A DNA stretch of 64,000 nt from Halopiger xanaduensis SH-6 (lineage in GTDB: Archaea; Halobacteriota; Halobacteria; Halobacteriales; Natrialbaceae). Shown here piece after piece: positions 1 to 64,000 of this stretch. The notes under the pieces were generated by a model, which saw only the letters and a program-made list of their open reading frames with translations, was not told where the DNA came from and ran no database searches. The stretch lies in assembly GCF_000217715.1 (NCBI RefSeq), contig NC_015666.1, positions 1,438,270 to 1,502,269 on the forward strand, written 5' to 3'. Position numbers and translations under genes: made by a program. Every line of letters starts with the position of its first letter. Position 1 is the first letter of the stretch.

Positions 1-1
1 G

Positions 2-538
2 CTCGCGCTGGTCGACCAGCACGCCGCCGACGAGCGGGTCAACTACGAGCGCCTCCGGGACGCCTTCGCCGACGACCCCGCCGCGCAGGCGCTGGCCTCG
101 CCTGTCGAACTCGAGCTCACTGCCGCCGAGGCCGAAGCCTTCGCGGGGTACGAGGACGCCCTCGAGCGGCTGGGCTTCTACGCCGACCGCGTCGACGACC
201 GGACGATCGCCGTGACGACCGTCCCGGCGGTACTCGAGGAAACCTTGGAGCCCGAGAACCTGCGGGACGTCCTCACCTCCTTCATCGAGGGCGACCGCGA
301 GGCGGGCGCGGAAACGGTCGACGCCCTGGCCGACGAGTTCCTCGGCGATCTGGCCTGCTACCCGTCGCTGACGGGGAACACGTCGCTGACGGAGGGGTCG
401 GTCGTCGACCTCCTCTCGAGGTTAGACGACTGCGAGAATCCCTACTCCTGTCCGCACGGGCGGCCGGTGATCGTCCGGATCGACGAGGACGAGATCGAGG
501 ATCGATTCGAGCGGGATTACCCCGGCCACCAGGGCTGA
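2..538 (+). CDS. mutL: DNA mismatch repair protein MutL, C-terminal part (5' end outside window)
   Basis: Only the last 178 codons are present; the frame is open from base 2 to the TGA at 536. This is the MutL C-terminal dimerisation and endonuclease domain. The metal-binding endonuclease motif of the form DQHA-x2-E-x4-E is visible near the start (residues 5-16, DQHAADERVNYE). The second conserved element CPHGRP follows at partial residues 150-155. In the family, MutL couples MutS mismatch recognition to strand incision, and this motif marks nicking-competent MutL, as expected in an organism without MutH. The ATPase domain must lie upstream. The next gene is convergent. Confidence 0.93.
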   Translation, partial: LALVDQHAADERVNYERLRDAFADDPAAQALASPVELELTAAEAEAFAGYEDALERLGFYADRVDDRTIAVTTVPAVLEETLEPENLRDVLTSFIEGDREAGAETVDALADEFLGDLACYPSLTGNTSLTEGSVVDLLSRLDDCENPYSCPHGRPVIVRIDEDEIEDRFERDYPGHQG

Positions 539-550
539 GTTCGCGGTCGG

Positions 551-1207
551 TTACTCGTCGTTATCGTTCTCGTCCTTGCTTTCGCCGTCGCCCTCGAGAT
601 CGATCGTCTCGACCAACTCCGCGATCGTGTCGCGGTCCCGTTCCGGATCGACGGCGTCGTCCGGAACGCCCGCGACGCCGTCCTCGAGCGGGAGGATGCC
701 GCCGGCGACGCCGAAACTCGAGTCGGTCGGCCAGACGGCGACGTTGGCTTCGGCCGAGATGCGGTCGGTGTCGGATCGACCGTCATCGGCATCGTCGTCC
801 GATTCGGTCTCGGACTCGAGCGGGTAGCTGACGTCGAGGACGTACCATTTCCCTTCTTCCCCGTTCGGCGCCTCAAACTCGAGGGTGTCACGAGTCGCTT
901 CGACGACCAGCCCCTCGTCTTCGACGGTATCGACGAACTGGTTCTTCGCTTTGGGTGCGGCCTTCTCGAACACTGACGACGGCGAGACGCCGATCGTCGA
1001 CAGCGACGGCGAGACCGACAGGTCGACGACGAACAGCGAGCGGAGGGGAATCTTGCTCGCGGCCAGGTCGGCGAGGTCGGTCGCCTCGAGGGGTTCGTAC
1101 AGCGTCGTTTCGGCGGTGATCGACGCGACCATCACGCTCGACTCGCCGGTTGTGGTTCCGGCGGGTCGCCACGAGTCGGCCAGCGATTCCGGCAGGTCAG
1201 CGGTCAT
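551..1207 (-). CDS. Conserved acidic haloarchaeal hypothetical protein
   Basis: This is a 218-residue acidic protein without a signal peptide or clear membrane segment. The first ~135 residues look like a compact alpha/beta domain. An Asp/Glu-rich linker (about residues 133-148) separates it from a shorter C-terminal segment that ends in a charged tail (KDENDNDE). I recognise no catalytic motif and no named family. It is convergent with mutL, with a 12-nt gap. Its ATG at 1207 faces the sodium-solute symporter gene end. Codon use and acidity are normal for this chromosome, so the gene is very probably real, but its function is unknown. Confidence 0.75.
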   Translation of the reverse strand: MTADLPESLADSWRPAGTTTGESSVMVASITAETTLYEPLEATDLADLAASKIPLRSLFVVDLSVSPSLSTIGVSPSSVFEKAAPKAKNQFVDTVEDEGLVVEATRDTLEFEAPNGEEGKWYVLDVSYPLESETESDDDADDGRSDTDRISAEANVAVWPTDSSFGVAGGILPLEDGVAGVPDDAVDPERDRDTIAELVETIDLEGDGESKDENDNDE

Positions 1208-1285
1208 CGGCGTGGCGTACGCGGGCGGTCCTTTTCGGTGTGTTGCTCTCTGGCGCCGGTTGCGAACGGCGCCGGTGGACGGGCA

Positions 1286-2845
1286 TCAGTCCGCCCGCAG
1301 TCCGTCGAAGTAGATCGCTCGCCGTTCGTCGGCCGCGGGCGTCGTGACCAGCGAGACGCCGACGGTGAGGGCGAGTCCGAGCACCATGCCGACGAGGCCG
1401 GCCGTCCAGCCCATGTACGTGCCGCGGAACACCGCCGTGACGACGGGAATCAGTACGGGGGCGACCTCGCCGACCAGCGGCACGGCCGCGACGAACTCGA
1501 GCGCGCCGACGATCGCCCCGACGAACAGGTTGCCGAGGTAGAACGCCTGGCTGCCGAGGATGCCGACCGTGATTCCGGTTCGAGTCGTCCCGCGCCAGTA
1601 GAGCGCGACGAGGACCGGCAGGGCGAGCTGCGCGAAGCCGCTGAAGGCCGCGTCGCCGATGTCGAACAGGGGTGCGGGACTGAGCAGGCTCGCGACGAAC
1701 GCGCCCGTCGCGAAGACGACGACCCCGACGCGGGCCAGTAGATCCTCGCGTCGCTCCGAAAGGGTGCGGTCGACGAACGGCCGGTAGAGGTCCCGGGTGA
1801 AGTACGACGACCCCGACAGCAGCATCGAGTCCGAGGAGGACATCATCGCGGCCATCGCGCCGGCGATGACGAGCGCGGCGAACCAGACCGGCGTGTACTC
1901 GGCCAGCACGGCGGGCAGAACGTTGCCGCCCTCCGGAACCGCGACGCCGAGGCCGCGGGCCCACGCGCCGAGCATGAACGAGGGAACGAACAGCAGGACG
2001 CAGAGAATCGGCCACAGCGCAAAGGAGCGCTTGAGCACCGTGCGCGAGCCCGCAGCGAAGAAGCGCTGGTTCACCTGCGGGAACATCGCGACGCCGAAGC
2101 CGATCGTGATCGCCGTCGAGAGCATCCAGCGGCGCGTGTAGTAGTCGCTGCCTAAAGAGAGAAAGCCCGCGGTTTCCTCGCTCGAGGCGAGCGCCGCGGT
2201 CGCCGCGCCGGGGCCGCCGACCTCGGCCAGCAGCCACAGCAGCGCGACCCAGGTCGTCACGAGCATGAACGCGCCCTGCAGGGTGTCGGTCCAGGCGATC
2301 CCGCGCATCCCGGCGACGACGACGTAGAGGATCATGAACGCGGTGATCAGCCCCGCGCCGGCCGCGTAGGGGACCGCCCCGTCGGTCAGCGCCTCGAGCG
2401 CCGTCCCGGCGCCGACCTGCTGGAGCATGACGTACGGAAAGAGCCACAGCAGGCTGACCCCGGCGACGAGCCCGCGGAGTCGCTTCGAGGCGAAGCGGTC
2501 GCCGAGCATCTCGCCGAGCGTGACGTAGCCCCGCTGGCGGCCCAGGAGCCACTGCTTGTAGCCGATGACGTACCAGAGGATCGCGAAGATGATCCCGTCC
2601 ATCAGGCCCATGACCAGCACCCACTCGGGGCCCTGCGCGTAGGCGACGTTCGGCCCGGCGAAGAAGGTGAACGCCGACAGCAGCGTCGCGAAGGTCGTAA
2701 AGAGGAGGACGACGGTACCGAGCGTTCGGCTTGCGAGGTAGAAGTCCTCGGCGGTGCGGTCCGTGAGTCGATAGGCGACCAACCCGACGGCCAGCGCCAG
2801 CAGGAGGTAGCCGACGATGATGCCGAGTTGTAGCGACAGGTTCAC
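1286..2845 (-). CDS. Sodium:solute symporter family protein
   Basis: This 519-residue polytopic membrane protein has about 13 predicted helices and the layout of the SSS family (PutP/ActP/PanF-like). The N-terminus carries a typical first helix followed by a segment TAEDFYLASR, which resembles the family signature after TM1. The product should import an organic solute with Na+; the substrate cannot be read from the sequence. Its start overlaps the stop of the upstream DUF3311-like gene by 4 nt, so the two are probably co-translated. Such small-subunit/symporter pairs are common in archaea and bacteria. Confidence 0.9.
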   Translation of the reverse strand: MNLSLQLGIIVGYLLLALAVGLVAYRLTDRTAEDFYLASRTLGTVVLLFTTFATLLSAFTFFAGPNVAYAQGPEWVLVMGLMDGIIFAILWYVIGYKQWLLGRQRGYVTLGEMLGDRFASKRLRGLVAGVSLLWLFPYVMLQQVGAGTALEALTDGAVPYAAGAGLITAFMILYVVVAGMRGIAWTDTLQGAFMLVTTWVALLWLLAEVGGPGAATAALASSEETAGFLSLGSDYYTRRWMLSTAITIGFGVAMFPQVNQRFFAAGSRTVLKRSFALWPILCVLLFVPSFMLGAWARGLGVAVPEGGNVLPAVLAEYTPVWFAALVIAGAMAAMMSSSDSMLLSGSSYFTRDLYRPFVDRTLSERREDLLARVGVVVFATGAFVASLLSPAPLFDIGDAAFSGFAQLALPVLVALYWRGTTRTGITVGILGSQAFYLGNLFVGAIVGALEFVAAVPLVGEVAPVLIPVVTAVFRGTYMGWTAGLVGMVLGLALTVGVSLVTTPAADERRAIYFDGLRAD

Positions 2846-3108
2846 GGCGCGTCACCCCGCGATTGTGCCCCCGCGTCGTTCGGCTCCGCGTCCCGCTCCC
2901 CGTATCGCGGTTCGATGCCGAGTCCCCACGCCCGCTGGGCGAAGTACCGGAAGACCAGCGACGCGAGGCCCATCCAGCCGACGTGCCACCAGAGCCACAG
3001 CGGCACCCCGGCGACGGTCGCGTCGTTGCCCCAGAGGAACCACGGAATCGACAGCGCGCAGAGTACAACCCCAACGGCGATCCACCCGCCGAGTTCGAGA
3101 CGTCGCAT
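2842..3108 (-). CDS. DUF3311-like small membrane partner of the symporter
   Basis: This 88-residue protein has two predicted transmembrane helices with tryptophan-rich loops (IPWFLWGND, PLWLWWHVGW), typical of the DUF3311 family found beside SSS transporters. I start it at the ATG at 3108 rather than at the upstream in-frame codon at 3228: the extra 40 residues are not membrane-like, and an AT-rich box (around 3134-3141 on the minus strand) lies about 27 nt upstream of 3108, which would give a leaderless mRNA. It overlaps the symporter gene by 4 nt. The role as a transporter subunit is inferred from pairing. Confidence 0.8.
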   Translation of the reverse strand: MRRLELGGWIAVGVVLCALSIPWFLWGNDATVAGVPLWLWWHVGWMGLASLVFRYFAQRAWGLGIEPRYGERDAEPNDAGAQSRGDAP

Positions 3109-3322
3109 ATCGGCGCTCAGTAGTCGATGTGGGTAATTGTTTCGTTCGGTACCCAATATTGAAGACAATCGTTCTTCAGCCGTGCGTGTCGTCGGTCCTC
3201 GGTCACCCGTCGCAGTGACAGCCGTCATCCCGGGGCCCGCCGGCGATTCCGCGTAGCTAAAAGCACTCTTTCAGGTAGGAAAAGGAGTATAAGTGTCGGA
3301 GAGAGAATGCTATCCGACCCAA

Positions 3323-4243
3323 ATGGCCCGTCTGTTCCCATTCCGATCGGACACGTCGCCAGAGGAGGGCCAACCCCGCGTCGTCGAACTCGAGGGGGAG
3401 GACGCTGACGCGGTGTTCAGCGCCCTCTCGTCGACGACGGCTCGCCGGATCTACGCGCGACTCGACGAGGAACCGGGGACGCCCAGCGACGTCGCCGACG
3501 CCGTCGACTCCTCGATTCAGAACGTTCGCTACCACCTCGAGAACTTAGAAGAGGCCGGCCTCGTCGAGGTCGTCGACACCTGGTACTCCTCGCGGGGCAA
3601 CGAGATGAGCGTCTACGCGACGACGGACGGGCCCTTGATCGTCACGAGCGACGAATCGACGGCCTCGCAGCTTAAGACGGCGCTCTCGCGGCTGATCGGC
3701 GGTATCGGCGCGCTCGCCGGCGGGAGCCTCCTCGTCCAGTACGGGTTGACGGAGTGGTTCGGATCGGCTCGGACGGAATCGGCCGGCGACGGTGGCGGCG
3801 CCGGCGGAGCTAACGGCGCCGCGGTGTCGGAATCGGACGGTGCAGCGGACGATCGTTCCGGTAACGGCAACGGAGCGGACGGCGACGGCGCCGAGAGTGC
3901 AGACGGCGGCGACGGTGCCGAGGAGGGCGGAGACGACATGTCGATCGCCGAGGAATCGTCCGACTCCGACTCCGCCGACGGAGACGGCGGGACGGATACC
4001 GCCGACACGGGCGCCGAGAACGGCGCCGAGGCGGGCGGCGATTCGGCGACCGATGTCAACGAGACGTTCGACGCCGCGCCGGACGGCGGCGACGGCGCCG
4101 TCGAGAACGCGGCCGACGGCGGGGCCGAGGCGGCGGACGCCGTCCTGCAGACGGTGCCGCCGGGACTGCTCTTCTTTCTGGGCGGACTCGCGGTGTTGCT
4201 CGCGGTCACGATCTACTGGTACTGGTACCGTCCCGCGTATTAG
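3323..4243 (+). CDS. Winged-helix (ArsR-type) protein with predicted membrane segments and acidic linker
   Basis: This is a 306-residue protein. Residues ~25-95 form a winged-helix DNA-binding domain of ArsR type, with a helix-turn-helix segment TPSDVADAVDSSIQNVRYHL. A hydrophobic segment follows at ~128-148. Residues ~150-275 are an Ala/Gly/Asp/Glu linker of very low complexity. A strong C-terminal hydrophobic helix (about 277-300) precedes an aromatic tail (YWYWYRPAY). The layout suggests a membrane-anchored transcription factor. I chose ATG 3323; a TATA-like TATAAG at about 3287-3293 lies ~30 nt upstream. Its target is unknown. Confidence 0.82.
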   Translation: MARLFPFRSDTSPEEGQPRVVELEGEDADAVFSALSSTTARRIYARLDEEPGTPSDVADAVDSSIQNVRYHLENLEEAGLVEVVDTWYSSRGNEMSVYATTDGPLIVTSDESTASQLKTALSRLIGGIGALAGGSLLVQYGLTEWFGSARTESAGDGGGAGGANGAAVSESDGAADDRSGNGNGADGDGAESADGGDGAEEGGDDMSIAEESSDSDSADGDGGTDTADTGAENGAEAGGDSATDVNETFDAAPDGGDGAVENAADGGAEAADAVLQTVPPGLLFFLGGLAVLLAVTIYWYWYRPAY

Positions 4244-4354
4244 TCGGACATTCCGGATGTCAACAGCTATTTGCCCGTCACGACCGACATTCGTAACAAA
4301 CGGTCTCTGTACGCCTCTCGCGTCACCGCCTCCCCCGCCGGGGACAGATCTCCA

Positions 4355-5923
4355 ATGGAAGACACGTCGAAATACCTCATTCACGCGGACGTCACGGCTG
4401 ACGGGGTCGTCGAGCGGAGCGACGTCGTCGGCGCCGTCTTCGGGCAGACCGAAGGCCTGCTCGGCGACGAACTCGATCTCCGCGATCTCCGCCAGTCGCA
4501 GAAAGTCGGTCGTATCGACGTCGAAATAGCCAGCACCGCCGGCCAGTCGCACGGCCACCTCACCATCGCGACCAGCCTCGACAAGGTCGAAACCGCGACG
4601 CTCGCCGCCGCCCTCGAGACGATCACCCGGATCGGCCCCTGCCGCGCCGACCTCGAGGTGACCGAGATCGAGGACGTCCGAGCCGCGAAGCGCAAGGAGG
4701 TCGTCGACCGCGCGAAGGAACTGCTGCACACGGCCTTCGACGACAGCGTGATGACCTCCGAGGAGATCCTCGCGGAGGTCCGCCAGCACGTCCGCGTCGA
4801 GGACATCACGGAGTACGAGGGCCTGCCCGCCGGTCCGCGGGTCGGCGAGAGCGACGCGATCATCGTCGTCGAGGGCCGCGCGGACGTTCTCACGCTCCTC
4901 AAGTACGGCGTCAAGAACGCCATCGCGGTCGAGGGGACGAACGTCCCGGACGCCGTCGCGGAGCTCACCCGCCACCGCACCGTCACCGCCTTCCTCGACG
5001 GCGACCGCGGCGGCGACCTCATCCTCGAGGAGCTCTCGCAGGTCGGCGACATCGACTACGTCGCCTTCGCCCCCGCGGGGGAGTCGGTCGAGGAACTCGA
5101 CCACCACCAGCTGTTCGCCGCGCTGCGGAACAAGGTTCCCTACGAGACGGTTTCCGGGCTGAACGAGCCCCGCGAGGCCGTCGCCGCAACTGACGGGAGT
5201 ACGACGCCCGCGCCGGCTCCCGGTGCGACCGACGCCACCGACGCGACTGACGCGATTGACGCGACCGACGCGACCGACGAAACGAACGGCAGCGATGCAA
5301 GCGCGGATTCGAATGCAGGCGACGCCCTCCCGCGCTCGCCCGCGATCGACGGAACGCGGTCGGCCAGCGAGTACGATTCGGCAGGAACCGACCCGACGCA
5401 TTCGCTCGAGTCGAGCGCCGCGAGCGACACGCGACCGGCAGCGGACTCGAGCACCGGCGCCGATCTCGAGGGCGAGGGCGAGACGCCGAAGCCTGCCCAC
5501 GACCGCGAACCGGGCGCCGAGAGCGCCGAGTCAGCGGCGGACGCCGAGACGGAAGCCGGGACTGCGGCCGAATCCCGTACGGACGACGCGGACGCGACCG
5601 AATCCGAACCGACGACCGTCTACGAACACGCCACCGACGTCATCCGGGGGGACTCCGATCGCGTTCGGTTCCTCGGTGCGGCCGGTGAAGCCATCGCCGA
5701 CGCCGACGCCGGCGAGGCTTACGACGCCCTCGCGAACCTCGAGACGGTCCCGACGACGGTCGTTCTGGACGGCATTCTTTCGCAACGACTGCTCGATCTG
5801 GCGGCCGACCGCGGCGTCGATCGGATCGTCGCGGACGCGCTGGGCCAGTTCACGAAGCGACCGACCGACGTTCGGATCCACGCGATCGAGGCCGTGGCCG
5901 AAGAACCGCCGAACGGCAACTGA
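4355..5923 (+). CDS. dnaG: Archaeal DnaG-type primase / exosome-associated DnaG
   Basis: This 522-residue protein has the archaeal DnaG architecture: an N-terminal domain (1-160), then a Toprim domain with the catalytic glutamate in VVEGRAD (E173) and the metal-binding DGDRGG (D215, D217). Archaeal DnaG is known as an RNA exosome subunit with weak primase activity. After ~residue 280 there is a long acidic low-complexity insert that includes DATDATDAIDATDATDE. A conserved C-terminal domain (about 430-520) follows. ATG 4355 is chosen because homology begins at MEDTSKYLIH. It lies 111 nt downstream of the winged-helix gene. Confidence 0.93.
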   Translation: MEDTSKYLIHADVTADGVVERSDVVGAVFGQTEGLLGDELDLRDLRQSQKVGRIDVEIASTAGQSHGHLTIATSLDKVETATLAAALETITRIGPCRADLEVTEIEDVRAAKRKEVVDRAKELLHTAFDDSVMTSEEILAEVRQHVRVEDITEYEGLPAGPRVGESDAIIVVEGRADVLTLLKYGVKNAIAVEGTNVPDAVAELTRHRTVTAFLDGDRGGDLILEELSQVGDIDYVAFAPAGESVEELDHHQLFAALRNKVPYETVSGLNEPREAVAATDGSTTPAPAPGATDATDATDAIDATDATDETNGSDASADSNAGDALPRSPAIDGTRSASEYDSAGTDPTHSLESSAASDTRPAADSSTGADLEGEGETPKPAHDREPGAESAESAADAETEAGTAAESRTDDADATESEPTTVYEHATDVIRGDSDRVRFLGAAGEAIADADAGEAYDALANLETVPTTVVLDGILSQRLLDLAADRGVDRIVADALGQFTKRPTDVRIHAIEAVAEEPPNGN

Positions 5924-6113
5924 ACGCCGTACTATCGGTTGAACCGAGATCTCGAGGCCAATCGATTGGAACCGGAACCGGATCCGGAACTGGATCGCCC
6001 CGGCACAGGGAACCGCACATATTCGCCCAATATCCCGTTCTGATGTGTGTAATCGTTGCGCAGAGCGCCCGTAGGCCGGGATATTGATATATGGGCCGTG
6101 GCAAGAGGCGGTG

Positions 6114-6407
6114 ATGAGCCCGCCACCGGCCGCCGCACTCGCACTCCTCGGAATCTGGGTGCTCATGGTCTTTTTCGTGACGAACGAGACGGGGTACGCG
6201 CAACTGCGCTCGGACGGCGACGCCGTCAGCGTTCCCGAGCCCGAACTCGAGCCAGAATCCGAACCCGCGACTGTCGAGAGCGACGGGGCCGCTCGGGCGG
6301 ACGCCGACCGGTACGACTCGAACGACGGGGCAACGAGTAACCCGGTTTCGGACCCGAATCAAGAGTCGGAACCGCCGTCCGGTATCCACTCACCGGCCGA
6401 CGACTGA
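6114..6407 (+). CDS. Small single-pass membrane protein, acidic tail
   Basis: This 97-residue protein consists of one N-terminal hydrophobic helix (about residues 3-24) followed by an acidic, Glu/Pro/Asp-rich tail. The start at ATG 6114 fits a TATA-like ATATTGATATA box centred near 6085, giving a leaderless or nearly leaderless transcript. Its 3' end overlaps the end of the convergent exported-protein gene by 18 nt (6390-6407). No family or function is recognised. Composition is normal for a haloarchaeal envelope protein. Confidence 0.65.
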   Translation: MSPPPAAALALLGIWVLMVFFVTNETGYAQLRSDGDAVSVPEPELEPESEPATVESDGAARADADRYDSNDGATSNPVSDPNQESEPPSGIHSPADD

Positions 6408-7448
6408 TTGTCCGTCGAACGCACCCTCGAGTCCGGCCGCGGCCAACTGCGCCTCCAGCAGGCTTTCGGTCGCGACATCGGCGTTGACGGCGACGCCCTG
6501 CCCGCACTGCTCGACGCTGACCGAGTCGATTCCGGCGGCGGCGTCGGTCGCGAGATCCTCGAGTCCCTCGCGAACCGTCGTGACCGATAGCGCTTCATCG
6601 CCGACGAGTCCGTACGTAATTTCGCTCCGGCCGTCCCCCTCTGGATCCACCGAAACTGATGCGCCCAGCGCCGCCGCGCGCTCGAGGATCGGAGCGAGCG
6701 ATTGACGGCCGTCGGCGAGCACCGATCGAATCTGCGCTCGCGTACCGGCGTCGAGGGCTGCGGTTACGGTCAGATCGCCGCTTCCGGCCTCGTCGAGGAC
6801 CGCCCCGACGGCGGCCGCGGGCGAACCGCTGCTGGCTGACGCGGGCCCTCGAACCGCCGCGGCCCGATTCGACTGCCGGACGACGGTATCGACGCGGGCC
6901 AGTCCGTTCGTAAACGGCGATCCGTCGTCCGAGCGGCCGGCAACCGCCCGTCCGTTTTGCTGCGTCTCGTAGCCGACGACAACGGCTGAGTCGGCTACGC
7001 CGACGGCGAACGGGCCGTCGCGGGCTGCGTAGCGGTCGACGCCGTTTCGCTCGCCCACCGCGACGAAGCCGCGACGTCGCAGGATCGATCCGACGGCGTC
7101 GGCGGCGATCGATCCGGTCGCGACGACCGTTCCCCCGACGAGGTCGCCGTCGGCGACGCGGCCGGTGCCGCTAACCGACGCGAAATCCGCGAGCGAGAGC
7201 GTCCCGAACCCGTACTCGAACCGCCGCTCGAGCGTCTCGACGACGGGTGCGAGCGTCGCGGGACGCCCCGCCGAGCGGATCGCGGTTCGGTTCGCCTCGA
7301 ACGCCACCGTCGTCGCACCGCGCGCGTTTCCACCGTCGGACGCGTCCGCGCCGGCGGACCGCGCCGCTGCGCCGGCGGCGCCGAACAGTGCCGTCCCGCC
7401 GGTGACGAGTCCCGTTACCGTCCGAAGCAGCGATCGTCTCGAGTCCAT
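6390..7448 (-). CDS. Tat-signal exported haloarchaeal hypothetical protein
   Basis: This 352-residue protein begins MDSRRSLLRTVTGLVTGG, a twin-arginine motif (SRRSLLR) followed by a hydrophobic alanine/glycine-rich h-region, so Tat-dependent export is likely. No lipobox cysteine is obvious. The mature part is rich in Val, Ala, Gly and Asp and appears to contain two similar alpha/beta halves. I recognise no family or active-site motif. It is convergent with the small membrane protein gene and overlaps it by 18 nt. Extracytoplasmic location is inferred from the signal. Confidence 0.75.
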   Translation of the reverse strand: MDSRRSLLRTVTGLVTGGTALFGAAGAAARSAGADASDGGNARGATTVAFEANRTAIRSAGRPATLAPVVETLERRFEYGFGTLSLADFASVSGTGRVADGDLVGGTVVATGSIAADAVGSILRRRGFVAVGERNGVDRYAARDGPFAVGVADSAVVVGYETQQNGRAVAGRSDDGSPFTNGLARVDTVVRQSNRAAAVRGPASASSGSPAAAVGAVLDEAGSGDLTVTAALDAGTRAQIRSVLADGRQSLAPILERAAALGASVSVDPEGDGRSEITYGLVGDEALSVTTVREGLEDLATDAAAGIDSVSVEQCGQGVAVNADVATESLLEAQLAAAGLEGAFDGQSVVGR

Positions 7449-7529
7449 ACGCGGTTTCCGCGGGGACGCTATAAAAACGGGGTTCGGCGTTTTCCGAACT
7501 GGAAAACGAGCTGATACGAACGGGGGCGG

Positions 7530-8873
7530 TCAGCCGAACACCGCGAACGAGAGCACCAACAGTGCGCAGACGAGCGCGCCGGACAGCGTCGCGAGGAAGT
7601 TCACGCCCTGATTGCCGAGGAACGAGCCCTCGAGGGTCGCCCCGAGCAGGCTGTCGACGGTCATGCCGACGAAGCCGGCGGCGACGATGATCGCCGCGCC
7701 GGCGACCCCGACTTCGGGGAACAGCAGGTAGGAGATGCCGGCGACGACGGCCGCACCCGCGAGGCCGGCGAGTTCGCCCTGCCAGGTGACGCCGCCGTCC
7801 GTGCCGGGTTCGACGGGCTCGAGCGTCGTGATCAGCCGCGGCGTCTCGAAGACGCTGCCGATCTCGCTCGAGAGGGTGTCGCTCATCGCGGTCGCGACCG
7901 AGCCGGCGAAGGCGAACAGGAACACGCTGGGCTCGAGTTCGCCGGGCAGCAGCGTCGCCGAACTGGCGGCGTAGCCGAGGACGGCGGCGATCGCGACCGC
8001 GGCGTTGCCGAGGACGTTCCCGCTGCCGCGCGCGCCGTCGTTATCTTCGGCGACGCCGAGTTGCTCCTTGCGATCGTAGCGGAACTTCGTCGACAGCCCC
8101 CCGATCGCGAAGAAGGACACGAGGACGACGAACCAGCCGTACCCCCCCAGCACGATCGTTAGCAGGCAGAGGAGAACGCCGGTGAGCATCCCCGCGACGG
8201 AGGCCGTCTCGAGCGCGTACGCGAGGTAGCCGAACCCGACGGTCACCGCCAGCGCGGCCGCGATCTCGACCGTTCCCAGCGCCGGCTCGAGTTCCGCGAG
8301 TAGCCACAGCAGGAAGCCGACCGAGAGCATGACGACGGGGTCGTCGTACAGCAGGAGCATGTCCCGCAGCAGGGCTGCGAGCAACGCGCCGGTGGCCGCG
8401 AGGAAAATCATCGTCGGCAGCGCCGCCTCGAGCGACGGACCCAGCGCCGTCCCACCGATGGCGGCCGTCGCGACCTGCCCGACGACCGCGGCGACCGTCG
8501 CGACGGCTGCGAAGACCGTCACGCGGGCCACGTCGTGGTCGGTGCGCAGGCGAGCGAGTTGCTCGCCGAGGTTCCCGTAGCCGACGAGGACGGCGGTGCC
8601 GACGAAGACTTCGGTCGGCAGCGAGGCCCGCACGCTGATCAGTCCGAGCGCGACGATCGCCAGCACGAACGTGATGAGACCGTAGAGGCGGCCGTCCTCG
8701 TAGTCGCCCGGATAGGCGAGGAGATCGAACAGCGGGCCGTCGGTGACGACGGCGGACCCCAGGAGGACGACCGCAGCGATCGCCGCTGCGACCTGCGGAC
8801 CGAAGAGCGGAACGGCGAGCGCGAGCGTACACAGGGCCGCGAAGACGCCGGCTCGCCGGACGGGTGCTGTCAC
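7530..8873 (-). CDS. DUF92 family membrane protein (possible polyprenol/phytol phosphate kinase relative)
   Basis: This is a 447-residue, highly hydrophobic protein with about 12 predicted helices. The C-terminal ~230 residues match the DUF92/TIGR00297 family, with features such as GGLSTKFRYDRKE, an Asn/Gly-rich segment and SDTLSSEIG. The family includes plant VTE6, a phytyl-phosphate kinase, and is related to CTP-dependent dolichol kinases. The N-terminal ~200 residues are an additional membrane half absent from short DUF92 proteins. The start is a GTG at 8873. The neighbouring cis-prenyltransferase genes suggest a role in polyprenol phosphate metabolism, which is inference. Confidence 0.88.
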   Translation of the reverse strand: MTAPVRRAGVFAALCTLALAVPLFGPQVAAAIAAVVLLGSAVVTDGPLFDLLAYPGDYEDGRLYGLITFVLAIVALGLISVRASLPTEVFVGTAVLVGYGNLGEQLARLRTDHDVARVTVFAAVATVAAVVGQVATAAIGGTALGPSLEAALPTMIFLAATGALLAALLRDMLLLYDDPVVMLSVGFLLWLLAELEPALGTVEIAAALAVTVGFGYLAYALETASVAGMLTGVLLCLLTIVLGGYGWFVVLVSFFAIGGLSTKFRYDRKEQLGVAEDNDGARGSGNVLGNAAVAIAAVLGYAASSATLLPGELEPSVFLFAFAGSVATAMSDTLSSEIGSVFETPRLITTLEPVEPGTDGGVTWQGELAGLAGAAVVAGISYLLFPEVGVAGAAIIVAAGFVGMTVDSLLGATLEGSFLGNQGVNFLATLSGALVCALLVLSFAVFG

Positions 8874-9005
8874 GATACCGGTGTCTTTCTGTCGGGTTTA
8901 CTTGAAGGTTCCCGAACTCGGCGCAGCGGACGTTTCGGCCGTGTCAGTGGGTCTCGCGCGAACCGTGACCTTCGAATCCCGTCACGATTCGGTACGACCC
9001 GTAAC

Positions 9006-9015
9006 CGGTATAGTA
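9006..9015 (+). promoter_or_regulatory. TATA-like box of the UppS-like gene
   Basis: The sequence GGTATAGTAT centred near 9011 lies about 26 nt before the GTG at 9037. This is the spacing expected for an archaeal promoter driving a leaderless mRNA, and it supports GTG 9037 as the translation start. Confidence 0.5.
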
Positions 9016-9036
9016 TCGGACCGGAAACCGGAAGGC

Positions 9037-9669
9037 GTGGGACTGTACGAACGGTACCTCGCCCTCCGAATCCGCCGCCACGAGGCCGCCCCGCCCGAGC
9101 ACGTCGCGCTCGTTATCACCGAGCGCGACCTCCTCGAGGAGGGCGCCTACGAGACGCTCACCGACTTCTTCGAGTGGGCGTTCGCGTACGCCTCCCGGGT
9201 GACCGTCTACGTGAGCGTCCTCGACGCCGACGCCATCCCGACGCTGCGCCGGGAACTCGAGTCGATCGACGGGCCGGCCGGCCGCGAGGTCGCGGTTCGG
9301 GGCCCCGAGGTCGCGGTTCGGGGCCCCGAGGACCGGACGCCGGCGGACGCGCCGATCCAGATCGGGATCGGCCTCGGCGGGAAACACGAGTTCACGAGCG
9401 CCGTGCGGACGCTCGCAGAGAGCGTCGACAACGGGGACCTCGAGCCCGCGGCAATCGACGACGAGCGGGTCGAGGAGCATCTCGTCTTTCCGTCGGAACC
9501 CGACCTCGTGATCAAGACCGGCGCGGAGCGGCTCTCGGATTTCATGATCTGGCAGTCGGTCTACTCCGAACTCTACTTCACCGACATCAACTGGCGGGAC
9601 TTCCGCGAGCGGGACTTCCTGCGGGCGGTGCGGGAGTTCTGTAACCGGTCGCGGCGGTTCGGTCGCTGA
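9037..9669 (+). CDS. Cis-prenyltransferase (UppS) family paralogue lacking the catalytic aspartate
   Basis: This 210-residue protein aligns by eye with undecaprenyl diphosphate synthases. The N-terminal strand HVALVI corresponds to HVAxIMDGN, but the catalytic Asp-Gly-Asn is replaced by TER (residues 28-30). The C-terminal signature is well kept: DLVIKTGAERLSDFMIWQ (156-173) and ELYFTD. The layout resembles non-catalytic subunits of heteromeric cis-prenyltransferases (NgBR/Nus1 type). It also contains a perfect in-frame tandem repeat EVAVRGP (84-90 and 91-97). GTG 9037 is chosen from the TATA spacing and the usual GLYERYLAL start. DUF92 is divergent upstream, and the catalytic paralogue is 0.4 kb away. 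Confidence 0.82.
   Translation: MGLYERYLALRIRRHEAAPPEHVALVITERDLLEEGAYETLTDFFEWAFAYASRVTVYVSVLDADAIPTLRRELESIDGPAGREVAVRGPEVAVRGPEDRTPADAPIQIGIGLGGKHEFTSAVRTLAESVDNGDLEPAAIDDERVEEHLVFPSEPDLVIKTGAERLSDFMIWQSVYSELYFTDINWRDFRERDFLRAVREFCNRSRRFGR
9286..9327 (+). repeat. Perfect 21-bp in-frame tandem duplication
   Basis: Two identical 21-bp copies (9286-9306 and 9307-9327) encode EVAVRGP twice within the UppS-like gene. The absence of any mismatch suggests a recent duplication or an assembly artefact. Confidence 0.9.
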
Positions 9670-9700
9670 GCTCGCCCCTCTACTAGGTTGGCGGCGTCAG

Positions 9701-10015
9701 CTACCAGGCATCTCGGTCGGATCCGGAATCGTCGCGTCCCCAGTCGTCCCAACCAGTCGTCTCTCGCTGTCGATCATCCCCCTGTTCGTCGGTCGCCTCA
9801 TCGATATCGATATCGTCGTAGATGTCGATGTGGTGGACTGCACTGGGCGAGAGCAACCGATCGCCCTCGAGCTCGAGCCACCCGTTCGGGTGGATCAGGA
9901 TCGGTCCCTCGTAGAGGGCATCGTCTTCGTCCGTTCCGTCGTAGATGACGACGTCCTCGTACGCTTGCGTTGCGCGATCCAGTTGCGTCGGCGTGAACAG
10001 TGTCGACGGGTCCAT
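9701..10015 (-). CDS. Conserved acidic small hypothetical protein
   Basis: This 104-residue soluble, very acidic protein starts at ATG 10015 (MDPSTLFTPTQLDRATQAY). The first ~75 residues look folded, with a short beta-rich region around GPILIHPNGWLELEG. The C-terminal ~30 residues are a low-complexity Asp/Glu/Arg/Trp tail. No catalytic or binding motif is evident and no family is recognised. It lies between the two cis-prenyltransferase-family genes, on the same strand as the catalytic one and 67 nt downstream of it, so co-transcription is possible. Confidence 0.7.
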   Translation of the reverse strand: MDPSTLFTPTQLDRATQAYEDVVIYDGTDEDDALYEGPILIHPNGWLELEGDRLLSPSAVHHIDIYDDIDIDEATDEQGDDRQRETTGWDDWGRDDSGSDRDAW

Positions 10016-10082
10016 ACCGAATGTGGTTCGGCGGTTGACAAAATAGTCGGTGTCGGCGTCGGGGTGTATTCCGGTGCCGCCG

Positions 10083-11024
10083 TCAGTCCGCGACCGGCTC
10101 GTTGCCCTCGAGGTCCTCGCCGACGGCGAGTTCGTCGTCCGTCGGCCGCTCGCTCGTCGGCAGGGAGTCGCGGAACCGTTCGACGATCGAGCGGGCTTCG
10201 GTGAGCTCCGCCTCGCTGACCGCGCCGAGCAGGGCCAGCGCCCGCCGGGCTCGAGTCCGTCGCCACGATTCCTTCCGGTGTTCGTAGGTCCGGATCCCGC
10301 GGAGGAAGTCGGCCTTCGAGAACTCCGGCCAGTAGGGCGTACAGAAGAAGACGGCCGCTTCGTTGCCGTTGGCGTGCCACGGCAGGAAGTTCGAGGTCCG
10401 CTCTTCGCCGGCGGGCCGAATGATCAGATCCACGTCGCGAACCGGCCGGTCATACAGCCGCCGTTCGATCGTCTCGACGTCGATCTCGTTCGGCTCGAGC
10501 TCGCCGGCGTCGACGTCGCGGGCGACGCCGCGGGCGGCCTCGAGCAGTCGCGACCGGCCGCCGTAGGCGAGCGCGATGTTGAGGACGAACCGATCGTAGT
10601 CGCGGGTGCGCCGTTCGGCGTAGTCGACGGCGTCTTGCACTCGTTCGGGAAGCATCTCGATTTCGCCGATCGCGCGGATGCTGACCTCGTTCTCGTGGAC
10701 GCGGTCGGCGTCGGCGAACTCCCGCAGCTTTTCGCAGAGGAGATCGAACAGCGCCTCCTTTTGTTCGGCCGGTCGATCGAAGTTCTCCGTCGAGAACGTG
10801 TAGAGCGTCAGTTCCTCGACGCCGATCTCCTGGCACCACTCGAGGACCTGTTCGGTCGTCTCGGCGCCCGCACGGTGGCCCTCGTGGGGCTCGTCGCCGT
10901 TTTGCCGAGCGTATCGTCGATTCCCGTCCTGAATCACCGCGATGTGGGTCGGCGCGCCGGATAGCTCTCTGGTTAGCAGTCGCTCGTAGGCCGCGTCGAC
11001 GCGCTGACGGAGCCACCGCTTCAT
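10083..11024 (-). CDS. uppS: Polyprenyl (undecaprenyl-type) diphosphate synthase, catalytic
   Basis: This 313-residue cis-prenyltransferase condenses isopentenyl diphosphate onto an allylic diphosphate to make the polyprenyl chain of dolichol-type glycan carriers. Visible motifs are HIAVIQDGNRRYA with catalytic D33, LYTFSTENF, ALAYGGR and the C-terminal DLIIRPAGEERTSNF, in which the usual R-T-G-G reads R-P-A-G. The segment after it (PWHANGNEAAVFFC) is diverged from the canonical WQSAYSELYF type that is kept in the neighbouring paralogue. Length is slightly above the family norm because of an acidic C-terminal tail. The start is ATG 11024. Confidence 0.93.
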   Translation of the reverse strand: MKRWLRQRVDAAYERLLTRELSGAPTHIAVIQDGNRRYARQNGDEPHEGHRAGAETTEQVLEWCQEIGVEELTLYTFSTENFDRPAEQKEALFDLLCEKLREFADADRVHENEVSIRAIGEIEMLPERVQDAVDYAERRTRDYDRFVLNIALAYGGRSRLLEAARGVARDVDAGELEPNEIDVETIERRLYDRPVRDVDLIIRPAGEERTSNFLPWHANGNEAAVFFCTPYWPEFSKADFLRGIRTYEHRKESWRRTRARRALALLGAVSEAELTEARSIVERFRDSLPTSERPTDDELAVGEDLEGNEPVAD

Positions 11025-11220
11025 CGGTCGATTTGACGGGGCCGATGACTATGTGTCTTGTGTGTTACTCCACGGCAGGAAACGGGTCCGTACGCTGATA
11101 TCCTGCCGGATGCTACCGCGTCACGTCCGACCGAACCGCTTGAAAAGCCCCGTCAAACGACCCGCTCGCGGCTCGGCGGAATCGTGACGGCTATCCGTCC
11201 GGCGGGTCTCGGTGCGACCA

Positions 11221-11628
11221 ATGGCTGACGCGATCGACGACGACCTCTACCAGCGAACCAAGGCACTGCTCGAGCCCGGCGACATCGAACTGAACGCCGC
11301 CGTCGTCCACACCGACTACGACGGACAGGCGGACGTCCAGATGATGCAGGCGACGATCGACATCGGCGACATCGTCGCCGAACACTCGGGCTACGACCCG
11401 AAGGACTGCTACGTCTACTCGGGCAACGACGATCCGAATTTCTCCTCGAACCAGCACCAGGGGCTGACCTTAGAGGACGAGGAGTTCGTCTGGGAGTGCC
11501 AGCAGCTGCTGCGCGAGGGGAGCTTCGACGTCGTCATCTACTACGAGGCCAGCGCCGACCACGAGGCGATCCTCGAGGACGTCCGCGAACTCGGGTACGA
11601 CGTGACGGGCGTCGAGGGCTCGGAGTAG
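11221..11628 (+). CDS. DUF5778-like conserved haloarchaeal protein
   Basis: This 135-residue acidic soluble protein begins MADAIDDDLYQRTKALLEPG. The N-terminus and overall length match my memory of the haloarchaeal family DUF5778, but I cannot confirm that without a search. It shows no membrane segment. The central part contains an NQHQG stretch and a VVIYYEASADHE segment in an alpha/beta-looking fold. The start at ATG 11221 is chosen over an in-frame codon 9 nt upstream. No function is known to me. It lies downstream of uppS in divergent orientation. Confidence 0.72.
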   Translation: MADAIDDDLYQRTKALLEPGDIELNAAVVHTDYDGQADVQMMQATIDIGDIVAEHSGYDPKDCYVYSGNDDPNFSSNQHQGLTLEDEEFVWECQQLLREGSFDVVIYYEASADHEAILEDVRELGYDVTGVEGSE

Positions 11629-11685
11629 CGACGGAGCGACCGTCTCGCGGTCGCGATCTGTCCTCCTCGAGCGGGTATCCACACC

Positions 11686-11703
11686 GATTACGGGTCCGTA
11701 ATC
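11686..11703. promoter_or_regulatory. Operator-like palindrome upstream of TFB gene
   Basis: The 8-bp arms GATTACGG and CCGTAATC are separated by GT. The palindrome lies about 110 bp before the TFB start. A second short inverted repeat (GTGG-GAAT-CCAC, 11730-11741) follows. Either could be a regulator site; no regulator is known. Confidence 0.35.
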
Positions 11704-11812
11704 AAGTATCGGCAGCCGGTTCTCACGCTGTGGGAATCCACCCGTCGTACATAGGGTTACTCTGGCAAGCGTTGACTAGCAGCGCCGCTCGACGGCCCCT
11801 GCGCACGTACCC

Positions 11813-12811
11813 ATGACTCAACAGATCGCCACTGCGACGGACGGTCGACAGCCGCAGGAAGTAGCGTCCGACGTCTCGGCCGAGGAGACCGAATCGGCCG
11901 AAAGGTCGATCCGAGCAACGTGTCCGGAGTGTAGCGGTCGGATCGTCCACGACGCCGAGCACGGCGAACACGCGTGTGCGGAGTGCGGGCTGGTTCTCGA
12001 TGCGGACGAACTCGACTACGGGCCCGAGTGGCGGGCCGGCGACGACGAGGACGCCGACGAGCGACGGCGGGTCGGCGCGCCGCTGACCGAACGGCGCCAC
12101 GACAAGGGACTCAGCACGACGATCGGCTGGCGTAATCAGGACGCGTACGGCAACGAACTCTCCGCGCGGAAGCGATCGCAGCTCCGGCGCCTCCGGACGT
12201 GGAACGAGCGGTTCACCGCGAAGACCGCCCAGGAGCGGAACCTGAAACACGCCTTCGGCGAACTCGAGCGCATGGCGTCGGCGCTGGACCTGCCGGAGCC
12301 GTGTCGCGAGACCGCCGCCGTGCTCTACCGTCGCGCCGTCGACGAGGAACTGCTGCCCGGGCGCTCGATCGAGGCGATGGCGACCGCCTGCCTCTACGCG
12401 GCGGCCCGCCAGCACGGGACGCCCCGAACGTGGGCCACCTTCGAGTCGGTCAGCCGCGTCGAGATCGGCCGCGTCCAGCGCGCCTATCGCTACCTCTCGC
12501 GGGAACTCGGCCTCGAGATCGCTCCCGCCGACCCCTTGCAGTACCTCGGGCAGTTTGCGTCGGCGCTGTCGATCAGCGACGAGGCCGAACACGTCGCCCG
12601 CGAGATCCTCGAGACGGCCAAGGAGAAGGGGATCCACGTCGGGAAGAGCCCGGCGGGGCTAGCGGCCTCGGCTATCTACGCGGCGGCGCGCCTGACGAAC
12701 GAGCGGGTCACCCAGAAGACGATCGACGAGCAGACCGGCGTCAGCGAGTTCACGATCCGGAACCGGTACCAGGAGTTGCTCGACGCGTACGGTCCGCACG
12801 CCGAGTGCTAG
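11813..12811 (+). CDS. tfb: Transcription initiation factor TFB (TFIIB family)
   Basis: This 332-residue TFB recruits RNA polymerase to TBP-bound promoters. The N-terminal zinc ribbon has C37, C40, C55 and C58. Next comes a conserved B-reader/linker region (about 83-118, ending TTIGWRNQDAYGN), then two cyclin-fold repeats. The second repeat ends with the helix-turn-helix TQKTIDEQTGVSEFTIRNRY used for BRE contact. The first 30 residues are a variable acidic extension. Haloarchaea carry several TFBs, and which paralogue this is cannot be told here. The start is ATG 11813. An operator-like palindrome lies upstream. Confidence 0.95.
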   Translation: MTQQIATATDGRQPQEVASDVSAEETESAERSIRATCPECSGRIVHDAEHGEHACAECGLVLDADELDYGPEWRAGDDEDADERRRVGAPLTERRHDKGLSTTIGWRNQDAYGNELSARKRSQLRRLRTWNERFTAKTAQERNLKHAFGELERMASALDLPEPCRETAAVLYRRAVDEELLPGRSIEAMATACLYAAARQHGTPRTWATFESVSRVEIGRVQRAYRYLSRELGLEIAPADPLQYLGQFASALSISDEAEHVAREILETAKEKGIHVGKSPAGLAASAIYAAARLTNERVTQKTIDEQTGVSEFTIRNRYQELLDAYGPHAEC

Positions 12812-12896
12812 GCAGAGACGCGGTAGTCGCCGGTAACGGGTCCGAATGCGAACACTGAAGGCGACTACCGACCGACGGTCGACAATCCCTCGTTCG

Positions 12897-13556
12897 ATGA
12901 TCCCACTCCTGCACGATTTCACCGACGAAACGGTCCTCGTCGTCGGCGGCGGCCCCGTCGGCGCGCGAAAGGCCCGCCGGTTCGCCCGCGAAGCCGCGGT
13001 CGTCGTGGTCAGCCCCGACTTCGCGGACCGGGAGTTCGGCGGGGCCGAACTGATCCGGGCCGCACCCGACCCCGACGAGATCGGCGGCTGGCTCGAGCGG
13101 GTCGATCCTGCACTCGCCGTCGCGGCGACCGACGACGAGGCCGTCAACGACGCCCTCGAGGCGGCGGCTCGCGACCGCGGCATCCTCGTCAATCGCGCGG
13201 ATCGGGCCGGCGAGCGCGACGCGGGGAGCGTCGTCGTTCCCGCGACCGTCCGCGAAGATCCGGTCGTCGTCTCGATCTCGACCGGCGGGACGGCGCCGGC
13301 GCTGAGCAAGTACCTCCGGCAGGAACTCGAGGAGACGCTGGCCGGCGCCGGCGATATGGCAGAATTATGTAACGAACTGCGGTCGGAGCTCAAATCCCGG
13401 GACGTCGCGCCGACACGGCGCCGCGAGATCGTCACGGATGTCGTCAATTCTCCGGACGTTTGGACAGCTTTACGTAGTGGCGATCCTAATACTCGTCAAG
13501 TGATTGAGGACGTGCTCGGCGACGAACTACCACCGTCCGGAGGTGAGCGTGCGTGA
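12897..13556 (+). CDS. Precorrin-2 dehydrogenase / sirohydrochlorin ferrochelatase-like (Met8/CysG N-terminal type)
   Basis: This 219-residue protein has the Met8/CysG-N Rossmann fold: VLVVGGGPVGARKARRF at residues ~14-30 binds NAD. The later DAGSVVVPATV and STGGTAPALSKYLR segments are typical of the family. It oxidises precorrin-2 to sirohydrochlorin and may insert iron, feeding siroheme or the archaeal alternative heme pathway. The start at ATG 12897 (MIPLLHDF) is chosen because the 17 upstream residues are not family-like. Its stop overlaps the hemA start (GTGA, 13553-13556), so the two are translationally coupled. Confidence 0.9.
   Translation: MIPLLHDFTDETVLVVGGGPVGARKARRFAREAAVVVVSPDFADREFGGAELIRAAPDPDEIGGWLERVDPALAVAATDDEAVNDALEAAARDRGILVNRADRAGERDAGSVVVPATVREDPVVVSISTGGTAPALSKYLRQELEETLAGAGDMAELCNELRSELKSRDVAPTRRREIVTDVVNSPDVWTALRSGDPNTRQVIEDVLGDELPPSGGERA
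13539..13546 (+). promoter_or_regulatory. Shine-Dalgarno sequence of hemA
   Basis: The sequence GGAGGTGA ends 6 nt before the GTG at 13553, inside the 3' end of the upstream gene. It is one of the few clear Shine-Dalgarno sites in the window and fixes the hemA start at a GTG overlapping the upstream stop. Confidence 0.75.
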
Positions 13557-14899
13557 TTCCGTCCGGGGTCGTTGCGGCCGCGCGGGTGACCCACGAGAGC
13601 GGGACCGTCGACCAGCTCGCGGCGGCGAGTCCCGACAGTCAGCGAAGCGCCGTGTCGCAGCTACTCTCCATTCCCGACGTCGAGGAGGCGTACGTCCTCT
13701 CGACGTGTAACCGGGTCGAGGCCTACGTCGTCAGCCCCGACGCCGCGGTCGGCCGGGCCGCGCTCGAGGAGTTCTTCGCGCCGGCCGACGACGACGCCGT
13801 CGTCCACACCGACCACGACGAGAGCCTGCGCCACCTGCTGCGGGTCGCGGCCGGTCTCGAGTCGGTCGTCCTCGGCGAGGACCAGATCATCGGGCAGGTC
13901 CGCGCGGCCTACGAGGACGCCCGCGAGGCCGGCGGTATCGGCTCGATGCTCGAGCCGGCGGTCACGAAGGCGATCCACGTCGGCGAGCGCGCCCGGACGG
14001 AAACGGAGATCAACGAGGGCGTCGTCTCGCTCGGCTCCGCGGCGACGAAACTCGCCGCCGCGGAGATCGGCCTCGAGGGGGCGACCGCGCTGGTCGTCGG
14101 CGCCGGCGAAATGGGCCAACTGGCCGCCCGAAGCCTCGCGGACGCGGGCGTCGACGACCTCGTCGTCGCGAACCGGACCGTCTCCCGCGCCGACCACCTC
14201 GCCGCGGAACTCGACGTCGACGCCGATCTCGAGGCCGTCCCGCTGGAAGCCCTCGAGACGGTCGCGCCCGAGGCCGACGTCGTCGTCGCGGCGACCGGCA
14301 GCGAGGAGCCGGTGCTCGAGCCGCACCACCTCGAGGCCGAAACCGACGGCGGCACCGCAACTGCGACCGACCGCGTCGTCGTCGACCTCGGCCAACCCCG
14401 CGACGTCGATCCGGCCGCCGACGACCTCGCCGCCGTCGCCGTCTACGACTTAGACGACCTCGAGTCGGTCACCCAGGAGACCCGCGAGCAGCGCGCCGAC
14501 GCCGCCCGCAAGGTCGAGGCGATGATCGACCGCGAGTACGAACTGCTGTGCGACCAGTACAAGCGCGCCCGCGCCGACGAGGTCATCGCCGCGATGTACG
14601 AGTCCGCCGAGCGGATGAAAGAGCGCGAACTCGAGACGGCCCTGTCGCGGCTCGACGACGACCTCTCGGCGGCCCAGCGCGAGGTCGTCGAGTCGATGGC
14701 CGACGCTCTGGTCAGCCAGCTGCTCGCGCCGCCGACCAAGAGCCTCCGACAGGCCGCCGCCGAGGACGACTGGAGCACGATCAACACCGCCTTACAGCTG
14801 TTCGACCCCGACTTCGAGGGCGAGGGCTCGACGCCCCCGTCGCTGCTCGCAAACGCCGAACGCTCCGATCTCCGGATCGGAACCGCCGACGACGACTGA
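13553..14899 (+). CDS. hemA: Glutamyl-tRNA reductase
   Basis: This 448-residue enzyme makes glutamate-1-semialdehyde from Glu-tRNA(Glu) with NADPH, the first step of C5 tetrapyrrole synthesis. The catalytic cysteine is in LSTCNRVEAY (C52). VLGEDQIIGQV follows, then the NADPH-binding GAGEMG (183-188), and a C-terminal dimerisation helix region. The GTG start at 13553 is set by the Shine-Dalgarno site and the 4-nt overlap with the Met8-like gene. The C-terminal tail of about 25 residues is an acidic haloarchaeal extension. Together the two genes supply and process the tetrapyrrole precursor. Confidence 0.95.
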   Translation: MIPSGVVAAARVTHESGTVDQLAAASPDSQRSAVSQLLSIPDVEEAYVLSTCNRVEAYVVSPDAAVGRAALEEFFAPADDDAVVHTDHDESLRHLLRVAAGLESVVLGEDQIIGQVRAAYEDAREAGGIGSMLEPAVTKAIHVGERARTETEINEGVVSLGSAATKLAAAEIGLEGATALVVGAGEMGQLAARSLADAGVDDLVVANRTVSRADHLAAELDVDADLEAVPLEALETVAPEADVVVAATGSEEPVLEPHHLEAETDGGTATATDRVVVDLGQPRDVDPAADDLAAVAVYDLDDLESVTQETREQRADAARKVEAMIDREYELLCDQYKRARADEVIAAMYESAERMKERELETALSRLDDDLSAAQREVVESMADALVSQLLAPPTKSLRQAAAEDDWSTINTALQLFDPDFEGEGSTPPSLLANAERSDLRIGTADDD

Positions 14900-15148
14900 C
14901 GCTCACCGCACCGTCGCGTACGGTCCGCGTGATTTGATCCTGCCCCGATCAGTTTCGAGCTCGAGCGGCTCGTCCGTCCCGCCCCGTCGCTGTCCCCTGC
15001 CGAATACTCGCGGACTCGCGCCGTCGCGGCACGGCAGCGACGCCGATCCGATTTGATCGAGATCGCCCTCGAGACACCGTAGACGGGCGAACGGCGCGAA
15101 ATAGCGGACGGCATAACCATTATTTGAGTGGCTTCCGTTCGATCCGCC

Positions 15149-15433
15149 ATGGGCGACTTACTGTCCGACGACGAGATCGAGGCCGGGCTTCCCGACAACT
15201 GGACGCGCGAGGGCGACGAGATCGTTCGCACCTACGAGTTCGACGAGTACCTCCGCGGCGTCAACTTCGCCCAGATGGTCGGCGAAATCGCCGAGTCGCA
15301 GTTCCACCACCCCGAGATCGTCATCCGCTACGAGGAGGTCGAGGTGCGGCTCACCTCCCACGAGGAGGGCGGCATCACCGAGGACGACCTCGAGATGGCG
15401 GAACTGATCGAGTCCGAGCGCAACGCGGAGTAA
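15149..15433 (+). CDS. Pterin-4a-carbinolamine dehydratase family protein
   Basis: This 94-residue protein matches the PCD/DCoH family. It has LLSDDEIEAGLPDNW at the N-terminus and the His-rich core FHHPEI preceded by AEIAESQ-like spacing, which holds the dehydratase histidines. The eukaryotic enzyme dehydrates 4a-hydroxytetrahydrobiopterin; in archaea the pterin substrate is uncertain. ATG 15149 is preferred over the in-frame 15128 because an AT-rich box (ATTATTT, about 15118-15124) sits ~27 nt upstream. The 249 bases upstream contain no other gene that I can see. Confidence 0.88.
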   Translation: MGDLLSDDEIEAGLPDNWTREGDEIVRTYEFDEYLRGVNFAQMVGEIAESQFHHPEIVIRYEEVEVRLTSHEEGGITEDDLEMAELIESERNAE

Positions 15434-15489
15434 GGTTCGGGCCGACGTTCGGCTCGGATACCGCGCTGACTACCCCTTCTCACACGCCG

Positions 15490-15873
15490 ATGGACGGAAA
15501 CTACGTCTTCGCCGTTCAGATCCGCCTCGAGCCCGCTCGCGACGGGGTTAGCGTCGAGTCCTCGAGCGCCGAGACGACCGTCACCGTCTTTCGCGAGGCG
15601 CCGGAGCCGGGCGCCGAAGGCTGGCTGTTCTTCCGGAACACGCTCTGGCGCGGCGAGGTTGCCGACGAGGGGTACGCGTGCCGACTCGCCGAGGAGTGGC
15701 TCGACCAGCCCGTCGAGTCGGTCTCGTTTCGCGAACTGCAGGTCGACGAGCAGTACTTCGACGCGCTGAAGGCCGCAATCGCGGCCGATCTCGAGGCGTT
15801 CAACGCCGATTCCGTCTCGGAGGTGCTTTCGAAGTATCTCGGCTCGAGCGTTCGGGTGACGGATTCGTCCTGA
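15490..15873 (+). CDS. LWR-salt protein
   Basis: This 127-residue acidic protein has the central sequence FFRNTLWRGEVADE, which contains the LWR triplet that names a small family restricted to salt-loving archaea. No catalytic residues or membrane segments stand out, and the function is unknown. The start at ATG 15490 (MDGNYVFAVQIRLEP) gives the domain exactly. It follows the pterin dehydratase gene by 56 nt on the same strand and could share its transcript. Confidence 0.75.
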   Translation: MDGNYVFAVQIRLEPARDGVSVESSSAETTVTVFREAPEPGAEGWLFFRNTLWRGEVADEGYACRLAEEWLDQPVESVSFRELQVDEQYFDALKAAIAADLEAFNADSVSEVLSKYLGSSVRVTDSS

Positions 15874-15962
15874 TTGCTCCCGATCGCTCTCGGTCACTCT
15901 CGATCGCGAGAGGGTCAGGACCGGTACACATTTACTCGAAGATCACGTACTGCTGTGTCCCG

Positions 15963-16592
15963 ATGGTCTCCGAGTACGACTTCTGGTTGCTCGATCTCGA
16001 CGGCACCCTGGTGGACGTCGACTGGTCGTACACCCGCGACGTGTTCGACCGGGTCGGCGACCGGCTGGGCCGGGAGTTCTCCGATCGGGAAGCCGAAATC
16101 CTCTGGAACGGCCTGACCGGCTCGCGGAACCGACAGCTCCGCGAGTGGGGGATCGACCCCGAGGCGTTCTGGGAGGTGTTCCACGACGAGGAGGACCCGA
16201 TGGTCCGGGCCGAACAGACCTACCTCCACGAGGACGCGGAGTTCGTCGGCGATCTCGAGGCGCCGGTCGGGCTCGTCACGCACTGTCAGGAGTTCCTCGC
16301 GGAGCCGGTGCTCGACAACGTCGGCATCCGGGACTGGTTCGACGCGCGGCTGTGCTGTACGGAGGAAACCGGCTGGAAGCCCGATCCCGAACCCGTCCAG
16401 CAGGTTATGCGCGATCTCGGCGTCGCGAACAACGGCCACCGGGGCGTCCTGGCCGGCGACGGAGATTGTGACGTCGGCGCGGCCTGGAACGCCGGCCTCG
16501 ACGCGATCCACGTCGAGCGCCTCGGCCACGACCGGCGCGGGCGGTGCGTCCTCGGAGACTACCGCGTGCAGTCGTTCGACGAACTGTTCTAA
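15963..16592 (+). CDS. HAD superfamily hydrolase
   Basis: This 209-residue phosphatase-type protein has the HAD motif I DLDGTLVD near residue 11, an alpha-helical cap, and later VTHC (motif II), a lysine in GWKPDPEP (motif III) and AGDGDCDVGAA (motif IV). The arrangement resembles the phosphoglycolate-phosphatase/beta-phosphoglucomutase subfamily. The substrate cannot be told. The start is ATG 15963 (MVSEYDFWLLDLDG). It is followed 22 nt later by the end of a convergent regulator gene. Confidence 0.88.
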   Translation: MVSEYDFWLLDLDGTLVDVDWSYTRDVFDRVGDRLGREFSDREAEILWNGLTGSRNRQLREWGIDPEAFWEVFHDEEDPMVRAEQTYLHEDAEFVGDLEAPVGLVTHCQEFLAEPVLDNVGIRDWFDARLCCTEETGWKPDPEPVQQVMRDLGVANNGHRGVLAGDGDCDVGAAWNAGLDAIHVERLGHDRRGRCVLGDYRVQSFDELF

Positions 16593-16614
16593 CGCGCTCG
16601 ATCCCCACCCGCCG

Positions 16615-17289
16615 TCACGAACTGTCGACCAGCGACGCCTCCCCGTTCGACTGGAGCTCCTCGTCGACCAGCGTCTCGTAGGCGCGGCGGAACCGCTCCG
16701 AGAGCGCCTGATGTGAAATCCCCAGTTCGTCGGCCAACTCGGCCATCGAGATGGCGCGCGGAATCTCGAAGTAGCCGTACTCGAGCGCGGCCTCGAGGGC
16801 CTCGCGCTGTTGGGGCGTCAGTCGGCTGCTTGCCTTCGTGTGCTGTGCGACGTCCGTGACGTCGGTGAGCCGCCGGAGGTCGGCGTTGACGCCGCGGTCG
16901 ACGAGCCGATCGTAGGCGTCACAGAGCGTCCCTCGATCGGGGAATCGGACGCGAGCCTGCCACCAGCCGTCGGTGCCCCGCGCCTCGAGCAGCGAGCCCC
17001 CATCTGCGAGCAGCGCATCCCACAGTCGTTCGGGCCCCGCTCCCGCGACGAAGTCCACGTCGAACAGGTGGCGGGCCGACGTCTCGACGAGCGGTTCGTA
17101 CGTCTCGACTTCCGGGTCGGCATCGAACGCCGTCTCGGCACGCGAGCGCCCGACGCCGGCGACCCAGATACTGGGCGGCGTCTGCGAGACGGCCGACTCG
17201 AGTTCGAACGCCGCGTCCGGCGCGCGCTCGAACGCCGCCTCGAGGAGCGTGTCCGAGGCCGGCAGCCGAAGCTCGGCTATGGTAGCCAT
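16615..17289 (-). CDS. Bat-type HTH-10 transcriptional regulator
   Basis: This 224-residue regulator has a C-terminal HTH-10 domain. The element LTPQQREALEAALEYGYFEIP followed by MAELADELGISHQALSERFRR is typical of haloarchaeal bacterio-opsin-activator (Bat) relatives. The N-terminal ~150 residues form the ligand- or signal-responsive domain common in this family. No PAS or GAF domain is obvious. The start at ATG 17289 excludes 26 upstream basic residues. It lies just downstream of a moeA-type gene on the same strand. The regulon is unknown. Confidence 0.85.
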   Translation of the reverse strand: MATIAELRLPASDTLLEAAFERAPDAAFELESAVSQTPPSIWVAGVGRSRAETAFDADPEVETYEPLVETSARHLFDVDFVAGAGPERLWDALLADGGSLLEARGTDGWWQARVRFPDRGTLCDAYDRLVDRGVNADLRRLTDVTDVAQHTKASSRLTPQQREALEAALEYGYFEIPRAISMAELADELGISHQALSERFRRAYETLVDEELQSNGEASLVDSS

Positions 17290-17404
17290 CGAGCGTCGTA
17301 CACCGTCTCGGACTAAAAACCGCTGTTGTGCGGCCGCTGACTGTCGGATTCGTTGATTTGTCGACACTCGATCGGCGTCGATCGACCCCGATCGCCTTAC
17401 TGGA

Positions 17405-19273
17405 TCACTCGGTCGCGACCTCGTCCGCGTCCGCGAGGACTCGCTCGAGGTCGCGTACCCCCGCCTTGTCCGTGCGATCCGGGTTCGCCACCACGCGCAC
17501 CGGCTGGGTGCCGACGGGGACGAAGTCGAGGTCGAGTCGCTCGGCCGTCTCGCGGAGGCCGAGACCGGCGTCGGCGTCGCCGGCGATGACCTTCCGCGCG
17601 GGGCTCTCGTGGGCGCGCAGCCCGAGGTCGAAGCCGTCGATCGCGTCCACGAGGTCGCGCCGATCGACGCCGCGCTCGGCCGCCAGATCGGCGACGGCCG
17701 CGCCGAGGCTCGTCCGCAGCCCGGAGTCGGTCGTCCGGTTGACGAAGCGCAGGTCGCGGTCGATCAGGTCCTCGAGCCCCTCGATCTCCTTCGGGTTGCC
17801 GGCGCGGGCGATCAGCCCCCACTCGCGCTCCCAGCGGCCGAGTTCGACCGCGTCGACCTCGCGGTCGACCGGCCCGGCGACGACGGCGACGTCGGGCACG
17901 CCCTCGCGGAGTCGCCGCAGTGCGGGTCGGGAACCGACCGAGAGGTACCGCGGGTTTGCGAGGCGGTCGAGCAGCCGGTTCAGCGTCGGATCGTCCTCGC
18001 CGACGCCGAGCAGGGTCGGCGGCCGGACGTCGGGCGAGAACAGTTGCACGTCGACGGACTCGCCTTCCTCGAGGTAGTCGGTCTCGGGCGGTACCTCGAC
18101 GACGCCGTCGGCCTCGGCGAGGCTGGTGGTCGCGCCGGAGCCCTTGTCGACGGGGTAGACGAGGGTGTCACCCTCACCATCCTCGACGAGACCGACCGGC
18201 ATCAGCCGCATTCGGCCCTCGCTGTAGCGCTCCTCGCGGGCCATTTCACCGGTGACGGTCGCGGCTTTCGGTTCCGGCAGGCCGGCCGCCTCGCGGATCG
18301 CCGGCGCGACGAAGGTTCGGAAGACCATCATCGCGGAGACGGGATAGCCGGGCAGGCCGACGTACGCTGAATCCGCCAGGCGGCCGACGAGCATCGGCTT
18401 CCCAGGTTTGACGGCGACCCCGTGGAGCAGCAGTTCGCCCTGCTCCTCGATGACCCGGTAGATCACGTCGACCGCGCTCGCGCTGGTCGACCCCGAGGAG
18501 AGCACGAGATCGCACTCCTCGGCGGCCTCCCGCAGAATTCGTTCCATCTCGTCCTGCTCGTCGCCGGCGTGCGGGTAGAGGACGGCCTCGCCGCCGGCGT
18601 CCTCGACGCCCGCGGCGATCGTGTAGCTGTTGACGTCGTAGATCTCACCGCGGTCGCTGTCGACGTCCTCGCCGGGCCGAACGAGTTCGTCGCCCGTCGA
18701 GACGATGCCGACTCTCGGTCGACCCCGGACCGGCACTTCATCGACGCCCAGCGCCGAGAGCAGGCCGATGTCTCGAGGCGTGATCCGCGTGCCGGGGCCG
18801 AGCGCGCGCTCGCCGGCGGCGACGTCGGCGCCGGCGAACATGACGTTGTCGCCGGGGGCGACGGACGTGCGGACCAGCACCTCGCCGCCGTCCGCAGCCG
18901 TGTCCGTTCGTTCCACCGGCACCATCGCGTCCGCCCCGTCGGGCATCACCGCACCCGTCGAGATTTCCGCCGCTTGCCCCTCCTCGAGTTCCACGTCGGG
19001 TTCCTCGCCGGCGTGTACCTCGCCGACGACCTCGAGGCGGGCGGGGTCGGCCTCGTCGGCGCCGAACGTGTCCCGCGCCCGGAGGGCGTAGCCGTCGAGG
19101 CTCGCCCGGTCGAACCCCGGGACGTCGAGTTCGGCGTCCAGCCGCGCCACGAGGACGCGGCCGCGGGCCTCCTCGAGGGGGACGCGTTCGACGCCGGCCG
19201 TCAGCGACAGCGAGTCGATGGCCTCGCGCGCCTCCGCGGGGGAGGCGAGATCGCGAAACTCCTTGCGGTCCAT
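17405..19273 (-). CDS. moeA: MoeA fused to a LysR-type substrate-binding domain
   Basis: This 622-residue protein has two parts. Residues 1-~400 are molybdopterin molybdenumtransferase MoeA, with DRASLDGYALRA, VGIVSTGDEL and a VAVKPGKPML segment. It would insert Mo or W into adenylated molybdopterin. The C-terminal ~220 residues are a periplasmic-binding-protein-like domain of the kind found in ModE/LysR substrate sensors, perhaps a molybdate/tungstate pocket. The usual GGVSVG loop reads SSGSTSASAVD, unlike the second moeA at 23057. The start at ATG 19273 (MDRKEFRDL) is chosen because the upstream 65 residues are basic and unlike the family. Confidence 0.92.
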   Translation of the reverse strand: MDRKEFRDLASPAEAREAIDSLSLTAGVERVPLEEARGRVLVARLDAELDVPGFDRASLDGYALRARDTFGADEADPARLEVVGEVHAGEEPDVELEEGQAAEISTGAVMPDGADAMVPVERTDTAADGGEVLVRTSVAPGDNVMFAGADVAAGERALGPGTRITPRDIGLLSALGVDEVPVRGRPRVGIVSTGDELVRPGEDVDSDRGEIYDVNSYTIAAGVEDAGGEAVLYPHAGDEQDEMERILREAAEECDLVLSSGSTSASAVDVIYRVIEEQGELLLHGVAVKPGKPMLVGRLADSAYVGLPGYPVSAMMVFRTFVAPAIREAAGLPEPKAATVTGEMAREERYSEGRMRLMPVGLVEDGEGDTLVYPVDKGSGATTSLAEADGVVEVPPETDYLEEGESVDVQLFSPDVRPPTLLGVGEDDPTLNRLLDRLANPRYLSVGSRPALRRLREGVPDVAVVAGPVDREVDAVELGRWEREWGLIARAGNPKEIEGLEDLIDRDLRFVNRTTDSGLRTSLGAAVADLAAERGVDRRDLVDAIDGFDLGLRAHESPARKVIAGDADAGLGLRETAERLDLDFVPVGTQPVRVVANPDRTDKAGVRDLERVLADADEVATE

Positions 19274-19362
19274 ATCGGCCCTTCGGGGTCGGAGGCTAAA
19301 AACGTCGGTCGAATTCGATTCCGCACGCGGTCGAACAGAAATATTCCGGGACGTGAAGACCT

Positions 19363-20874
19363 TTGTCGGGGGATCGCGAACGGCCCGGCGTGGCTTTTCG
19401 CTGGAGCTGGAGCGACGTGCCGAACCCGTTCCGGTGGCTCCTGCTGGCGGTCGGCTACGCGCTCGCACGAGTCGGGATCATCGACGCACGGCGGGTCGAG
19501 CGGACGACCGATCTCGCCTGGCCGCGGATCGTGACCGGGATCGCCCGGATGTCGAAGTCCGCGGCCGACGTCGCGATGGTCGGGATAGCCCTCGGCCCGG
19601 CGGCGATCGGCGGGGTCGGCCTCGCGACGCCCTACTGGGGGATCGGCTTCGCGTTCGGCGGCGGGATCGCCGGCGCGACCATCGGCCTCGTCTCCCAGCG
19701 GTACGGGGCCGGCGCCGAGGAGGACCTCTCGAGAGCGGTGACGACGAGCGCGCTTATCGTCGCCGCGCTCGCGATCCCGCTCGCGGTCCTGTTCGGCGCG
19801 GTGCCGGAACGGCTCATCGCGCTCGTCGGCGACGACCCTAATTCGATCGCCTACGGCGCCGACTACCTCCGGACCGTCGCCGTCGGGCTGCCGTTCGCGG
19901 CGCTGAACCTCATCGGCAGCCGGACCCTCGTCGGTGCGGACGACGCCTGGACGCCGATGGTCCTGCGAGCGGGCGGTGCGGTCGTCAACATCGCGATCAA
20001 CGCGGTCCTGATATTCGCGTTCGGGATGGGCGTCGTCGGTGCCGCGATCGGAACCGCGGTCGCGAACGTGCTCGTGCTCGCGGCGTTCACCGTCGGACTT
20101 ACCGCCGGTCGGCTGCCGCTGATCGGCGAGCTTCCCGTGCAGATCAGCCTCGCGGCGCCTCGCGCGACGCTCGAGGAAGTTCGGAACGTCCTCGAGATCG
20201 GCACGCCGTTGGCGTTTACCAACATCGCCCGGCGGGCCGCCCAGTTCCCGATGCTCGCGCTCGTCGCGATGTTCGGGCCGAACGTGCTGGCCGCGTACAT
20301 CGTCGCCCGGCGCGTCCGCGGGCTGATGAACACGCCCGGCTGGGGCTTCTCGCTTGCCTCCTCGAGTCTGGTCGGCCAGGAGTTGGGGACCGGCGACGAG
20401 AGCGACGCCGACACCTACGGCCGCGAGGTGCTCTGGTTCGGGACCGCCGTCTACGTCGTCAGCGGGGCGATCGTGCTGGTCTTCGCCGAGCAGGTCGGCC
20501 GCATCTTCGTCGACGATCCGTCGATCCTGCCGCTGGTGACCTCCTTCATCGCCGTCGCCTGCGTCAGCGTCGTCTTCCTCGGGATCAGCAGCGGCGCGAC
20601 CGGGCCGCTGCGGGCCAGCGGGGACACGAACTGGCCATTCTACGGACAGGTGCTGGGCCGCTACGTCTTCGCGATTCCCGTCACCGCGCTGGGGGTGTAC
20701 GCCGTCCCGCTACCACATCTCGAGGCCGTGACGCCGCTGGGGATCGGGGCCCTCTACGCCGCCTTGATCCTCGAGACGCTCGTGCCCGCCGTCGTCACCT
20801 ACTACCGGTTCGAGGCGGGCCACTGGAAGGCGATCAGCCGGACCTACCGGCCGGAATCGTCGCCCGGCGACTAG
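19363..20874 (+). CDS. MATE family efflux transporter
   Basis: This ~503-residue polytopic protein has about 12 predicted helices in the two homologous halves of the MATE family, which exports organic cations or drugs with Na+ or H+. Segments such as GGVGLATPYW, SQRYGAG and ATGPLRASGD are family-like. The start is uncertain: the longest frame begins at a TTG at 19363, and a GTG at 19390 (VAFRWSWSDV) gives a protein nine residues shorter. A TATA-like AAATATTCC box near 19339-19345 fits either one. The gene is divergent from the MoeA fusion gene. Confidence 0.88.
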   Translation: MSGDRERPGVAFRWSWSDVPNPFRWLLLAVGYALARVGIIDARRVERTTDLAWPRIVTGIARMSKSAADVAMVGIALGPAAIGGVGLATPYWGIGFAFGGGIAGATIGLVSQRYGAGAEEDLSRAVTTSALIVAALAIPLAVLFGAVPERLIALVGDDPNSIAYGADYLRTVAVGLPFAALNLIGSRTLVGADDAWTPMVLRAGGAVVNIAINAVLIFAFGMGVVGAAIGTAVANVLVLAAFTVGLTAGRLPLIGELPVQISLAAPRATLEEVRNVLEIGTPLAFTNIARRAAQFPMLALVAMFGPNVLAAYIVARRVRGLMNTPGWGFSLASSSLVGQELGTGDESDADTYGREVLWFGTAVYVVSGAIVLVFAEQVGRIFVDDPSILPLVTSFIAVACVSVVFLGISSGATGPLRASGDTNWPFYGQVLGRYVFAIPVTALGVYAVPLPHLEAVTPLGIGALYAALILETLVPAVVTYYRFEAGHWKAISRTYRPESSPGD

Positions 20875-20952
20875 CTTCGTTCCCCGTCGGCCGTAGTTTA
20901 TAAATGATCGACAATGAGTGACTTTTTAGGCTCGAGTAGTGAACTGCGTGGT

Positions 20953-21282
20953 ATGGCTACCCATGGCTTTCAGGACGGGGGGAACGCGAACGCGGGCGCG
21001 TCCTTGCCCGAGGCGGTGCCGTTCGAGCTGCCCCACTCGACGCGGCTGAGCTGGGAACTGGGGTCGCGGGTCGTCGAGGACGAGGCGGCGACGCTGCGCG
21101 GCGAGTGGGAGTCGACGGGTCGCGCGTGGAGCGTGTCTATTTTTCGGGTAACGGAGAACACCGCCGTCGTTCGCGTCCGAACGCCGGTCGGACGGGAGAA
21201 ATTCTACGGCGCCGCCGAACTCGATCTCGAGTCGGCGCTGCCGGAGCTGCGATCGGCGCCGCGGTGGCGCCGCCTCGAGTAA
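20953..21282 (+). CDS. Conserved haloarchaeal hypothetical protein
   Basis: This 109-residue acidic soluble protein begins MATHGFQDGGNANAG. Its core is beta-rich (SWELGSRVVEDE, WSVSIFRVTENTAVVRVRTP) and resembles a small barrel or a metabolic-sensor-like fold, without catalytic residues that I recognise. ATG 20953 is chosen: a T-rich CTTTTTAGG box lies ~26 nt upstream, and the in-frame ATG at 20914 sits too close to the TTTATAAATG box. It is convergent with the potassium channel gene. The function is unknown. Confidence 0.7.
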   Translation: MATHGFQDGGNANAGASLPEAVPFELPHSTRLSWELGSRVVEDEAATLRGEWESTGRAWSVSIFRVTENTAVVRVRTPVGREKFYGAAELDLESALPELRSAPRWRRLE

Positions 21283-21295
21283 CGCGCCGCCCGGC

Positions 21296-22957
21296 TCACG
21301 AGGCGTCGACGGTCCGCTCGAACTCCCGGATCGTCTCGTCGCTGCCGGCGACGATGACGTCGTCGTCGGATTCGATCGTCGCGTGTTCGTCCGTGAGGAT
21401 GGTCCCGTCGCGCACGATGCCGACGACCGTCCAGCCCCGCTCGGTGTCCCGTCGGAAGTCGATCAGCGAGTCGCCGACGAACGGCGCGGCGTCGGTCCGG
21501 ACGATCCGAATCTGACTCGTCGGATCCACGACGCGCTCGCCGTGGACTTCGGCCGCGACCAGCCGCGCCGACGTCTGCTGGACGGAGAGCACGTAATCGG
21601 CCCCCGCTTTGAACGCCGGCGTCACCTTCCGCGTGTCGGTCACGCGAGCGAGTATCTCGACGTCGTCCGAGAGCGACCGCGCCGTCGCGATCGTCAACAG
21701 CGCGCTCGCGTCGTCGTCGACGGTCACGATCAACGCGCTCGCCTCCTCGAGGCCGGCCGCCCGGAGCGTTCCCGGTTCGGTGATGTCGCCGACGATATCG
21801 GGCTCGATGACCGCGTCTGCGGACTGGTCGACGACCGCCACCGAGACGTCGTCGGGCAGCGCGTCGACGGCGGCCGCGCCGCCTTCGCCGGCGCCCGCGA
21901 CGAGGATCCGCTCGTGCCTCGCGGGGGACGACGGCCGGACGCCGGCCACCTCGCTCGAGACGTCGTCGATCACTCCCGCGGGGCCGGCGACGACCAACAC
22001 GGTGTTCGGCGTCAGCCGCGTGTCGCTCGGCGGCGACAGGCGGAGGACGCCGTCGAACCAGCCGCCGACCAGCGTGAGTTCCGGGTGGTCCGCGACCGGC
22101 GACTCGCCCAGGCGAACGCCGTGCAGCGGACTCTCGCGCCGGACGAGGATCTCTCGAACCGTGATCGACTCCGCGTCGCCGTTCTCGAGCGCGACGGGTG
22201 TGGTCGCCTTCTCGGCGAGCCGGCGGCCGATGAGCGCGTGCGGCGCGACGGCGCGGTCGACGCCGATTTCGGTCAGCGCCGCGTCGTGGCGCGTCGACTC
22301 CGTGAAGCTGATCGTCCGCAGGTCCGGATTGGCCTCGAGCGCCGTCAGCAGGATGCTCGCCGTCCGGTCCTCGGCGTCGGTGATCAGCAGGGACGCGTCT
22401 TCGATCATCGCGCGATCGAGGTCCGCCCGGTCCTCGGGATCGCCGTTGATCGCCTGATAGCCGTCGTCGGAGAGCCGCTTCGCTTCTTCCTCGTCGGACT
22501 CGATGAGGACGTAGTCGGCGTCGAGTTCCTCGAGTTCGTCGAGCAGAACGCCGGTGTCGCGGCGGTACTCCGCGACGACGACGTGGTCGTCCTTGGACGT
22601 GAGCCGGTCGTCGAGGTGGATCGGCGTGCGCTCGAACAGCGGGATGACGAGGACGCGGAGGGCGACGAACCCGATGAGGATGCCCGTCACCTGGATCGCC
22701 ACCATCAGCAGGTTCATCACCGGCGTCGCCCACGGCGAGTCGGCGCCGAACCCCGTCGTCGTCATCGTCTCGGTAACCGTCTGCAGCGAGCGGAAGATCG
22801 AGTGCGGGCGATGCTCGAGGTAGCGCATTCCCAGGTTGTAGATCACCGTATAGAAGAGGACGACGGCGACGACGGCGACCCCGTAGATGAGCACCAGTCG
22901 GTGGCGTCGCGTCAGGCGCCGCGGCACGCGGTCCGCGAGGGATCGGCGGTCGGGCAT
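21296..22957 (-). CDS. Potassium channel with two RCK (TrkA-N) domains
   Basis: This 553-residue ion channel has an N-terminal 2TM-pore unit: helices at about 21-42 and 80-108 and a selectivity-filter sequence TTGFG at 67-71. Two RCK/TrkA-N Rossmann domains (about 122-240 and 345-460) follow, each with TrkA-C-type segments. A single-chain, two-RCK layout resembles MthK/Kch-like and BK-type channels. Nucleotides, Ca2+ or cAMP-like ligands gate such channels in known members. A role in K+ balance is expected for a salt-in haloarchaeon. The start is ATG 22957. Confidence 0.9.
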   Translation of the reverse strand: MPDRRSLADRVPRRLTRRHRLVLIYGVAVVAVVLFYTVIYNLGMRYLEHRPHSIFRSLQTVTETMTTTGFGADSPWATPVMNLLMVAIQVTGILIGFVALRVLVIPLFERTPIHLDDRLTSKDDHVVVAEYRRDTGVLLDELEELDADYVLIESDEEEAKRLSDDGYQAINGDPEDRADLDRAMIEDASLLITDAEDRTASILLTALEANPDLRTISFTESTRHDAALTEIGVDRAVAPHALIGRRLAEKATTPVALENGDAESITVREILVRRESPLHGVRLGESPVADHPELTLVGGWFDGVLRLSPPSDTRLTPNTVLVVAGPAGVIDDVSSEVAGVRPSSPARHERILVAGAGEGGAAAVDALPDDVSVAVVDQSADAVIEPDIVGDITEPGTLRAAGLEEASALIVTVDDDASALLTIATARSLSDDVEILARVTDTRKVTPAFKAGADYVLSVQQTSARLVAAEVHGERVVDPTSQIRIVRTDAAPFVGDSLIDFRRDTERGWTVVGIVRDGTILTDEHATIESDDDVIVAGSDETIREFERTVDAS

Positions 22958-23056
22958 GCGGTGGTTCCCCGTACTACCGGATACGGGCCACTAAACGCTC
23001 GGTCTGAACAGGCAACGTTCCCGTTCGACGAAGTCGAAGATGTTCGGCTGTCGCCG

Positions 23057-24358
23057 TTACGGATTGACTTCCCAGTCCTCCACGGAGACCGTCTCGCCCG
23101 CGGGGATTCCCTCACGGTCGTCGTCCACGACGACCCAGCCGTCGGCCAGCGCCACGCTCGAGAGCACGCCAGAGCCGCTGGCGCGGGTCGGCGTCGCCGC
23201 GAACCGCGGTTCGCCGTCCCCGATCTCGTCGGGATCGCGCTCCTCGAGTTGCACCCGCGCGAACGTCCGGGTGCCGGGTTCGCTCGGAATCTTGCGCTCG
23301 AGGACGGCCGGCGTCGTCGGGTGCGGATCGGGATCGGTCCCCTCGAGCCAGCGCAGCGTCGGCCGGAGGAACTGCACGGCGTTGACGATACAGGCGACGG
23401 GGTAGCCCGGCAGCGCGAGGACGGGCGTGTCCTCGACGATACCGAGACAGACCGGGTGGCCGGGTTTGAGCCCAACGCCGTGGACGAGCACCTCGCCCAG
23501 ATCGTCGATCACTTCCGGCAGCAGGTCGCGCTCACCGACCGAGGAGCCGCCGGTCGTGACGACGACGTCCTTCGTCAGGTCGCGCTGGATGGCGACGCGA
23601 AGCGACTCGGGATCGTCGGTGACGACGTCCCGGTACGTGGCTCGGGCGCCCCACCGCTCGGCCAGCCGCGAGACGGTCAGCCCGTTCGTCTCGACGACCT
23701 CGCCGGGGCCGGGATCGCCTTCGACGAGTTCTTCGCCGGTCGGGATCACGCCCACTGTCGGCTGCTCGGCGACCGCGACGCGGTCGTACCCCGCCGACCG
23801 GATCAGCCCCAGGTCGGACGGCCGGAGCCGGTGGCCCGCCTCGTAGAGGTGTTGCCCCTCCGCGACGTCCTCGCCGATCGGCGCGACGTTCTCGCCCTCC
23901 GCGACGGCGTCCCCGACCTCGAGTTCGGGTACCCCCGTCGACTCGAGTTCTTCGACTTCTTCGATCATCACGACGGCGTCGGCGCCCTCCGGCAGCGCGC
24001 TGCCGGTGTGGACGCGCGCGGCGGTCTCGGGCTCGACGGTCGCGTCCGCGCCGATCCCCTCGGCGATCCCCAGGACTTCGGGCGAGCGGTCGCTCGCGCC
24101 GAACGTGTCCTCCGCGCGGACGGCGTAGCCGTCCATCGCCGCCCGCCGGTAGTGAGGGACGTTTCGGGCGGACTCGAGGGGCGCGGCGAGGGTGCGCCCG
24201 TCCGCGCGCTCGACGTCGACGGTTTCCGTGCCGGTCGCGCACGGCTCATCGTCGGATTGCTGGCCCTCGATCGCCTCCCTGAGAATCCGGCGCGCTTCGT
24301 CGACCGGCGTCCGTACCTTAAACCCGGCCTCCGTGCGCTCGCTGTCGGCTCCCTTCAT
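23057..24358 (-). CDS. moeA: Molybdopterin molybdenumtransferase MoeA (second paralogue)
   Basis: This 433-residue MoeA has the full-length family layout without the C-terminal sensor domain: RRAAMDGYAVRA, the GVIPTGEEL loop, TTGGSSVGERD and the C-terminal beta domain ending in DWEVNP. It would load Mo or W onto molybdopterin. The TTGGSSVG loop is the canonical form, unlike the fused paralogue at 17405. Paralogue pairs of MoeA are often divided between Mo and W, which is inference here. The start at ATG 24358 (MKGADSERTEAGF) removes nine upstream residues. The potassium channel gene lies downstream. Confidence 0.92.
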   Translation of the reverse strand: MKGADSERTEAGFKVRTPVDEARRILREAIEGQQSDDEPCATGTETVDVERADGRTLAAPLESARNVPHYRRAAMDGYAVRAEDTFGASDRSPEVLGIAEGIGADATVEPETAARVHTGSALPEGADAVVMIEEVEELESTGVPELEVGDAVAEGENVAPIGEDVAEGQHLYEAGHRLRPSDLGLIRSAGYDRVAVAEQPTVGVIPTGEELVEGDPGPGEVVETNGLTVSRLAERWGARATYRDVVTDDPESLRVAIQRDLTKDVVVTTGGSSVGERDLLPEVIDDLGEVLVHGVGLKPGHPVCLGIVEDTPVLALPGYPVACIVNAVQFLRPTLRWLEGTDPDPHPTTPAVLERKIPSEPGTRTFARVQLEERDPDEIGDGEPRFAATPTRASGSGVLSSVALADGWVVVDDDREGIPAGETVSVEDWEVNP

Positions 24359-24482
24359 ATCCTGAACCGGGGTGTCTGAGGGCAAAAGCGTAGGGGACCT
24401 CGAGGGAGTTTCCCTCGAGCGATCGCCCGCCCTCGCAGATCGATGTCGGATATCCTATCTATCGGGAGCCCCGACCGCCCGT

Positions 24483-25301
24483 ATGGTCCCGCCGCTCGAT
24501 CCGTTCGCGCTCGGCCTCCTCGCGCTCGCGGTCGCCGTCTCGATGGTCGCGCTCGGCTACGGTATCGCCGAACTCCGCCTCGCGGTGCTCGTCTTCCGGT
24601 CGCAGCCGGACTCGGTCCTCGAGACGCCCGGCGGCGGCCCGGTCGAACTTCGGGGAACCGCCGAACCGGCCGGCGGCGTCCTGCGAGCGCCGTTTACTGA
24701 GGCGCCGTGTCTCGCCTACGAGTACGTCGTCGAGGAGGAGCGCGACTCGAAGAACGGCCGCCACTGGGCGACGATAGCATCGGGCGACGAGTACGTCCCC
24801 TTCCGCCTCGACGACGGCTCCGGAAGCGTCTTGATCGAACCGCCGGGAGCCGACTTCCGGCTCGCGACCGACGACCGGATCGAGGTCGACGGCGGAACCG
24901 AACCGCCGGCACCCATCGCGCGGTTCATTGACCGCACCGAGGCCGTCGACTCCGAGAACACGTCGATCGACCTGCACGTGTTCGAACTCCGGACCGGACG
25001 GGACCGGCGGTTCGTCGAACGGCGCCTCGAGCCCGGCGAGACGGTCCACGTCCTCGGGACGGCGCGGTACGATCCGTCCCCCTCGAGGGCCGCGGGGGAC
25101 GTCAACGCCGCCGTCGGCATCGACGAGCGTGCGCTGTCCGCGAGTCGCTGGCTCCGACTCCGTCACCGGCTGTTCGGCCATCCGTTCGTGATTTCGGACA
25201 GTTCGGAACGGTGGCTCGGAGTCCGCGCCGGCGCGGTCGGACTCGCGGCGACGCTGGTCGGCGTCGCCGCGCTCGGATTCGCGATCGCCGTCGCGATGTG
25301 A
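24483..25301 (+). CDS. GIDE/MULAN-like membrane protein without RING domain
   Basis: This 272-residue protein has one N-terminal membrane helix (about 7-29) and one near the C-terminus (about 247-270). The domain between them resembles the GIDE (BAM) domain of mitochondrial MULAN/MAPL E3 ligases, e.g. LAYEYVVEEERDSKNG and FRLATDDRIEV. No RING finger follows, so ubiquitin ligase activity is not implied. The family occurs in bacteria and archaea with unknown role. The start is ATG 24483. It is divergent from moeA. Confidence 0.72.
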   Translation: MVPPLDPFALGLLALAVAVSMVALGYGIAELRLAVLVFRSQPDSVLETPGGGPVELRGTAEPAGGVLRAPFTEAPCLAYEYVVEEERDSKNGRHWATIASGDEYVPFRLDDGSGSVLIEPPGADFRLATDDRIEVDGGTEPPAPIARFIDRTEAVDSENTSIDLHVFELRTGRDRRFVERRLEPGETVHVLGTARYDPSPSRAAGDVNAAVGIDERALSASRWLRLRHRLFGHPFVISDSSERWLGVRAGAVGLAATLVGVAALGFAIAVAM

Positions 25302-25372
25302 CCGACTGAGACGTGGTATCGCACCACTCTGGTACCGCGGGCTTTTTCGTATCGGCGTTCGAACCAGTAAGC

Positions 25373-25852
25373 ATGTCAGCGCTCCGCGACGCGTTGCGGG
25401 ACCTCTCCGACGACGTCTTCTTCGATCTGCTCGAGAGCACCGACCGGTACCTGCTCGTCCTCGACGTCCCGGGAGTCACCGCCGACTCGATCGACCTCGC
25501 GATCGAGGACGGTCGCCTCTCCATCGACGCTCAGCGGCAGAAGGACCTCCCGGACGACTACCGGTACCTCGAGGAGAACCGGTCGCTCTTCTTCGACGTC
25601 GAGTTGCCCCTTCCCGACGACGCGGTCGAGGCGGACCTCGACGCCGCCGTCGACCGGGGCGTGCTCGAACTCTCGATCCCGAAGCGGACCGGCGACGGCG
25701 AGACGACGATCGACGTCGTCGAGGGAACGGTCCGCGATGGCGAGGACGGAGACGAGAACGAAGACGGAGACGTGGACGCAGACGAACCCGCCGGCACCGA
25801 CCCCGACGCCGACCCTGAACCCGAATCCGACGCCGATCCCGAACCGAGGTGA
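25373..25852 (+). CDS. Hsp20/alpha-crystallin family small heat shock protein
   Basis: This 159-residue sHsp has a core alpha-crystallin domain (residues ~20-105): YLLVLDVPGVTADSIDL, the loop with RSLFFDVELPLPDD and the closing GVLELSIPKR. It prevents aggregation of unfolding proteins as an ATP-independent chaperone. The last ~50 residues are extremely acidic and built of Asp/Glu/Pro (e.g. DPDADPEPESDADPEP). ATG 25373 lies ~27 nt after a T-rich GCTTTTTCG box. Its stop overlaps a GTG that would start the next gene if a frameshift were corrected (see 25849). Confidence 0.88.
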   Translation: MSALRDALRDLSDDVFFDLLESTDRYLLVLDVPGVTADSIDLAIEDGRLSIDAQRQKDLPDDYRYLEENRSLFFDVELPLPDDAVEADLDAAVDRGVLELSIPKRTGDGETTIDVVEGTVRDGEDGDENEDGDVDADEPAGTDPDADPEPESDADPEPR

Positions 25853-25918
25853 CCGAAACTGGTATCGCTCCGCGCGTACCGACGGTTCGTCGTCGTCGCC
25901 TGGCAGTTCCTCCCGCTG
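25849..25918 (+). pseudogene. Out-of-frame 5' end of the UbiB-like kinase gene (probable 1-nt insertion)
   Basis: The segment 25859-25918 encodes, in the kinase frame, the conserved N-terminal pattern LRAYRRFVVVAWQFLPLLL, but no ATG, GTG or TTG precedes it in that frame. If one A of the AAA at 25856-25858 is removed, the GTG at 25849 comes into frame and gives MTELVSLRAYRRF, with a GTGA overlap on the Hsp20 stop like that of hemA. This is either a sequencing error or a real frameshift. Confidence 0.6.
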
Positions 25919-27616
25919 TTGCTCGCGTACGCCCGCGACCGCCGCCGCTTTCTCCTGTTCGGCTCGAGGCGGCAGGTCGACCCCGAGACCCACCGCGAGC
26001 GCGCGGAGGTGTTACTCGAGTCGCTGCTGACCCTCGGGCCGACGTTCATCAAACTCGGCCAACTGCTGTCGACGCGGCCCGACATCCTGCCGCCCGAGTA
26101 CATCGACGTCCTCTCGGCCTTACAGGACGAGGTGCCCCCGGCCGAGTGGAGCGAGGCGAAGCGAGTCCTCGAGGACGAACTCGGCCCCGTCGAGGAGCGG
26201 TTCCTCGAGTTCGACACCGAGCCGATCAGCGGCGCCAGCCTCGGGCAGGTCTACCGGGCGCGGATCGATCCCGACGCCGCGGAGTGGGACGGGAGCGACG
26301 GCGGCCCGGCGGCCGTGCCGACCGGCCCCGAGACGACCGGCGGCGAGGGACCGCCCGGACAGGAGGTCGCGGTGAAGATCCGCCGTCCCGACATCGAACC
26401 CCTCGTCGAGGCCGACCTGCGCGTGATCCGCTGGTCGCTGCCGCTCGTGATGTTCTTCGTCGACGAGTCGCGGTCGTTCTCGCTCGAGAACCTCGCCGAC
26501 GAGTTCTCGCGGACGATCCGCGAGGAGATGAACTACGAGCGCGAGGCCGAGATGCTGACCGAGATCCGCTCGAACTTCGCGGGCGACGACCGCTTTCGCA
26601 TCCCCGCGGTCGCCGAGAGCCACTCGGGGCCCCGCGTCCTGACGATGGAGTACATCCGGGGGACGAAGATCAACGACCTCGAGGAACTCGAGCGCAAGGG
26701 GATCGACCGGACGCGGGTCGCCGAGAACTTGGAGCGAGCGTACCTGCAGATGATCATGGACGACGGCGTCTTCCACGCCGATCCCCACCCCGGAAATCTG
26801 GCGGTGACCGACGAGGGGCGGATCGTCTTCTACGACTTCGGCATGTCCGGCCGGGTCGACCCGTTCATCCAGGAGAAGATCATCGAGTTCTACGTCGCCG
26901 TCGCCAACCGGGACATCGACGGCATCCTCGACGCGCTGATCGAGATGGGGACGCTCTCCCCCGAGGCCGACCGGGGCGTGATGGCCGAGGTGATGGAACT
27001 GGCCATCCAGGACGCCCGCGGCGAGACGCTCGACCAGTACCGCGTCCGCGGCATCGTCGGCCAGATCGAGGACTCGATCTACGAGTTCCCGTTCCGGCTG
27101 CCCAAGAACCTCGCCCTGGTGCTGCGCGTCGCGACCGTCGTCGAGGGCGTCTGCGTCACGCTCGACCAGGAGTTCGACTTCATCTCGACCGCCACGGAGT
27201 ACCTCACCGAGCAGGGCTACCGCGAGGAGTCGATCCGGCGGTACGTCCGCGAATCCGCCGAACAGATCCGCGAGTCCGGCGAGTCGCTGACCCGGATTGC
27301 GCCCAAGGCCGAGGGGGCGCTCGACCGACTCGATCGGGACGACCTCTACGTCCGGATCGGCGTCGAGGACTCCGACGACGTCTTCGCCAAGTTCGCGAAG
27401 CGGCTCATCTACGGCATGCTGCTGACGATGTCGGTGTTCTCGATGGGCGTCCTTTACGCGCTGGGCGCCCCCGAGGCGTCGGTCGTGGCGGCGGCCTTCT
27501 CGCTGGTTGTCGTCGTCCAACTCTACCGGTCGTTCCGTAAACCCAAATCGACCCGCGCGCGGCCGCAGTTCACGCGCCAGAACCTGCGACAGCGGCGACA
27601 ACAGCGCGAGGAGTGA
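25919..27616 (+). CDS. ABC1/AarF/UbiB atypical kinase family protein
   Basis: This ~565-residue membrane-associated kinase-like protein has the ABC1/UbiB hallmarks: TLGPTFIKLGQLLSTRPD (the KxGQ motif), the Ala-rich loop GASLGQVYRA in place of the Gly-rich loop, EEMNYEREA, HADPHPGNL and YDFGMSGR (metal-binding DFG). Two C-terminal helices (about 500-540) anchor it to the membrane. In other organisms the family supports quinone or lipid biosynthesis; here it is presumably linked to menaquinone or lipids. The first in-frame start codon is a TTG at 25919, but the conserved N-terminus begins earlier. The true start is probably GTG 25849 after frameshift correction. Confidence 0.88.
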   Translation: MLAYARDRRRFLLFGSRRQVDPETHRERAEVLLESLLTLGPTFIKLGQLLSTRPDILPPEYIDVLSALQDEVPPAEWSEAKRVLEDELGPVEERFLEFDTEPISGASLGQVYRARIDPDAAEWDGSDGGPAAVPTGPETTGGEGPPGQEVAVKIRRPDIEPLVEADLRVIRWSLPLVMFFVDESRSFSLENLADEFSRTIREEMNYEREAEMLTEIRSNFAGDDRFRIPAVAESHSGPRVLTMEYIRGTKINDLEELERKGIDRTRVAENLERAYLQMIMDDGVFHADPHPGNLAVTDEGRIVFYDFGMSGRVDPFIQEKIIEFYVAVANRDIDGILDALIEMGTLSPEADRGVMAEVMELAIQDARGETLDQYRVRGIVGQIEDSIYEFPFRLPKNLALVLRVATVVEGVCVTLDQEFDFISTATEYLTEQGYREESIRRYVRESAEQIRESGESLTRIAPKAEGALDRLDRDDLYVRIGVEDSDDVFAKFAKRLIYGMLLTMSVFSMGVLYALGAPEASVVAAAFSLVVVVQLYRSFRKPKSTRARPQFTRQNLRQRRQQREE

Positions 27617-27674
27617 CCACTGGTCGTCCGTCTCGTCGTTCCGCTCCGAGCGCTCGCCGCTGTAACGGTCTTGT

Positions 27675-27721
27675 TGAAACCATCATTCGGCGATCGGTTT
27701 CAGCGGACCCGCTGAATACAG
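27675..27721. repeat. Stem-loop and left inverted-repeat arm flanking the AT-rich islet
   Basis: TGAAACC (27675-27681) pairs with GGTTTCA (27696-27702). The sequence GCTGAATACAG (27711-27721) is repeated in inverse as CTGTATTCAGC at 28647-28657. The style resembles haloarchaeal insertion-sequence termini, but no transposase is present. Confidence 0.5.
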
Positions 27722-27782
27722 GGCGCGAATACAGCACAGAAAGGATCACTGTTCTCTGGCGCAGGATATCTCTTCCACGTTA

Positions 27783-28520
27783 TCAATCTGTGATCTGGCC
27801 TAGCTTAGATAAGATGTTTTTCCGATCCCGCCAAATCCCATCAAGTATCACACCCCATGTTACTATAGCTAAGAATGGAAGGTGCCACGACGGGAGAGAG
27901 AGCTCTGTAAACATCAGAATATACGGATACGCAACTGCAACCGTTAGGAGGGTAGCTCCATACCTTACCGAGAAGGCTGTCGGTTCAGATGTCCAAGTGG
28001 ACAACTTACGCCATCCGAGAAAGAGAGCATACGGGCCAAGAACCACCCACTTCGTGAAGTTCATGACAATCGGTCCTAAGTCCGCTATTGCATCAGCTTG
28101 ACCGATTTTGACTATGAATTCATCTCCAGTAGAATCCTCTATAACAACATAATCCTGATCATTAGTTCCCTTATTCACAGGGTGTGGAAACGTTTCATAC
28201 TCATCGCAGAGGAGTAGTCCGGGGCTGCACACAGGAGGTTTCCCTAACGACCGTAACCCAGAACTGCTTGGTTCCTGTTGTTTCGCTTCCTCGAAGGCTC
28301 TTTGTTGACTCTCAGAAAGGGTCTCAACGGGAATACCACCCTCGCCTCTGTGAGAGGCGTAATCGATGTACACCTTGTATGCATTTGATGATTCATGTGC
28401 AATAGCGTAATATGTGCTGTCCCCATCGTATGGTTTCGTGAGTGTGCCCGGATGGAAGCTCGCACCCACGAGGAGAAGAGCGATAATAACCGAAGTACTC
28501 AGAAATGTCCTGAATTTCAT
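27783..28520 (-). CDS. Membrane protein of unknown family in a low-GC islet
   Basis: This 245-residue protein begins MKFRTFLSTSVIIALLLVG (N-terminal helix or signal, ~6-24). It has an exposed domain with several cysteines (PPVCSPGLLLCDEY) and two to three C-terminal membrane helices (about 160-225). ATG 28520 is preferred to the codon six residues upstream. The gene is conspicuously AT-richer than its surroundings and uses Lys, Ser, Thr and Tyr more than the neighbours, so recent acquisition is likely. No family is recognised. It sits between inverted repeats (27711-27721 and 28647-28657) with no other gene on the islet. Confidence 0.68.
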   Translation of the reverse strand: MKFRTFLSTSVIIALLLVGASFHPGTLTKPYDGDSTYYAIAHESSNAYKVYIDYASHRGEGGIPVETLSESQQRAFEEAKQQEPSSSGLRSLGKPPVCSPGLLLCDEYETFPHPVNKGTNDQDYVVIEDSTGDEFIVKIGQADAIADLGPIVMNFTKWVVLGPYALFLGWRKLSTWTSEPTAFSVRYGATLLTVAVAYPYILMFTELSLPSWHLPFLAIVTWGVILDGIWRDRKNILSKLGQITD

Positions 28521-28630
28521 CAAACAAGAACTATCCAATCAGACGTAAGTGTTTTCTGGAATACATATGTTCAATATGCACTTCTAAGAACGGTTGGTCC
28601 ATTGACTGGACGTGAACGAACGAGATCAGC

Positions 28631-28659
28631 GTGCTGAACTCATCCTCTGTATTCAGCAC
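28631..28659. repeat. Inverted repeat at the right edge of the AT-rich islet
   Basis: GTGCTGAA (28631-28638) and TTCAGCAC (28652-28659) form a perfect 8-bp stem with a 13-nt loop. The inner arm includes CTGTATTCAGC, the inverse of the left-edge repeat at 27711-27721. It is a possible remnant of a mobile-element end. Confidence 0.5.
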
Positions 28660-28734
28660 ACCATTCCTATCTGGTTCGGGAGATTTCAATAGAACCGCTG
28701 CAACCTACTTTTCCCTGGCGCTCGATGAGAGCGT

Positions 28735-29838
28735 ATGGACTACGACCGGATCGCGGACCTGCCGCTCGAGATCGATTCCGTCGCAACGGAGCGCCTCGAG
28801 CGCGAGACCTCGAGCGAGTTCACGCGGGTCACGACTGTCTTTTCGCTGTTCGGCCCTGGCGCCGGCACTAACGCCGACGAGGACGCACTCGACGACGAGG
28901 CGACCGTCGGCCGCGGCGAAGACGTCACCTACGAGACCACAGACCACGACCGCCTGGCCGAGACCGGGTTGCCGGACCTCACCGGCGAATATACCGTCGC
29001 GTCGTTCTCGGACCGACTCGAGACGGTCGACCTCTTTCCCGGCGGCGCGCCCGACCGCGAGGTCTTCCGGAACTACCGCCGGTGGGGCCTCGAGAGCGCC
29101 GCGCTGGACCTCGCGCTCCGCCAGAACGGCGCCGACGTCGCGAGCGCGCTGGACCGCTCGCTCGAGCAGGTCCGGTTCGTCGCCAGCACCCGGCTGGGCG
29201 ATCCGCCGACCGTCGACCGACTCGAGCAACTGCGCGCGAAGAATCCGGACCTCGAGTTCAAGCTGGATCCGACGCCGGAGTGGGACGCGGCGCTCGTCGA
29301 GGATATCGTCGACACCGTCGGTCAGGACGCCGTTCGGATCCTCGACCTGAAGGGTCACTACCAGGGGACCGAAGTCGACACCCCGCCGGATCCGGGGCTG
29401 TACGAACTCGTCCTCGAGGCGTTCCCCGAGGCCGTGATCGAGGATCCGGCGCTGACCGACGAAACGGAGCCGCTGTTCGAGGATTCCGACATCCGCAAGC
29501 GGGTCTCCTGGGACGCGCCGATTCACGGGCTCGCGGATGTCGAGGCCCTGCCCTGGGAACCCGACTGGCTGAACGTCAAACCGTCTCGGTTCGGCTCGCT
29601 CGAATCGCTGCTCGAGACCATCGATTTCTGCCGGGAGCGCGGAATCCGGATGTACGGCGGCGGCCAGTTCGAACTCGGCGTCGGACGCGGCCAGCTCCAG
29701 CTGCTGGCTGCGCTGTACTACCCCGACTCGCCGAACGATATCGCACCGGGCGCGTACAACAACCCCGACGTCGGCGACGGGCTGCCGGCGAGTCCGCTCG
29801 AGCCGCCGGCCGAGTCGGGCGGGTTCCGGTGGAACTGA
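28735..29838 (+). CDS. Enolase/mandelate-racemase-superfamily-like protein
   Basis: This 367-residue acidic protein appears to have a TIM-barrel C-terminal half. Stretches such as DAVRILDLKGHYQGTEVD, AVIEDPAL, LNVKPSRFG and YGGGQFELGVGRGQLQ look like the successive metal-ligand strands of the enolase superfamily (D, E and the K/G-rich end strands), though the usual ligand set is not fully clear. The chemistry is unknown; mandelate racemase, muconate cycloisomerase or o-succinylbenzoate synthase-like roles are conceivable. ATG 28735 lies ~28 nt after a CTACTTTTCCC box. It is just outside the AT-rich islet. Confidence 0.72.
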   Translation: MDYDRIADLPLEIDSVATERLERETSSEFTRVTTVFSLFGPGAGTNADEDALDDEATVGRGEDVTYETTDHDRLAETGLPDLTGEYTVASFSDRLETVDLFPGGAPDREVFRNYRRWGLESAALDLALRQNGADVASALDRSLEQVRFVASTRLGDPPTVDRLEQLRAKNPDLEFKLDPTPEWDAALVEDIVDTVGQDAVRILDLKGHYQGTEVDTPPDPGLYELVLEAFPEAVIEDPALTDETEPLFEDSDIRKRVSWDAPIHGLADVEALPWEPDWLNVKPSRFGSLESLLETIDFCRERGIRMYGGGQFELGVGRGQLQLLAALYYPDSPNDIAPGAYNNPDVGDGLPASPLEPPAESGGFRWN

Positions 29839-30013
29839 GGACGCGGTCGGCTCTGCCGTCCGGACGGCTCGCGCTGCGGCTGCGGGGGCCGCTCGAGCGC
29901 TCGTGCGGTCGGGGCGACCCCGGCTGCACCGACCGCGACCGCCACCGTTCCGGAATCGAATTTCACACTGTGAGACCTGTTACCGGACCGAACTCGAGGA
30001 AACGCATTCCAAA

Positions 30014-30021
30014 CCGTTTAT
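30014..30021 (+). promoter_or_regulatory. TATA-like box for the aIF5A-agmatinase operon
   Basis: The CGTTTATG box, centred near 30018, lies about 27 nt before the likely transcription start at ~30045, so the aIF5A message would begin almost at its ATG (30047). Confidence 0.5.
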
Positions 30022-30046
30022 GGACGTCGGTTGATTACCCCGGGAC

Positions 30047-30421
30047 ATGGCGAAACAGCAGACCGAAGTTCGCGACCTCCAGGAAGGCAGCTACGTGATG
30101 ATCGACGACGCCGCGTGTAAGATCAACTCCTACTCCACGGCGAAGCCCGGCAAACACGGCAGCGCCAAGGCCCGCGTCGAGGCCGAAGGCGTCTTCGACG
30201 GCAAGAAGCGCTCGCTCTCCCAGCCCGTCGACGCGAAGATCTGGGTCCCGATCATCGAGCGCAAACAGGGTCAGGTCGTCTCCGTCGACGGCTCGGACAT
30301 GCAGGTCATGGACCTCGAGACCTACGAGACGATCACGATGCGCGTCCCCGAGGACAAGGACGTCTCCCCCGACGAGAACATCGAGTACCTCGAGATGGAA
30401 GACCAGCGAAAGATCGTCTAA
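30047..30421 (+). CDS. Translation factor aIF5A (hypusine-containing)
   Basis: This 124-residue aIF5A promotes peptide bond formation and termination on stalled ribosomes. The N-terminal SH3-like domain carries the modification loop [12 protein letters not shown], and K36 in GKHG is the hypusine site. The C-terminal OB-like domain ends in EMEDQRKIV. Its stop TAA overlaps the agmatinase start by 1 nt, making an operon. Deoxyhypusine synthase lies 5 kb downstream. Length and sequence are typical for haloarchaea. Confidence 0.96.
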
Positions 30422-31284
30422 TGTTTCCCGGGGCGGCTGACGAACGCGAGGGGACCGACGCGGTGGGTACTGCCGACCGTGGAGATGCGAACTTCGTTGT
30501 CGTCGGTGCGCCCTTGGACGCCACGACGACCTTTCAACCCGGGACCCGATTCGGGCCCCGACGGATCCGTTCTTTTGCCGAACCGTTCGACGACTACGAC
30601 CGCAGGACGGACCAGCATTTCTCCGAACTCGGCGTCGTCGACCGCGGCGACGTCCGTGCGTGGGACGACCTCGAGGAGTACCTCGAGTACCTGACGAGCA
30701 CGCTGCGCGAAGCGGTCTGGAACGACGCCGTGCCGCTCCTGCTGGGCGGCGAACACACCGTCTCGCTGGCCGGCGCGCGCGCCGTCAACCCCGAGGTGTT
30801 CGTCTGTCTGGACGCCCACCTCGACTGCTACGACGCCTACGACGGCAATCCACTCTCGCACGCCGCCGTCACCCGGCGGATCCTCGAGGACGTCGACTCG
30901 GTCGAGGAAGCCGTCATCCTCGGCGCCCGAACGGGGAGCGAAGCTGAGTGGGAACGAGCCGACGCGGACGACGTGACCGTCGTCCCGCCCGAGGACGTCG
31001 TGCAGTTCACGTGCGAACACCTAGAGGACCGCGTCACCGACTGCGAGGCCTACCTGAGCGTCGATATCGACGCCGCCGATCCCGGCTACGCACCCGGAAC
31101 GGGGACGACGGAACCGTTCGGCCTCGAGCCCCGCGAGCTACGCGACGTCGTGCGCACTGTTGCCCCGCACGCCGGCGGCTTCGACGTCGTGGAGGTCAAC
31201 GACCGCGACGACGGCCAGGCCGCGTCGCTGGCCGGCAAGCTGGTCAGAGAGTTCGTCTTTTCCAACGCCGCCGAGCGGCTGTGA
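30421..31284 (+). CDS. speB: Agmatinase (arginase/ureohydrolase family)
   Basis: This 287-residue binuclear manganese ureohydrolase converts agmatine to putrescine and urea. The metal ligands are visible: H112 in GGEH, D131, H133 and D135 in DAHLD, and D215 and D217 in SVDIDAADP. The protein lacks a signal peptide and is family length. The ATG overlaps the aIF5A stop by 1 nt, a strong sign that the two are made together. In Haloferax volcanii the corresponding genetic work links agmatinase to hypusine formation from an agmatine-derived chain. That role here is inferred from operon structure. Confidence 0.93.
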   Translation: MFPGAADEREGTDAVGTADRGDANFVVVGAPLDATTTFQPGTRFGPRRIRSFAEPFDDYDRRTDQHFSELGVVDRGDVRAWDDLEEYLEYLTSTLREAVWNDAVPLLLGGEHTVSLAGARAVNPEVFVCLDAHLDCYDAYDGNPLSHAAVTRRILEDVDSVEEAVILGARTGSEAEWERADADDVTVVPPEDVVQFTCEHLEDRVTDCEAYLSVDIDAADPGYAPGTGTTEPFGLEPRELRDVVRTVAPHAGGFDVVEVNDRDDGQAASLAGKLVREFVFSNAAERL

Positions 31285-31513
31285 GTCGCCACAGTCGGTC
31301 GTTCGGATTCGCGGTTTTATTTCGTTTCTCGGCCTCGAGTTGACACGCTGGCCTCGAGTCTCTAATCGGTTTGGCTAAACGCCTGGCGCGAGTCTGCCGG
31401 CAGCGAACCAGTCGACAGCAATTACAGTATCTCGTTTCTGATTGTCACATAACGTGATCTCCCCTACTAGTTAGGGACAACAATTGGGGACGCACTCGCC
31501 AAACTGCGGTGCA

Positions 31514-31915
31514 ATGACGGCGTCGCAACCACCCGAACTCGATCTCGAAACGGTCTACGAACTGCTGGCGCACCCGTACCGGGAGCACCTGCTTCGGTCC
31601 TTAGCACCGGGTGAACGGCGGTCCGTCGACGATATCGTCGATGTGATCGTCACTCGAGAGCGTTCCGGCCCGACCGAGACGGTCGATCCCTCCGCCCGCC
31701 GTCGGATCAGGATCGAACTCGTCCACGACCACCTGCCGCGGCTCGATCACCACGGCGTCGTCGACTACGCCCACGAGTCGAAGGAGGTCGTGTTGACGGC
31801 GCCGATCGACCGGGACGAGGTCGACGGCGACGAACCCGGCAGCCTCGGCGGAACCGGCGACGTCGACGAATCGGCCGCAGCCGCGGCGATCCTCGAGCGC
31901 ATGATCGACGCCTAA
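31514..31915 (+). CDS. DUF7344-type winged-helix protein
   Basis: This 133-residue protein contains a helix-turn-helix-type domain typical of haloarchaeal DUF7344 proteins: ELLAHPYREHLLRSL, then SVDDIVDVIVTRE, and the recognition segment RIELVHDHLPRLDHHGVVDYA. The C-terminus is acidic and ends in an Ala-rich helix. It probably acts as a small DNA-binding regulator. ATG 31514 is chosen over the 10-residue longer frame. It is separated from agmatinase by 229 nt containing no gene I can see. The target is unknown. Confidence 0.75.
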   Translation: MTASQPPELDLETVYELLAHPYREHLLRSLAPGERRSVDDIVDVIVTRERSGPTETVDPSARRRIRIELVHDHLPRLDHHGVVDYAHESKEVVLTAPIDRDEVDGDEPGSLGGTGDVDESAAAAAILERMIDA

Positions 31916-31936
31916 TTCAGGCGACCGGTACCGCGC

Positions 31937-32884
31937 TCAGAACGGCGACGACAGGTACTCCTTGGGGATCGCGTTCCGGACCGTCACCAGCGGATCGACC
32001 ACCTGACTGATCTCGAGGCCGCCGGTCAGACTCGAGAACAGGTAGGCGTCGGTGTCGTCGAAGCCGTGCTCCGCCGCGAGCAGGTCGACCGCGTCCCGGT
32101 TCGCGAGTTCGCAGGCCGCCTCGAGCGTCTCGGCGCTGGCGATCGGCTTCCAGGCGTCGTCGGTTTCGACGAGCGGGCGCTCGAGGTCGACGGCGGTCTC
32201 GTCGGCGTCGAGCACGTCGACCGTGACGTCGATTTCTGTCGCGATTTCGGCGCCGGTCCCGCACATCTCGCCGTCGGCCATGGCGGCCTTGCAGTCGCCC
32301 ATCGCGAGCATCGCACCCGCCTGGAAGACGGGGAAGTAGACGGTGTTGCCGCCGGTCACGTCCGTCGTGTCCAGATTCCCGCCGTGATCGTGGGGGACGA
32401 GCGTCGCGTACGACTCGGCTGCGGGCGCGACGCCGATCGTCCCGATGACGGGCTCGACTGGAACCTCGAGGTCGTCGAAGGTGATCGTCGGTTCCCCGTC
32501 TCCGTCGGCTTCGCCGTCCGCGTCCGCCTGCGAGACCGGCGTAATCCGCGTCCGCGGCGCCTCGATCTCCTCGTCGCCGTCGAGCAGTCCGAAGCCGTCG
32601 ATGGTGATGATGCGACCCCGGTCCTCGGCGAGCCGAACGTCCTCGATTTCGACGCGCAACACGTCGCCCGGTTCGGCGCCCTCGACGGCGATCGGGCCCG
32701 TCGCGGCGTTGACCTCGTCAGGGACCGATTCGATCACATCGGACTCGGTCTGAACGGCGCCGTCCAGACTGTCCCGCGTTTCGATCGTCAGTTCTTCGCC
32801 CGGTTCGACGGTTGTGATCGCCTCGAGATCGGGCGTAAATTCGTAGATCGCTCCGTCCTCGTGGGAGATCGTGCGACGCGACAT
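31937..32884 (-). CDS. Acetamidase/formamidase family protein
   Basis: This 315-residue enzyme matches the FmdA_AmdA family, which hydrolyses short amides to acid and ammonia. Characteristic stretches are NAATGPIAVEGAEPGDVLRVEI, VPHDHGGNLDTTDVTGGNTVYFPVFQAGAMLAMGDCKAAMADGEMCGTG-like spacing (here seen as PHDHGGNLD, FQAGAMLAMGD and DGEMCGTG) and later a Glu/Asp active pocket. It lacks a signal peptide and acts in the cytoplasm. The start is ATG 32884 (MSRRTISHEDG). It is convergent with the DUF7344-type gene. The substrate is not determined. Confidence 0.9.
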   Translation of the reverse strand: MSRRTISHEDGAIYEFTPDLEAITTVEPGEELTIETRDSLDGAVQTESDVIESVPDEVNAATGPIAVEGAEPGDVLRVEIEDVRLAEDRGRIITIDGFGLLDGDEEIEAPRTRITPVSQADADGEADGDGEPTITFDDLEVPVEPVIGTIGVAPAAESYATLVPHDHGGNLDTTDVTGGNTVYFPVFQAGAMLAMGDCKAAMADGEMCGTGAEIATEIDVTVDVLDADETAVDLERPLVETDDAWKPIASAETLEAACELANRDAVDLLAAEHGFDDTDAYLFSSLTGGLEISQVVDPLVTVRNAIPKEYLSSPF

Positions 32885-33049
32885 GGCCGGACGTACGATC
32901 GGGCGCGTGGTAAATCGACTCCTCCCCCTGCGGGATTGCCGCGGCGGCCGTCTCGACGGGAGGATCGCGGCGGGTCGCGGCGGGTCGGGTGACGCCCGTC
33001 TCGCGATCGCAAGCATACAAGCCCCGTCGCCGCCTATCCACGCCCTACC

Positions 33050-33823
33050 ATGGCTATGGACCTCTCGGAGTTCACCGCACGACTCGACGAGGAGCTGCGC
33101 CACGACGACTACGCCGACCTCGACGCCAGCGCGAACGGCCTGCAGGTCGGCCCCGACGAGGCCGAGATCGAGCACGTCGCCTTCGCGGTCGACGGCGTCC
33201 AGGAGACGTTCGAGCGGGCGATCGACGCCGGCGCGGACGCGCTGGTCGTCCACCACGGCATCTCCTGGGGCGGCTTCGACCGCGTGACCGGCCGCACCTA
33301 CGACCGGATCGCGCCGCTGATCGAGCACGACTGCGCGCTGTACGTCTCACACCTCCCGCTTGACGGCCACCAGGAACTGGGCAATGCCGCCGGCGTCGCC
33401 GACGTCCTCGAACTCGAGGACCGCGCGCCCTTCGGCGAGCTCGGCCCCGAGTACATCGGCCAGCGCGGGACCGCGAGCGAGTCCTACGGGGCCGCCGACC
33501 TTCGCGAGCGCCTCGAGAACGAACTCGTGACGGGCGAGCACTCCGTTCGGGTACTCGATTTCGGCCCCGACGAACTCGAGGACGTGGCGATCGTCACCGG
33601 CAGCGGCACCGACTGGCTCGACGAGGCCGTCGACGCCGGTGCGGACGCCCTGATCACCGGCGAGGGGAAACAGAAGGTCTACCACGAAGCGCAGGAGGCC
33701 GGCGTCACCGTCGCGCTGGCGGGCCACTACGCGACGGAGACGTTCGGCGTCCGATCGCTGCAGGATCTGGTCGAGGGGTGGGGCCTCGAGACGAGTTACC
33801 TCGAGGTGCCGACGGGGCTGTAA
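33050..33823 (+). CDS. NIF3-like (DUF34) dinuclear metal protein
   Basis: This 257-residue protein belongs to the Nif3/YbgI family, annotated in some genomes as GTP cyclohydrolase I type 2. Metal-ligand histidines are visible in VVHHGISWGG (two His, about residues 66-67) and near the C-terminus in GHYATETFG. The family forms hexameric rings with two metals per subunit; its biochemical function is unsettled. ATG 33050 or 33056 (MDLSEF) may be the true start. A GCATACAA box lies ~30 nt upstream. It is divergent from acetamidase. Confidence 0.9.
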   Translation: MAMDLSEFTARLDEELRHDDYADLDASANGLQVGPDEAEIEHVAFAVDGVQETFERAIDAGADALVVHHGISWGGFDRVTGRTYDRIAPLIEHDCALYVSHLPLDGHQELGNAAGVADVLELEDRAPFGELGPEYIGQRGTASESYGAADLRERLENELVTGEHSVRVLDFGPDELEDVAIVTGSGTDWLDEAVDAGADALITGEGKQKVYHEAQEAGVTVALAGHYATETFGVRSLQDLVEGWGLETSYLEVPTGL

Positions 33824-34212
33824 GCCGGTCCTGATGCGCGTAGGGACGGGATTGTATCGCGCGCTCGGTCGAACGGCCCGGTTTACGCGGACGGTTTCGA
33901 CGCGCTCGTTCGTCGGTCGATGCGGCGCCGAACGTCGCCGTCTCCCGCTATCGGTTCGTTTCCGTTCGTACGCCGTCGCTTCGTGCGTCGCGATCGCCGG
34001 AAGGGTGTTCGTAGCGTCCGCTAGTGGCCGGTTTCACGGCCGCTCGAGTCCGTCCTCGAGGTATTTTATTTCGTGACTTTCGGAGCGAACTGACGGTACG
34101 GTCGGTAGTAGTGTCGTGTCGTTCGGTAGTTCACTGATTACAAACCGTCCGTCTCTCGGAGTAGTCGTCACTCACCGGGCCGGCGAGGACGCCGGCGACC
34201 GGGAGCGAACCT
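33824..34212. other. 389-nt intergenic region, no gene recognised
   Basis: Between the NIF3-like gene and the Tat protein gene I see no convincing coding frame; an 80-codon open frame from 33834 has basic, non-haloarchaeal composition. A promoter-like GTATTTTATTTCG stretch lies at 34061-34073 and could start transcription of the downstream exported protein with a ~120-nt leader. Confidence 0.5.
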
Positions 34213-35397
34213 ATGACCGACGAACGCACCATCTCAAGACGGGACAGTCTCAGGGGTATCGCGACGACCGGCACGCTCATCGGCGGCGCCGGACTCGGCA
34301 TCGGAACCGTCAGCGCAGGCGAAGACGGCGGTAACGACGGCAATGGCGGCAACGGAGACGACGGCGACGACCTCGCGCTCTACGAGCGCACCGCCTTCGA
34401 GGGTTGCCACTCCGTGTTCGTCCTCTTCGAGGACGCGGACGAGCTGCCGACGAACCTCTGGATTCAAACCTACAACGCGGAACGGGGCCGGACGGAGAAC
34501 GTCGTGCGGCCGGTTATGGCCTCCAACGTGTACGCGTACCCCTCGCGGTTCGGCGACTACTACGTCGCCGAGTTCAACGCCTTCCAGTTCTACGACCGGA
34601 CGGCCGACAGCGGCGATAAGGTCCTCTCGGTCACGTACGACGGCGAGACGGTCGTCAACCAGAACTGCGGCGAGCAGTCGGACGACGGAGAGAACGGCGA
34701 GGACGGCAAAGACGACGGGAAAGACCACAAGAAGGGCGAGAAAGCCAAGAAGGAAAAGAAGAAAGAGAAGGGTCACTACGACGAGACGGAGAAGACGCAC
34801 GAAAAGGGGAAGAAACACGACAAGGGTGACGGCACGGACGACGGCGACGATGACGACGATGACAACGGAACCATCGACCTCGAGGCACTCTCGCTCGAGG
34901 CCGTCTGTGTCGACAGCGAAACCGGTATGGCCCGGTTCCGCGTCGAGAACGAGAACGACGCCTCGGTCAGCGTCGGTTACGAGGTCCACGGCGCCGACCG
35001 CAGCGGCTCCGTCGGCGTCCAACCCAACAGCGCGACCTACTTCGACGTCGGCGGGACCACGTCGGAGGGCATGGCGACCCTCGACCTGCTTTACGAGGAC
35101 ATCCGGCTCGACACGCAGGCGGCAAACACCGACGAGCAGTGCATCCCGCGGAACGACCTCAACCTGTTCCTCGACAGCGTCGACGCCGAGAACGACGAGG
35201 CGACGTTCTACGTGATGAACTACGACGAGCCCGCCCGCAGCGTCGTCGTGCGCTTCCCCGGTACGGACGTCGAGGAGATCATCACCGTCCCCGCCAACGG
35301 CTCGCAGTACTTCACGGTCTCGGCCCCCGACGGCGACATCACGGCCGCGATCTTCTACGAGGGCGTGGAGATCGACTTCGAGCCGAGCGACGACTGA
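34213..35397 (+). CDS. Tat-exported protein with a lysine-rich central linker
   Basis: This 394-residue protein starts with a Tat signal (TISRRDSLRG, residues 6-15) and an Ala/Gly-rich h-region ending near VSAG. The first mature domain (about 53-155) is beta-rich and aromatic. Residues ~165-215 are an unusual Lys/Asp/Glu linker (e.g. KAKKEKKKEKG). The C-terminal domain (about 222-390) appears to contain two beta-sandwich repeats, one with NPATYFDVGG-like and one with NGSQYFTVSA-like turns. The basic linker is abnormal for haloarchaeal secreted proteins. No family is known to me. It lies upstream of deoxyhypusine synthase. Confidence 0.78.
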   Translation: MTDERTISRRDSLRGIATTGTLIGGAGLGIGTVSAGEDGGNDGNGGNGDDGDDLALYERTAFEGCHSVFVLFEDADELPTNLWIQTYNAERGRTENVVRPVMASNVYAYPSRFGDYYVAEFNAFQFYDRTADSGDKVLSVTYDGETVVNQNCGEQSDDGENGEDGKDDGKDHKKGEKAKKEKKKEKGHYDETEKTHEKGKKHDKGDGTDDGDDDDDDNGTIDLEALSLEAVCVDSETGMARFRVENENDASVSVGYEVHGADRSGSVGVQPNSATYFDVGGTTSEGMATLDLLYEDIRLDTQAANTDEQCIPRNDLNLFLDSVDAENDEATFYVMNYDEPARSVVVRFPGTDVEEIITVPANGSQYFTVSAPDGDITAAIFYEGVEIDFEPSDD

Positions 35398-35570
35398 CGT
35401 TCGGAATCGATATCGGACTCCGCCGTCGACACCGTTTCGATCGCGTTTCGGACGCTACCGACTCTTTTTCGACGCCGCTCGAGCCCGACAGTCGCTACGC
35501 TCGAGTCCACGAATCGAATCTCCCGGCCCGAACCGCGGCGTTCAAACCGCTGGCTCGCGGACGCGTGGAC

Positions 35571-36650
35571 ATGAGCGACGAGCACGAGTCCGGGAGTGAC
35601 GCCGGCGCGTCCGACGCGGCCGACGACGACCACGATCACCACGGCCACCACGAGCCCGACCGCGAAACCTTCTCGCACGATCCCGTCGGCCACGCCGAGG
35701 CCCGCGCGGGGATGACCGTCGGCGAACTCGCCGACGAGTACGGGTCGGCCGGCGTCGGCGCGGCGAACCTCCACGAGGCCGTCGACATCACGGAGTCGAT
35801 GTTCGACGACGACGTGACCGTCTTCTTCGGCCTCGCGGGCGCGATGGTCCCCACGGGAATGCGTCGGATCGTCGCCGACCTGATACGGGACGGCCACATC
35901 GACGTGCTAGTCACGACCGGCGCGAACCTCACCCACGACGCCATCGAGGCCATCGGCGGGAAACACCACCACGGACAGGTTCACGCCGAGGGGAAGACCG
36001 AGCGCGAACACGACGAGACGCTGCGCGACGAGGAAGTCGACCGCATCTACAACGTCTACCTCCCACAGGAGTTCTTCGCCGACTTCGAGAGTCACCTCCG
36101 CGAGGAGGTCTTCCCGGTGCTCGAGGAGGAAGGCATCGTCTCGATCCAGCGGCTCACCGAGGAACTCGGCCGCGCGAACGCCGAGATCAACGAGCGCGAC
36201 GACGTCGACGAGGGCCCGGGCATCGCCGCAGCGGCCTACGAGAACGACGTCCCGATCTACTGTCCCGCCGTGCAGGACTCCGTGCTCGGCCTGCAGGCGT
36301 GGATGTACTCGCAAACCTCCGACTTCTCGCTGGACGCGCTGGCCGACATGACCCCGCTGACCGACATCGCGTTCGAGGCCGACGAGGCCGGCGCGTTCGT
36401 CGTCGGCGGCGGCGTCCCGAAGAACTTCACGCTGCAGACGATGCTGGTCTCGCCCGACGCCTACGACTACGCCGTCCAGCTGACGATGGACCCCAAGCAG
36501 ACCGGCGGCCTCTCCGGTGCGACGCTGGACGAAGCCCGCTCGTGGGGCAAACTCGAGAAGGACGCCGAGAACGTCTCGGTCTACGCCGACGCGACGATCA
36601 CGCTGCCGCTGGTGGTCGCGGCCGCGCGGGAGCGTCTCGAGGACGCCTAA
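35571..36650 (+). CDS. dhs: Deoxyhypusine synthase
   Basis: This 359-residue NAD-dependent enzyme transfers a butylamine moiety to the aIF5A lysine. The active-site lysine is K327 in DEARSWGKLEKDA, and the NAD-binding end SVYADATITLPLVVAA follows. FFGLAGAMVPTGMRRIV and VVGGGVPKNFTLQ are family signatures. The N-terminus (residues ~15-45) is a His/Asp-rich extension with DHDHHGHHEPD, absent from most homologues. ATG 35571 is chosen; a GTG 6 nt upstream is possible. With aIF5A and agmatinase nearby, the window holds the main hypusination genes. Confidence 0.94.
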   Translation: MSDEHESGSDAGASDAADDDHDHHGHHEPDRETFSHDPVGHAEARAGMTVGELADEYGSAGVGAANLHEAVDITESMFDDDVTVFFGLAGAMVPTGMRRIVADLIRDGHIDVLVTTGANLTHDAIEAIGGKHHHGQVHAEGKTEREHDETLRDEEVDRIYNVYLPQEFFADFESHLREEVFPVLEEEGIVSIQRLTEELGRANAEINERDDVDEGPGIAAAAYENDVPIYCPAVQDSVLGLQAWMYSQTSDFSLDALADMTPLTDIAFEADEAGAFVVGGGVPKNFTLQTMLVSPDAYDYAVQLTMDPKQTGGLSGATLDEARSWGKLEKDAENVSVYADATITLPLVVAAARERLEDA

Positions 36651-36988
36651 CGGCGCTCGGTTTCGTTATCACCCGAGACGACTCGCTCGAGGACGATCCG
36701 ATCCGCGAATCCGCCTTTCTCCTCGGCTTTTCGACCGCGCCGGTCGCGGAGTTCACGCTCCGACAAACCCTCGAACTCTCGAATTTCGTGGGCGACTTCC
36801 AGAACGTCGGCTAACTCTTCGGGGTCTCGGCTCTCGACGTACTCGTCGACCTCCTCTTGGAGCTTCTCGAGGAGGTACGCTTCGTACTCGGCGTCGTCGC
36901 TCGCCGTCCGTACGACCGGTGTCTCTCCGTTGCGCTCGATGATCTCCGGAATTCGATCGCGGACCAGTTTGTCGTATTCTCGCGTCAC
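36647..36988 (-). CDS. MazG-like nucleotide pyrophosphohydrolase (PRA-PH-like)
   Basis: This 113-residue all-alpha protein begins with TREYDKLVRDRIPEII. That motif marks a MazG-related family that also resembles phosphoribosyl-ATP pyrophosphohydrolase. The central helices carry the metal-binding acidic pattern KLQEEVDEYVE ... EELADVLEV, where Glu and Asp bind Mg2+. It probably hydrolyses non-canonical or damaged NTPs; the substrate is unknown. The start is a GTG at 36988. It ends 4 nt into the tail of the convergent deoxyhypusine synthase gene. Confidence 0.85.
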   Translation of the reverse strand: MTREYDKLVRDRIPEIIERNGETPVVRTASDDAEYEAYLLEKLQEEVDEYVESRDPEELADVLEVAHEIREFEGLSERELRDRRGRKAEEKGGFADRIVLERVVSGDNETERR

Positions 36989-37032
36989 GGGTTATGAACA
37001 CAAATTTACCGACGTATAGTCAACCTGTTTAT

Positions 37033-37314
37033 ATGAGCGGGCAAGCGCTACTGCTGATCGGTCTCATTTACGTCGGGATCTTCGGTTCGCTCTCGGCGCT
37101 GGTTTACTGGGATGCAAACCGCCGGGGGCTCGATTCCCCCGCCAAGTGGGCCGGGTTCGTGTTCATCACGGGCGGGACGGGATTTCTCCTCTACGTGGCG
37201 GATACCGACGGCGAAGGACGCTACGAAGACGACGCGGCGGATCCGTACTCGCTGCCCGGTTCGACACCCGCAGACCGCCGCGAAGGAGGTCGTGACTCGA
37301 ACGACACCGAATAG
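37033..37314 (+). CDS. Small two-helix membrane protein
   Basis: This 93-residue protein has two predicted helices: about residues 4-26 (LLLIGLIYVGIFGSLSALVYW) and 36-55 (WAGFVFITGGTGFLLYV), joined by a DANRRGLDSPAK loop, with an acidic C-terminal tail. ATG 37033 is chosen because an AAATTTACC box near 36999-37007 is ~27 nt upstream and gives a leaderless message. The helix-loop-helix resembles the small DUF proteins that sit in haloarchaeal membranes. The function is unknown. It is convergent with an MBL hydrolase gene. Confidence 0.72.
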   Translation: MSGQALLLIGLIYVGIFGSLSALVYWDANRRGLDSPAKWAGFVFITGGTGFLLYVADTDGEGRYEDDAADPYSLPGSTPADRREGGRDSNDTE

Positions 37315-37367
37315 GTTCGTTCGAACGATTCCGAGTCGTCCGGGTCCCTACCGAAACGACTCGGTCG

Positions 37368-38249
37368 TTAGCCGCGACGATCCGACGATTCGAACTCGAA
37401 CGTCTCGCCGTGCTCGAGGTACTCGACCTGATCCTCGAGTCCCGCCTTCTCGACGGCGGCCTTGAAGTTCGATAGCGGCGACCGGAACACCTCGTAGTCG
37501 TTGTAGTGGATCGGAATCGCGGTGTCGGCGTCGATCAGATCGACGGCCTCGACGCCCTGAGCGGCGTCCATCGTCAGGAGGACGCCCAGAATCCGCGTCC
37601 CGCCCAGATGCAGGAGGGCGAGGTCGATATCGGGATACCGCTCGGGGATCTCCTCGAGCGCGTCGTAGACGAGCGTATCGCCCGAGATGTACAGGCGAAG
37701 CAGCGGTGGCTCGTCGGGGTCGGCGTCGTCCGGGCGGAACTCGAGCATGCTGCCCATCACCGGCGGTAGCCCCTTCGAGAGGACCGGCGGCCCGTGGCGT
37801 CCGGGCATCGCCGTGATAGACAGCCTGGCGTCGCCCTTGCGGATCCGGCACTCCTCCCAGGTCTCGAGCGGGTACGTTTGGCGAAACCCCTTCTCCTCGA
37901 GTTCGGCGGCGGCGTGGGGCGTCGTCACGATCGGCAGGTCCTTGTCCAGTTTCGCCTCGGCGACGCGGTCGAAGTGGTCGCCGTGGTAGTGCGACAGGAG
38001 GATGAAGTCGATCGGCGGCAGTTCGTCGATGTCGATCGCCGGATCGGTCCGGCGGCGGGACTTGATCCCGTAGCCGAGGTGGACGTGATCCCCGCTGTGG
38101 AGGAAGTTGGGGTCGGTGAGGATCGTGAATCCGGCGTACTCGAGGACGATGGTCGCGGTGCCGACGAAGAATATCGAGCCGTTCTCGAGGTCGGATTCCT
38201 CGTCTTCGGCGACCGGTAACTCGAGGTCGACGGTCTGGAGTTGGCTCAT
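37368..38249 (-). CDS. Metallo-beta-lactamase-fold hydrolase (UlaG-like)
   Basis: This 293-residue MBL-fold protein has the metal-binding motif SHYHGDHFD (HxHxDH), later histidines near GRHGPP, an aspartate in YISGDTLVYD and a terminal IPIHYNDYEVF. The arrangement resembles the UlaG/UPF0173 L-ascorbate-6-phosphate lactonase-like group, which hydrolyses lactones or phosphodiesters. Substrate assignment is not possible. The start at ATG 38249 (MSQLQTVDLELP) is used; the 11-residue upstream extension is Gly-rich and non-family-like. It is divergent from the flavoprotein gene. Confidence 0.88.
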   Translation of the reverse strand: MSQLQTVDLELPVAEDEESDLENGSIFFVGTATIVLEYAGFTILTDPNFLHSGDHVHLGYGIKSRRRTDPAIDIDELPPIDFILLSHYHGDHFDRVAEAKLDKDLPIVTTPHAAAELEEKGFRQTYPLETWEECRIRKGDARLSITAMPGRHGPPVLSKGLPPVMGSMLEFRPDDADPDEPPLLRLYISGDTLVYDALEEIPERYPDIDLALLHLGGTRILGVLLTMDAAQGVEAVDLIDADTAIPIHYNDYEVFRSPLSNFKAAVEKAGLEDQVEYLEHGETFEFESSDRRG

Positions 38250-38410
38250 GGCGTCGCTTCCTCCACCGCGGACCCGTTTCAATCCCTATTCGCACTCCGC
38301 GGGACTACCAGCGCAGGTGATACGAGGCGGTGTGGCGGCCGACTGGCGCTACAGACCGTGGCCGCATATGCGCGCTCCGGACTCAACCTGCTGGGTCTCG
38401 AACTCGAGCT

Positions 38411-39538
38411 ATGTCGACGGACCCACCAGAGTACGAGGTCGCCGTCGTGGGCGGCGGTCCCGCCGGCCTGACGGCGGCGCTGTACACGACCAGACTCGGC
38501 CACCGGACCGCCGTTTTCGAGAAGGATGGCGGCCGGCACGCGTCGGTCAACCACGTCCACAACCTGCTGGGCGTCTCCGAGAACGTCTCGGGCGAGCAGT
38601 TGGCAACTCACGCCGTCGACCAGTTCGAACACTACGGCGGCGACTTCTACCCCGACGCGGTCGAGTCCGTGACGCGGCTGGACGGCGGCGAGGAGAACGA
38701 CGAGGACGGCGACAAACCGCGCTTCCGCCTCGAGGCCGCCCACGCCACCGTCGACGCCGAGCGGGTCGTCTTCGCAACCGGCTTCCGCGACCGCAGTCCG
38801 GACGTGCCGGAACTCGAGCGCTTCACCGGCCGCGGACTCCACTACTGTCTCCACTGCGACGCGTACTCGTTGGGAGACGGCCCCGTCTTCGTGCTCGGGC
38901 ACACGGAGAGCGCGGCCCACGTCGCGATGACGATGCTCAACTTCACCGCGGACGTCGATCTCCTGCTGGACGGCCGCGAGCCCGAGTGGGGCGACGAAAC
39001 CGAAACCCAACTCTGCGCGCACCCAGTCGAACGGATCGAGACGGCCGTCGTCTCGGCCTACGAGGACGAGACCCTCGGCGAGGACGAACCGCCCTGGCTC
39101 GGCGGCCTCTCGTTCGGCGACGGCACCGAGCGGGACTACCTCGGCGGGTTCGCGATGTACGGCTCCTCGTACAACGCCGGTCTCGCTGCCGATTTGGGCT
39201 GTGAACTCGGCGAGAACGGCGCGATCGACGTCGACGAACGCCGGGAGACCAGCGTCGACGGCGCCTACGCCGTCGGCGACGTCACCCACGGGCAGAACCA
39301 GACCACCATCGCCGTCGGCGACGGCGCCTACGCCGGACTCGCCGTCCACAAGGACCTTCGCCGGTTCCCGATGTCTGTCGAGGATCTCGAGGCGCGCGGG
39401 GACGGCGACCCGGACGCGATCGAGTGGGACGACCTCGAGGTGCCCGCCAGCGCGCCGAGCCTGCGCGCGCAGATGCGCCGCGTTCGCGACCTCGAGATCC
39501 ACCCGGGACTCCGGGGGCCGTCCCCCGGCCTGGAGTGA
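38411..39538 (+). CDS. NAD(P)/FAD-dependent oxidoreductase, thioredoxin-reductase-like
   Basis: This 375-residue flavoprotein has two Rossmann regions. The first is VAVVGGGPAGLTAALYT near residue 10, binding FAD. A redox-active CLHC motif follows in LHYCLHCDAY. The FAD-binding end motif TSVDGAYAVGDVT closes the core, and a C-terminal extension of ~60 residues follows. It is close to thioredoxin reductase in layout, but no thioredoxin gene is adjacent. A role in disulphide redox control or as a ferredoxin/NAD(P) reductase is likely. The start is ATG 38411 (MSTDPPEYEVAVVGG). Confidence 0.88.
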   Translation: MSTDPPEYEVAVVGGGPAGLTAALYTTRLGHRTAVFEKDGGRHASVNHVHNLLGVSENVSGEQLATHAVDQFEHYGGDFYPDAVESVTRLDGGEENDEDGDKPRFRLEAAHATVDAERVVFATGFRDRSPDVPELERFTGRGLHYCLHCDAYSLGDGPVFVLGHTESAAHVAMTMLNFTADVDLLLDGREPEWGDETETQLCAHPVERIETAVVSAYEDETLGEDEPPWLGGLSFGDGTERDYLGGFAMYGSSYNAGLAADLGCELGENGAIDVDERRETSVDGAYAVGDVTHGQNQTTIAVGDGAYAGLAVHKDLRRFPMSVEDLEARGDGDPDAIEWDDLEVPASAPSLRAQMRRVRDLEIHPGLRGPSPGLE

Positions 39539-39609
39539 CGGCGCAGCGATCACCCGGCCCCTGTCGTGTCAAGCTATTGCTTTTATTACGCCGGTGAGAA
39601 GACGACGGC

Positions 39610-40215
39610 ATGACGGCGATCGTCTTCGACGTCGACGGGACGCTGCTCCGATCCGACTGCCCCTATCGGGGAATCGTAGCTGACGCGATCGAGACCGTCC
39701 GCGGCGACGCTCCCGAGGCGTGGCTCGACGCGTACGAGGAGGCGTTCTTCGAGTCCTTCTTCGCGTTCGAGCCGGACCCGGTGGAACGAGCGTTCGGCCA
39801 GATCGACGACTGCGCCGATCCCGAACCGTACGCGGCGGCGCTGCTCGAGGCCGAAATCGAGGCACTGTCGCCGCCGGACGGCGTCCACGACGACCTCGAG
39901 CGGCTGGCCGCAGAGACCGACGTCGACCTCGGCGTGCTGACGAACGGCGTTCGCGACTGGCAACTGGGGAAACTTCGGGCGGCCGACCTCGCAGAGTACT
40001 TCGACGCCGTCGTCGCTTCCTACGAGGTCGGGGCCCACAAGCCCGCGACGGAACCGTATCGTGCACTCGAGGAACGGCTCCCGGCGGATCGGTACGTGAT
40101 GGTCGGCGACAGCGACGACGACGTCGACGGCGCGGCCCAGGCCGGCTGGACGCCGTATCGGTACGACGGGGGCGGCTTCGGCGACCTGCCGGCGGCCGTC
40201 GAGGTCGATCGGTAG
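39610..40215 (+). CDS. HAD superfamily hydrolase (haloacid dehalogenase-like phosphatase)
   Basis: This 201-residue protein starts with MTAIVFDVDGTLLRSD: motif I carries the nucleophile DVDGT. Motif II is LGVLTNG, the conserved lysine is in AHKPATEPY (motif III), and motif IV reads VMVGDSDDDVDGAAQAG. It has a small helical cap, as in phosphoglycolate phosphatase or beta-phosphoglucomutase. The substrate is unknown. ATG 39610 follows a GCTTTTATTACG box (around 39579-39590) by ~25 nt, so the message may be leaderless. Confidence 0.88.
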   Translation: MTAIVFDVDGTLLRSDCPYRGIVADAIETVRGDAPEAWLDAYEEAFFESFFAFEPDPVERAFGQIDDCADPEPYAAALLEAEIEALSPPDGVHDDLERLAAETDVDLGVLTNGVRDWQLGKLRAADLAEYFDAVVASYEVGAHKPATEPYRALEERLPADRYVMVGDSDDDVDGAAQAGWTPYRYDGGGFGDLPAAVEVDR

Positions 40216-40240
40216 CTCGGTTGCCCGGTCGCCCGGTCGC

Positions 40241-40624
40241 TCAGTAGGTCCGGTACGTCGTCGACCCAACGTCGATCCGCACGAGCGTATTCTCGGCGTA
40301 GGCGTCGGGTTCCGCGTCGTACTTCTCGTTGATCCGGCGGCGGGCGTCGGCCGTCTCGGCTTCGTCCTCGACGATCGTCGCCGTGCCGAGCAGCGTCACC
40401 ATCCAGCGGGTCTTGCCCGCGTCGTCCTTCTGCACGGAGAGCGAGACCCGCGGATTCTCGCGGATGTTCGCCAGCTTCCGGCCCGTCGTGACGATCTCGA
40501 CCTCGCCGTCGTCGTATCGGTACCAGACCGGCGCGACGTGGGGCCGCCCGTCGACACAGGTTCCGAGGTGGGCCATCAGCGGCTCGCTCTCGAGGAGCCG
40601 TTCCGCTTCGTCCGGGACGGTCAT
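40241..40624 (-). CDS. PPOX-class FMN/F420-binding pyridoxamine-phosphate-oxidase-like protein
   Basis: This 127-residue split-barrel protein resembles the PPOX/FDOR superfamily: LMAHLGTCVDGRPHVAPVWYRYDDG is the characteristic start, and KTRWMVTLLGTATIVED the middle. Such archaeal proteins bind FMN, F420 or heme and catalyse cofactor-dependent reductions. The cofactor cannot be told from the sequence. The start is ATG 40624 (MTVPDEAERLL); the longer 68-residue extension upstream is basic and unlike the family. It is convergent with the HAD gene. Confidence 0.85.
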   Translation of the reverse strand: MTVPDEAERLLESEPLMAHLGTCVDGRPHVAPVWYRYDDGEVEIVTTGRKLANIRENPRVSLSVQKDDAGKTRWMVTLLGTATIVEDEAETADARRRINEKYDAEPDAYAENTLVRIDVGSTTYRTY

Positions 40625-40695
40625 CGCTCGGGAACGTCGACGGTGACGACCAAAAGGACCGCGCCTGCTGCGCCCGACCGACGGTCGCGAACCGC

Positions 40696-41400
40696 TTACG
40701 CGCCCCCGCGCCGGGCGCGACTCGCGCGGAGTCGCTCGCGGTCCAACCGCAGGTAGTGGACCAGCGTCCCGGTGAGCCCCTGCGCTTCGATCCGCCGCCC
40801 GGAACTCTCGACGAGCACCTCGGGACAATAGCCGGTGGGGTACCGCCGCCCGAGCCGCCGGCTGAACGCCGTATCCTCGTTCGGCACGTCGGGGAAGCCG
40901 CCGGCATCTTCGAAGGCGCTCCGGTGGACGAGGAGGTTGAACCCTGGCAGAATCGGCCGCTCGAGGCGCGGAAAGACGTAGTTGATCGTCGCCTCCATGA
41001 TTTTCGCGCGCCTGGGACCGGCGATCCGACAGCGCGAACTCGCGGCCGCGAGACCGGTAGCCTCCGCGTACCCGAGCAGTTCGGTCAGGTAGTCCGCCCG
41101 TACCCGCGTATCGGCGTCGACGAAGGCGAGCCAGTCGCCGCTCGCGCGACGGGCGCCGTAGTTTCGGCCGGCGGCGATGCTCGTTCCCGGCCCCTCGAGC
41201 ACCGTCGCGCCGTACTCGCGGGCGATGGCGGGCGTCGCGTCGCTCGAGTCGCCGTCGACGACGAGCACCTCGTACTCGTAGTCGGTGTCGAGGCCGGCGA
41301 GGCTGGCGAGCGTGCCGCGCAGGTAGTCGGCCTCGTTCCGGGCGGGGACGACGACGCTCACGTCGACGGGGCCGTCGGCTTCGTGGATGTCGCTCGCCAT
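40696..41400 (-). CDS. Family 2 glycosyltransferase
   Basis: This 234-residue GT-A glycosyltransferase has VSVVVPARNEADYLRGTL at the N-terminus (nucleotide-sugar binding), VDGDSSDATP, and the metal-binding DAD in LAFVDADTRV. The region EDTAFSRRLGRR corresponds to the ED catalytic element of GT2 enzymes. Unlike dolichyl-phosphate mannosyltransferases with C-terminal membrane helices, the chain is soluble and short. The sugar and acceptor are unknown; glycolipid or S-layer glycan roles are plausible. The start is ATG 41400 (MASDIHEADG). Confidence 0.88.
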   Translation of the reverse strand: MASDIHEADGPVDVSVVVPARNEADYLRGTLASLAGLDTDYEYEVLVVDGDSSDATPAIAREYGATVLEGPGTSIAAGRNYGARRASGDWLAFVDADTRVRADYLTELLGYAEATGLAAASSRCRIAGPRRAKIMEATINYVFPRLERPILPGFNLLVHRSAFEDAGGFPDVPNEDTAFSRRLGRRYPTGYCPEVLVESSGRRIEAQGLTGTLVHYLRLDRERLRASRARRGGA

Positions 41401-41715
41401 GTCACTCGGAGGACTCGACGCGTACGGGCTTAGTGGTGCGGGCTTCGGTCGCCGTGTCCGGGCGGCGTACGCTCGAGGGCTCGCGTGCAGGTCGGCAGTC
41501 GAGAGTCGAACGCGATCGTGGCGTCTGCATGCGATTTGGTGACGCAGCACTATCGTGGATTATAGAACATGAATTTTTATGATGGACGAGCCTGTAGCCG
41601 CTGGTACAGATGTCGGTCGTACACGTACGCGCAGCAGCCCAGACCCCGAAACGACGACTCTCGCGAGCATCGCCCGCCGACGAACCCTGCGCCCCCGGCC
41701 TCGATCACGACCGAC
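41401..41715. other. 315-nt intergenic region with one promoter-like box
   Basis: No gene is convincingly coded here. A GAATTTTTATGATGG stretch (41570-41584) is TATA-like. A 62-codon open frame from 41610 has a Pro/Arg/His composition unlike haloarchaeal proteins and overlaps the next gene, so I do not call it. Confidence 0.4.
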
Positions 41716-41961
41716 ATGACAACGCGAACTCACACCCGAACCCGAACCGCACCCGGCACCGAGACCGAAACCGAATCGACGACCACGCCCGCGACTGAGC
41801 GGACGCAGTACGCCTCGAGCGAGTCGACCGTCCCGAAAGACGCCGCGACTCGAACGTCCGGCACCGACCGCGCGCAGGCGATGTTCTCCCACGGGAACAC
41901 GGCGCGACTCGAGAACCTCATCGACGAGTGGAACGCCGCGTTCGCCTCCGGCGGCTCGTAA
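41716..41961 (+). CDS. Small conserved-looking haloarchaeal protein (Thr-rich N-terminus)
   Basis: This 81-residue protein starts with a Thr/Arg/Glu-rich low-complexity half (MTTRTHTRTRTAPGTETET). It ends with a well-formed helical motif AQAMFSHGNTARLENLIDEW. The C-terminal helix resembles those seen in short haloarchaeal adaptor proteins, but I recognise no family. A TATA-like box is located ~140 nt upstream, so the start site is uncertain. No gene neighbour gives a functional hint; it precedes the DNA glycosylase gene by 198 nt. Confidence 0.5.
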   Translation: MTTRTHTRTRTAPGTETETESTTTPATERTQYASSESTVPKDAATRTSGTDRAQAMFSHGNTARLENLIDEWNAAFASGGS

Positions 41962-42159
41962 CTCGGTCCCCCGTCGGATCCAAACCGTCTTTGACTCGAG
42001 ACGCGTAGCCCCGCGTGGCCGATGACGATGCACCCGCTCCGAGCCGGACTCGGCACCCGGTGACGACGAGCCCTATGAGTGCCGAGGCCTCTTCTCGATA
42101 CCGGAGCCGCCCTCCCATCGGTCGAACTTCTAAGTAGAAAAACGAGACCAACGGAGTCC

Positions 42160-42831
42160 ATGTCCACAGAACCACCGAACTGGGGAACGGACTTCGTCGA
42201 CCGGTTGCTCGATTGGTACGAGGAACACGGCCGACGCGGACTCCCCTGGCGCGCGGCCGACGCGTCGCCGTTCGAGGTGCTCGTCGCCGAGCTCATGCTC
42301 CAACAGACCTCCGCGAGGCAGGTGCTGAACGTGTACGACGCGTTCGTCGAGACGTATCCGACGCCGGAATCGATACTCGAGACGCCTCGAGAACGGCTCG
42401 CCGACGACATCGAACCCCTCGGGCTCCGAAAGCGGACTCGGTATTTCTACGAGGCGTCCGAGCAACTCGTGGCGGAGCACGACGGAGCGGTTCCGAACGA
42501 CCGGTCGGAACTGCTCGAGTTGCGGGGCGTCGGGGAGTACACCGCGGCGTCCGTGCTCGCTCACGGGTTCGAAAAGGACGTCGCCGCGGTCGACACGAAC
42601 GTCGCTCGCGTTCTGTCTCGCGTCTTCGGGCTCGACCGCGAAACGGAGCCGGAAGCGAACGAGAACTGGGTCGTCGCCGAACTCCTGCTCCCGCCCGACC
42701 GGGGCAGCGATTACGTCCACGCGTTCATCGACTTCGGCGCGGCGGTCTGTACCGCGACCGATCCGAATTGCGAGAGCTGTCCCGCAGGTCCCGTTTGCGA
42801 GTTCCGCCGGAACGAGAAGCCGACCGGCTAA
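42160..42831 (+). CDS. HhH-GPD DNA glycosylase of the MIG/MutY type with Fe-S cluster
   Basis: This 223-residue base-excision glycosylase has FEVLVAELMLQQTSARQV (a MutY/MIG-like helix), the helix-hairpin-helix LRGVGEYTAASVL and catalytic aspartate D145 in AVDTNVARV. Cysteines C197, C204, C207 and C213 have the C-x6-C-x2-C-x5-C spacing of a [4Fe-4S] loop. At the EndoIII-lysine/MutY-serine position it has tyrosine Y127, as in the archaeal T/G mismatch thymine glycosylase MIG (Y126/D144). There is no MutY NUDIX-like C-terminal domain. Removal of T opposite G, or A opposite G/8-oxoG, is likely. ATG 42160 fits an AT-rich box ~27 nt upstream. Confidence 0.88.
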   Translation: MSTEPPNWGTDFVDRLLDWYEEHGRRGLPWRAADASPFEVLVAELMLQQTSARQVLNVYDAFVETYPTPESILETPRERLADDIEPLGLRKRTRYFYEASEQLVAEHDGAVPNDRSELLELRGVGEYTAASVLAHGFEKDVAAVDTNVARVLSRVFGLDRETEPEANENWVVAELLLPPDRGSDYVHAFIDFGAAVCTATDPNCESCPAGPVCEFRRNEKPTG

Positions 42832-42859
42832 GGGACGGCGCCGTTCGGCTAGGAACGCC

Positions 42860-43798
42860 TCAGCAAATTGCCCGATGCCAGTACCAATCGGATTTCGGCG
42901 AGTCTCTGCGCAGAAGGACGTTTTCGGCGGCGTACCGTTCGGCCTCCGCCGGTGACAGCGTCTCGGACCAAGGCACCCGGTCGTCCGTTCTCGAGCCGGG
43001 GCCTCGATTCTCGTACTCCGCGTACGTGACGTCGTCCACCACGTCCGGACGGGACCAGTCGTGCCAGCCGGCCGGAAGAATGTGATCGTCCATATGTGAC
43101 CGGAGAAACGTGACGTGGGCGTGGTCTCGCCAGGGTCGGCCCAGGTACACCTCGGAGACGTTCGGTTCGGCGGTCAGCGTACAGCCGTCGAAGACGAATC
43201 CGAACGGTTCGGTGCGCGGCGTCGAGGCCGCCGTCACGTACGAATCGGCTTTCGAGTGGACCTCGCAGTTGTCGAACACGGCCGTAGCGCCGCCGAACAC
43301 GAAGTCGGTCGTCCCCTCGAGGTAGCAGTCGTCGAAATACTGCCGCGAGCCCTCGCCGGCGGCGTAGACCGTGTCCTGGTTCCCGACGAACCGACAGTTC
43401 TCGAAGACGGCGCGGTCGGCCTCGACGTGCAGCGCGACGGCCTGCCCCTTCTCCGGGCCGGCGTCGTTCCGCACGGTCAGGTTTCGGGCGCGGAAATCGT
43501 TCCCGCACACCTTCAGCGTGTACGTGAAGAACGTGCTGTTGCGCCCGCGATCGATCCGCTCGAAGTGATCGTCGTGCGCGATGACGGTTCCGTCCGCGCT
43601 CTCGCCGATCAGGTCGATCTTCGGGTTCCACGAGTGGACCGTGACCTTCTCCTCGTACACGCCCTCTTTCAGGAAGATCGCGATCCGCTCTCGAGGAAAC
43701 GACTTCGCGTCGTCGATCGCCGCCTGGATGCGCTCGTAGTCGCCGCTCCCGTCCGGATCGACGACGCAGTCGTACTCACCGCCCTCGCTCGAGGTCAT
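42860..43798 (-). CDS. Pectinesterase (CE8) family protein
   Basis: This 312-residue right-handed beta-helix enzyme has the pectin methylesterase signatures: FVGNQDTVYA and YLEGTTDFVFGGATA (the two catalytic aspartates and QDT), and LGRPWRDHAHV (the arginine). It de-esterifies methylated galacturonan. No signal peptide is visible; the N-terminus is MTSSEGGEYDCVVDPDGSGDY, so a cytoplasmic form is suggested. It is compact, as in archaeal and bacterial intracellular members. The gene stands alone without other pectin-degradation genes in the window. ATG 43798 follows a TATA-like box (around 43828-43834 on the minus strand). Confidence 0.9.
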   Translation of the reverse strand: MTSSEGGEYDCVVDPDGSGDYERIQAAIDDAKSFPRERIAIFLKEGVYEEKVTVHSWNPKIDLIGESADGTVIAHDDHFERIDRGRNSTFFTYTLKVCGNDFRARNLTVRNDAGPEKGQAVALHVEADRAVFENCRFVGNQDTVYAAGEGSRQYFDDCYLEGTTDFVFGGATAVFDNCEVHSKADSYVTAASTPRTEPFGFVFDGCTLTAEPNVSEVYLGRPWRDHAHVTFLRSHMDDHILPAGWHDWSRPDVVDDVTYAEYENRGPGSRTDDRVPWSETLSPAEAERYAAENVLLRRDSPKSDWYWHRAIC

Positions 43799-43928
43799 TC
43801 GTACGCCACTACGGGCGCCGCCGTCCCCTATATTCTTCGGCGCTTATCGGTTCCTCGCGTCGACCGCGCGGGACCGTTGTACGGTGCGGTCCGACAGATT
43901 CATTCCGCCCCTCTGCGAGCCACGGACC

Positions 43929-44363
43929 GTGAAGATCGATCCCGCCGAACTCCGCGCCGGGCTCGCCGAGACGCGGCGGTTCGTCCTCTCCCACCACCTC
44001 CCGTCGGAGTACGACCGCTGTTATTCGCCCCGCATCGGCGGGCGGCCGGTTCACATCTGCGCGCGGTGTCTGGGCGTCTATCCCGGGATCGCGGCGGGAT
44101 TCCTCGCCGCGCTGTTCCTCCCGAACGACCCGTCCGTCGCGATCGTCGCCTTCCTCCCGCTGCCCGCGCTCTTCGACTGGGCGCTCACGACGTTCCGGCC
44201 CGCTCGAGGATCCAACGTCGTCCGGACCGCAACCGGCGCCCTCCTCGGCTGCGGCTACGGACTCGGCGTTTCCCTCCTTCTCCTCGAGCGCGAACTGGCC
44301 GTCGTCGCGATCGGAGCCGTCTACGCCGTTGTCGCGGGGTTCCTCCTCGCTCGCGCCAGGTGA
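43929..44363 (+). CDS. DUF2085-like membrane protein
   Basis: This 144-residue protein has a soluble N-terminus with VLSHHLPSEYDRCY and a CARCLGVYPG motif, like the CARC/CxxC-containing DUF2085 family. Three to four membrane helices follow (about 55-75, 80-95, 100-120, 125-142). DUF2085 proteins are predicted membrane proteins of unknown function, possibly binding metal through the His and Cys residues. The start is a GTG at 43929 (VKIDPAEL); a longer ATG frame from 43884 lies within 10 nt of a TATA-like box and is less likely. It is divergent from pectinesterase. Confidence 0.75.
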   Translation: MKIDPAELRAGLAETRRFVLSHHLPSEYDRCYSPRIGGRPVHICARCLGVYPGIAAGFLAALFLPNDPSVAIVAFLPLPALFDWALTTFRPARGSNVVRTATGALLGCGYGLGVSLLLLERELAVVAIGAVYAVVAGFLLARAR

Positions 44364-44423
44364 TCGCTTCCGCGAACAATCAGGTATTTACGGTAACTGT
44401 GTGAACCGATTTAGAGATCGATC

Positions 44424-44855
44424 GTGAAACACTGTATTAACTGCGGCGAGCAGATCACCGCCCAGGCGGAAGTCTGCACCCACTGCGGCGTCAATCAGAC
44501 GACCTCGCTCGAGGGAAGCTACGAGGAGCGCGGCGAGAACGAGAAGTACTGCGTCGAGTGCGGGACGCTGATCAACGAGCAGGCCGAGATCTGTCCGGAC
44601 TGTGGCGTCCAACAGCCGGCCGCCGGATCGACGAATTCGGACAAAGTCGCGGCGGGCGTGCTGGCGCTGTTACTCGGCGGCCTCGGGGCGCACAAGTTCT
44701 ACCAGGGGAACGTGAAACTCGGCGTACTCTACCTCTGTTTCTTCTGGACCGGGATTCCCGCCCTGCTCGGACTGGTCGAGGGGATTCTCATGCTGATCGC
44801 GGACGACAAGGAGTACGAGGAGAAGTACGCCGACGGCAGTCTGTTCGGCCGCTAA
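44424..44855 (+). CDS. Double zinc-ribbon protein with TM2 domain
   Basis: This 143-residue protein has two zinc-ribbon modules: CINCGEQITAQAEVCTHCG (residues 4-22) and CVECGTLINEQAEICPDCG (43-61). A TM2 domain follows, with DKVAAGVLALLLGGLGAHKFYQG and a second helix YLCFFWTGIPALLGLVEGILML. TM2 proteins are small membrane proteins of unclear role, and ribbons on the cytoplasmic side are common in archaea. The start is a GTG at 44424. Protein-protein or nucleic-acid binding by the ribbons is inferred. Confidence 0.88.
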   Translation: MKHCINCGEQITAQAEVCTHCGVNQTTSLEGSYEERGENEKYCVECGTLINEQAEICPDCGVQQPAAGSTNSDKVAAGVLALLLGGLGAHKFYQGNVKLGVLYLCFFWTGIPALLGLVEGILMLIADDKEYEEKYADGSLFGR

Positions 44856-44925
44856 GACTGCGTTTCGCACGACACAGCAGCGCTCACTCACGACCGACTT
44901 GATTCTGCGCGGGCCACGCGGTGGA

Positions 44926-44935
44926 GTATAAAAAC
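44926..44935 (+). promoter_or_regulatory. Strong TATA box of an unassigned transcript
   Basis: GTATAAAAAC is the best archaeal TATA consensus in this part of the window. It predicts a transcript starting near 44956, far (247 nt) before the next start codon. Confidence 0.55.
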
Positions 44936-44954
44936 GCCCCTCGAGCACGGCGCA

Positions 44955-44978
44955 TCGACGCCGCGGAATCGGCGTCGA
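44955..44978 (+). other. Perfect 9-bp hairpin at the predicted transcription start
   Basis: TCGACGCCG (44955-44963) pairs with CGGCGTCGA (44970-44978) around the loop CGGAAT. It begins at the expected start of the transcript from the box at 44926-44935. It may stabilise an RNA 5' end or be a dyad for a regulator. Confidence 0.45.
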
Positions 44979-45202
44979 ACGGGGACGAAAAGACCGCTCT
45001 CGAGACGCCGCCAGTAGCCGTGTGACCTCCTCACGCGGGCTGACAGCCGCGATTTCCGACGACTGGTCGCCGAACTGTGTTCGAAACTCCACGTTCGTAT
45101 CGTCGATACCCTATTTCGTCAATCATCGATGCGCAGAGCGAAAAAATATGAGTTATCCGTACGGAGTGCACTGGTCGAAACGGATACGCTACGCAACCAA
45201 TC

Positions 45203-46543
45203 ATGTCTGGCAAATACGACCTCGTAATCGTCGGCGGCGGAATCAGCGGCGCATCTCTCCTGTACACGACCGCGAAGTTCTCCACGATCGACTCGATCGC
45301 GCTGATCGAGAAGGAACCGGAGATCGCGGCGATCAACTCGCACCACACGAACAACTCCCAAACGCTTCACTTCGGCGACATCGAGACCAACTACACGCTC
45401 GAGAAGGCCGAGGAAGTCAAGGAGGGCGCGGAACTGCTCGCGGGCTACCTCGAGAACCACGACCCCGACCGCGAGATGCACGACAAGCGCAGCAAGATGG
45501 TGCTGGGCGTCGGTAAGGAAGAGGTCGCCAAACTCGAGCGACGGCACGAAGAGGAGGGCTTCGGCGACCTGTTCCCGAAACTGCAGGCGATCGGCCGCGA
45601 GGAGATCGCCGAGTACGAGCCGAAGGTCGTGGAGGGACGGGACCCCGACAAGGAGATGCTCGCCCTGCAGACCCCGGACGGCTACGTCGTCGACTACGGG
45701 GAGACGACCAAGTCGTTCGTCGACGAGGCTCGCGAGGAGTCGAACGTCGACGTCTACACCGGCACTGCGGTGAAAGACATCACCCCGACGCTGGACGGTT
45801 ACACGATCGAGACGACGAACGGTCGGTTCGACGCCGACGCGACCGTCGTCGCGGCCGGCTCGCACAGCCTCCAGTTCGCGAAGGAACTGGGCTACGGGCA
45901 GGACAAGGTCCTGCTGCCCGTCGCCGGGAGCTTCTTCCTCGCGGACGACCTGCTGAACGGGAAGGTCTACACGCTCCAGATGAAGAAGCTGCCCTTCGCC
46001 GCGGTCCACGGCGACGCGGACGTCCACGATTCCTCGATCACGCGCTTCGGACCGACGGCGAAGCTCGTCCCGACCCTCGAACGCGGGCGCATCTCGACGG
46101 TCGGCGACTTCCTCGACGTGTTCGGGCTGAACGCGGCGGCGTTCCTGAGCTACGCGAACATCCTCGCCGACCGCGTCCTGCTGCCGTACGTGCTGCGGAA
46201 CCTCGTCTACGACCTCCCCGAGGTCGGCCCGCGGCAGTTCCTCCCGCACGTCCAGAAGGTCGTCCCCAGCGTCGAACTCGAAGACATCGAGCGCGCGAAG
46301 GGCTACGGCGGCGTCCGCCCGCAGATCGTCGACACGAAGAAGAAATCGCTCGACATGGGCGAGGCGAAGATCGTCGGCGAGGACATCATCTTCAACATCA
46401 CGCCCTCGCCGGGCGCCTCGACCTGCCTGAAAAACGCGATGCGGGACACCCACCAGCTCCTCGAGTTCCTCGGCGACGACTACGAGTTCGACGAGGACGC
46501 GTTCCGCTCGGAGACGATCGATAACTTCCCGCGCGCGAACTGA
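45203..46543 (+). CDS. mqo: FAD-dependent malate:quinone oxidoreductase-like protein
   Basis: This 446-residue flavoprotein starts with VIVGGGISGASLLYTTAKF (FAD Rossmann) and has HHTNNSQTLHFGDIETNY, typical of malate:quinone oxidoreductases. TVVAAGSHSLQFA and a late SPGASTCLKNAMRD are also family-like. MQO oxidises malate to oxaloacetate and reduces quinone at the membrane surface. Substrate specificity is not certain, since related proteins oxidise 2-hydroxyglutarate or lactate. There is no membrane helix, consistent with peripheral binding. The start is ATG 45203. A hairpin-bearing putative leader or sRNA lies upstream. Confidence 0.82.
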   Translation: MSGKYDLVIVGGGISGASLLYTTAKFSTIDSIALIEKEPEIAAINSHHTNNSQTLHFGDIETNYTLEKAEEVKEGAELLAGYLENHDPDREMHDKRSKMVLGVGKEEVAKLERRHEEEGFGDLFPKLQAIGREEIAEYEPKVVEGRDPDKEMLALQTPDGYVVDYGETTKSFVDEAREESNVDVYTGTAVKDITPTLDGYTIETTNGRFDADATVVAAGSHSLQFAKELGYGQDKVLLPVAGSFFLADDLLNGKVYTLQMKKLPFAAVHGDADVHDSSITRFGPTAKLVPTLERGRISTVGDFLDVFGLNAAAFLSYANILADRVLLPYVLRNLVYDLPEVGPRQFLPHVQKVVPSVELEDIERAKGYGGVRPQIVDTKKKSLDMGEAKIVGEDIIFNITPSPGASTCLKNAMRDTHQLLEFLGDDYEFDEDAFRSETIDNFPRAN

Positions 46544-46739
46544 GTTACTTTACTCCCGCCTCGATCCGCCGTCCCGTCTTGGACTCCCCGCGCGACGGTT
46601 CGACGACGGTCCCGGTCGGCCGGTCGGCCGGTCGGCACTCGCAGGCCCGACCACCATCGTTACGGGACTCATACTGCCGTTCGATCGGTCCACGTTTCAG
46701 GTCGGTCTTCGATACGACGAATACGATCACACGATTCAC
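46544..46739. other. 196-nt gap with a short tandem repeat
   Basis: The gap between the flavoprotein and exchanger genes contains a (GGTCGGCC)-type tandem repeat of about three units near 46613-46636. No gene or convincing promoter was seen apart from ordinary AT-rich words close to 46720-46739. Confidence 0.4.
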
Positions 46740-48074
46740 ATGAGACGACGAGCCCTCGCCGCCCTCGCGGCCGCGGTCGCACTGACGCTTCCCTGGATTA
46801 CCGTGCTGGGGAGTACCGCTATTCTCCCGCCGCTCGATACCCTCGGAACGGTGATCGTCACCGGACTGGCCGTCCTCGGCTCCTCGTTCCTGCTCGCGTG
46901 GGCCGCCGAGACCGCCGAGAAGGACGTCCCGCAAGCGTTCGCGATCGCCGTGTTGGCCGTCTTGGCGGTCGCCCCCGAGTACGCCGTCGACGCCCTCTAC
47001 GCCTGGAACGCGGGCGTGCACGCGGGCACCGAGCGCGGGATCGAGGCCGGCAACCTCGCCGTCGCGAACATGACCGGCGCGAACCGGATCCTCATCGGCA
47101 TCGGCTGGGCGGGCGTCGCCCTCTTTACGATATTTCGGGCCGGCGCCGCGACCGATCCGGCGGTCGACGATCGACCCGGGGTCCTCTCGGACGTCGTGAA
47201 ACTCGACCGCGAGATCGGCCTCGAGATCGTCTTCCTGCTGCTCGCGACGATGTGGGCGTTCCTCGTGCCGCTGAACGGCGGCATCGACATCCTCGATATG
47301 CTGGTTCTGGTCGGCATCTACGTCTGCTACATCGCGGTCATCCTCCGCGGCGACGTCGAACCCGACATGGACCACGTCGGCGTCCCGGCCTACCTCCAGA
47401 GCTTCTCGAAACTGGGCCGGGTCGCTACCGTCCTCGTCCTCTTTGCTTTCTCCGGGGCGATGATCTTCACCGCCGTCGAGCCGTTCGCCCACGGCCTCGA
47501 GGATCTCGGCGAGAGCGTCGGCATTCCCTCCTTTTTCATGATCCAGTGGATCGCGCCGCTAGCCTCGGAGGCGCCGGAGCTCATCGTCGTCGTCTATTTG
47601 GTGAACAAGGCGCGCTCGACGGCCGGCTTCAACGCCCTGATCTCCTCGAAGCTCAACCAGTGGACGCTGCTGATCGGGACGCTCGTGGTCGTCCACTCGC
47701 TCGCGCTGGGCCGGTACGGCGTGCTCGCGTTCGACTTCAAGCAGGCAGCCGAAATCTGGCTGACCGCCGCGCAGTCGTTCTTCGCCATCGGCCTGCTGAT
47801 CCGCTTCGAGATTTCGGTGAAGGAGGCCGTGACGCTGCTCTCGCTGTTCCTCTCGCAGGTTTTCATCGAGTTCGCCATCATTCGCGAGTTCGTCGCGTTG
47901 CCGTTCACGAGCACCGACGTCCTGCTCGCTTACACCGGGGTCTACATCGTCCTCGGGCTGGCGCTGTTCGTTCTGCGGCGCCACGCGTTCGTCCGACTCG
48001 TCCGGCGGACGGCGGGGACCGTCGGCGAGGCGATGTCGCCCGGTCGGGATCGGCCACAGGGCGCGGACGACTGA
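46740..48074 (+). CDS. Sodium/calcium exchanger family membrane protein
   Basis: This 444-residue protein has about 11 predicted helices with the two inverted alpha-repeats of the CaCA family. The first holds VAPEYAVDALY and GNLAVANMTGANR. The second holds PLASEAPELIVVVYLVNKA and FNALISSKLNQWTLLIG, including the acidic residues that bind Ca2+ and Na+. It exchanges Na+ (or H+) for Ca2+ or a related ion. The start is ATG 46740, followed by an N-terminal helix that may also serve as a signal-anchor. Its stop lies 24 nt before the next membrane gene, suggesting an operon. Confidence 0.88.
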   Translation: MRRRALAALAAAVALTLPWITVLGSTAILPPLDTLGTVIVTGLAVLGSSFLLAWAAETAEKDVPQAFAIAVLAVLAVAPEYAVDALYAWNAGVHAGTERGIEAGNLAVANMTGANRILIGIGWAGVALFTIFRAGAATDPAVDDRPGVLSDVVKLDREIGLEIVFLLLATMWAFLVPLNGGIDILDMLVLVGIYVCYIAVILRGDVEPDMDHVGVPAYLQSFSKLGRVATVLVLFAFSGAMIFTAVEPFAHGLEDLGESVGIPSFFMIQWIAPLASEAPELIVVVYLVNKARSTAGFNALISSKLNQWTLLIGTLVVVHSLALGRYGVLAFDFKQAAEIWLTAAQSFFAIGLLIRFEISVKEAVTLLSLFLSQVFIEFAIIREFVALPFTSTDVLLAYTGVYIVLGLALFVLRRHAFVRLVRRTAGTVGEAMSPGRDRPQGADD

Positions 48075-48098
48075 CGGGAGGGAGGCGACAGCGTCCGG

Positions 48099-48932
48099 AT
48101 GCTTTCCGTTTCGATCGGACCGCTCGCGGGCCTGATACCCGGACAACTGACGCCGCTGCCGGACTCGGCGCTGCGCCCCGCGGTCGCGCTCGCTCTGGCG
48201 CTGACCCACCTCTTCGCCGGTCGCCTGGGCGTCGGCGGCCGCATCCCCCGCAGTCGGTGGCTCTCGGCCGCCGGCGGCGTCTCGGTCGCGTACGTGTTCG
48301 TCCACCTCCTCCCCGGGGTCCACGAGGCCGCGACGACGCTCGACGCGTACGAGCTGCCGACGCCGACCGCGTTCGCCGACCACCACGGCTACCTGATCGC
48401 CCTCCTCGGGTTCGTCACCTTCTACGGCCTCGAGCAACTGGCGAGACGGTCCCGTCGATCCCGCCGATCCGAATCGGCCTCGAGTTCCGAGCCGGAGTCG
48501 ACGCGTACGGACCGGAGCCGCACCGACGAGCGGCCCGGAACCGGCGTCTTCTGGCTCCACGTCGGCGCCTTCGCCGCCTACAACGCGATCGTCGCCTCGC
48601 TGCTGTGGGACCGCGCGCTCGGCGGCCTGCTCCCCTTCGGCGTCGCGATGGCGCTGCACTTCATCGTCACCGACGACGGCCTCCGCGAGCACCACGGCCG
48701 AACCTACCACCGGCGCGGGCGCTGGGTGCTGTCGGCCGCCGTCCTCGTCGGCTTCGCCGGCGGCGCCGCCCTCGAGGGCACCGACGTCCTCGTCGCGGTG
48801 TTCCTGCCGTTCCTGTCGGGCGGCGTCATCCTCAACGTCATCAAGGAGGAGCTGCCGTCCGACCGCAAGAGCCGGTTCTGGGCGTTCACGGCGGGTGCGG
48901 CGGGGTACGCCGCGCTCTTGCTGTTCGTGTAG
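48099..48932 (+). CDS. Polytopic membrane protein, distantly ZIP-like
   Basis: This 277-residue protein has about eight predicted helices with a charged insertion (Arg/Ser/Glu) between about 125 and 150. The segment VAYVFVHLLPGVHE and the later VAMALHFIVTDDGLREHHG contain histidine- and acid-rich helices reminiscent of ZIP metal transporters, but the match is weak and I do not assign it. A GGGAGGGAGG stretch (about 48074-48084) lies upstream of ATG 48099. It follows the exchanger gene closely on the same strand, so a role in cation handling is possible. Confidence 0.75.
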   Translation: MLSVSIGPLAGLIPGQLTPLPDSALRPAVALALALTHLFAGRLGVGGRIPRSRWLSAAGGVSVAYVFVHLLPGVHEAATTLDAYELPTPTAFADHHGYLIALLGFVTFYGLEQLARRSRRSRRSESASSSEPESTRTDRSRTDERPGTGVFWLHVGAFAAYNAIVASLLWDRALGGLLPFGVAMALHFIVTDDGLREHHGRTYHRRGRWVLSAAVLVGFAGGAALEGTDVLVAVFLPFLSGGVILNVIKEELPSDRKSRFWAFTAGAAGYAALLLFV

Positions 48933-48985
48933 CTCGAGCGCTCGCGAACGGGAGCGTTTTACCGATCGGCTGTAAGTCTCCGCCT

Positions 48986-49471
48986 ATGAGAATTCGACGC
49001 CCGCGCCGGCCGCGGCAGTTCCGCCTCGCGGACTCGGCCCAGCAGATCGTCGGCGGCTTTCTCCTCGCGGGGCCGTTCGTCGTCACCGAGGAGGTCTGGA
49101 CGCTTGCGGGAAGCATGAACGGCTGGCAGACGCTCGGTATCGTGATCGTCGTGTTCGGCATCGGCTACGGCGCGCTGTACGCCGCGGACACGACCCGTGA
49201 CGTGGAAGAGGAGCAGGAGGTCGCCGGGATTCCGCTCCGATTCATCTCGTTGATGGTCGTCTCGTTCGGCTCCGTGACGCTGCTCGCACTGTTGCTGGAC
49301 GCGCCGGACGCGTTCCTCGACGACGGCGAGTCGACCCGGACGGTCGTCGAGACGACGTTCACGGCCGTCAGCATCGGCTCGGTCTTCAGTGTCGTCGGCG
49401 CGGCGACGGCGGACAGCCTCTTCTCGAAACCGGATACGAACAACGGGAACGGCGACGGAAACGGCGATTAG
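48986..49471 (+). CDS. DUF2391-type membrane protein
   Basis: This 161-residue protein has about four predicted helices: LADSAQQIVGGFLLAGPFVV, TLGIVIVVFGIGYGALYA, RFISLMVVSFGSVTLLALLLD and a C-terminal pair near 118-145. Its layout resembles the TIGR02587/DUF2391 family of small integral membrane proteins. The tail is a Gly/Asn/Asp repeat (NNGNGDGNGD). The function is unknown. ATG 48986 is chosen. Its end overlaps the convergent GNAT gene by 4 nt. Confidence 0.72.
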   Translation: MRIRRPRRPRQFRLADSAQQIVGGFLLAGPFVVTEEVWTLAGSMNGWQTLGIVIVVFGIGYGALYAADTTRDVEEEQEVAGIPLRFISLMVVSFGSVTLLALLLDAPDAFLDDGESTRTVVETTFTAVSIGSVFSVVGAATADSLFSKPDTNNGNGDGNGD

Positions 49472-50295
49472 AGGTACGAGTCGTCGTAGGACTCCCCGGA
49501 GCGGGACGCGTGGGAGTTCCCGCAGTCGCCGCACTCGAGGCGATCCATGTTGTCCAGCGAGATATCGAGCGAGCCACAGTTTGCGCAGTAGAACCCGAAC
49601 TGTTCGGAGAAATCCGCATCCTCGTAAGCCGCGTAAAAGGGCGCCGCGGTCCCGGACTCCTCCTCGTCGCGAGCGACGTAGACCGTCTCGCCGCCGTCCG
49701 TCGTCGCCGTGAGCTGCCCGTCGGACCGCTCGGTCTCGGGAAATTCCTCCGCCTCGGCGTCCTCCTCCGTCTCGTCGGTCGGCAGGTCGAGGTCCGCGTC
49801 GGGGTCCGAGTACACGTACTTCACGAACGACTCCTCGGCGATCTCGACCCGCCGATCCGCCTCGTGCTCGAGGCCGAACTGCTCGACGAACTGGTGGCCC
49901 TCGGTGTTGGCCTCGAGGACGGTGACGCAGACGTGGTCGACACCGCGGTCGCGGAGGGCGTCGGCCGCGGCCTCGTACAGCGCCGTGCCGATCCCGTGGC
50001 CGCGGTGCTCGGGATCGACGAAGAGCCAGTTGATCTCGCCCCACTCGCCGTCGTCGGACAGCCGTCCCTCGACGAAGCCGGCGATCGCCTCGCCCTCGAT
50101 GTCCTCGCCGGTTTCGGCGACCAGCAGCACGGTTTCGTCGTCGTCGATCTTGTCGGCGACGGCCTCGTCGCTTAACTGTTCGTCCGTGATCGCGTCGATC
50201 TGGCCCGGGCTCAGCCTGAACGAGGTCGTCATCGAACTGTCCACGACCTCCTGAATCCGCTCGGCCTCGTCCGGTTCCGGGTCCCGAATCTCCAT
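49468..50295 (-). CDS. GNAT acetyltransferase fused to a C-terminal zinc ribbon
   Basis: This 275-residue protein starts with a GNAT domain: VDPEHRGHGIGTALYEAAADAL is the acetyl-CoA-binding A motif (R/Q-x-x-G-x-G/A), and EANTEGHQFVEQFGLE follows. Residues ~165-215 are an acidic linker. The C-terminal ~45 residues hold a zinc ribbon with CANCG and CGDCG pairs. N-acetylation of a small molecule or protein is expected; the ribbon may recruit a target. The start is ATG 50295. The gene is convergent with DUF2391. Confidence 0.85.
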   Translation of the reverse strand: MEIRDPEPDEAERIQEVVDSSMTTSFRLSPGQIDAITDEQLSDEAVADKIDDDETVLLVAETGEDIEGEAIAGFVEGRLSDDGEWGEINWLFVDPEHRGHGIGTALYEAAADALRDRGVDHVCVTVLEANTEGHQFVEQFGLEHEADRRVEIAEESFVKYVYSDPDADLDLPTDETEEDAEAEEFPETERSDGQLTATTDGGETVYVARDEEESGTAAPFYAAYEDADFSEQFGFYCANCGSLDISLDNMDRLECGDCGNSHASRSGESYDDSYL

Positions 50296-50536
50296 ATCGG
50301 CGCTTCGACGGCGACCCGGATAAGCGAGGTGCCGGCTGAAACAAGCGGGAGCACGCGATTCCGCGGGGCGTACCGGTCCAGGTCCATGTCCGGGTCCGGG
50401 TCCGAGTCCAGTATAGGCTCGAGCGACTCACTTCGGAGCGCCACTACCGCCTCGCGCTCGAACTCATAGTGAGCCAGTTTCGACACCTCCCGCTGGGGAC
50501 GAAACTGTTAATTCGGTGGATCGTTCTGGTGTAGAT

Positions 50537-50767
50537 ATGCAACAGCGATACGGCGATCTCGATTACCCCTTCCTGACGAAAGCGGGGTTCCTGTTCGGGG
50601 TCGGACTGCTCGCACTCGGCGCTGCCGCCGAGCTCATCGGTCACGCCGTCGTCGGCGAACTCCCCGGCTGGGAGGATCGACTCTTCACCTACTCGGAAGC
50701 GCTCGGTATTCTCATCGCCTTCTTCTCGGTGTGGATCTTCGGGATCTACCTCCCGCTTACCGAGTAA
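50537..50767 (+). CDS. Small haloarchaeal membrane protein
   Basis: This 76-residue protein begins MQQRYGDLDYPFLTKAGF. It has two predicted helices (about 14-37 and 50-72) separated by a short soluble loop with GELPGWED. ATG 50537 is chosen over a GTG/ATG seven residues upstream because conservation seems to begin at MQQRYGDLDY. No function can be given. It stands alone between GNAT and the convergent Lrp gene. Confidence 0.7.
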   Translation: MQQRYGDLDYPFLTKAGFLFGVGLLALGAAAELIGHAVVGELPGWEDRLFTYSEALGILIAFFSVWIFGIYLPLTE

Positions 50768-50819
50768 GCTCGCACGGATCGAACGCAAATCGTCGCACCC
50801 GCGGAGAACGGCGTCGGCG

Positions 50820-51281
50820 TTAGTCGTCGTCGGTTTCCAGTTCGAACTGTTCGTTCTCGGCGACCTGATTCAGTACGACGCTCGTGTTGGACTGGTTGAT
50901 GTCGGGGTCGGTCAGCAACTGTTTGATCTGGTCGTTCATGTCGTCGGTGTCCTTGAATTTGCCGACGGCGATCACGTCGTAATCGCCGGTAACCTCGTAG
51001 ACGGAGATCATCTGCTCGTGCTCCCGGAGCGTCTCCGTGATCTCGGGGAGGGCGTTCCCCTCGGCTTTGAGTTGCATGATCGCCGTGACGTCGTAGCCGA
51101 CGGCGTCGTAGTCGACGATCGGCGTGTAACCCTCGATAACGCCCTCTTCCTCGAGATCGGAGAGGTGGTTCGAGACGGTCGTCACGGAGACGTCCAGTTC
51201 CTCGGCGAGGCTGCGCAGGCTCGCGCGCCCGTTCCCGAGCAGTTCGTTGACGAGATCGGCGTCGAGATGTTCGTACGTCAT
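50820..51281 (-). CDS. Lrp/AsnC family transcriptional regulator
   Basis: This 153-residue regulator has an N-terminal winged helix ([28 protein letters not shown]) and a C-terminal RAM/effector domain ([32 protein letters not shown]). It probably senses amino acids and forms an octameric or dimeric assembly. Haloarchaeal Lrp genes are often beside glnA, but here the neighbours are a small membrane gene and the purine phosphoribosyltransferase. ATG 51281 is used. A palindrome (51412-51430) upstream may be its own or the neighbour's operator. Confidence 0.9.
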
Positions 51282-51411
51282 GCCGTTCAGTAGGTAGCTT
51301 CCACTACTAGATGTTTACGAATATCCAGTTTTTTGCGTCGATTTATATCTCTCTCAGATCCGCGCGCGCATATATCGGGACTCGGTGCGTTCTCTACGGA
51401 TTTCGACCGTC

Positions 51412-51430
51412 GTTGAACCATCGGTTCAAC
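51412..51430. promoter_or_regulatory. 19-bp operator-like palindrome between lrp and the phosphoribosyltransferase
   Basis: GTTGAACC-ATC-GGTTCAAC forms 8-bp arms around a 3-nt spacer, in the divergent region between the lrp and phosphoribosyltransferase starts. It could bind the Lrp protein or a purine regulator. Confidence 0.4.
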
Positions 51431-51556
51431 TTCTCGAACCCTTGCTACCCTGCATTGCACTCGAGGACGATAGCCGAGAAGCAGAACGAAATCGAGACCG
51501 AACCGCGAACGAACCGAGAACGAACGATTTTTGCCTCGATTTTCCGAACCGGCAGT

Positions 51557-52111
51557 ATGGAGCGGCTCCTCGAGTCCTTAGACGACGCACCGATCATCGA
51601 CAAGGACGGCTACGAGTACCTCGTCCACCCGATCAGCAACGGCGTGCCGCGGCTCGATCCCGACCTGCTGCGCGAGGTCGTCGTCGAAGTCATGCGGACC
51701 GTCGACCTGGACGTCGACAAGATCGTCGCCCCCGAGGCGATGGGGATCCACCTCGCGACCGCGCTCTCCCTGCAGACCGACATTCCGCTGGTCGTTATCC
51801 GCAAACGCGAGTACGGCCTCGAGGGCGAGGTGTCGCTCCACCAGGAGACGGGCTACTCGGAGTCGGAGATGTACATCAACGACATCGAGGACGGCGACCG
51901 CGTCGTCATCGTCGACGACATGCTCTCGACCGGCGGGACGCTGGCGGCGATCTGCGGCGCCCTGGACGAGATCGGAGCCGAGATCGTGGATATCGTCGTC
52001 GTGATGCGCAAGGTCGGGGAGTCCGCGCTCGACGACACCGAGTACGAGGCGACGAGTCTCGTCGATATCACCGTCGAAGACGGGGAAGTAACGGTTCACT
52101 CGACGCACTGA
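51557..52111 (+). CDS. Hypoxanthine/guanine- or adenine-type phosphoribosyltransferase
   Basis: This 184-residue type I phosphoribosyltransferase has the PRPP-binding loop [13 protein letters not shown] (about residues 116-128). It resembles the archaeal family that makes IMP, GMP or AMP from a base and PRPP, although which base is used is not evident. ATG 51557 is chosen; an ATTTTTGCC box at about 51528-51536 lies ~25 nt upstream, giving a leaderless mRNA. With the NCS2 permease 0.18 kb downstream it forms a purine salvage unit. Confidence 0.88.
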
Positions 52112-52178
52112 GCGTCGCGACCCGTCGGACGGCGACTCCGATCGGCGATTTCGAATGGCGACCGCGAACGGGTCGATG

Positions 52179-52196
52179 TATGCACTTCTCTGCAAC
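52179..52196 (+). promoter_or_regulatory. Upstream copy of an 18-bp direct repeat before the permease gene
   Basis: TATGCACttcTCTGCAAC is repeated almost exactly at 52264-52281 (15 of 18 bases), 85 bp away, or about eight helical turns. An inverted half-site GTGCATA lies between them at 52211-52217. It is a candidate regulator site. Confidence 0.5.
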
Positions 52197-52263
52197 ACGT
52201 AGTCACGGACGTGCATATCATTCAGCTGCCGAACCGCCCTATGGGCTCGTTTACGAAACTTTT

Positions 52264-52281
52264 TATGCACCCATCTGCAAC
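52264..52281 (+). promoter_or_regulatory. Promoter-overlapping copy of the 18-bp direct repeat
   Basis: TATGCACccaTCTGCAAC lies just downstream of the TTTTTAT box (52260-52266) of the permease gene and before its start codon (52295). A protein bound here would probably block transcription, which suggests a repressor or a looping activator. Confidence 0.5.
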
Positions 52282-52294
52282 CTGGCGCCCATAG

Positions 52295-53707
52295 ATGGCA
52301 ACCGACTCCGATGGGGGTATTCAGCTCGAGTACGGCCTCGACGAGAAACCGCCGTTACCGAAATCGATCCTGCTGGGGCTCCAGCACGTCGCGGTGATGA
52401 TCGTCCCGGCGACGGCGGTAGCGTACGTCGTCGCCGGCGGCGTCGGCCTCTCGCCGGCGGATACGGCCTACATCGTCCAGATGGTCCTGCTGTTTTCGGG
52501 GCTGGCGACGATGATCCAGGCCTACACCGTCGGTCCGGTCGGCGCGCGCTTGCCGATCGTCATGGGCTCGAGTTTCACGTTCGTGGGGGCGTCGATCTCG
52601 ATCGGCGCGGACTACGGGATGGCCGCGGTGTTCGGCGCGATCCTCGTCACCGGATTCGTCGTCGAGGGACTGATCGGCTGGCAGTTCAAACGTATCAAAC
52701 CCTTCTTCCCGCCGCTCGTCACCGGTCTCGTCGTCGTCATCATCGGTCTCTACCTCATTCCGGTAGCGATGGACTACGCCGCCGGCGGCGCCGACGCGGC
52801 CGACTTCGGCGCGCTCCACAACATCGGCCTCGCCGCGCTCGTGCTGGCGATCGCCGTCGGCCTCAACATGCTCACCCGAGGCGTCACGCGGCTGCTGTCC
52901 GTGCTGGTCGCCATCGCCGTCGGCTACGCGGTCGCCGTCGCGCTGACGTTCGCCACCGGCCTCGAGCTCGTGGATTTCTCGCCCGTCGGCGAGGCCGCGT
53001 GGGTCGCGCTCCCCAAACCCACCCACTTCGGCTTCGAGTTCGAGCCGATCGCGATCGCCACCTTCGCCGTCCTCTTCCTCGTCTCCGCGATGGAGACGGT
53101 CGGCGACATGTCCGGCGTCACGGCCGCGGAGGGGCGGAACCCGACCAACGAGGAGTTCCGCGGCGGGCTGTTCAACGACGGCCTGCTGAGCTCGGTCGGC
53201 GCTGTCTTCGGCGCGTTCCCGATCACTTCCTTCTCGCAGAACGTCGGCATCGTCAACTTCACCGGCGTGATGAGCCGTCACGTCGTCGGCATCGGCGGGG
53301 TCTTCCTCGCCGTCCTCGGTCTGAGCCCGAAGGTTGGCGCCGCCGTCACGACCATCCCCAGCGCCGTCTTCGGCGGCGCCGTGTTGCTGATGGCTGGGAT
53401 GGTCGCCGCCAGCGGCTTCCGGCTGATCGTCACCCACGCCGACCTCGACCGCCGGAACACGGTCGTCGTCGCCGTCTCGCTGGGCCTCGGGCTCGGCATC
53501 GCGACGACGCCCGAAGCGCTCGCCGGCCTGCCCGACGCCGCGGAGACGTTCTTCGGCCAGCCGGTCATCGTCACCGCGCTCTCGGCGCTGGCGCTCAACA
53601 CGTTCGTCCCCGGCGCGCAGAGTCCGCTGTTCGACGCCGTCCCCAAGGACGCGGACGGGGCGACCGGTTCGGCCGACGCCGCGACGGCCGGTCCCACCGA
53701 CGACTAA
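52295..53707 (+). CDS. NCS2 family xanthine/uracil permease
   Basis: This 470-residue nucleobase transporter has about 14 helices. Family-like stretches are LGLQHVAVMIVPATAVAYV, GARLPIVMGSSFTFVGA, VSAMETVGDMSGVT and FPITSFSQNVGIVNFTGVMSR, which hold the substrate- and cation-binding residues of NCS2 (UraA/XanQ) proteins. The exact base is unknown, but xanthine or uracil is typical. ATG 52295 follows a TTTTTAT box by ~30 nt; operator-like repeats overlap the promoter. Together with the phosphoribosyltransferase it suggests uptake and salvage of purine bases. Confidence 0.92.
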   Translation: MATDSDGGIQLEYGLDEKPPLPKSILLGLQHVAVMIVPATAVAYVVAGGVGLSPADTAYIVQMVLLFSGLATMIQAYTVGPVGARLPIVMGSSFTFVGASISIGADYGMAAVFGAILVTGFVVEGLIGWQFKRIKPFFPPLVTGLVVVIIGLYLIPVAMDYAAGGADAADFGALHNIGLAALVLAIAVGLNMLTRGVTRLLSVLVAIAVGYAVAVALTFATGLELVDFSPVGEAAWVALPKPTHFGFEFEPIAIATFAVLFLVSAMETVGDMSGVTAAEGRNPTNEEFRGGLFNDGLLSSVGAVFGAFPITSFSQNVGIVNFTGVMSRHVVGIGGVFLAVLGLSPKVGAAVTTIPSAVFGGAVLLMAGMVAASGFRLIVTHADLDRRNTVVVAVSLGLGLGIATTPEALAGLPDAAETFFGQPVIVTALSALALNTFVPGAQSPLFDAVPKDADGATGSADAATAGPTDD

Positions 53708-53761
53708 CGGAACCCGTCGCAGCCGTTTCTACCTCAATACCGAAATTGCGTTATCCGCCTG

Positions 53762-54589
53762 TTAGAGGATGCTGTAGCCCCCGTCGACGTACAGCAGGTG
53801 GCCCGTCATGTACTCGGCGTCGTCGCTCGCCAGGAACAGGTACGGCCCCGCGATGTCCTCCGACTCCGCCATCCGTCCCATCGGAATGTCCGTCCCGATC
53901 TCGCCCTCGCGCTCGAGCGGGTCCGGAACGTCGGCGTCCTCGAGAATGAGCCCCTCGTCCCGCGAGCGATCCGGTCCTTCGGCGCCGAACGCCGTCTTCA
54001 CGATCCCCGGCGCGACGGCGTTGACCCGGACGTCGTAGGGGGCGAGCTCGAGCGCGGCGACGCGGGTGAGCATCATCACTGCACCCTTCGAGCTGTCGTA
54101 CATCGAGTGGCCCAGCTGGGCGTACTCGGAGCTGATCGAGGCCGTGTTGACGACCGTCCCCGGCTCGTCCCGGGCGAGCATGTCCCTCGCGGCCGCTCGG
54201 GTGCCCGCGAGGACGCCCTGCACGTTGATCTCGAGGAGCCGGTCGAACGTCTCGAGGTCGGTCTCGAGCACCGAGCCGTGGCGGTAGATCGCGGCGTTGT
54301 TGACCATCACGTCGACGCCGCCGAACTCGCGGGCGGCCTCGACGACCGCCGCGACGTCGTCGGGATCGGTGACGTCCGTCTCGACGAACGTCGCCCGGCC
54401 GCCGGCGTCTTCGATGCGCTCGTGGGTCGGCGTCGATTCGCCCTCGCGTTTGGGCTCCTCGCGAACGTCGGCGACGATGACCGTCGCGCCCGCCTCGCCG
54501 AAGCGGGTCGCGACCTCGCGTCCGATCCCCGATGCGCCGCCGGTCACGATCGCCGTCTCGTCGTCGAAGTCGTACGTTAACGCGCCCAT
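53762..54589 (-). CDS. Short-chain dehydrogenase/reductase (SDR)
   Basis: This 275-residue classical SDR has the NAD(P)-binding TGGASGIGREVA near residue 18, NNAAIY, and the catalytic tetrad with a serine in SISSEYAQLGHSMYDSSKGA (Ser, Tyr-x3-Lys). The C-terminus ends in VDGGYSIL. It interconverts an alcohol and a ketone or aldehyde; glucose-1-dehydrogenase or acyl-CoA/sugar types are possible. ATG 54589 follows a TATA-like box (about 54612-54620 on the minus strand) by ~27 nt. It is transcribed in the same direction as the aldehyde dehydrogenase upstream. Confidence 0.88.
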   Translation of the reverse strand: MGALTYDFDDETAIVTGGASGIGREVATRFGEAGATVIVADVREEPKREGESTPTHERIEDAGGRATFVETDVTDPDDVAAVVEAAREFGGVDVMVNNAAIYRHGSVLETDLETFDRLLEINVQGVLAGTRAAARDMLARDEPGTVVNTASISSEYAQLGHSMYDSSKGAVMMLTRVAALELAPYDVRVNAVAPGIVKTAFGAEGPDRSRDEGLILEDADVPDPLEREGEIGTDIPMGRMAESEDIAGPYLFLASDDAEYMTGHLLYVDGGYSIL

Positions 54590-54720
54590 ACGTCAACCCT
54601 AACGACGATTCTCTTAGGTGTGGGGGATGTGGGACGACCGCGAGCCGGCGGCGGTTACCGGCCGATCACGCGGCCGACCCGACCGCCCCGGCCGGGATCG
54701 CAACGCGGTGAGCGAGGCGC

Positions 54721-56211
54721 TTAGAAGGGGTACTCCCGCGCCTCGTGCTGGATCGAGATCCACTTCGTCTCGGTGATCTCGCGGAGGAACGCGTCGCTGT
54801 TGTACGTCCCCATCCCGGAGGCGCCGATGCCGCTGAAGGGCACGTGGGCCTCGTCGTTGATCGGCTGGTCGTTGATGTGGACGTTGCCGGTCTCCATGCG
54901 GTCGGCGATGTCCTTCGCGACCTCGAGGTCGCCGGCGTGGACGGCGCCGGAGAGACCGAACTCGGTCGCGTTCGCGATCTCGACGGCCTCGTCGATATCC
55001 GAGAACGGGATGACCGGCGCGATGGGGCCGAAGTGCTCGTTGCACGCGGCGGCCATGTCGTTGGTCACGTCCGAGAGGACCGTCGGCGCGACGACCAGCG
55101 AGTCGTCCACGCCCTCGACGGGAATCGTCTTCCCGCCGGTCTCGAGGGTCGCGCCCTGATCGACGGTCTCCTCGACGTACTCGAGCATCTCGTCGCGCTG
55201 GGACTCGTCGATGATCGGGCCGACGATCGTGTCCGCGTCGTGGGCGCTGCCGACAGGCAGCTCCTCGGCGCGTTCGGTCAGGCGCTCGACGTACTCGTCG
55301 TAAATGTCCTCGTGGACGATATGGCGGTTGATCGAGATACAGACCTGTCCTTGGTGGACGAACGAGCCGAAGGTCGCGCCGTCGAGCGCGCGCTCGAGGT
55401 CGGCGTCGTCGGTCACGACGAAGGCGTTGTTGCCGCCCAGTTCCATCGCGGGGACGGCGAGGTTCTCGCCGGCGAGCGAAGCGACGTGCTGGCCGACTTC
55501 GGTCGAGCCGGTGAAGGCGACGACGTCGCTTTCGGGATGACTCGCGACGCGGTCGCCAATCTCGCTCCCGCGGCCGGTGACGACGTTGAGGACGCCGTCG
55601 GGGAGGTCGGTCTCCTCGAACAGCTTCGCGAACAGGAGCCCGCCCGTGATCGGGGAGTTCGTCGACGGCTTAAGCACCACGCTGTTGCCCGCGGCGATGG
55701 CGGGCGCAACGGCTCGCATCGAGAGGTTCAGCGGGAAGTTCCACGGCGAGATGACCGTTACGACGCCCTTCGCCTCGCGCTGGACGATGTTCTCCTTGCC
55801 GGGGATGTTCGAGGCGGCGTGTTCGCCCTTCATCCGCCGCGGGAGCGTCTCCGCCTCGGTGGCGTGGTCGCCGGCGATGTGGATGGACGTCTCGCCCATG
55901 ATCCGCGACCCGCCGACCTCGTGGGCCAGCAGGTCGACGATCTCCTCGCTGTGTTCCTCCACCGCCTCGTGGAACTGCCGAATGACCTCGGCTCGCCGCG
56001 CTGGCGGTTGGTCCTTCCACTCTTCCTGCGCGGCGGCGGCCGCCTCGTACGCCGCGTCGACGTCGGCCTCGACGCCGGCAGGGACCTCCGCGACCGGCTC
56101 GCGGGTCGACGGATCCTCGACCGCGATCGTCTCCTCGCTCTCGCCCGCGGTCCATTCGCCGTCGATGTACTGGGCGCCCCAGTCGGCTTCGATAGAGATG
56201 CTGTCGACCAT
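54721..56211 (-). CDS. Aldehyde dehydrogenase (NAD(P)-dependent)
   Basis: This 496-residue ALDH-superfamily enzyme has the catalytic glutamate E257 in AMELGGNNAF and cysteine C291 in GQVCISI. The NAD-binding SPWNFPL and FTGSTEVGQ motifs are also present. It oxidises an aldehyde to a carboxylic acid; the substrate (succinate semialdehyde, vanillin, betaine aldehyde or other) cannot be told. Full family length. The start at ATG 56211 is favoured by a CCTTTTACG box about 27 nt upstream on the minus strand. It probably works with the neighbouring SDR to convert an alcohol to an acid, which is inferred from order only. Confidence 0.9.
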   Translation of the reverse strand: MVDSISIEADWGAQYIDGEWTAGESEETIAVEDPSTREPVAEVPAGVEADVDAAYEAAAAAQEEWKDQPPARRAEVIRQFHEAVEEHSEEIVDLLAHEVGGSRIMGETSIHIAGDHATEAETLPRRMKGEHAASNIPGKENIVQREAKGVVTVISPWNFPLNLSMRAVAPAIAAGNSVVLKPSTNSPITGGLLFAKLFEETDLPDGVLNVVTGRGSEIGDRVASHPESDVVAFTGSTEVGQHVASLAGENLAVPAMELGGNNAFVVTDDADLERALDGATFGSFVHQGQVCISINRHIVHEDIYDEYVERLTERAEELPVGSAHDADTIVGPIIDESQRDEMLEYVEETVDQGATLETGGKTIPVEGVDDSLVVAPTVLSDVTNDMAAACNEHFGPIAPVIPFSDIDEAVEIANATEFGLSGAVHAGDLEVAKDIADRMETGNVHINDQPINDEAHVPFSGIGASGMGTYNSDAFLREITETKWISIQHEAREYPF

Positions 56212-56353
56212 GCGTTTACCGTTTGGTAGAACCGCGTAAAAGGTGTTCGAACGGCGAACGCTCCGCCGGCTTCGGGCCCTTCTCGGTTCTCGAGGCCGAA
56301 TGAGAACGGGAATCGTCGCCGGGTTCGTGTTCGTCGCGTCGATGACGCTGCCG

Positions 56354-57166
56354 TCAGGACGACAGCGCGTCGGCCTCGAGCGACTCCGCGGACTCCCAGT
56401 AGGACTCGAACGTCTCGCGGGCCCACGCGCGGATCTCGTCGTCGTCGCTGTCGATCGACGCCCGCAGGATCCCCTGGTCGTCGCGCACCAGAAGGTAAAC
56501 GACGTCGTCGATGATCATCGCCGCGAGCGGGATCTCGTCGTCGTAAATTCGGACGGTCGCGCGATCGGTCTCGAGCAGTGCTCGCAACTGCGTTCGCAGC
56601 GCGGAGTCGTCCGCGAGCGCGTCGATCGCGTCCCGCGAGAAGACACCCTCGAAGCTCTGCTCGCCGGTCGCCGCTCGTTCCTGGACGGTGGTCAGGTTCT
56701 GCTCGTTGAAGGCGTGGGAAACCGCCCGGACCTCCGTCGCGTTCTCGAGCAGGTCGAGCAGGCGCTGCAGCGGCGCGTTCGGCCGCGTCTGGCTCGGCAC
56801 GGTGATCCGCGCGTCCGCCAATCGCCGGATGTCGAACCCGAACGTTTCGGTCGGCAGGTACTCCACGATCCCGCGCAGTCGGCGCTCGGTCTCGAGAATG
56901 TCCTGCATGTCGGTAAAGCCGGAGGCGACGAGTTGTCCGGTCGCCGTCGCTGCGTACTCGCTGCCGTCGCGTTCGATCCACGACCGGTCGGCGAAATCGC
57001 CGAGAATGCGGCCGAGGGTCGCCTGCGACGCGCCCGTTTCCCGCGCCAGTTCGGTCCGCGTGTACCGGTCTTCCGAGAGAAGCCGGAGCACGTCCACGCG
57101 GTTCGCGGAGAGCGCGAGGAACTCGATCTCCTCGAGCGCCGAGTCCGACGGATCCGTCGCGTCCAT
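56354..57166 (-). CDS. Helix-turn-helix transcriptional regulator
   Basis: This 270-residue regulator has an N-terminal winged helix (VDVLRLLSEDRYTRTELARETGASQATLGRILGDF). Its C-terminal domain of ~170 residues resembles the sensor domain of FilR1/MidA-like archaeal regulators (DUF1724 group), with FGFDIRRLADARITVPSQT and IYDDEIPLAAMIIDDVVYLLV. ATG 57166 is chosen. It is divergent from the DMT transporter, and the shared region carries three CGTGAAA words and a palindrome, so autoregulation and control of the transporter are likely. Confidence 0.8.
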   Translation of the reverse strand: MDATDPSDSALEEIEFLALSANRVDVLRLLSEDRYTRTELARETGASQATLGRILGDFADRSWIERDGSEYAATATGQLVASGFTDMQDILETERRLRGIVEYLPTETFGFDIRRLADARITVPSQTRPNAPLQRLLDLLENATEVRAVSHAFNEQNLTTVQERAATGEQSFEGVFSRDAIDALADDSALRTQLRALLETDRATVRIYDDEIPLAAMIIDDVVYLLVRDDQGILRASIDSDDDEIRAWARETFESYWESAESLEADALSS

Positions 57167-57205
57167 ACGTCCACTCGCGTCCGCGCCGGTAAAGCGTTTT
57201 CGCAC

Positions 57206-57274
57206 CGTGAAATAATTTCATATCGTGAAAGGACGGAACGCCCCTCGGCAAATTTCTTCCCGTGAAATATTTTC
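57206..57274. promoter_or_regulatory. Repeat array in the shared HTH-transporter promoter region
   Basis: CGTGAAA occurs at 57206-57212, 57224-57230 and 57261-57267. The first copy starts the perfect palindrome TGAAATAATTTCA (57208-57220), and the third extends as CGTGAAATATTTTC. The array lies between the divergent HTH and DMT genes and is a candidate operator for the HTH protein. Confidence 0.5.
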
Positions 57275-57389
57275 TGAACAAAACTATCCCCCTCGGACCC
57301 CTATCCGTATCTATGCTTCTCACTCTCTTCGCGTCGACGCCCTGCCGGGCGTCCGCTCCGAAGGTATCGACGGTCGGGGTGATCGGCCG

Positions 57390-58388
57390 ATGGCGATAGA
57401 TCGCCGAACGGCCGCCTTCTTCGTCCTCTCGAGTCTCTTCTTCGGGGGGACGTTCGTCGCGGCCAAAGCGGGGCTGGAGTTCTTTCCGCCGCTGCTGTTC
57501 GTCGCGCTGCGGTTCGACGTCGCGGCCGTCATCATGGCCGGTTACGTCGCCCTGACGGTCTCGCGCGAGGACCTCCTGCCGACGACGCGCGGCGACGCGC
57601 TAGGGATCGTCGCGACCGGCGTGTTCGTGATCGGACTCTCGAACGCCCTGCTGTTCGTGGGCCAGCAGTACGCGACCAGCGCGGTCGGGGCGATCGTCTT
57701 CAGCCTCAACCCGATCCTGACGCCGGTCTTCGCGGCGCTGTTGCTCTCGAACGAGCGCCTCTCCGCGCGCGGCGCGATCGGAATGATGCTGGGCCTGCTC
57801 GGCGTCGCCCTCGTCGTCAGCCCCGACCCCGCGAACCTGCTCGGCGGCGACGCCGTCGGGAAGGCGATCCTGTTCGCCGGCGCGGTCAGCGCCGCGCTGG
57901 GCGCCGTGCTCATCCGCCGGGCCGACGCGACTGTCTCGAGCACGGTCCGGATCGCGTGGGGACTCCCCCTCGCCGCCGCGCTCTCGCACGGGTTCTCGGC
58001 GCTGGCCGGCGAATCGGCCGCGTCGATCGCCTGGACCCCGGGCGCGATCGCGGCGCTGGCGTACGTCAGCGTCTTCGCCGGCGTCCTCGCGTACATCGCC
58101 TACTTCGCCCTGCTCGACTCGACCGGCGCGATCCGCGCGAACCTGATCTTCTACGTCGTGCCGGCCGTCTCGACGCTGGGCGGCTGGGCCCTGCTGGACG
58201 AGCGCATCGCACCCTCGGCCGCCCTCGGCTTCCTGACGATCTTCGCCGGCTTCGCGGTGCTGGGCAGCGAATCGATCGACGTGCGCTCGCGGCTGCCTGG
58301 TCTCACGTTCGACGTTCCGGTCGGGCGCGAGGTCGACGACGAGCGCGCCTCGCTCGAGGAGGAACCGCGCGGCTACCGATCCGACTGA
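57390..58388 (+). CDS. EamA/DMT family transporter
   Basis: This 332-residue protein has ten predicted helices arranged as two EamA repeats, starting MAIDRRTAAFFVLSSLFFGGTFVAA. It belongs to the drug/metabolite transporter superfamily, whose members export amino acids, nucleotides or metabolites. The C-terminal tail is acidic (DDERASLEEEPR). The substrate is unknown. ATG 57390 is chosen because a longer in-frame region upstream is basic and non-family-like. It is divergent from the HTH regulator that may control it. Confidence 0.85.
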   Translation: MAIDRRTAAFFVLSSLFFGGTFVAAKAGLEFFPPLLFVALRFDVAAVIMAGYVALTVSREDLLPTTRGDALGIVATGVFVIGLSNALLFVGQQYATSAVGAIVFSLNPILTPVFAALLLSNERLSARGAIGMMLGLLGVALVVSPDPANLLGGDAVGKAILFAGAVSAALGAVLIRRADATVSSTVRIAWGLPLAAALSHGFSALAGESAASIAWTPGAIAALAYVSVFAGVLAYIAYFALLDSTGAIRANLIFYVVPAVSTLGGWALLDERIAPSAALGFLTIFAGFAVLGSESIDVRSRLPGLTFDVPVGREVDDERASLEEEPRGYRSD

Positions 58389-58558
58389 CCGGCCGGAGCC
58401 GTCATCGCGCTGCGCCGTCGTTCGGTTTTCCGTGTCTTTTCGCTACCTATCGCACTTGAGAGCGCCAGCAGGTTTCTCAACCCGGTTCCCGGCCTACCGC
58501 CGGTACCTGTCGATCACTGGTGACGAGCGACGCCGGTGGGTCGACGCACTCAGCTAGC

Positions 58559-59638
58559 ATGTCGATGGCAAACTACGAACTCCACGACCGACTCGACCGC
58601 CTCTCTTCGGCCGAAGCCGACCGCGACGTCCTCGTGACGCTCGCCGTCCCGCCCGAGGACTCGATCGGCCAGGCCCGCCAGCCCGTCGAAACCGACTACG
58701 CCGAGGCGAGCCAGCTCGACGAGCAGTCGTTCCCGAAACCGCTGACCGACGCCCTCGAGACCGTCCGCAGCGAGCTGAACGACTACGAGGAGATTCCCGA
58801 GAACGGCCTCGCGATCTACGCCGGCGCCCCCGACGGCGACCTCGTGACGGCGGTCTTCGACGACCTCCCGATGGCGATCGACGAGTCGATCTACGAGCAC
58901 GGCAACGAGTTCGACCTCTCGCCGCTCGAGGACGTCGCCGAACCCGACTCGACCTCCGGACTGCTCGTCGTCGAGCGCGGCGGCGCCGCCCTCGGCCGGC
59001 TCGACGAGACCGGCGTCAAACCGATCGATACCTTCGACAGCGACGTTCCGGGCAAGTCCAGCGCCGGCGGTCAGTCCGCCGAGCGGTTCGAACGCGACCG
59101 CGAGCGACAGAAACGCGAGTTCTTCGACGAGGTTGCCGAGCGCGCCGCCCTCGAGTTCCTCGAGAGCGACCCGGTCGACGGCGTGCTGCTGGGCGGCACA
59201 ACCGGCACGGTCGAGGACTTCCGCGAGGAAGCGGACCTCGATCACCGGCTCGAGGACCGCCTCGTCGGCGAGTTCGCCGTCGAGTACGCCAGCGAGCAGG
59301 GCCTTCGCCAACTCGCGGAGAAGGGTCGATCAGCAGTCGACGAACGCGACCGGCGCGACGCCCGCGAGGCCCTCGAGGACTTCTTCGAGGCGGTCCGGGA
59401 CGACGACCGGGCCGTCGCCTACGGGACCGACGAGGTCGACGACGCGCTCGAGTACGACGCCGTGGACACGCTGTTGCTCTCGGCCGCGCTCGAGGGCCAG
59501 CAACTCCGGACGTTCGGCGACCGCGCGACGGAACAGGGCGGCGACACGGTCGTCGTCCCCGACGATTTTCCGGACGGAAACCGCTTCGCCGAGGCGTTCG
59601 ACGGCGTCGGCGCGCTGTTGCGGTTCGCGATCGACTGA
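58559..59638 (+). CDS. Vms1/Ankzf1-type peptidyl-tRNA hydrolase (aRF1 paralogue)
   Basis: This 359-residue protein has the archaeal/eukaryotic release-factor fold. The N-terminal domain (1-125) aligns with aRF1, but the stop-codon-reading NIKS motif is absent; the equivalent segment reads ASQLDEQSF. The middle domain keeps the catalytic GGQ in PGKSSAGGQSAERF (residues 170-172). The C-terminal domain has VLLGGTTGTVEDFRE. Such proteins cleave peptidyl-tRNA on stalled large subunits in quality control (Vms1 in yeast). ATG 58559 is used; a second ATG at 58565 is equally possible. The gene stands alone. Confidence 0.88.
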   Translation: MSMANYELHDRLDRLSSAEADRDVLVTLAVPPEDSIGQARQPVETDYAEASQLDEQSFPKPLTDALETVRSELNDYEEIPENGLAIYAGAPDGDLVTAVFDDLPMAIDESIYEHGNEFDLSPLEDVAEPDSTSGLLVVERGGAALGRLDETGVKPIDTFDSDVPGKSSAGGQSAERFERDRERQKREFFDEVAERAALEFLESDPVDGVLLGGTTGTVEDFREEADLDHRLEDRLVGEFAVEYASEQGLRQLAEKGRSAVDERDRRDAREALEDFFEAVRDDDRAVAYGTDEVDDALEYDAVDTLLLSAALEGQQLRTFGDRATEQGGDTVVVPDDFPDGNRFAEAFDGVGALLRFAID

Positions 59639-59883
59639 GCGGGCCCGATACTCGGTTTGGGAGGCGGTTTACGCGGTCCGTCCGGTTTGCTGTCGTAGTG
59701 AGTTGCGCTATCTCGCAGGCAGTACCGACGACCAGTATCGAACGCATCTTGCGCTCGAGGTACCAGAACGCATAGTATCATTCGAGACTGGTACTCCGTC
59801 CGAAGCGGATCTAAAATCGTTCCAGCGACCGCGAGAAACAGTGACCGAGGCGATGCGACTAGTCACGTACGACTCGATCGCGC

Positions 59884-60522
59884 TCAGTCCGCGGTCTGCT
59901 GACAGTCGCAGCCGCCCTGATCGAACAGGTCCTGCACCGTGTACTGGGTCTTGCACTCCTCGCAGGTCACCGTCACGTTGACGAGCACGTTGAACTCCCC
60001 GATGTCGAGGACGTCGCCCCGCTCGAGTTGGGCGATCGTATCCTCGGTGACGGCCGAGGTCCGGTTCCGAAGCGCGCCGAGCTTGTCCCGGCTCCGCTCG
60101 AGGCGCTCCTCGTCGCTCGGGGTCTCGAGCGAGGCCTCGAGACAGTCCGTCAGGTGGTTGTAAACGGTCTGGTGAGAGATGAAATCGCTCTCGACGTCCT
60201 CGATCGGGACGGCGTCGCGCTCGAGTTCCTTGCGCGTCTGGACGCGCGTCCCGCTGCTGACGTCGTCGCTCGTGAGCAGCCGGTAGGTGTTCTCGACTTC
60301 GCCGTCCTTGTACTGGAGGCCGGCTTCGTCGAGGGCCGCCGCGAGCACGCGCTGGTTGACGTGCTCCGCGAGGTCGCGGGTGCTGTAGCGATCCTCCGTC
60401 CGGTCGGTCCAGTAGCGGACGAGCTCGTCGTCGAGTCCCTCGAGGGCGTACTGGTCGGCGATACGTCCGACCTTACAGCCGCACGGCTCGCTGGTGCGGT
60501 CGTCTGGCTTCGTGTCGGTCAC
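59884..60522 (-). CDS. rdfA: Rod-determining factor RdfA family protein
   Basis: This 212-residue acidic protein resembles haloarchaeal RdfA, which is needed for rod-cell formation. Recognisable family parts are CGCKVGRIADQYALEGLDDELVRYW, VENTYRLLTSDDVSSGTRVQ, and the C-terminal VTVTCEECKTQYTVQDLFDQGGCDC, which could bind zinc through four or more cysteines. The start is a GTG at 60522. CTACCG words around the start (60522-60537) and CGGTAG at 60563-60568 may be regulatory. RdfA paralogues are numerous in Natrialbales; which one this is cannot be told. Genes on both sides are unrelated. Confidence 0.85.
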   Translation of the reverse strand: MTDTKPDDRTSEPCGCKVGRIADQYALEGLDDELVRYWTDRTEDRYSTRDLAEHVNQRVLAAALDEAGLQYKDGEVENTYRLLTSDDVSSGTRVQTRKELERDAVPIEDVESDFISHQTVYNHLTDCLEASLETPSDEERLERSRDKLGALRNRTSAVTEDTIAQLERGDVLDIGEFNVLVNVTVTCEECKTQYTVQDLFDQGGCDCQQTAD

Positions 60523-60796
60523 TACCGAATTCTACCGGCCGTCGCTAAAAAAGGTTTCCGCACGGTAGAACGTTTACAGCAATACTGACGTAATCGTCCG
60601 GCGCCGATCGCCAGCGCGAGTTCCCCGGTTACGACGCTCCGTTCGATGCCGAAACGCCTCGTGGCGACCGTCAAAGAATGATACCGAACGTGAGTGGACG
60701 GGAAAGATATCGAATTCAGTATGGGATGGTCAGCTCGAGGATCTGGCGGAACCGGTTCCAACATCGTACGGCAGCCAACAGACGATCCGTATCCGA

Positions 60797-62155
60797 TCAG
60801 TCGGCCGGTTCGACGACGATCGCGCGGAGGTCGTTGACGTTCGTTCCCGTCGGCCCCGTTCTAAGCAGGGCGTCCGCGTCGTCGAGTACCGGCAGCGCGT
60901 CGTTGCGCTCGAGCGCGTTGCGGCCCGCAGCGTCCGGAACCGTCGTCGCGTTCGCGATCGCCCCGGCGGCGTCGGTCGCGCCGTCGATCCCGTCCGTGTC
61001 GACGCTCGCGACGACGATGCCGTCGGCCTCGAGTTCGAGCGCGCCGCTCAGTACGAACTCCTGATTCGGCCCGCCTCGGCCGGGGGTATCGCACAGCGTG
61101 ACCGTCGTCTCGCCACCCGAGAGCAGAACGGCCGGTGGCGATGCCGGCCCGCCGGTGTCGCGACACTCCTCGGCGATCGCGACGTGGGTGAGCGCGGCCT
61201 CCCGCGCCTCGCCGCGCACCCCTGCGGCGAGCACGAGCGGCTCGTACCCTTCCTCTCTGGCAGCGTCGCGGGCCGCCTCGAGCGCCGTGCGCCCGCTCCC
61301 GAGCACGTGCGCGCTCGTCCGCTCGAACGCGGGATCGTCGGCCGTCGGCGTCTCCGGTCGCTCGCCGCGTGCGCCGGCCTCGAGGTGCTCTCGGACCGCC
61401 GTCGGTACGTCGAGATCGTAGCGCTCGAGCACCGTGAGGGCGTCGGCGTACGTCGACGGGTCCGGAACCGTCGGGCCGCTGGCGATCACGCTTACGTCGT
61501 CGCCGACCACGTCGCTGAGCGCGACCGTCGCGACCGTCGCCGGCGCTGCGGCGCGGGCGAGCCGGCCGCCCTTGATCGCCGAGCAGTGCTTTCGGACGGC
61601 GTTTATCTCGTCGATCGTCGCGCCGCAGGCGAGCAGTTCCTCGGTGGTCGCCTGCAGATCGGACAGCGACAGCGGCTCGGCGGGCGCCGCGAGCAGCGCG
61701 CTTCCCCCGCCGGTGATCGTCGCGATCACGAGATCGCCTTCGCCCGCGCACTCGGCGATCTCGAGTATGCGTCGCGCGTGTTCGACGCCGCGTTCGCTCG
61801 GGACCGGATGATCGCCGGCCAGCACGTCGACGGTAGCCGTCTCGGTCGAATCGTCCGTGACCACGGCGCCGTCGGTCAGTCGATCCGCGAGTTCGTCCTC
61901 GAGAGCCCGTGCGAAATGACCTGCGGCGTTGCCCCCGCCGATCAGAAACACGTCCTCGTACTCGTCGAGCGCGTACTCGGTTGTCGTCCCGTCGACGGCC
62001 GTCACGGCGAGGGTTCCGTCGCGGACGGCGATCGTCTCCTCGACTCGAGCAGCCGGATGAGCAGCCTCGATTCCCGCCCGCACGCACTCGAGGGCGACCT
62101 CGTCGGCGTCGGTCCGCGCGAGTGCGTCGCGGTTCTGAAACCGGACATCGACCAT
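60797..62155 (-). CDS. Type-2 glycerate kinase (DUF4147/MOFRL)
   Basis: This 452-residue protein has the GK2 layout. The N-terminal domain (LIGGGNAAGHFARAL, then DVLAGDHPVP and TGGGSALLAAPAEPLSL) is the DUF4147 part. The C-terminal ~130 residues form the MOFRL domain (LLSGGETTVTL, GRGGPNQEFVLSGALEL, DTDGIDGATDAAGA, TGTNVNDL). It phosphorylates D-glycerate to 2-phosphoglycerate, as in haloarchaeal and thermophilic GK2. ATG 62155 (MVDVRFQNRD) is chosen; a TATA-like box (about 62178-62188 on the minus strand) lies ~27 nt upstream. The MFS gene follows upstream on the same strand. Confidence 0.9.
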   Translation of the reverse strand: MVDVRFQNRDALARTDADEVALECVRAGIEAAHPAARVEETIAVRDGTLAVTAVDGTTTEYALDEYEDVFLIGGGNAAGHFARALEDELADRLTDGAVVTDDSTETATVDVLAGDHPVPSERGVEHARRILEIAECAGEGDLVIATITGGGSALLAAPAEPLSLSDLQATTEELLACGATIDEINAVRKHCSAIKGGRLARAAAPATVATVALSDVVGDDVSVIASGPTVPDPSTYADALTVLERYDLDVPTAVREHLEAGARGERPETPTADDPAFERTSAHVLGSGRTALEAARDAAREEGYEPLVLAAGVRGEAREAALTHVAIAEECRDTGGPASPPAVLLSGGETTVTLCDTPGRGGPNQEFVLSGALELEADGIVVASVDTDGIDGATDAAGAIANATTVPDAAGRNALERNDALPVLDDADALLRTGPTGTNVNDLRAIVVEPAD

Positions 62156-62263
62156 GTGAGCACGTAGCGTGCCGGATTGCATGTATCTACCGCGCCCGTT
62201 CCTCGAGCGCTCGAGCGGGCTCGGTTCTCGAGTTGCGCTACATTTGGTATAGCACATAGTAGT

Positions 62264-63442
62264 TTAATACCTGTAATCGAGTACTCGATTGAGCGCCAGC
62301 AGGCAGAGGATGATCGACAGCAGCGCGGCCAGCAGGCCGAAGGAGACGGCCCAGCCGGCGCGGTCGGCGACGAACCCGACGGCGATCGAGCCCGTCGAGG
62401 CGACGATCATGTAGACGGTTCGCACCAGGCCGAAGCCGGCGCTTTGCTCGGCTTCCGAGAGGTGGTCCATGAACCGCGGGAAGACCGCGGCGCCCCAGCC
62501 CATGCCCGTGCCCACCAGTACGATGCCGGCGGAGAGCGCCACTAAGCTGGCGCCGGCGACGAGTAACGCGAGTCCCGCGATGGCGGTCGCCGCACAGCAC
62601 AGGATCCCGATATCGCGACCGAATCGGTCGGCAACCCGGCCGACGGCGATCTGGAGCACCCCCTGGACGATGAAGTACGCGGCGAACATGCTCCCGGCCG
62701 TCGTCGTCGCGTATCCGTGGAACTGGACGAAAAACGTCGGCAGGAACGAGGCGAGCCCCTGCCAGGTGAAATCGAAGATGATGGCGATGACGCCGGTGTA
62801 GACGATCGGCGGCCGCGATAGCACCTCGAGCATCGGCCCCGGCGAGAGGCGGTCTCGAAGCGGGTGGTCGGGTCGGCGGGGCTCCGTCGGCCGAACGCGC
62901 CACGCGAACAGGAGCGCGGCCGGGGCGGCGACGGCGGCCGTGATCGCGACGGCCGGCCGCCAGCCGTACCGGACCGCGATCCAGGAGACGGCGACCGGCG
63001 TCATCAGACCCGCGACCGGCGCGCCGGCGTTGTGGATGCCGACTGCGGTCCCGAGGTCGTCGTAGATCCGGGTGAGCAGCGCCGTCGCGACGCTGTAGTG
63101 GAGACCGGCGGCGGCGCCGAGCAAGATTGCCCCGAGCACGAAGACGGCGAAGTGGGGCGCGAACACGACGAGGAGACAGGTCGCGCCGGTGCCGCCGACC
63201 GACGCCAGGATGACGAGTCGCTCCCCGTACCGGTCGGCGAGGATGCCGCTCGGATACTGGGCGAGCGCGTACGCGAGCCACATGCCCGTCAGCGCGATCC
63301 CGACGTGGGTGTTCGTGACGCCGAACTCGCCCGTGATTTCGGGGACGACCGGACTGAACGCCAGCCGTCCGACCATCGTCGCGAAGAAGGCGAGCGTACA
63401 CAGCGCCAGCACCGTCTCGCGGTACCGCCAGTCTATCCCCAT
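62264..63442 (-). CDS. MFS transporter
   Basis: This 392-residue protein has 12 predicted helices with the major-facilitator cytoplasmic motif GILADRYGERL between TM2 and TM3 and GRVADRFGRD in the second half. Substrate is not evident; nitrate, organic acid or drug transport are possible. The start is ATG 63442 (MGIDWRYRETVLAL). The end of the gene lies 108 nt from the GK2 start, and that gap contains a palindrome-like GCGCTACATTTGGTATAGCAC (62235-62255). Confidence 0.88.
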   Translation of the reverse strand: MGIDWRYRETVLALCTLAFFATMVGRLAFSPVVPEITGEFGVTNTHVGIALTGMWLAYALAQYPSGILADRYGERLVILASVGGTGATCLLVVFAPHFAVFVLGAILLGAAAGLHYSVATALLTRIYDDLGTAVGIHNAGAPVAGLMTPVAVSWIAVRYGWRPAVAITAAVAAPAALLFAWRVRPTEPRRPDHPLRDRLSPGPMLEVLSRPPIVYTGVIAIIFDFTWQGLASFLPTFFVQFHGYATTTAGSMFAAYFIVQGVLQIAVGRVADRFGRDIGILCCAATAIAGLALLVAGASLVALSAGIVLVGTGMGWGAAVFPRFMDHLSEAEQSAGFGLVRTVYMIVASTGSIAVGFVADRAGWAVSFGLLAALLSIILCLLALNRVLDYRY

Positions 63443-63605
63443 GCGACGGTTCGAACTCCCGTCTCGAGCCGGCAGTATCTGTCGGCACGGCTCAGCGCGT
63501 GAGACCGCGATCCGCGGTTCGACGTTCCGATTCGGCCAACGGAACGCGAACTCGAGGACGACTCCCAGGAGAAAAACGATCGACGCGACGCGGGCCGACC
63601 GTCGG

Positions 63606-64000
63606 CTATTCGGAGCGCTGGGCTTCGACCGTCGCAACCGCCGCCAGGTTGACGATATCCTTAACCTCGTCGTCGCGCTGGAGGACGTGGACCGGCTCGG
63701 CCATCCCGGCGAGCATCGGGCCGACCGCCTCGGCGCCGCCCAGCCGCTGGAGCAGCTTGTAGGTGATGTTGCCCGCCTCGAGGTTCGGCAGGACGAGCAC
63801 GTTCGCGGGGTCGTCGAGGTCGGCGAACTCGTAGGTGCCCTGCAGGGTCTCCTCGACGACGGCGGTGTCGGCCTGCATCTCGCCGTCGACCGGGAAGTCC
63901 ACGGCGGGATCGTCCCGGAGCATCTCGGCCGCGCGACGGGGTTTGCGGGTGCCCTCGTTGTCGACGCTCCCGAAGTCGGAGTACGACAGCAGCGCCGCGC
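63606..64000 (-). CDS. NADP-malic enzyme/phosphotransacetylase-type protein, C-terminal part (5' end outside window)
   Basis: The last ~131 codons of a gene that continues past base 64000 on the minus strand. The frame is open to the edge: a segment with LLSYSDFGSVDNEGTRKP is followed by PAVDFPVDGEMQADTAVVEE and VLVLPNLEAGNITYKLLQRLGGAEAVGPMLAGM. This is the phosphate-acetyl/butyryltransferase-like domain found at the C-terminus of MaeB-type NADP-dependent malic enzymes. In MaeB the domain senses acetyl-CoA. A stand-alone phosphate acetyltransferase is an alternative. The stop TAG-equivalent is at 63606-63608. Confidence 0.85.
   Translation of the reverse strand, partial: AALLSYSDFGSVDNEGTRKPRRAAEMLRDDPAVDFPVDGEMQADTAVVEETLQGTYEFADLDDPANVLVLPNLEAGNITYKLLQRLGGAEAVGPMLAGMAEPVHVLQRDDEVKDIVNLAAVATVEAQRSE

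Follow-up and report, generated by a model that had tools for sequence, protein, structure and literature searches.

A palindromic operator of haloarchaeal purine genes and its candidate regulator, the phosphoribosyltransferase-type protein PRK08558

The window, a stretch of 64,000 nucleotides from Halopiger xanaduensis SH-6, contains hpt followed by a gene for a xanthine-type permease. The hpt product is recognized by the archaeal model NF040646 (242.1 bits, cut-off 200) as well as by the broader NF002635, which is named adenine phosphoribosyltransferase (281.5 bits, cut-off 146). The permease carries a PF00860 domain and passes TIGR03173 pbuX with 419.2 bits (cut-off 414.15). The 183-bp intergenic region separating the two genes holds both copies of an 18-bp repeat and, in addition, a palindrome. 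The features relevant here are:

50820-51281, minus strand: Lrp-family regulator, beyond hpt (NF041396, 275.3 bits)
51557-52111, plus strand: hpt, hypoxanthine/guanine phosphoribosyltransferase, 184 aa, upstream partner of the permease (NF040646 HPT_Archaea)
52179-52196, plus strand: O1, candidate distal asymmetric operator copy TATGCACTTCTCTGCAAC, first copy of the repeat (7.4 bits)
52200-52217, plus strand: O2, candidate main palindromic operator TAGTCACGGACGTGCATA (20.4 bits)
52251-52266, plus strand: BRE/TATA-like promoter element TTACGAAAC-TTTTTAT of the permease (from the sequence and its conservation among orthologous promoters)
52264-52281, plus strand: O3, candidate TATA-proximal asymmetric operator copy TATGCACCCATCTGCAAC, second copy of the repeat (6.6 bits)
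52295-53707, plus strand: NCS2 xanthine-type permease (PbuX-like), 470 aa (PF00860; TIGR03173)

O1 and O2 begin 116 and 95 bp upstream of the permease ATG, respectively. The BRE/TATA role of 52251-52266 was assigned by eye from archaeal promoter rules; as the ATG follows this element by 28 bp, the permease transcript is probably nearly leaderless. A sequence-only reading of this DNA had drawn attention to the repeat as the possible site of a purine-responsive regulator. Its two copies are indeed identical at 15 of 18 positions and lie 85 bp apart. The second was said to lie between the TATA box and the start codon; it does precede the ATG at 52295, but it overlaps the TATA-like TTTTTAT (52260-52266) at that element's 3′ end and is thus only partly downstream of it. 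Likewise, the inverted half-site noted between the copies is present, but belongs to the full palindrome O2; the spacing to this palindrome is 21 bp for the first copy and 64 bp for the second.

An equally good repeat arose in this intergenic region in 0.65% of 2000 Markov shuffles (P 0.0065). Since 71 of 702 stretches of the same length within the window contain one as good, the 18-bp repeat by itself is weak evidence. A genome-wide search for the 18-mer, which the same reading had proposed, gave a mixed outcome. Allowing at most one mismatch, TATGCAC-N3-TCTGCAAC occurs at three places in the whole 4.36-Mb genome, namely O1, O3 and a position 6 bp before the ATG of the candidate regulator introduced below. 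At up to three mismatches it was not enriched in this genome (21 matches against 39 for the reversed control), so the asymmetric 18-mer was dropped as a genome-wide motif and a symmetric pattern, TATGCAC-N4-GTGCATA, was adopted for the searches.

In the window's own genome, the symmetric pattern has two places with one mismatch, upstream of folD and purL, and six with two mismatches, three of which are O2, purF and a permease of the Xan_ur_permease family, which we take to be AzgA-type. Three others (L077, L078 and L080) showed no purine gene in their ORF lists and were taken as chance matches. Nine further places with three mismatches were fetched: two lie at purD and at the divergent purH/purB promoter, and the seven without a purine gene were again put down to chance; at three mismatches the pattern is no commoner than its control. 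Sites thus precede purF, purL, purD, purH/purB, folD, the AzgA-type permease and the hpt-linked permease, as well as the regulator gene, where the site has the asymmetric form. Pfam confirms purL, purF, purD, purH, folD, the AzgA-type permease as a Xan_ur_permease member, and the purA of a relative; genes referred to as purB, purS and purQ are presumed to be such from their sequences. The end of the site lies 40 to 64 bp upstream of the start codon at purL, purH, purD, folD and azgA, and at these five targets the site appears by eye to be upstream of the BRE/TATA element. The start codon of purF is uncertain. The operator consensus that recurs upstream of haloarchaeal purine genes is an 18-bp palindrome, TAT[GC]CACG[AT][AT]CGTG[GC]ATA.

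In a matrix scan of the 64-kb window, O2 ranks first at 20.4 bits, ahead of a runner-up at 8.8 bits, and 0.004 matches of its grade are expected by chance per 64 kb. Scores such as those of O1 (7.4 bits) and O3 (6.6 bits) are expected two to three times in 64 kb. The matrix behind these three scores was trained partly on the genes tested, and the promoter counts given below were therefore redone with each gene left out. A site of at least 16.2 bits is found at 16/16 closer permease loci (L003-L018, the window's locus included), where it starts between 95 and 128 bp upstream of the permease. The best score at the six diverged permease loci (L019-L024) was 8.6 bits, so that a strong site is absent from all six; the genomes of four of these loci have the regulator gene, and such permease paralogs may be under other control. 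Of the 16 closer loci, only that of G001, from the same genus, matches the window in having a site where O1 lies. The O3 stretch is recognizable in the orthologous promoters of several relatives and has its CTGCAAC half in common with the site before the candidate regulator gene; O3 is probably a weaker asymmetric operator, its 6.6 bits being no proof on their own. Most likely, O1, O2 and O3 form a three-site operator of the hpt-linked xanthine permease, which would be one target of a purine regulon.

In a search of 37 genomes with the symmetric pattern, allowing no more than two mismatches, the matches listed included 67 places outside the window's own genome, and all of these were fetched. 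Thirty-six of the 67 lie no more than 250 bp upstream of the start of a purine gene (purL, purF, folD, azgA, purD, purH/purB, purS or the permease), and 31 are not near the purine genes sought. Divided by genome, and still among the matches listed, 36/60 places in genomes with the regulator gene are at purine genes compared with 0/7 in genomes without a match to it (G037, G039, G041, G044 and G046, of which G037 is 78% complete). Taking one locus per genome, purine genes were found at 17/30 loci of the pattern and at 0/30 of the reversed control; control loci were checked against 12 reference proteins that did not include purA, and purA was left out of this comparison. Two more of the pattern's 30 loci (L107 and L109) are purA promoters, with sites that match the purA loci of G002 and G006. 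The raw number of two-mismatch places is only modestly above that of the reversed control (hand-summed totals of 97 and 66 over the 23 genomes of the same family), which implies that many of the places are chance matches. The central positions left open in the search are nevertheless conserved, with G8 (by symmetry C11) in 49/72, the 36 sites each being counted in both orientations.

Two observations from these searches stand apart from the purine genes. In the whole genome of G043, TATGCACNNNNGTGCATA matches 53 times when up to two mismatches are allowed and the control pattern twice; the palindrome may be carried there by a repeated element. At L101, in G014, the palindrome TATTCACGTGCGTGCAGA (1501-1518) lies 31 bp upstream of the start codon (ATG) of what we assume to be a gene for a UspA-type stress protein; in the window's own genome, a presumably UspA-like gene (L035:301-744) adjoins the regulator gene.

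The suggestion that such sites mark the action of an undescribed purine regulator is supported in part: it would have been refuted had no others occurred near purine genes, and they do recur upstream of such genes, both in the window's genome and in relatives. The motif as first drawn had to be corrected to the symmetric consensus, with its strongest site between the two copies, and the permease stands as a target, but within a regulon that spans much of the purine pathway. We regard the operator and the regulon as strongly supported, and it is nearly certain that the motif is the operator of a haloarchaeal purine regulon.

A candidate for the protein that binds it is encoded elsewhere in the same genome:

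G000:C3:1584331-1585047: candidate regulator PRK08558/NF006328, 239 aa, 82 kb beyond the window

This protein is a member of NF006328 (PRK08558, “adenine phosphoribosyltransferase”) at 356.9 bits (cut-off 184) and has a PF00156 phosphoribosyltransferase domain. Its top sequence match among solved structures is PurR of Bacillus subtilis (1p4a), to which it aligns structurally with Z 19.4 over 188 residues (rmsd 3.8); the phosphoribosyltransferase part aligns at Z about 19 to 22 to XPRT, APRT and PurR structures. A PRPP-loop-like stretch, VDDLIRSGET, is invariant in the 23 sequences aligned from 80 named haloarchaeal loci. Because the complete model drew mainly phosphoribosyltransferase-domain matches in a fold search, a separate model of the N-terminal domain was made and used as its own query. 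In this model, which covers the N-terminal 76 residues of an ortholog, there are four helices and no strands (pLDDT 90.1), forming a highly conserved helical domain additional to the APRT/XPRT fold. Against HTH_3 this domain scores 18.8 bits, below the cut-off of 23, and Foldseek gave no match at E 0.001; after realignment, its best structural match, weak like the others, was an XRE-family regulator (Z 7.3). The protein is thus apparently a helix-turn-helix domain fused to a phosphoribosyltransferase domain, and the former is apparently XRE-like, as judged from these weak matches. In G009, a stretch about 1.6 kb from a full copy of the regulator (G009:C1:192403-192570) is 68% identical to the first 56 residues of the protein and lies inside a 208-aa open frame; it is a possible paralog of the helix-turn-helix domain.

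A full-length match of at least 72% identity is present in 46/61 genomes searched, and three more gave weak matches only. The NF006328 cut-off is passed in 21/148 sampled genomes of the phylum, all of them in the window's order, and in 2/14 control genomes. The regulator gene itself is preceded by the asymmetric proximal site GTTGCAGGATCGTGCATA, which has the CTGCAAC half seen in O3. A score of 8 bits no more than 120 bp from the start is seen at only 43/80 named loci, so the case for autoregulation rests on this asymmetric variant.

The link between protein and operator was examined in 20 genomes with the regulator gene and 10 without it, from which the purL, purF and purH loci were fetched; the promoters of each gene were scored with a matrix built from the other genes, at a threshold of 8 bits. 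This threshold was reached by 58/60 promoters in the gene-positive genomes and by 0/29 in the gene-negative ones, where the purF of G048 was not found; the gene-negative genomes partly follow family lines and do not represent 10 independent losses. One of them, G012, is from the window's own family and lacks both the gene and the sites, and another, G048, was counted as negative although it is 78% complete and has a weak match of 28% identity. The two misses among the positives are the purL promoters of G011 and G042. Site position is fixed at -58 in 18/18 purL hits, falls between -131 and -129 in 16/20 purF promoters and is -71 in 15/20 purH promoters. At purA, 8/20 gene-positive and 0/10 gene-negative genomes reach 8 bits, and the own genome is negative, so that purA was rejected as a core target. 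The regulator gene is present in G038 (86% complete), which has no place at two mismatches.

These results meet a question already raised for Halobacterium, where purine genes follow purine levels and a purine regulator other than TrmB was inferred, with no PurR homolog found by sequence (passages of PMC3794607 and PMC4540570). Purine biosynthesis is not a target of direct repression by TrmB in Haloarcula, according to part of PMC10817205. The parts seen of PMC8305020 name no purine regulator, those of PMC7760734 yielded no purine passage, and the 12 places shown of 22 in PMC4299497 concern E. coli. Among open-licence papers we found none on PRK08558 or an archaeal PurR and, among the matches listed, recognized none naming this operator or regulator.

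PurR of B. subtilis (TIGR01743; structures 1o57, 1p4a and 7rmw) resembles the candidate in joining a DNA-binding domain to an effector domain of the phosphoribosyltransferase type. Within the extent of the comparison made with passages of PMC8789054, which left purM, purC, purE, purK and the gua genes outside, the targets found here also resemble its regulon. By this likeness of targets, the candidate would work like a PurR, although it scores 46.9 bits against TIGR01743, far below the cut-off of 258.7, and differs in operator and apparently in DNA-binding domain. The N-terminus of PurR is a winged helix, whereas that of the candidate is modeled as all-helical and apparently XRE-like; PurR recognizes paired 14-bp PurBoxes, whereas the haloarchaeal operator consists of single 18-bp palindromes. 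A further difference lies in the promoters, which at the haloarchaeal targets are of the archaeal BRE/TATA type and often have the site on their upstream side. Another regulator, GfcR, is also of the phosphoribosyltransferase type. It is a transcription activator of the haloarchaea Haloferax volcanii and Haloarcula hispanica, annotated as pyrE1 in Haloarcula (PMC11519228, in part), and unlike the purine candidate it controls glucose and fructose degradation; its model NF045507 was not among the 18 families that the candidate matched at E 0.01. The archaeal TrmB, TrmBL1 and Tgr regulators differ from PRK08558 in protein family, motif and effectors.

Alternative explanations differ in how much of this evidence they can accommodate. 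The repeats could be a chance similarity in a GC-rich promoter, as might be thought from the 71/702 stretches with an equally good repeat, the three-mismatch matches that are no commoner than the control's, and the low scores of O1 and O3. This is very improbable given the 17/30 against 0/30 loci at purine genes and the 58/60 against 0/29 promoters, and for O2, the top match of the window and of a kind kept at 16/16 closer permease loci, chance is already contradicted. Still less credible is control by TrmB or by an RNA element such as a riboswitch, with some other role for the palindrome. In Halobacterium, weak TrmB binding does occur close to some purine genes (PMC4540570, in part), yet the TrmB motif, TACT-N7-8-GAGTA (given in a passage of PMC4158304), is absent from the operator consensus, and PMC3794607 and PMC4540570 state, in the parts consulted, that the purine genes need a TrmB-independent regulator. 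Against an RNA element, most targets in the own genome have their site upstream of the apparent TATA and thus outside the mRNA, and an Rfam search of 51300-53000 found nothing that reached the gathering score; of its two matches at E up to 1, the better (18.5 bits, gathering score 37.4) is on the other strand inside the permease gene.

A more serious alternative accepts the palindrome as the purine-regulon operator but has it bound by another protein, for example the Lrp-type regulator at 50820-51281 or an unlisted helix-turn-helix protein, with PRK08558 as a salvage enzyme and itself a target. The NCBIfam name adenine phosphoribosyltransferase, supported by 356.9 bits against a cut-off of 184, the Lrp-family regulator near hpt and the weakness of the helix-turn-helix assignment (HTH_3 18.8 bits; best Z 7.3) would agree with this. 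We nevertheless consider it unlikely, because none of the 29 purL, purF and purH promoters in the 10 PRK08558-negative genomes, one of which is from the same family, has a site, because the APRT/XPRT fold is extended in PRK08558 by a highly conserved helical domain at the N-terminus, and because this protein resembles PurR of B. subtilis in sequence and fold. With a probability of roughly 0.8, we take PRK08558 to be the regulator of the purine regulon, an identification that draws on co-occurrence and on the site in its own promoter. The name PRK08558/NF006328 implies an enzyme, whereas a regulatory role is proposed here; for a regulator lacking that activity, the name would be a propagated misannotation.

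With PRK08558 as the regulator, a mechanism can be suggested. A dimer would bind the palindrome through the N-terminal helix-turn-helix, and the phosphoribosyltransferase domain would sense PRPP or a purine nucleotide. PRPP is a likely signal by analogy with B. subtilis PurR, where it releases a repressor (a passage of PMC8789054). For TrmB, TrmBL1 and Tgr, a palindrome upstream of BRE/TATA goes with activation and one downstream with repression (PMC4158304, in part). The sites at the de novo genes are in the upstream position typical of TrmB activation, which suggests that the regulator probably activates their transcription when purines are scarce; by this analogy, activation at the purine synthesis genes is slightly favored. 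Two sites, O3 and the one at the regulator's own gene, overlap the region from TATA to the start, and since sites downstream of TATA go with repression, the regulator would probably repress there. With spacings of 21, 64 and 85 bp, all three sites (O1 to O3) lie on roughly one face of the helix, an arrangement that would permit looping but does not demonstrate it.

Taken as a whole, we tentatively suggest, at somewhat less than even odds, that PRK08558 could be the missing haloarchaeal purine regulator, in which an XRE-like helix-turn-helix and a purine phosphoribosyltransferase were joined independently and which has its own palindromic operator. Bound immediately upstream of BRE/TATA, it would activate de novo synthesis; from asymmetric TATA-proximal sites it would repress itself and limit the permease, possibly through looping between O1/O2 and O3. 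Its signal would be PRPP. It may also keep enzymatic activity and thus be a moonlighting enzyme and regulator.

This work provides a named candidate, an operator sequence and a list of targets for the purine regulator inferred in Halobacterium, and the candidate turns that question into a testable one. It suggests that the haloarchaeal NF006328 genes annotated as adenine phosphoribosyltransferase encode regulators. If true, this would be a striking parallel between Firmicutes and Archaea, in which similar targets would be governed by a phosphoribosyltransferase-based sensor acting through a different operator and an apparently different DNA-binding domain.

Follow-up and report, generated by a model that had tools for sequence, protein, structure and literature searches.

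Canonical aRF1 and eRF1 (TIGR03676; structures 4af1 and 3agk) are three-domain proteins with a GGQ-bearing M domain and a Pelota-like C domain. Pelota/Dom34, which reads no codons, carries an Sm-like N domain and no GGQ. Burroughs and Aravind (PMC6514570) characterise the archaeal VLRF-1 proteins (aVLRF-1), which belong to the Vms1 clade, by a GGxSQ loop, a coiled coil at the N terminus and the absence of a Pelota domain. The Balon paper (PMC10901736) and the archaeal HibA paper (PMC13324472) present aRF1 relatives devoid of both NIKS and GGQ; the passages of the latter on potential archaeal Balon report it from Methanosarcinia, Syntropharchaeia and Thermoplasmatota and do not name the class Halobacteria. 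In the openly searchable literature we found no characterised factor for codon-independent peptide release in archaea, and openly accessible articles, to which the search was confined, yielded no description of the haloarchaeal paralogue family presented here.

Domain architecture of the window paralogue

The window, a stretch of 64,000 nucleotides from Halopiger xanaduensis SH-6, encodes at 58559..59638 an aRF1 paralogue of 359 aa, whose ATG start is conserved among relatives and whose features all lie on the plus strand. HMMER searches against the PDB aligned residues 5-311 to Halobacterium aRF1 4af1 (E 4.9e-43) and, with phmmer, residues 5-358 to Aeropyrum aRF1 3agk. Since both alignments start at residue 5, the N (decoding) domain is present (residues 5-118, 58571..58912). 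It is followed by the M (peptidyl-tRNA hydrolase) domain (PF03464; residues ~133-262, 58955..59344) and by the Pelota/eL30-like C domain (PF03465; 59345..59635), which ends in ALLRFAID; the Pfam scores are 84 bits for eRF1_2 and 62.7 bits for eRF1_3. The protein is not a minimal, hydrolase-only one, as it has all three aRF1 domains and misses the zinc minidomain of the C domain alone. An AlphaFold2 run with ten close orthologues reached a mean pLDDT of 50.7 and a pTM of 0.35, with the N domain unmodelled. A shortened copy in another genome (L038, G036:C1:200514-201167) consists of the M and C domains only (residues 143-359) and is 74% identical to the window protein.

The initial annotation had described a release-factor paralogue with GGQ at residues 170-172 and a QLDE-like segment in place of NIKS, and all three points were borne out. 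GGQ is found at these residues (59066..59074), within the invariant loop VPGKSSAGGQ, the longest invariant stretch across ten orthologues. QLDE (residues 52-55, 58712..58723) faces the NIKS of 4af1, for EASNIKSKQT pairs with EASQLDEQSF in the HMMER alignment. The NCBIfam model TIGR03676 (aRF1_eRF1) matches the protein with 240.1 bits, barely above its cut-off of 234.7, and the gene is a paralogue, with a separate canonical aRF1 encoded in the same genome along with Pelota, NEMF and an archaeal Vms1-clade protein. The suggested equivalence to Vms1/ANKZF1, on the other hand, is not supported: the window protein is an aRF1 by the models, with GGQ and a Pelota-like C domain, and the genuine aVLRF-1 of this genome is another gene (G000:C3:980840-981799, minus strand; L140:1495-2454), whose 320-aa product has an N-terminal coiled coil and a KGGFSQ loop and scores 126.7 bits with acVLRF1.

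Membership of each described group was considered in turn. The loop of the window protein reads AGGQS, not GxxQ or GGxSQ, and the protein's scores with acVLRF1 (62.2 bits, below the 84 of eRF1_2) and NF041024 (61.9 against 125) are low, although the protein would share with aVLRF-1 the M-domain fold and a presumed codon-independent peptidyl-tRNA hydrolysis. With Pelota it has in common the C domain, the lack of codon reading and, in some relatives, an ABCE1 context, but it keeps GGQ, scores 64.9 against 177.65 with TIGR00111, and the Pelota of the genome is another gene. Like Balon it lacks NIKS, but again GGQ is present, and NF052289 gives 33.3 against 320. From the canonical factors, to which it is homologous over its full length, it differs by the missing stop-codon contacts, an acidic N domain, the absent zinc minidomain and its place as a second copy beside the canonical gene. 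On these sequence features, the window protein belongs by descent to the aRF1 family, but it is neither a stop-codon-reading class-1 release factor nor a VLRF-1, a Pelota or a Balon.

Stop-codon contacts and N-domain charge

Motifs were compared over 98 aligned homologues, with the stop-codon contacts located by canonical aRF1, and three states of the paralogue were distinguished: state A retains NIKS and GGQ and is often plasmid-borne, state B, to which the window gene belongs, has GGQ without NIKS, and state C has neither. In the window protein the losses extend beyond NIKS. RDV (residues 22-24, 58622..58630) stands at the position of the GTS/GTx loop, the E55 position is occupied by Asp, and YEHGNEF (residues 112-118, 58892..58912) takes the place of YxCxxxF, with the Cys lost and the Tyr and Phe kept. 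GTx, E55, NIKS and YxCxxxF are all conserved in the canonical aRF1s (42 rows) and in state A (11 rows), apart from N, S or A for the G of GTx in three rows and one HIRS for NIKS. State B (36 rows, including the window gene) has lost GTx and the Cys of YxCxxxF, carries Asp instead of E55 in 31 of 36 rows and an acidic residue at the NIKS lysine in nearly all, so that GTx, E55, NIKS and C127 are altered together in this state and retained in the canonical aRF1s and in state A. GGQ occurs in 36/36 state-B rows, a group defined by GGQ, and the surrounding loop is thus the informative part; it is the best conserved region of state B, with 80% mean identity versus 48-67% elsewhere. State C (8 rows, one subclade of 7 and one further gene) shares the losses of state B and is also devoid of GGQ and its basic loop (net charge +1.9 to -6.6).

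The N domain is also strongly acidic. Its net charge drops from a mean of -6.5 to one of about -20 in state B. The window protein, at about -22, compares with -5 for the canonical aRF1 and -8 for the Pelota of the same genome; stretches of equal length in four ordinary soluble neighbours have means of -8 to -14. From the acidic N domain and the lost motifs we infer a loss of contact with the mRNA and the decoding centre. Termination at stop codons through other residues, or with altered specificity, might be read into the Tyr and Phe of YxCxxxF, which persist in nearly all rows, and into state A, which keeps every decoding motif; with the NIKS lysine turned acidic, E55 replaced by Asp, GTx and Cys lost at the same time and a canonical aRF1 in the genome, we consider it highly improbable. 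The annotation in current use for plasmid-borne members is 'peptide chain release factor aRF-1'. With a score 5 bits above the cut-off of the same equivalog model, the window protein would be mislabelled, as it probably cannot terminate translation at stop codons.

Sequence comparison establishes the three-domain homology, an intact GGQ loop, the joint disappearance of the stop-codon contacts, the presence of a canonical aRF1 as a gene of its own and, in some relatives, linkage to ABCE1. Our preferred reading, with a probability of about 0.55, is that the window gene may encode a peptidyl-tRNA hydrolase that is blind to codons and serves ribosomes that have stalled or been split. The M domain would reach the peptidyl-transferase centre and hydrolyse peptidyl-tRNA through GGQ, and the N domain, no longer reading mRNA, would let the protein act where no stop codon directs it. 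Its predicted substrate would be either stalled 70S ribosomes whose A site is empty or 50S subunits holding peptidyl-tRNA after splitting by ABCE1/Pelota, with delivery by aEF1A or by no factor. The paralogue would probably be a ribosome-rescue factor whose evolution was independent of that of the known ones.

A narrower, Vms1-like role would confine the protein to 50S subunits after splitting, in an archaeal RQC pathway beside NEMF, where it would duplicate or back up aVLRF-1. Such a role would suit an N domain devoid of mRNA contacts and more acidic than that of Pelota, which enters the 30S subunit, and in this genome about 4 kb separates the NEMF/RqcH and Pelota genes, which share a strand (G000:C3:1759958-1766236). 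We nevertheless regard it as unlikely, as aVLRF-1 is already present in the genome and in 39/41 relatives, the paralogue still has the complete architecture of an aRF1, N and C domains included, and no linkage between paralogue and NEMF was seen. NEMF was also rejected as a dedicated partner, being found in 21/21 relatives, with and without the paralogue.

Distribution and descent of the paralogue

The paralogue occurs in 56 of the 243 sampled Halobacteriales genomes, with state A in 14, B in 35 and C in 8; two genomes combine A and B, and one holds a fragment without assignable state. A canonical aRF1 accompanies it in the genomes checked, except in G011, a draft genome that is 98% complete, where a compact state-A form (G011:C29, L066) is the sole aRF1 found. 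None of the other Halobacteriota families whose second matches were examined has a second copy of the window-protein type; the second TIGR03676 match of Methanosarcina was left out of the analysis because the window protein does not detect it. A phage or virus origin was sought among 50,697 phage records, with no match for the window paralogue. Only roughly one in four Halobacteriales carries the paralogue, whereas NEMF, aVLRF-1 and Pelota are near-universal or occur in its absence; it is therefore not a fixed part of a core pathway.

This patchiness, together with frameshifted copies in other haloarchaea (L067, L071, L073), could also be expected of a decaying or selfish remnant that derives from a plasmid-borne release factor and does nothing for the cell. 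The dN/dS of the window gene against nine relatives, however, is 0.22-0.31, so the gene is under purifying selection, and the catalytic loop is invariant across the window clade; we give the remnant hypothesis very little credence.

In an IQ-TREE run with the motif columns removed, all 43 paralogue rows form one clade (98/83), separate from the canonical aRF1s of the phylum. The root is set by a single distant outgroup. On this rooting, state A branches first (L066, L065 and then the plasmid clade), and B and C share a clade (100/98) within which state C lies nested (7 rows at 100/100, plus L060). From this order, codon reading was most plausibly lost once, before GGQ was. A single GGQ loss, weighed against two independent ones, was not rejected (AU p 0.30), nor was an origin by duplication of the haloarchaeal canonical aRF1 (AU p 0.16). 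The compact forms, free of the zinc minidomain, split into two groups in the tree, and the minidomain was therefore probably lost more than once. In families f22, f28 and f37 (G247, G257, G343 and relatives), it is the main canonical aRF1 that lacks this minidomain.

The family thus offers natural before-and-after pairs, with NIKS kept or lost and GGQ kept or lost, in culturable haloarchaea, and a comparison of close relatives could test how a release factor becomes a rescue factor.

ABCE1 linkage, plasmid toxins and the upstream palindrome

The neighbours of the window gene, an EamA transporter, an HVO_A0261-type HTH regulator and RdfA, are unrelated to translation. RdfA (rod-determining factor A; 59884-60522, minus strand, 254.5 bits) lies downstream of the paralogue, as it does in several relatives, and the gene beyond it, which we take from its sequence to be glycerate kinase-like, is equally unrelated. 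The initial annotation had called this a single-gene locus, which holds for the window clade and overlooks both the pairing with ABCE1 and the relatives on plasmids. Four genomes of family f12 (L058, L062, L063, L153) have ABCE1/Rli1 (933 bits) directly upstream of the B-type gene, on the same strand and with short gaps; a fifth contig ends at the ABCE1 position, one member of the family is without ABCE1, and the linkage is restricted to this family. ABCE1 is the ATPase that splits ribosomes whose A site is occupied by aRF1 or Pelota, and this adjacency is therefore the strongest contextual hint of function. It strengthens the rescue reading already put forward for this gene, which is plausible without its Vms1 component: a hydrolytic motif uncoupled from stop-codon reading would point to codon-independent release.

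The same linkage could be claimed for a non-hydrolytic occlusion or recycling factor, acting by Pelota-like splitting with ABCE1 or by Balon-like hibernation, in which the GGQ of the window gene would be a relic. GGQ and its basic loop have been lost in one subclade and one further gene, so hydrolysis would be dispensable for at least some derived role, and Balon likewise lacks NIKS and GGQ (PMC10901736). The conservation of GGQ and its loop throughout state B, over a long divergence, and hibernation-factor models that score far below their cut-offs on the window protein make this quite improbable for the window gene, for which we retain codon-blind hydrolysis.

The state-A gene was found on 13 plasmid records. 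In 8 of the 11 annotated ones (L074, L077, L146, L148, L150, L151, L152, L075), a toxin gene lies within 3.5 kb, with VapC or HEPN/MNT directly upstream and MazF or Doc 1-3 kb downstream; on Haloferax mediterranei pHME132, MazF is encoded about 1 kb from the state-A gene. Three 50-kb control stretches from such plasmids contain a total of 2 annotated toxins; given this small control and the relatedness of the loci, the association is suggestive only. It would fit the proposal that release-factor paralogues relieve toxin-jammed ribosomes (PMC6514570).

We tentatively entertain a broader scenario, in which aRF1 would have embarked anew on a route resembling the ancient one to Pelota, with every stage surviving today: a compact stop-codon reader on plasmids near ribosome-stalling toxins (A), a codon-blind chromosomal rescue hydrolase, tied to ABCE1 in one family and represented by the window gene (B), and a non-hydrolytic form (C).

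Upstream of the window gene lies a conserved, imperfect palindrome of 25 bp, TTGAGnnCGCCRGCAnnnnnCTCAA (58456..58480, plus strand). A search of the genome for a regulon sharing it found none, this copy being the only exact match. In most window-clade loci the palindrome is located 60-162 bp upstream of the start although the upstream genes differ, and its arms covary in L004 (TGAA/TTCA), making it a possible operator or leader element.
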